Shown here: one piece after another, positions 1 to 7,621 of the stretch
Layout: each line of letters begins with the position of its first letter
Numbering within the stretch: position 1 is the stretch's first letter
Source of the DNA: Verrucomicrobiota bacterium
Lineage (GTDB): Bacteria; Verrucomicrobiota; Verrucomicrobiia; Chthoniobacterales; UBA6821
Direction of reading: 5' to 3'
DNA length: 7,621 nucleotides
NCBI GenBank assembly: GCA_016871655.1
Contig: VHCR01000062.1
Coordinates: 1-7,621 of the forward strand
Made by a program: the position numbers and the translations under genes
The notes under the pieces: generated by a model
What the model was told of the DNA's origin: nothing
What the model saw: the letters and a program-made list of their open reading frames with translations, nothing else
Databases searched by the model: none

Positions 1-116
1 GTTTGAACGAGGGGGAGAGGGAAACGGTCATTGCCTATGAGGCTCTCAACCCGTATCCTCTCTCTACTCTACCAGCAGTGAATAGCCACAAAAGAACACA
101 AAAAAAGAAAAAATGA
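1..116 (+). CDS. 3' end of an unrecognised plus-strand gene (partial)
   Basis: Reading from base 3, 37 codons run without a stop to TGA at 114-116. The translated end reads ETVIAYEALNPYPLSTLP, which looks like ordinary protein, followed by a basic tail (SHKRTQKKKK). The tail is encoded by a CACAAAAGAACACAAAA stretch, the same type of repeat word that encodes the tails of the bCerS and CerR genes in this window. The gene would converge on the porin gene, with a long palindrome between them. The start and most of the protein lie outside the window, so no function can be given. The open frame is short enough to arise by chance; the protein-like composition and the repeated tail pattern are the only support. 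Confidence 0.4.
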   Translation, partial: LNEGERETVIAYEALNPYPLSTLPAVNSHKRTQKKKK

Positions 117-128
117 AAACGATGCGAA

Positions 129-273
129 AAACTGCTTTAGAAATTCGCTGCTGGAGATGCAGGACAAGGAGCGAGAAGCACAGACGAGGAGTGTATATGG
201 AATACTCGACGAAGGCGAGCATCGCAGCGACGCAGTCCTCTGCGCTCCAGCAGTAGAATTTATGAGGCAGTTT
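129..273. terminator. 145-bp imperfect palindrome between convergent genes, probable bidirectional terminator
   Basis: The outer arms, 129-156 and 245-273, are near-complementary: both carry AAACTGC, an A/T-rich AATTC block and CTGCTGGAG when read inward. Pairing continues more loosely inside, for example GCAGGAC at 159-165 against GTCCTCTGC near 235-243, and GAGTGTAT against ATACTC at the centre. The element begins 12 bp after the stop of the plus-strand partial gene and its far edge enters the porin stop codon (272-274). On the minus strand the hairpin is followed by a T-rich run (about 100-128), as expected of an intrinsic terminator. The length and GC-rich interior with repeated GACGA/GCGAG words are unusual for a simple terminator and would also fit a dispersed palindromic repeat. 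Confidence 0.6.
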
Positions 274-1798
274 AAAACGTAATCCCAACCTGTGCTCCTA
301 GCACCAACGCATTAGGAATATGCCCCGTTCCTCCAGGATTGACGATGTATTGAAGGTCAGGCTGGACGTAGAAGAAGCGAGTCAAGTTAATGCGATAACC
401 AAACTCAGAAACCATTTCATAAATAGGATCTCCTAACCCTTGACTTTCTTGACTAGATTGATAGGAAGGACTAAACCCACCAAAACCAAGACCAAAAATG
501 GTGCTGTCATTAACACGTCCAGGAATAAGCCCTTGGTAGATGCAGCCTCCTTTGGCCTGATAGGTCAAAATGGAAATGCTTGCTTCGGGCGAATAGGCTA
601 GCTCTGTCCAGAGGATAAGGCCAGCTTCAGTCAATGGATTAGGACGATAAACCATCTGGTCGGCATGAAGATAAAAAGCATAAGCATTATCAAGGTTAGA
701 ACTACTCGTGAATTGAGCAGTTCCGGCCGTGGTGTAATACGCGCCCCAAAAATAATGTCCGGGCAATTTTTTCAATTTAGAAATATCAACAGGATCTTTA
801 AAATTCTTATTTGAAAACTCATCTTTTTTGTCTGAAGAGGTAGTATCACTATTGCAATAATCAAAAATTGAACAGCTTCCTGGTCTGCAAAATTCAGGAT
901 TCCAGCTGTATTGAGCAAACATGGAGACACCGTCATCGGGATAAAAATTCCAATTTAATCCGTTAAGAGAGTTGATCGTAGCTTGGTAAACGCCATAACG
1001 GAGATCTGTGTCACGAGTGAGGCGAAGTTTGACTCGACTTCCCCAGCTGGCATTCGGACTCCAAGTTGTTTTCATGTTAGTTGGAGCAGCTTGAAGACTT
1101 CCAACATAGTTCCAAAGGAGAGGGGAGTTATCAAATTCATCCATGGCGCAGCAGCGGCCAAAAATCCAGTTAATACGACCATCCCAAATATCTTGGTTCC
1201 AATAGAGGTTAACCCATTTTATCGTTTGCCCACCGACAATGCCATTGACTGTAAATTGATTACCAATGTGATTAACTGAAGAAAGGTTTTCTTGCCATCC
1301 TCCATCCTGTTGCATCGCACTCATCACGAAGCGGCCTCCTTTCCATCCAAACAATTTTTCTGTTTCAATCAAAAGCGACAGAGAAATGTTATCAGCATAG
1401 GCAAACGTTTGACTATTTCCACCGACGGGATTACCGAGAAAGAGGCCCGTGTATACGGTGGAAAAGTCGAACCCATGTTCGTGCAAAAAATCGCGAGGTC
1501 CAAACCAGTTGCCAGAGGCATATTGAAGTTCCTTCACCGTATGCGGCATCGCAGGCATCGGTTGGAAGGCTGAAATTTTTTGCTGTTGCGGAGAATTAGG
1601 ATCAAAAATTTCAGTGATCAATTCATCGTCCTCTGTCTCTTCCAGGCTGAGAGCCTTGAATGCCGTGGTCAATGTTCGTAATCCTCGTATTCTCTGGTGC
1701 TGCTCTGGCATTGGAGTTGCAGTTACATTCAGATCAGTCGTTGTTGTTTGATCTGGACTGAGGACCGTGGCCATGAGCAGGGCGAAGGGTAGGATCAT
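272..1798 (-). CDS. OprB-family carbohydrate-selective porin, outer membrane
   Basis: The 508-residue product resembles OprB-type carbohydrate-selective porins. The recognisable stretch begins near residue 96 (GNWFGPRDFLHEHGFDF), continues through YTGLFLGNPVGG and an FGWKGGRF/QQDGG block, and ends in a Phe-terminated strand (GAQVGITF), the usual signal for beta-barrel assembly. Such proteins form sugar-permeable channels in the outer membrane. Residues 2-14 are hydrophobic and probably a short signal peptide, though the expected basic residues before it are missing. Residues about 20-90 look like a linker and could sit in the periplasm. Six cysteines (216, 217, 304, 309, 315, 419) are many for a porin. 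The ATG at 1798 has no clear Shine-Dalgarno, and upstream in the same frame there is a stop before any other standard start. The gene is monocistronic by position. The substrate cannot be told from sequence. Confidence 0.85.
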   Translation of the reverse strand: MILPFALLMATVLSPDQTTTTDLNVTATPMPEQHQRIRGLRTLTTAFKALSLEETEDDELITEIFDPNSPQQQKISAFQPMPAMPHTVKELQYASGNWFGPRDFLHEHGFDFSTVYTGLFLGNPVGGNSQTFAYADNISLSLLIETEKLFGWKGGRFVMSAMQQDGGWQENLSSVNHIGNQFTVNGIVGGQTIKWVNLYWNQDIWDGRINWIFGRCCAMDEFDNSPLLWNYVGSLQAAPTNMKTTWSPNASWGSRVKLRLTRDTDLRYGVYQATINSLNGLNWNFYPDDGVSMFAQYSWNPEFCRPGSCSIFDYCNSDTTSSDKKDEFSNKNFKDPVDISKLKKLPGHYFWGAYYTTAGTAQFTSSSNLDNAYAFYLHADQMVYRPNPLTEAGLILWTELAYSPEASISILTYQAKGGCIYQGLIPGRVNDSTIFGLGFGGFSPSYQSSQESQGLGDPIYEMVSEFGYRINLTRFFYVQPDLQYIVNPGGTGHIPNALVLGAQVGITF

Positions 1799-1876
1799 AT
1801 ATTTGCAGAGTTAAATTGAATAGTGATTACTGCGATGTTGAATATTGCAATTTATTTCATAACTATTGAAAGAGTA

Positions 1877-1882
1877 ATTATA
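1877..1882 (-). promoter_or_regulatory. Candidate -10 box for the porin gene
   Basis: On the minus strand a perfect TATAAT lies about 80 nt upstream of the porin ATG, within the AT-rich gap 1799-2010. No convincing -35 hexamer is seen at 16-18 nt spacing. In such AT-rich DNA the match could be chance, so this is a weak call. It implies a leader of roughly 70 nt. Confidence 0.3.
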
Positions 1883-1940
1883 AAATAATTAAACGCTAAT
1901 GGCCTAACAGACAAATTTGCCGACTGCAATAAAAAAATGG

Positions 1941-1959
1941 AAAAACTTCAAAAGTTTTT
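1941..1959. other. AT-rich hairpin in the porin/tRNA gap
   Basis: AAAAACTT (1941-1948) can pair with AAGTTTTT (1952-1959) around a CAA loop, followed by further T residues. It looks the same on both strands. No gene ends into it on the plus strand, and on the minus strand it lies upstream of the probable porin promoter, so no terminator role is evident. The remainder of the gap shows nothing beyond AT-rich DNA. Confidence 0.3.
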
Positions 1960-2010
1960 TTAAAGATTGATTTAGAATTAACTCCGACTTACCCTTCTTT
2001 CTTCCATTAC

Positions 2011-2085
2011 GCGCGGTTAGCTCAGCGGTAGAGCACTACACTGACACTGTAGGGGTCGGCAGTTCGAACCTGCCATCGCGCACCA
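2011..2085 (+). tRNA. tRNA-Val (GAC anticodon)
   Basis: The cloverleaf is complete by eye. The seven-pair acceptor stem joins GCGCGGT (2011-2017) to ATCGCGC (2075-2081) with one G-T pair. The D stem is GCTC/GAGC, the anticodon stem CTACA/TGTAG has loop CTGACAC, and the T stem GGCAG/CTGCC encloses TTCGAAC. The anticodon GAC (2043-2045) reads GUC and GUU valine codons. The 3' CCA (2083-2085) is encoded in the DNA. The gene stands alone between the porin and the ceramide operon and points opposite to both. Confidence 0.97.
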
Positions 2086-2086
2086 T

Positions 2087-2107
2087 TCTGGCTGCCGCGC
2101 AGCCAGA
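2087..2107 (+). terminator. Hairpin just after tRNA-Val, probable terminator
   Basis: TCTGGCTGC (2087-2095) pairs perfectly with GCAGCCAGA (2099-2107) around a CGC loop, starting two bases after the tRNA CCA. The nine-pair GC-rich stem is followed by GTTTGAGTTCTGCAGTTTGA, which has short T runs but no continuous T tract, so termination efficiency is uncertain. The core CTGC-loop-GCAG recurs in hairpins at 3514-3528 and 7228-7243. Confidence 0.5.
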
Positions 2108-2140
2108 GTTTGAGTTCTGCAGTTTGAGTTTGAGTTATAA

Positions 2141-2352
2141 GAATTCACTACAAAGAACACACAAAAATTTTTTATAAAAAATTTTAAAGCTTTGAGAATG
2201 ACGAGCGCAGATGAGCTTGAAGGTTCGAAGACTTGGAATCATGGAAAGTTAAAAAACGGATTCAATTTTTAACATTTAGATTTTTTTTATAAAAAAATCT
2301 TTTGTATTCTTTGTGTGCGGCGTAGCAGCTTTGTGATTTTTGTGGTGAATTG
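2141..2352. repeat. Inverted pair of TTCACCACAAAG-type repeat modules with AT palindromes
   Basis: The left module (2141-2190, plus orientation) begins GAATTCACTACAAAGAACAC and runs into a perfect 22-bp AT palindrome at 2164-2185. The right module (2278-2352, minus orientation) has the same order: a TTCACCACAAA word, a GAATACAAAAG word, then a near-perfect palindrome of T and A runs around 2278-2300. The two face each other across about 87 bp without visible features. The right copy lies inside the 3' end of cerR and supplies its last 25 or so codons and stop. The inverted arrangement could form a large hairpin at the end of the operon transcript and may act as its terminator. Confidence 0.55.
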
Positions 2353-3346
2353 CTTTCTTACAGTGAGTAAGCCATTCGTTTGTCTCCTCAAGCGTCTCAC
2401 GCAACGTTTTTTCTGGCTTCCACTCGAAGTGTATTTGAAAAAGAGTGCCATCAGCAACCCAACGTTGAGGTAGAATTTCTTTAATGCGATCGGGTCCGAG
2501 GCTCTGCAGAGGTTGATGTAGAGCTGGAATCCGATCGACAATGAGGGAGACCAATTGCAATAAAAAATGAGGTAGTCGAAGAGTGAGCCCTCGTTTTTTT
2601 AAGACATCTGCTGTTGTTTGAATCAGCTCGAGGTCGGTTATCGATTGAGGATTAGTCACAAAATAGGGAAAAGGAGAAAATTTTTTCCAATCAACACTTG
2701 CTGCGAGCAAGAGCGCTTCACAAAGGTCATCGACTGAAATCCAACTATATTCTTTTGGCTTTACCCCTGGCTTCATTCGGAATGGAGAGGAAGCCATTTG
2801 AAAAAGTGGAATTGTTGCTGTATCGCGCGGTCCAAGGATGATGGGAGGGCGAATGATGAGAAGACGCTCTGCATAATGATCGCGCAGCTTTTGCTCCATC
2901 GCTAATTTTGATTCGCCATACCACGAGACGGGAGAAGATTGATGTTCATGCTGACGTACAGGATGTACTGACGGGGTTGGGCCAGCCGCTGAAAGGGAGG
3001 AGAGAACAAGGAAGCGTGTTCTTTTGGGAAGCTGTGCAAAAAGTTGTAACGTCCCGTCGACATGTGTTTCAAAATAATTTTTTTTCTCGCGCGAAAAAGT
3101 CAGCCCAGCGCAATGAATGACCAGATCAGGCTCTGGAGCTTCTTCCAAATCCCAAATATTATTTTTGACGGAGCAAAGATGCACGTTCTCTGGAAGTCTC
3201 TTAATTCCTTCCTCCGCGAGCTGTGATAAAAATTTTTCTTTGCTACGAACGGGAAGGATAATTTCAGACCATGTTGGATCTTGTAAAACGCGTAACAACA
3301 AATTGCGTCCGACAAAACCCGTAGAGCCAGTTAGTAAGAGATTCAC
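2276..3346 (-). CDS. cerR: NAD(P)-dependent epimerase/dehydratase, probable ceramide reductase
   Basis: This 356-residue extended short-chain dehydrogenase has the Rossmann nucleotide loop TGSTGFVG at residues 6-13, a Ser-rich catalytic strand (LSSLSAAGP, 115-123), the YxxxK pair Tyr143/Lys147 in YGESKLAMEQ, and RPPIILGP at 166-173. Family membership alone does not give the substrate. The role rests on position: it follows spt and bcerS, matching the trio in Caulobacter, where CerR reduces the 3-keto group of the N-acylated intermediate to ceramide. It is probably cytosolic or inner-membrane-associated. The start is GTG at 3346, forced by the Rossmann strand beginning at residue 2; no clear Shine-Dalgarno is seen. 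Residues from about 332 onward (IHHKNHK...HTKNTKDFF) are encoded by an intergenic repeat and are unlikely to belong to the fold. The gene is separated from bcerS by a 221-nt repeat-filled gap. Alternative: a sugar-nucleotide or sterol-type dehydrogenase. Confidence 0.75.
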   Translation of the reverse strand: MNLLLTGSTGFVGRNLLLRVLQDPTWSEIILPVRSKEKFLSQLAEEGIKRLPENVHLCSVKNNIWDLEEAPEPDLVIHCAGLTFSREKKNYFETHVDGTLQLFAQLPKRTRFLVLSSLSAAGPTPSVHPVRQHEHQSSPVSWYGESKLAMEQKLRDHYAERLLIIRPPIILGPRDTATIPLFQMASSPFRMKPGVKPKEYSWISVDDLCEALLLAASVDWKKFSPFPYFVTNPQSITDLELIQTTADVLKKRGLTLRLPHFLLQLVSLIVDRIPALHQPLQSLGPDRIKEILPQRWVADGTLFQIHFEWKPEKTLRETLEETNEWLTHCKKAIHHKNHKAATPHTKNTKDFFIKKI

Positions 3347-3375
3347 AGGAATGGAAGAAGTGATGAAAGAAAAAA

Positions 3376-3597
3376 GAATTCACCACAAAGAAGCTTTTTG
3401 AGAAGATGGAAGATAGAAGATGGAAGATGGAAGTCGAGGCCTTCGGCAAGATTTTAAAGCTAGAAGATAGTTATATTTTCAGTAACAATTCTGAGTCGCT
3501 TGTCTTCAAAATTGTCTGCGAAGCAGACCACAACTCCTATCTTCCATCTTCTATCTCCCATCTTCAATTATTCTTTGTGATCCTTGTGGTGAATTTC
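3376..3597. repeat. Composite inverted-repeat element A between bcerS and cerR
   Basis: The left arm contains GAATTCACCACAAAG (3376-3390), then a run of GGAAGATA-type units (about 3402-3433) and AAGTCGAGGCC (3431-3441). The right arm, read on the minus strand, has the same three parts in the same order: GAAATTCACCACAAGG (3597-3582), GAAGATGGGAGATAGAAG-type units (about 3566-3537), then a GGAGTTGTGG word. A perfect 6-bp-stem hairpin GTCTGC-GAA-GCAGAC is at 3514-3528. The middle (about 3455-3510) is unremarkable. The element fills the gap between the bcerS and cerR coding regions and enters the 3' end of bcerS. Transcribed RNA could fold into a long hairpin and reduce or stabilise the cerR portion of the message. 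A MITE-like origin is possible but no target-site duplication could be settled. Confidence 0.6.
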
Positions 3598-4740
3598 TTT
3601 CTCAAAAATCTGATATGTTTTATCGCGATGACCGTTCATGAGTTCGGCTCCTTCCAAAATTTCCGTGTTGTTGGCTTCGACCCAAGAGACCTCGGAGCGC
3701 TGATATTTAGCCTTAGTGCGAACGTAAGCTTCATAAAACAAAAGGGCACTTAATCCTTTGTCTCGATACTCAGGATCAACACCGAGAACGCAGAGTCGAG
3801 CAGCGGTTGGTCTCTGAAATTGAATCCTCAAGGCCATTTCTAAAAAGCGTAAGATTCCCTTCCGTCCACGTGATGCGTGAAAGAGCTCATTCATGTTTGG
3901 GAGGGAGAGGCTAAAGGCAACATCACGTCCATCAGCTTGCGCAAAGAGGATCAAGCTCGGATCAGCAATCGCTTTTAAATCATCGGCAGCATGGAGGAGT
4001 TCATCAAGTGACATTGGATAAAATCCCCAGTTACGATCGAGGGTTCTGTTGTAAAGGCGATGAATGATTTCCATTTCCTTTTTTAAATTTTTCATGTCAA
4101 TGCTGCGAATGGAAATGTTATTTCGCTTTTTTAATCGAGTAACGATTTTATTCACCCGCTCAGGCGTCTCTTGCTGAAGAGGAACCATCCAAGAATAGAG
4201 GGTCCGAACTGGCTCTAGACCTGCAGCGCGATAGAGAGACTCATAGTAAGCAGGATTCCATGGCATCGAGATGAAAGAGGGAGTCTCAAATCCTTCAGTC
4301 AAAACTCCACAATCATCATTGATCGATGGATTGTAGGGACCTCGCAGGGAAGTCATCCCTTCTTTTTTGACAATCTTGGCAACGGCGTCTACTAAAGCTT
4401 TCGCGATGGCAGCATCATTAATACAGTCAAAAAATCCAAAAAATCCAACTTGGTCTTTGTTGTAGTTGTTGTGAGAGCGGTTGATGATTGCTGCAATCCG
4501 GCCGACAGGTTTTCCTTTTTTAAAAGCAATCAACGGTGTGATGGAGCCATGTTGCTTACAAAAAGCGCCGTTCGGTTCAATTAATTTCACAACGCTTCCT
4601 GGAAAAGGAGGCGTAAAACACGGCTCCTTCGCATGGAGGAGCTCGGGAATGTTTTCAAAAAGTTTTCTATCTGTCTTGCTCTTGCAAGGCAAAATCGAAA
4701 ATGTTGCGTCGTCGGCCTGGTTGTGTGTATGCAGGATCAT
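3568..4740 (-). CDS. bcerS: GNAT-like acyltransferase, probable bacterial ceramide synthase (YghO-type)
   Basis: The 390-residue product belongs to the YghO-like family related to GNAT acyltransferases. Its signature is GPYNPSINDDCGVLTEGF at residues 134-151, with an N-terminal segment typical of the family (KSKTDRKLFENIP, about 20-32) and a C-terminal acyltransferase half with LGVDPEYRDKGLSALLFYE (319-337) and SWVEANNTEILEGAELMNG (352-370). The Caulobacter member is the bacterial ceramide synthase that N-acylates 3-ketosphinganine, and the adjoining spt gene supports that reading. ATG 4740 is preceded by AGGA seven bases upstream and lies inside spt, so the two genes overlap by 74 nt and are probably translationally coupled. 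A shorter start would cut the conserved N terminus. The last eight residues (IHHKDHKE) and the stop come from repeat element A. Acyl-donor choice cannot be inferred. No membrane segment is apparent. Confidence 0.8.
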   Translation of the reverse strand: MILHTHNQADDATFSILPCKSKTDRKLFENIPELLHAKEPCFTPPFPGSVVKLIEPNGAFCKQHGSITPLIAFKKGKPVGRIAAIINRSHNNYNKDQVGFFGFFDCINDAAIAKALVDAVAKIVKKEGMTSLRGPYNPSINDDCGVLTEGFETPSFISMPWNPAYYESLYRAAGLEPVRTLYSWMVPLQQETPERVNKIVTRLKKRNNISIRSIDMKNLKKEMEIIHRLYNRTLDRNWGFYPMSLDELLHAADDLKAIADPSLILFAQADGRDVAFSLSLPNMNELFHASRGRKGILRFLEMALRIQFQRPTAARLCVLGVDPEYRDKGLSALLFYEAYVRTKAKYQRSEVSWVEANNTEILEGAELMNGHRDKTYQIFEKEIHHKDHKE

Positions 4741-5926
4741 CGAAGGTTCCTAGTTCACGGGCTAATTTTGTAAAGATTTCTAAAATGAAATCGAGATCTT
4801 TTTCGCTGTGCGTTGACATGAAGCTGGTCCGCACAATTGCTTCTCCGTAGCGCACAGCAGGGTAAATGGCTGGAGTCGCAAAAATCCCTTCATCAAAGAG
4901 TCGCTGTGAAAAAGCGAAGGCCTTGGCTTCACTTCCAATCAAAATAGGAACGATCGGTGTTTGCGTCGAGCCAATGTTAAACCCAATCGATTTGAAACCT
5001 GCGTGCATTTTGTGGGTGTTTTTCCACAGCTGATCAATCCGTTCTGGCTCGCTCTGCATGATTTCAAGAGCCTTGAGGACGCCTCCGACGACGGCAGGAG
5101 CAAGAGCTGCTGTGAAAATTAAACAGCGCGCTTTGTGCTTTAAAAATTCAATCATCTCGCGAGAGCCAGCGATAAAACCGCCCATCGAGCCGAGTGATTT
5201 TGAAAAAGTTCCCATGACAATCTCAACGTCATCATTCACACCAAAGTGATGGACCGTGCCGCGGCCTTGTGGTCCCAAAACGCCAAGCGAATGAGCTTCG
5301 TCAACATACATGACGCCGCCATATTCTTTGCTGACTTCAATCATTGCAGGAAGATCGGCAATGTCTCCCGACATGCTAAAGACACCGTCCATGACGACTA
5401 ATTTTCCGGCATTTGCCGGGAGGCGCTTGAGGCGATTTCGAAGAGCAGCAGCGGAGTTGTGTCGATAGGGGACGAGGCGCGCTTCAGAAGTTTGGCATCC
5501 TTCGATGATGCTAGCGTGATTTTCACGATCGCAGAGGATGGCATCTTCCGCTTCTGTCAACGCCGTGAGCGCTCCCTGATTGGCAAAAAATCCGGTCGAA
5601 AAAAGAAGAACAGCTTCTCGCTGTAAAAAATCAGCCAATGCTTCCTCAAGTTGTTCGTGCAAGCTGATCGTTCCATTGAGCAGGCGAGAGCCAGTGCATC
5701 CTGCGCCAAAACGACGAGTTGCTGCACAGGCAGCTTCTATGACGCGAGGATCTTGGGCAAGGCCAAGATAGTTGTTGGAACCGATCATGATCTTCTTCTT
5801 GCCTTCGCAGATCACATGATTACCTTCGCTGTCATCAATACGTCGAAAGTAAGGGTAGAATCCTTGGGCACGTGCATCTTTCGCGTCATGATACTCGCGG
5901 CATTTTTTGAAAATATCTTTGGCCAT
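4667..5926 (-). CDS. spt: Alpha-oxoamine synthase, probable serine palmitoyltransferase
   Basis: This 419-residue PLP enzyme of the alpha-oxoamine synthase family (fold type I) catalyses decarboxylative condensation of an amino acid with an acyl thioester. Visible features are IMIGSNNYLGL (46-56), a glycine-rich FGAGCTGSRLLNGT (73-86), His137 in DRENHAS for cofactor stacking, Asp180, DEAHSLGVLG (209-218) with Asp209 and His212, and the Schiff-base Lys243 in GTFSKSLGSMGGF. GTFSKS with GGF favours serine palmitoyltransferase over 8-amino-7-oxononanoate synthase (BioF) or 2-amino-3-ketobutyrate ligase, which usually have GTLGKA. An Arg366-containing segment (IVRTSFMSTHSEKDLD) follows. The product would be 3-ketosphinganine, the first step of sphingolipid synthesis, in the cytosol. 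The gene begins 23 nt after the glycosyltransferase stop and has no clear Shine-Dalgarno. Its last 25 codons overlap bcerS in another frame. It has full family length and no missing key residue. Confidence 0.85.
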   Translation of the reverse strand: MAKDIFKKCREYHDAKDARAQGFYPYFRRIDDSEGNHVICEGKKKIMIGSNNYLGLAQDPRVIEAACAATRRFGAGCTGSRLLNGTISLHEQLEEALADFLQREAVLLFSTGFFANQGALTALTEAEDAILCDRENHASIIEGCQTSEARLVPYRHNSAAALRNRLKRLPANAGKLVVMDGVFSMSGDIADLPAMIEVSKEYGGVMYVDEAHSLGVLGPQGRGTVHHFGVNDDVEIVMGTFSKSLGSMGGFIAGSREMIEFLKHKARCLIFTAALAPAVVGGVLKALEIMQSEPERIDQLWKNTHKMHAGFKSIGFNIGSTQTPIVPILIGSEAKAFAFSQRLFDEGIFATPAIYPAVRYGEAIVRTSFMSTHSEKDLDFILEIFTKLARELGTFDDPAYTQPGRRRNIFDFALQEQDR

Positions 5927-5949
5927 TGCGGGAAAATAAAGAGGTCACT

Positions 5950-7245
5950 CTAGACTAGGGGAAAAAATTTTCCCAGCATTTTTTGCAGGGTCTTAGCTGC
6001 ATCAAAATATTCTATGGCTGTGGAGCGTGCGAGTTTTGAAAAACGAGGCCTATCTCTTAGCACGCGACGCGAGGATTCTAGGGCCTCTTCGAGATTGCGA
6101 ACAAAAAGTATGCCGCTTTCAGAAGGTAGGAATTTTTCAGCTCCAGTTGGCTCTGTGATTACTGGTCGACCGAGTCCCAGATAGGCAGCGGCGCGGTCGC
6201 TAAGCCAACCGCTCTGCATTTGAGCCTCTAATTTTACTGCAGTGAATTCGGCAAAAGAACCGGCAAGGTAATCGTAGTAACGTTGAGGTGTTGGCATGAG
6301 TCGATGAGGGGAGACAACATGCCACCCCAGTTTGCGCAAGCGTTTTCGTTCTGGATCGTCAGGATTCAAGTTCATTGCTAATTCAAAAATGGCTTCCGGC
6401 ATCCGTCGCGGCAGCTCCATGTAAGGCTCAAAGGCAGCTTTTTTAGAAAAGTCACGATAGATGCCATCGATTTCGATGGCTCCATCCCAATACCATTGAC
6501 CAATTGTGGTAAAGCGAGGACGCGTGGCAACGATCGGTTGAGGTTTTACTTTCAAAAACTGAGTATCGACGAGTGGAAAAAAAGAGTTCCATGGAACTGG
6601 CGATTTTGGAAGACGTCGATCAATCTGATCCATGCAGAGCCCAACAGACCAAAATTCATCGTGATACGACTGCCCCATCTCTATTTGGTTCATCCAAAAT
6701 AAAACCTCGGAAGGATCAAGACTGCAGAGCAATTTCTTTCCAAAAAGAGTGAGGAGAGGAGGCTTAATTGAATAACTGAGATTGAGGAGCGCTCCGTGTG
6801 GCGCTAGCTCACGAAGAGTGGCGATACTCATTCCATGAGATTTCATCTGCTCAAGATCGTGCTCTTCCGGTTTTTTTTGCTGGAGAATTTTTGGTTCGAG
6901 TAAAAGGCAATACTCCAGTCCATAGTACCTCATCCGACGTTCAAAAATTCTAATACGACTGGCATCGAGTTTGGCGTCGCCACTTTCGGGAAGAACCTCA
7001 AGCCAGATGCCGCGAAAGCCTTGTTTTTTCAGGCGCTGCAGACCGAGTAAATATTGCAACGGCACAGAAAAATTACCCCCGCCCATCGGATATTTCGCGG
7101 CAAAGCCACAACCGAGGAAGACAGGCTGGAGACTGGATATTGGAGGTCGGAGGAGATTCACAAGGATGGAAGGGATGGAAAGTGAAATCAGGAGATAGAA
7201 GATGGAAGATAGAAGATAGAAGTTGAGGCCTGCTATGGCAGGCAT
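5950..7245 (-). CDS. CgeB-like GT-B glycosyltransferase, start uncertain
   Basis: The open frame is 431 codons. Residues from about 42 look conserved: VFLGCGFAAKYPMGGGNFS is the first GT-B strand and loop, and the C-terminal donor-binding half carries SGWLSDRAAAYLGLGRPVI (345-363) followed by EPTG. The same block is in the neighbouring partial gene, so the two are paralogues. It probably transfers a sugar from a nucleotide donor in the cytosol; donor and acceptor are unknown. Being 23 nt upstream of spt, it may glycosylate ceramide or a related envelope lipid. Residues 1-30 (NFYLLSSIFYLLISLSIPS) come from GGAAGATA-type repeat DNA read backwards and look like a membrane anchor by accident. Candidate starts are ATG 7245, GTG 7161 (which shares GTGAATCTC with the cerR start) and ATG 7086, which would cut the first strand. 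None has a Shine-Dalgarno. The full frame is reported because the true start cannot be settled. Confidence 0.7.
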   Translation of the reverse strand: MPAIAGLNFYLLSSIFYLLISLSIPSILVNLLRPPISSLQPVFLGCGFAAKYPMGGGNFSVPLQYLLGLQRLKKQGFRGIWLEVLPESGDAKLDASRIRIFERRMRYYGLEYCLLLEPKILQQKKPEEHDLEQMKSHGMSIATLRELAPHGALLNLSYSIKPPLLTLFGKKLLCSLDPSEVLFWMNQIEMGQSYHDEFWSVGLCMDQIDRRLPKSPVPWNSFFPLVDTQFLKVKPQPIVATRPRFTTIGQWYWDGAIEIDGIYRDFSKKAAFEPYMELPRRMPEAIFELAMNLNPDDPERKRLRKLGWHVVSPHRLMPTPQRYYDYLAGSFAEFTAVKLEAQMQSGWLSDRAAAYLGLGRPVITEPTGAEKFLPSESGILFVRNLEEALESSRRVLRDRPRFSKLARSTAIEYFDAAKTLQKMLGKFFPLV

Positions 7246-7344
7246 TGGTTATAAGAAAATAATTATTTAGAAAAATATAGTTTTTTGAGAAGTAGCTCTA
7301 ATTAGAAAACTTCTATCTTCTATCTCCCATCTTCTATCTCCAAA
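7154..7344. repeat. Composite inverted-repeat element B between the two glycosyltransferase genes
   Basis: The left arm has GATTCACAAGGATGGAAGG (7155-7173), then GGAGATAGAAG/GGAAGATAGAAG units (7191-7222), AGTTGAGG, and a perfect GCCTGC-TATG-GCAGGC hairpin (7228-7243). The right arm, on the opposite strand, carries the same GAAGATA/GGGAGATA units (7311-7341). The centre (7249-7310) is very AT-rich and includes TTTTTGAGAAG (7282-7292), a word also found in element A (3395-3405). The right end abuts the stop codon of the upstream glycosyltransferase; the left end lies within the open frame of the downstream one. The AT-rich centre could hold an internal promoter for the spt operon, but no clear hexamer pair is visible. 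Confidence 0.6.
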
Positions 7345-7621
7345 TTATACTCCAGCTCGCTCCAGAAGCGACTTGAGGACTTTTTCTGCTTCGAAAAATT
7401 CGCGTGCAATTTCTAAGGCAGCACGAGAATGCTTTTTGTAATCGGCACGAATCGAGCGAGCGGCTTCTATAATTTCTTCCATCGTGGAAAATCCGATGAG
7501 ACCTTCTTTTTTTTCTCCATAAAATTTGCTGAATCCTGTTTCTTGTGTGATGACAGGTCGCCCAGCCGCTAAATAACAGGCGCTGCGGTCGCTGAACCAG
7601 CCAGTGTGCAGGCGCACGTAC
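7345..7621 (-). CDS. CgeB-like glycosyltransferase, C-terminal end (5' part outside window)
   Basis: The last 92 or so codons of a minus-strand gene enter from the right edge; the frame is open to base 7621, so GTG 7617 is not a genuine start. The product contains TGWFSDRSACYLAAGRPVIT then QETGFSKF, the nucleotide-sugar-binding block also found in the next gene (SGWLSDRAAAYLGLGRPVI), and a similar helical end (AREFFEAEKVLKSLLE against IEYFDAAKTLQKML). The two are thus tandem paralogues, probably by an old duplication, since they differ at many positions. The role is likely sugar transfer to a lipid or surface polymer. It ends in TAA directly at repeat element B. Confidence 0.75.
   Translation of the reverse strand, partial: YVRLHTGWFSDRSACYLAAGRPVITQETGFSKFYGEKKEGLIGFSTMEEIIEAARSIRADYKKHSRAALEIAREFFEAEKVLKSLLERAGV

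Follow-up and report, generated by a model that had tools for sequence, protein, structure and literature searches.

The stretch of DNA analyzed here (the window, 7,621 nucleotides in length) is contig C62 of a Verrucomicrobiota assembly of 1.80 Mb in 350 contigs with an estimated completeness of 86.7%. On the minus strand of the window, an alpha-oxoamine synthase ORF is followed by a GNAT-like ORF and then by an extended SDR (Table 1). The original prediction had described three adjacent same-strand genes, the first carrying the lysine loop GTFSKSLGSMGGF, as a ceramide synthesis module, and the coordinates, the motif, and the gene order given there were all correct. Pfam assigned Aminotran_1_2 (E 1e-57), the GNAT family Acetyltransf_1 (1.7e-5), and Epimerase/extended SDR (2.7e-18) to the three ORFs.

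Table 1. Features of the ceramide gene region, numbered along the window
Feature	Position	Strand	Description
spt	4667..5926	-	419 aa, coordinates including the stop codon; serine palmitoyltransferase-type alpha-oxoamine synthase
cerS/bcerS	3568..4740	-	390 aa; YghO-type acyltransferase, tandem GNAT fold
cerR	2276..3346	-	356 aa, GTG start; extended SDR, likely ketone reductase
PLP-lysine loop GTFSKSLGSMGGF	5174..5212	-	residues 239-251, with catalytic Lys243 (alignment)
Ala273 codon	5108..5110	-	Spt has Ala at this position, SulA has Lys281 (alignment; rule from part of PMC9304779)
spt/cerS overlap	4667..4740	-	74 bp, out of frame; codes for the Spt C-terminal tail and the CerS start
Dispersed repeat with inverted arms	3360..3600	.	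between cerS and cerR; recognized by matches in the window's own genome

Of 58 genomes in an order-level sample, 41 had the acyltransferase, as did 21 of the 22 genomes belonging to the same family (the window's own genome counted in both), and the three ORFs are therefore not a chance occurrence. Across the phylum, a profile of the acyltransferase gave matches in 35 of 288 genomes at E 0.001, which is an upper view of its spread only, since about half of these matches were weak or partial. The named relatives were Chthoniobacterales/Spartobacteria MAGs, some of them bearing the names of lakes; Chthoniobacterales belongs to Verrucomicrobiota. It had been speculated that the organism might be an intracellular bacterium, and this was rejected as unsupported, both by the names of these relatives and by two 0.9-Mb, one-contig genomes of the same order (G028 and G038), in which searches with the acyltransferase and the synthase gave zero matches and the SDR gave weak matches only. 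The genus of these two also includes a genome of 2.5 Mb (G046) that carries the full three-gene set.

To describe the gene neighborhood, named genomes were scanned with the acyltransferase as the query, giving 383 stretches that encoded a relative, of which the best 80 were kept. Among these best 80 of 383, the synthase was found upstream, within 1.5 kb and on the same strand, in 72, and an SDR downstream of cerS, within the same distance and on the same strand, in 52, while 51 had all three genes as neighbors (<1.5 kb) on one strand and in this order; the 80 loci are not independent, as several are genomes of the order-level sample or close kin. Eight of the best 80 had zero synthases in the stretch, and 28 had no SDR downstream of cerS, some of these being contig ends; at two loci (L177 and L178), the SDR was located upstream of spt instead. 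A search at E 1e-6 among ORFs of at least 50 aa in 121 sequences (the window plus sets of 40 and 80 loci) gave no AcpR-like ORF in any sequence and AasR-like ORFs in three, all as distant matches. No shared lipid function was found among ten chosen flank proteins of three relatives (L084, L082, and L122). A search of the window's own genome for GT21 (glucosylceramide synthase-type) proteins gave one match over the cut-off, within an 888-aa frame on C90, and one under the cut-off on C37; neither had any tie to sphingolipids, and we do not claim a head group.

The overlap of spt and cerS is an unusual and conserved architecture. In the window, cerS starts in another frame before spt has ended. 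The extent to which this recurs was assessed in the window and 72 named loci, with the measurement anchored on residue 16, in the conserved CerS core, and not on the start codon. The core codon lay inside the spt frame in 66 of 73 loci, with one identical relative frame throughout, and the seven exceptions were L131, L138, L147, L177, L178, L179, and L180. MAGs of Bdellovibrionota and Myxococcota were also among the loci with the fixed-frame overlap. With ATG starts as the reference, 66 of 70 named loci showed a positive overlap, the median being 132.5 bp. The Spt tail carried the motif GTFDDPxY in 11 of the 14 tails printed, and diverged forms were seen in L122, L151, and L167. For the next pair of genes, cerS and cerR, 16 of 55 loci showed a 4-bp overlap; in the window they are separated by a gap of 221 bp holding the dispersed repeat, which had 116 matches in the window's own genome (the window copy included) and which at one end encodes the last residues of CerS. 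We infer that these genes are co-transcribed and that the overlaps couple their translation. A description of the spt/cerS overlap was not found in a limited literature search covering the papers in parts, and we make no claim that it is unpublished.

The second enzyme, the acyltransferase, was compared with YghO. E. coli K-12 YghO aligned with it over YghO residues 25-390 at 30% identity (E 1.2e-43), and when BL21 YghO was searched against the window's own genome, the window gene was the sole match (143 bits). In the sections of PMC9386255 covered here, yghO of BL21(DE3) and CC_1154 are listed together as encoding the N-acyltransferase that acts in dihydroceramide synthesis. The protein is a clear YghO homologue, YghO itself being a published counterpart of Caulobacter CerS, in agreement with the family originally proposed for it. 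Comparison of structure models, which had been suggested as a check, was carried out with an AF2 (AlphaFold) model of the acyltransferase (pLDDT 88.1), and its fold matches were led by tandem GNATs, with human N-myristoyltransferase appearing from rank 24. N-myristoyltransferase is a long-chain acyl-CoA enzyme, and the match therefore fits the transfer of a long acyl chain. At the level of the tandem GNAT fold, the acyltransferase is a putative N-acyltransferase acting on a sphingoid base.

The SDR appears consistent with CerR, and this is the weakest of the three assignments. The TGxxGxxG motif and the Ser/Tyr/Lys residues were invariant in 18 of 18 aligned rows, including BL21 CerR, and an AF2 model (pLDDT 91.4) matched extended SDRs. 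With BL21 CerR as the query against the window's own genome, the window SDR came first, with 34 bits over residues 64-198 only, and the next SDR scored 23. An SDR of the sugar-nucleotide or steroid type could instead lie downstream by chance, in which case the ceramide would stay oxidized or be reduced by another enzyme. This would fit with an identity to BL21 CerR of about 25%, with the 28 loci among the best 80 that have no SDR downstream of cerS, and with profile and fold searches, in which sugar-nucleotide SDRs led and complex I NDUFA9-type subunits came lower down; CerR is described as homologous to NDUFA9 in the portion of PMC11087976 that was covered. The trees also speak to the question. 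A first tree of 25 rows, with ten of fifteen own-genome loci (L196, L197, and L202 lacked a usable frame, and L192 and L201 are the same frame), did not unite the window SDR and CerR and so left the link open, but it already set seven of nine other SDR rows apart (98/99). When the four long-branched rows own_L191, own_L192, own_L199, and own_L201 were removed, CerR and the operon SDRs were found on one side of a 100/99 branch, with all five other SDRs opposite. The position of the SDR as the downstream neighbor of cerS in 52 of the best 80 loci, together with the 4-bp overlaps, likewise argues against a chance neighbor, which we consider improbable. Agreement with CerR came from the own-genome search and the second tree.

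The N terminus of the SDR was also inspected. Its Rossmann motif begins at residue 6, with just 11 codons upstream before a stop, leaving no space for a classical signal peptide, and Caulobacter CerR has been placed in the periplasm (PMC11087976, in the part covered). BL21 CerR, as annotated, likewise begins directly at the Rossmann strand, and the missing space is therefore not discriminating.

For the first enzyme, the best NCBIfam model was serine palmitoyltransferase, with 489 bits, compared to 410 for the BioF/Kbl subfamily and 394 for bioF. All the curated Spt equivalog cut-offs were missed (489/640 for CFB, 401/500 for beta, and 336/670 for alpha), and the window synthase was therefore filed as Spt-like and not as an equivalog member. 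A Nitrospirota synthase placed among known Spts in our tree was also under its cut-off (565/640), and BL21 Spt passed its own model (599 against a cut-off of 500). In the PDB, the top match was the SPT of S. multivorum (399 bits), and a Thermus BioF/KBL enzyme (302 bits), the second-ranked kind in that list, outranked the SPTs of Sphingomonas (295 and 284). BL21 Spt, searched against the window's own genome, had the window gene as its best match (268 bits), followed by the paralogue C45 with 192. The alignment showed that the catalytic and substrate residues N51, H137, H212, K243, and R366 were conserved, and that, at the position of Ala273, three known Spts and the whole window clade (11 of 11 rows) had Ala, the rows for BioF, KBL, Thermus, and C45 had Thr or Asn, and those of family f9 had Cys.

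A maximum likelihood tree of 27 rows was built, with ALAS, CAI-1 synthase, and SulA left out. The window clade (11 rows, 100/100) and three known Spts shared one side of a 97/94 branch, outside of which were E. coli BioF and KBL, the Thermus AONS/KBL, and C45; the phylogenetic check suggested in the original prediction thus showed no grouping of the synthase with BioF or KBL. The window clade was sister to the known-Spt group (91/84) and not nested in it. Three rows of family f9 formed a long branch at the base of the window clade, and the program warned of long branches in this tree. The synthase of L096, which has no cerS nearby, grouped among the known Spts. By the tree, the best hits, and the active-site Ala, the evidence supports a probable Spt-type enzyme, as had been proposed, apart from BioF, KBL, and SulA.

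Two other functions for this enzyme were weighed. The cluster might use an amino acid other than serine to build a ceramide-like lipid, i.e., a sulfonolipid from cysteate through a SulA-type enzyme or a 1-deoxyceramide from alanine. The cysteate acyl-ACP transferase SulA of Alistipes has the same fold as Spt and most of its active-site residues, as laid out in the sections of PMC9304779 available to us, acylation and reduction would be common to these routes, and alanine as the substrate is compatible with the sequence. Nonetheless, Spt Ala and SulA Lys281 at the same position separate the two enzymes (same partial source), SulA being disfavored by the Ala found here, and the cysteate enzyme in the PDB scored 242 bits against the 399 of SPT; we regard another amino acid as quite unlikely. 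Least credible of all is a BioF- or KBL-type enzyme whose neighbors serve another pathway. This reading has in its favor the JGI label 8-amino-7-oxononanoate synthase on many close homologues of a Bdellovibrionota member, the bioF score, and the rank of the Thermus enzyme. We rejected it on the tree and the Ala273 alignment, and it is also opposed by the CerS and CerR neighbors, the PDB score of E. coli BioF (193 bits), and the separate paralogue C45, which itself matches the bioF model best (407 bits against a cut-off of 426). Many database entries named 8-amino-7-oxononanoate synthase may, as these results suggest, be Spts.

With an Spt-type synthase as the preferred reading, the three genes, of which the first two overlap, probably make dihydroceramide de novo together. 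The gene order, the families, the catalytic residues, and the conserved overlaps are observed, and from them we infer the following substrates, products, and steps. The first step would be the condensation of serine and a long-chain acyl thioester to 3-keto-sphinganine, catalyzed by the PLP enzyme; since an AcpR gene was not seen beside spt, the donor is likely acyl-CoA or a housekeeping acyl-ACP. N-acylation of 3-keto-sphinganine would fall to the tandem-GNAT enzyme and NAD(P)H-dependent reduction of the 3-ketone to the SDR, and either of these two steps could come first. For Caulobacter, N-acylation had been stated to precede reduction, and this holds as one of two published models: judging from the covered parts of both papers, acylation first is favored by PMC11087976, while reduction first is described by PMC9386255, which mentions the alternative. 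The dispute over the order of steps becomes testable where one compact cassette supplies all three enzymes. Through translation coupled by the overlaps, Spt, CerS, and CerR would be made together and would serve de novo synthesis only. More tentatively, and with more doubt than confidence, a ceramide operon common to Chthoniobacterales, Bdellovibrionota, and Myxococcota could be proposed, free of AcpR and locked at the level of translation, in which the nested cerS start would fix the enzyme ratio and allow direct handover of 3-keto-sphinganine. All of its steps would be cytoplasmic and devoted to de novo synthesis only, and the cassette would have moved between phyla as one block.

The window likely holds a ceramide operon whose type is known, from a phylum previously linked to sphingolipids, and the pathway is not new. 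The view that few bacteria make sphingolipids is outdated: in the parts of a Black Sea survey covered here, 38 phyla (40 in total) are reported to have Spt-like genes, and 22 of the MAGs with such genes are from Verrucomicrobiota (PMC11334938). One-sugar ceramides are reported to correlate, in fluids, with several groups of which Verrucomicrobiota is one (PMC10667739, in the part covered). For clade B of the Spt-like genes in the survey, many phyla likewise show CerR and bCerS in the vicinity, and gene overlap is not mentioned in the covered parts of that text (PMC11334938). The Bacteroidetes-type Spt (S. multivorum, 3a2b/8guh) is the best solved relative and has the catalytic residues and the diagnostic Ala in common with the window synthase, whereas the window clade is separate and its C-terminal tail carries the cerS overlap; for Bacteroidota, the same partial source describes the three genes as lying apart from one another (PMC11334938). 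The ceramide genes known from Caulobacter crescentus and E. coli BL21(DE3) are aasR, cerR, acpR, spt, and cerS (CC_1154/yghO), the BL21(DE3) cluster being listed beside the Caulobacter genes in the part of PMC9386255 covered, where acpR is also said to lie directly before spt in Rhodobacteria. Unlike this five-gene Rhodobacterial module, our loci showed no acpR before spt, and aasR only as the distant matches given above. As in BL21(DE3), homologous Spt, CerS (YghO), and CerR are encoded, and each BL21 protein had the window gene as its best match in the window's own genome. In BL21, yghO is on the opposite strand from spt, cerR, acpR, and aasR, whereas in the window cerS is part of the same gene string as spt. 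A 2024 paper, in the part covered, states that bacterial cerS is always in an operon other than that of the de novo genes, and its hint of sphingolipid salvage rests on this separation (PMC11324152). Because cerS here overlaps spt and is often followed by cerR, the generalization seems to fail, and the layout of the window seems to be a counter-example to it, provided that these tightly packed genes are co-transcribed.

The string of three genes, spt (serine palmitoyltransferase-like synthase), cerS (YghO-type acyltransferase) and the SDR gene cerR, was also found in five MAGs titled as Bdellovibrio-type or Deltaproteobacteria (loci L121, L122, L151, L156, and L168), with the out-of-frame spt/cerS overlap in the same relative frame and Spt proteins 67 to 70% identical. 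In the maximum-likelihood tree of oxoamine synthases, all three rows titled in this way (L122, L151, and L123) nested within the verrucomicrobial clade (93/91). Given this nesting and the shared string and overlap frame, a transfer between phyla is possible.

Within the order Chthoniobacterales, no match for spt or cerS was detected in the single-contig, 0.9-Mb genomes G028 and G038. Since G046, from the same genus, has kept all three genes, the absence looks like a loss accompanying genome reduction. In the genus mate G002 (L083/L099), no SDR was detected behind cerS, and the only SDR piece detected was a C-terminal stretch on a different contig.

Features around the operon are listed in the table. 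The nearer glycosyltransferase-like gene, which ends 23 bp ahead of spt, was seen in three of the four genus-mate loci and was not detected in any of the other loci searched. The putative glycosyltransferases might glycosylate the operon product. The CerS and SDR tails look repeat-derived, because a piece of the dispersed repeat recurs within the SDR end and four contigs of the same genome (C4, C20, C24, and C25) also match the SDR tail.

Features flanking or overlapping the operon
Feature	Coordinates	Strand	Remark
Glycosyltransferase-like gene, nearer	5950-7245	minus (as spt)	upstream; PF13524, weak
Glycosyltransferase-like gene, farther	7345-7620	minus (as spt)	upstream; PF13524, weak
OprB-family porin gene	272-1798	minus	downstream
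tRNA-Val (gac)	2011-2085	plus	downstream
Dispersed repeat with inverted arms	3360-3600		116 matches in the 1.8-Mb assembly, own copy included
Repeat piece, 30 nt	2329-2358		within SDR end

Another family of the order, f9 (loci L075, L076, L077, and L078), has a YghO-like gene with a very divergent oxoamine synthase a few kb away. In the three f9 synthases aligned, the conserved active-site Asn is replaced by Tyr and the diagnostic Ala (Ala273 of the window Spt) by Cys. The YghO-like product is 36 to 41% identical to E. coli YghO, to which it is nearer than to the window's acyltransferase.
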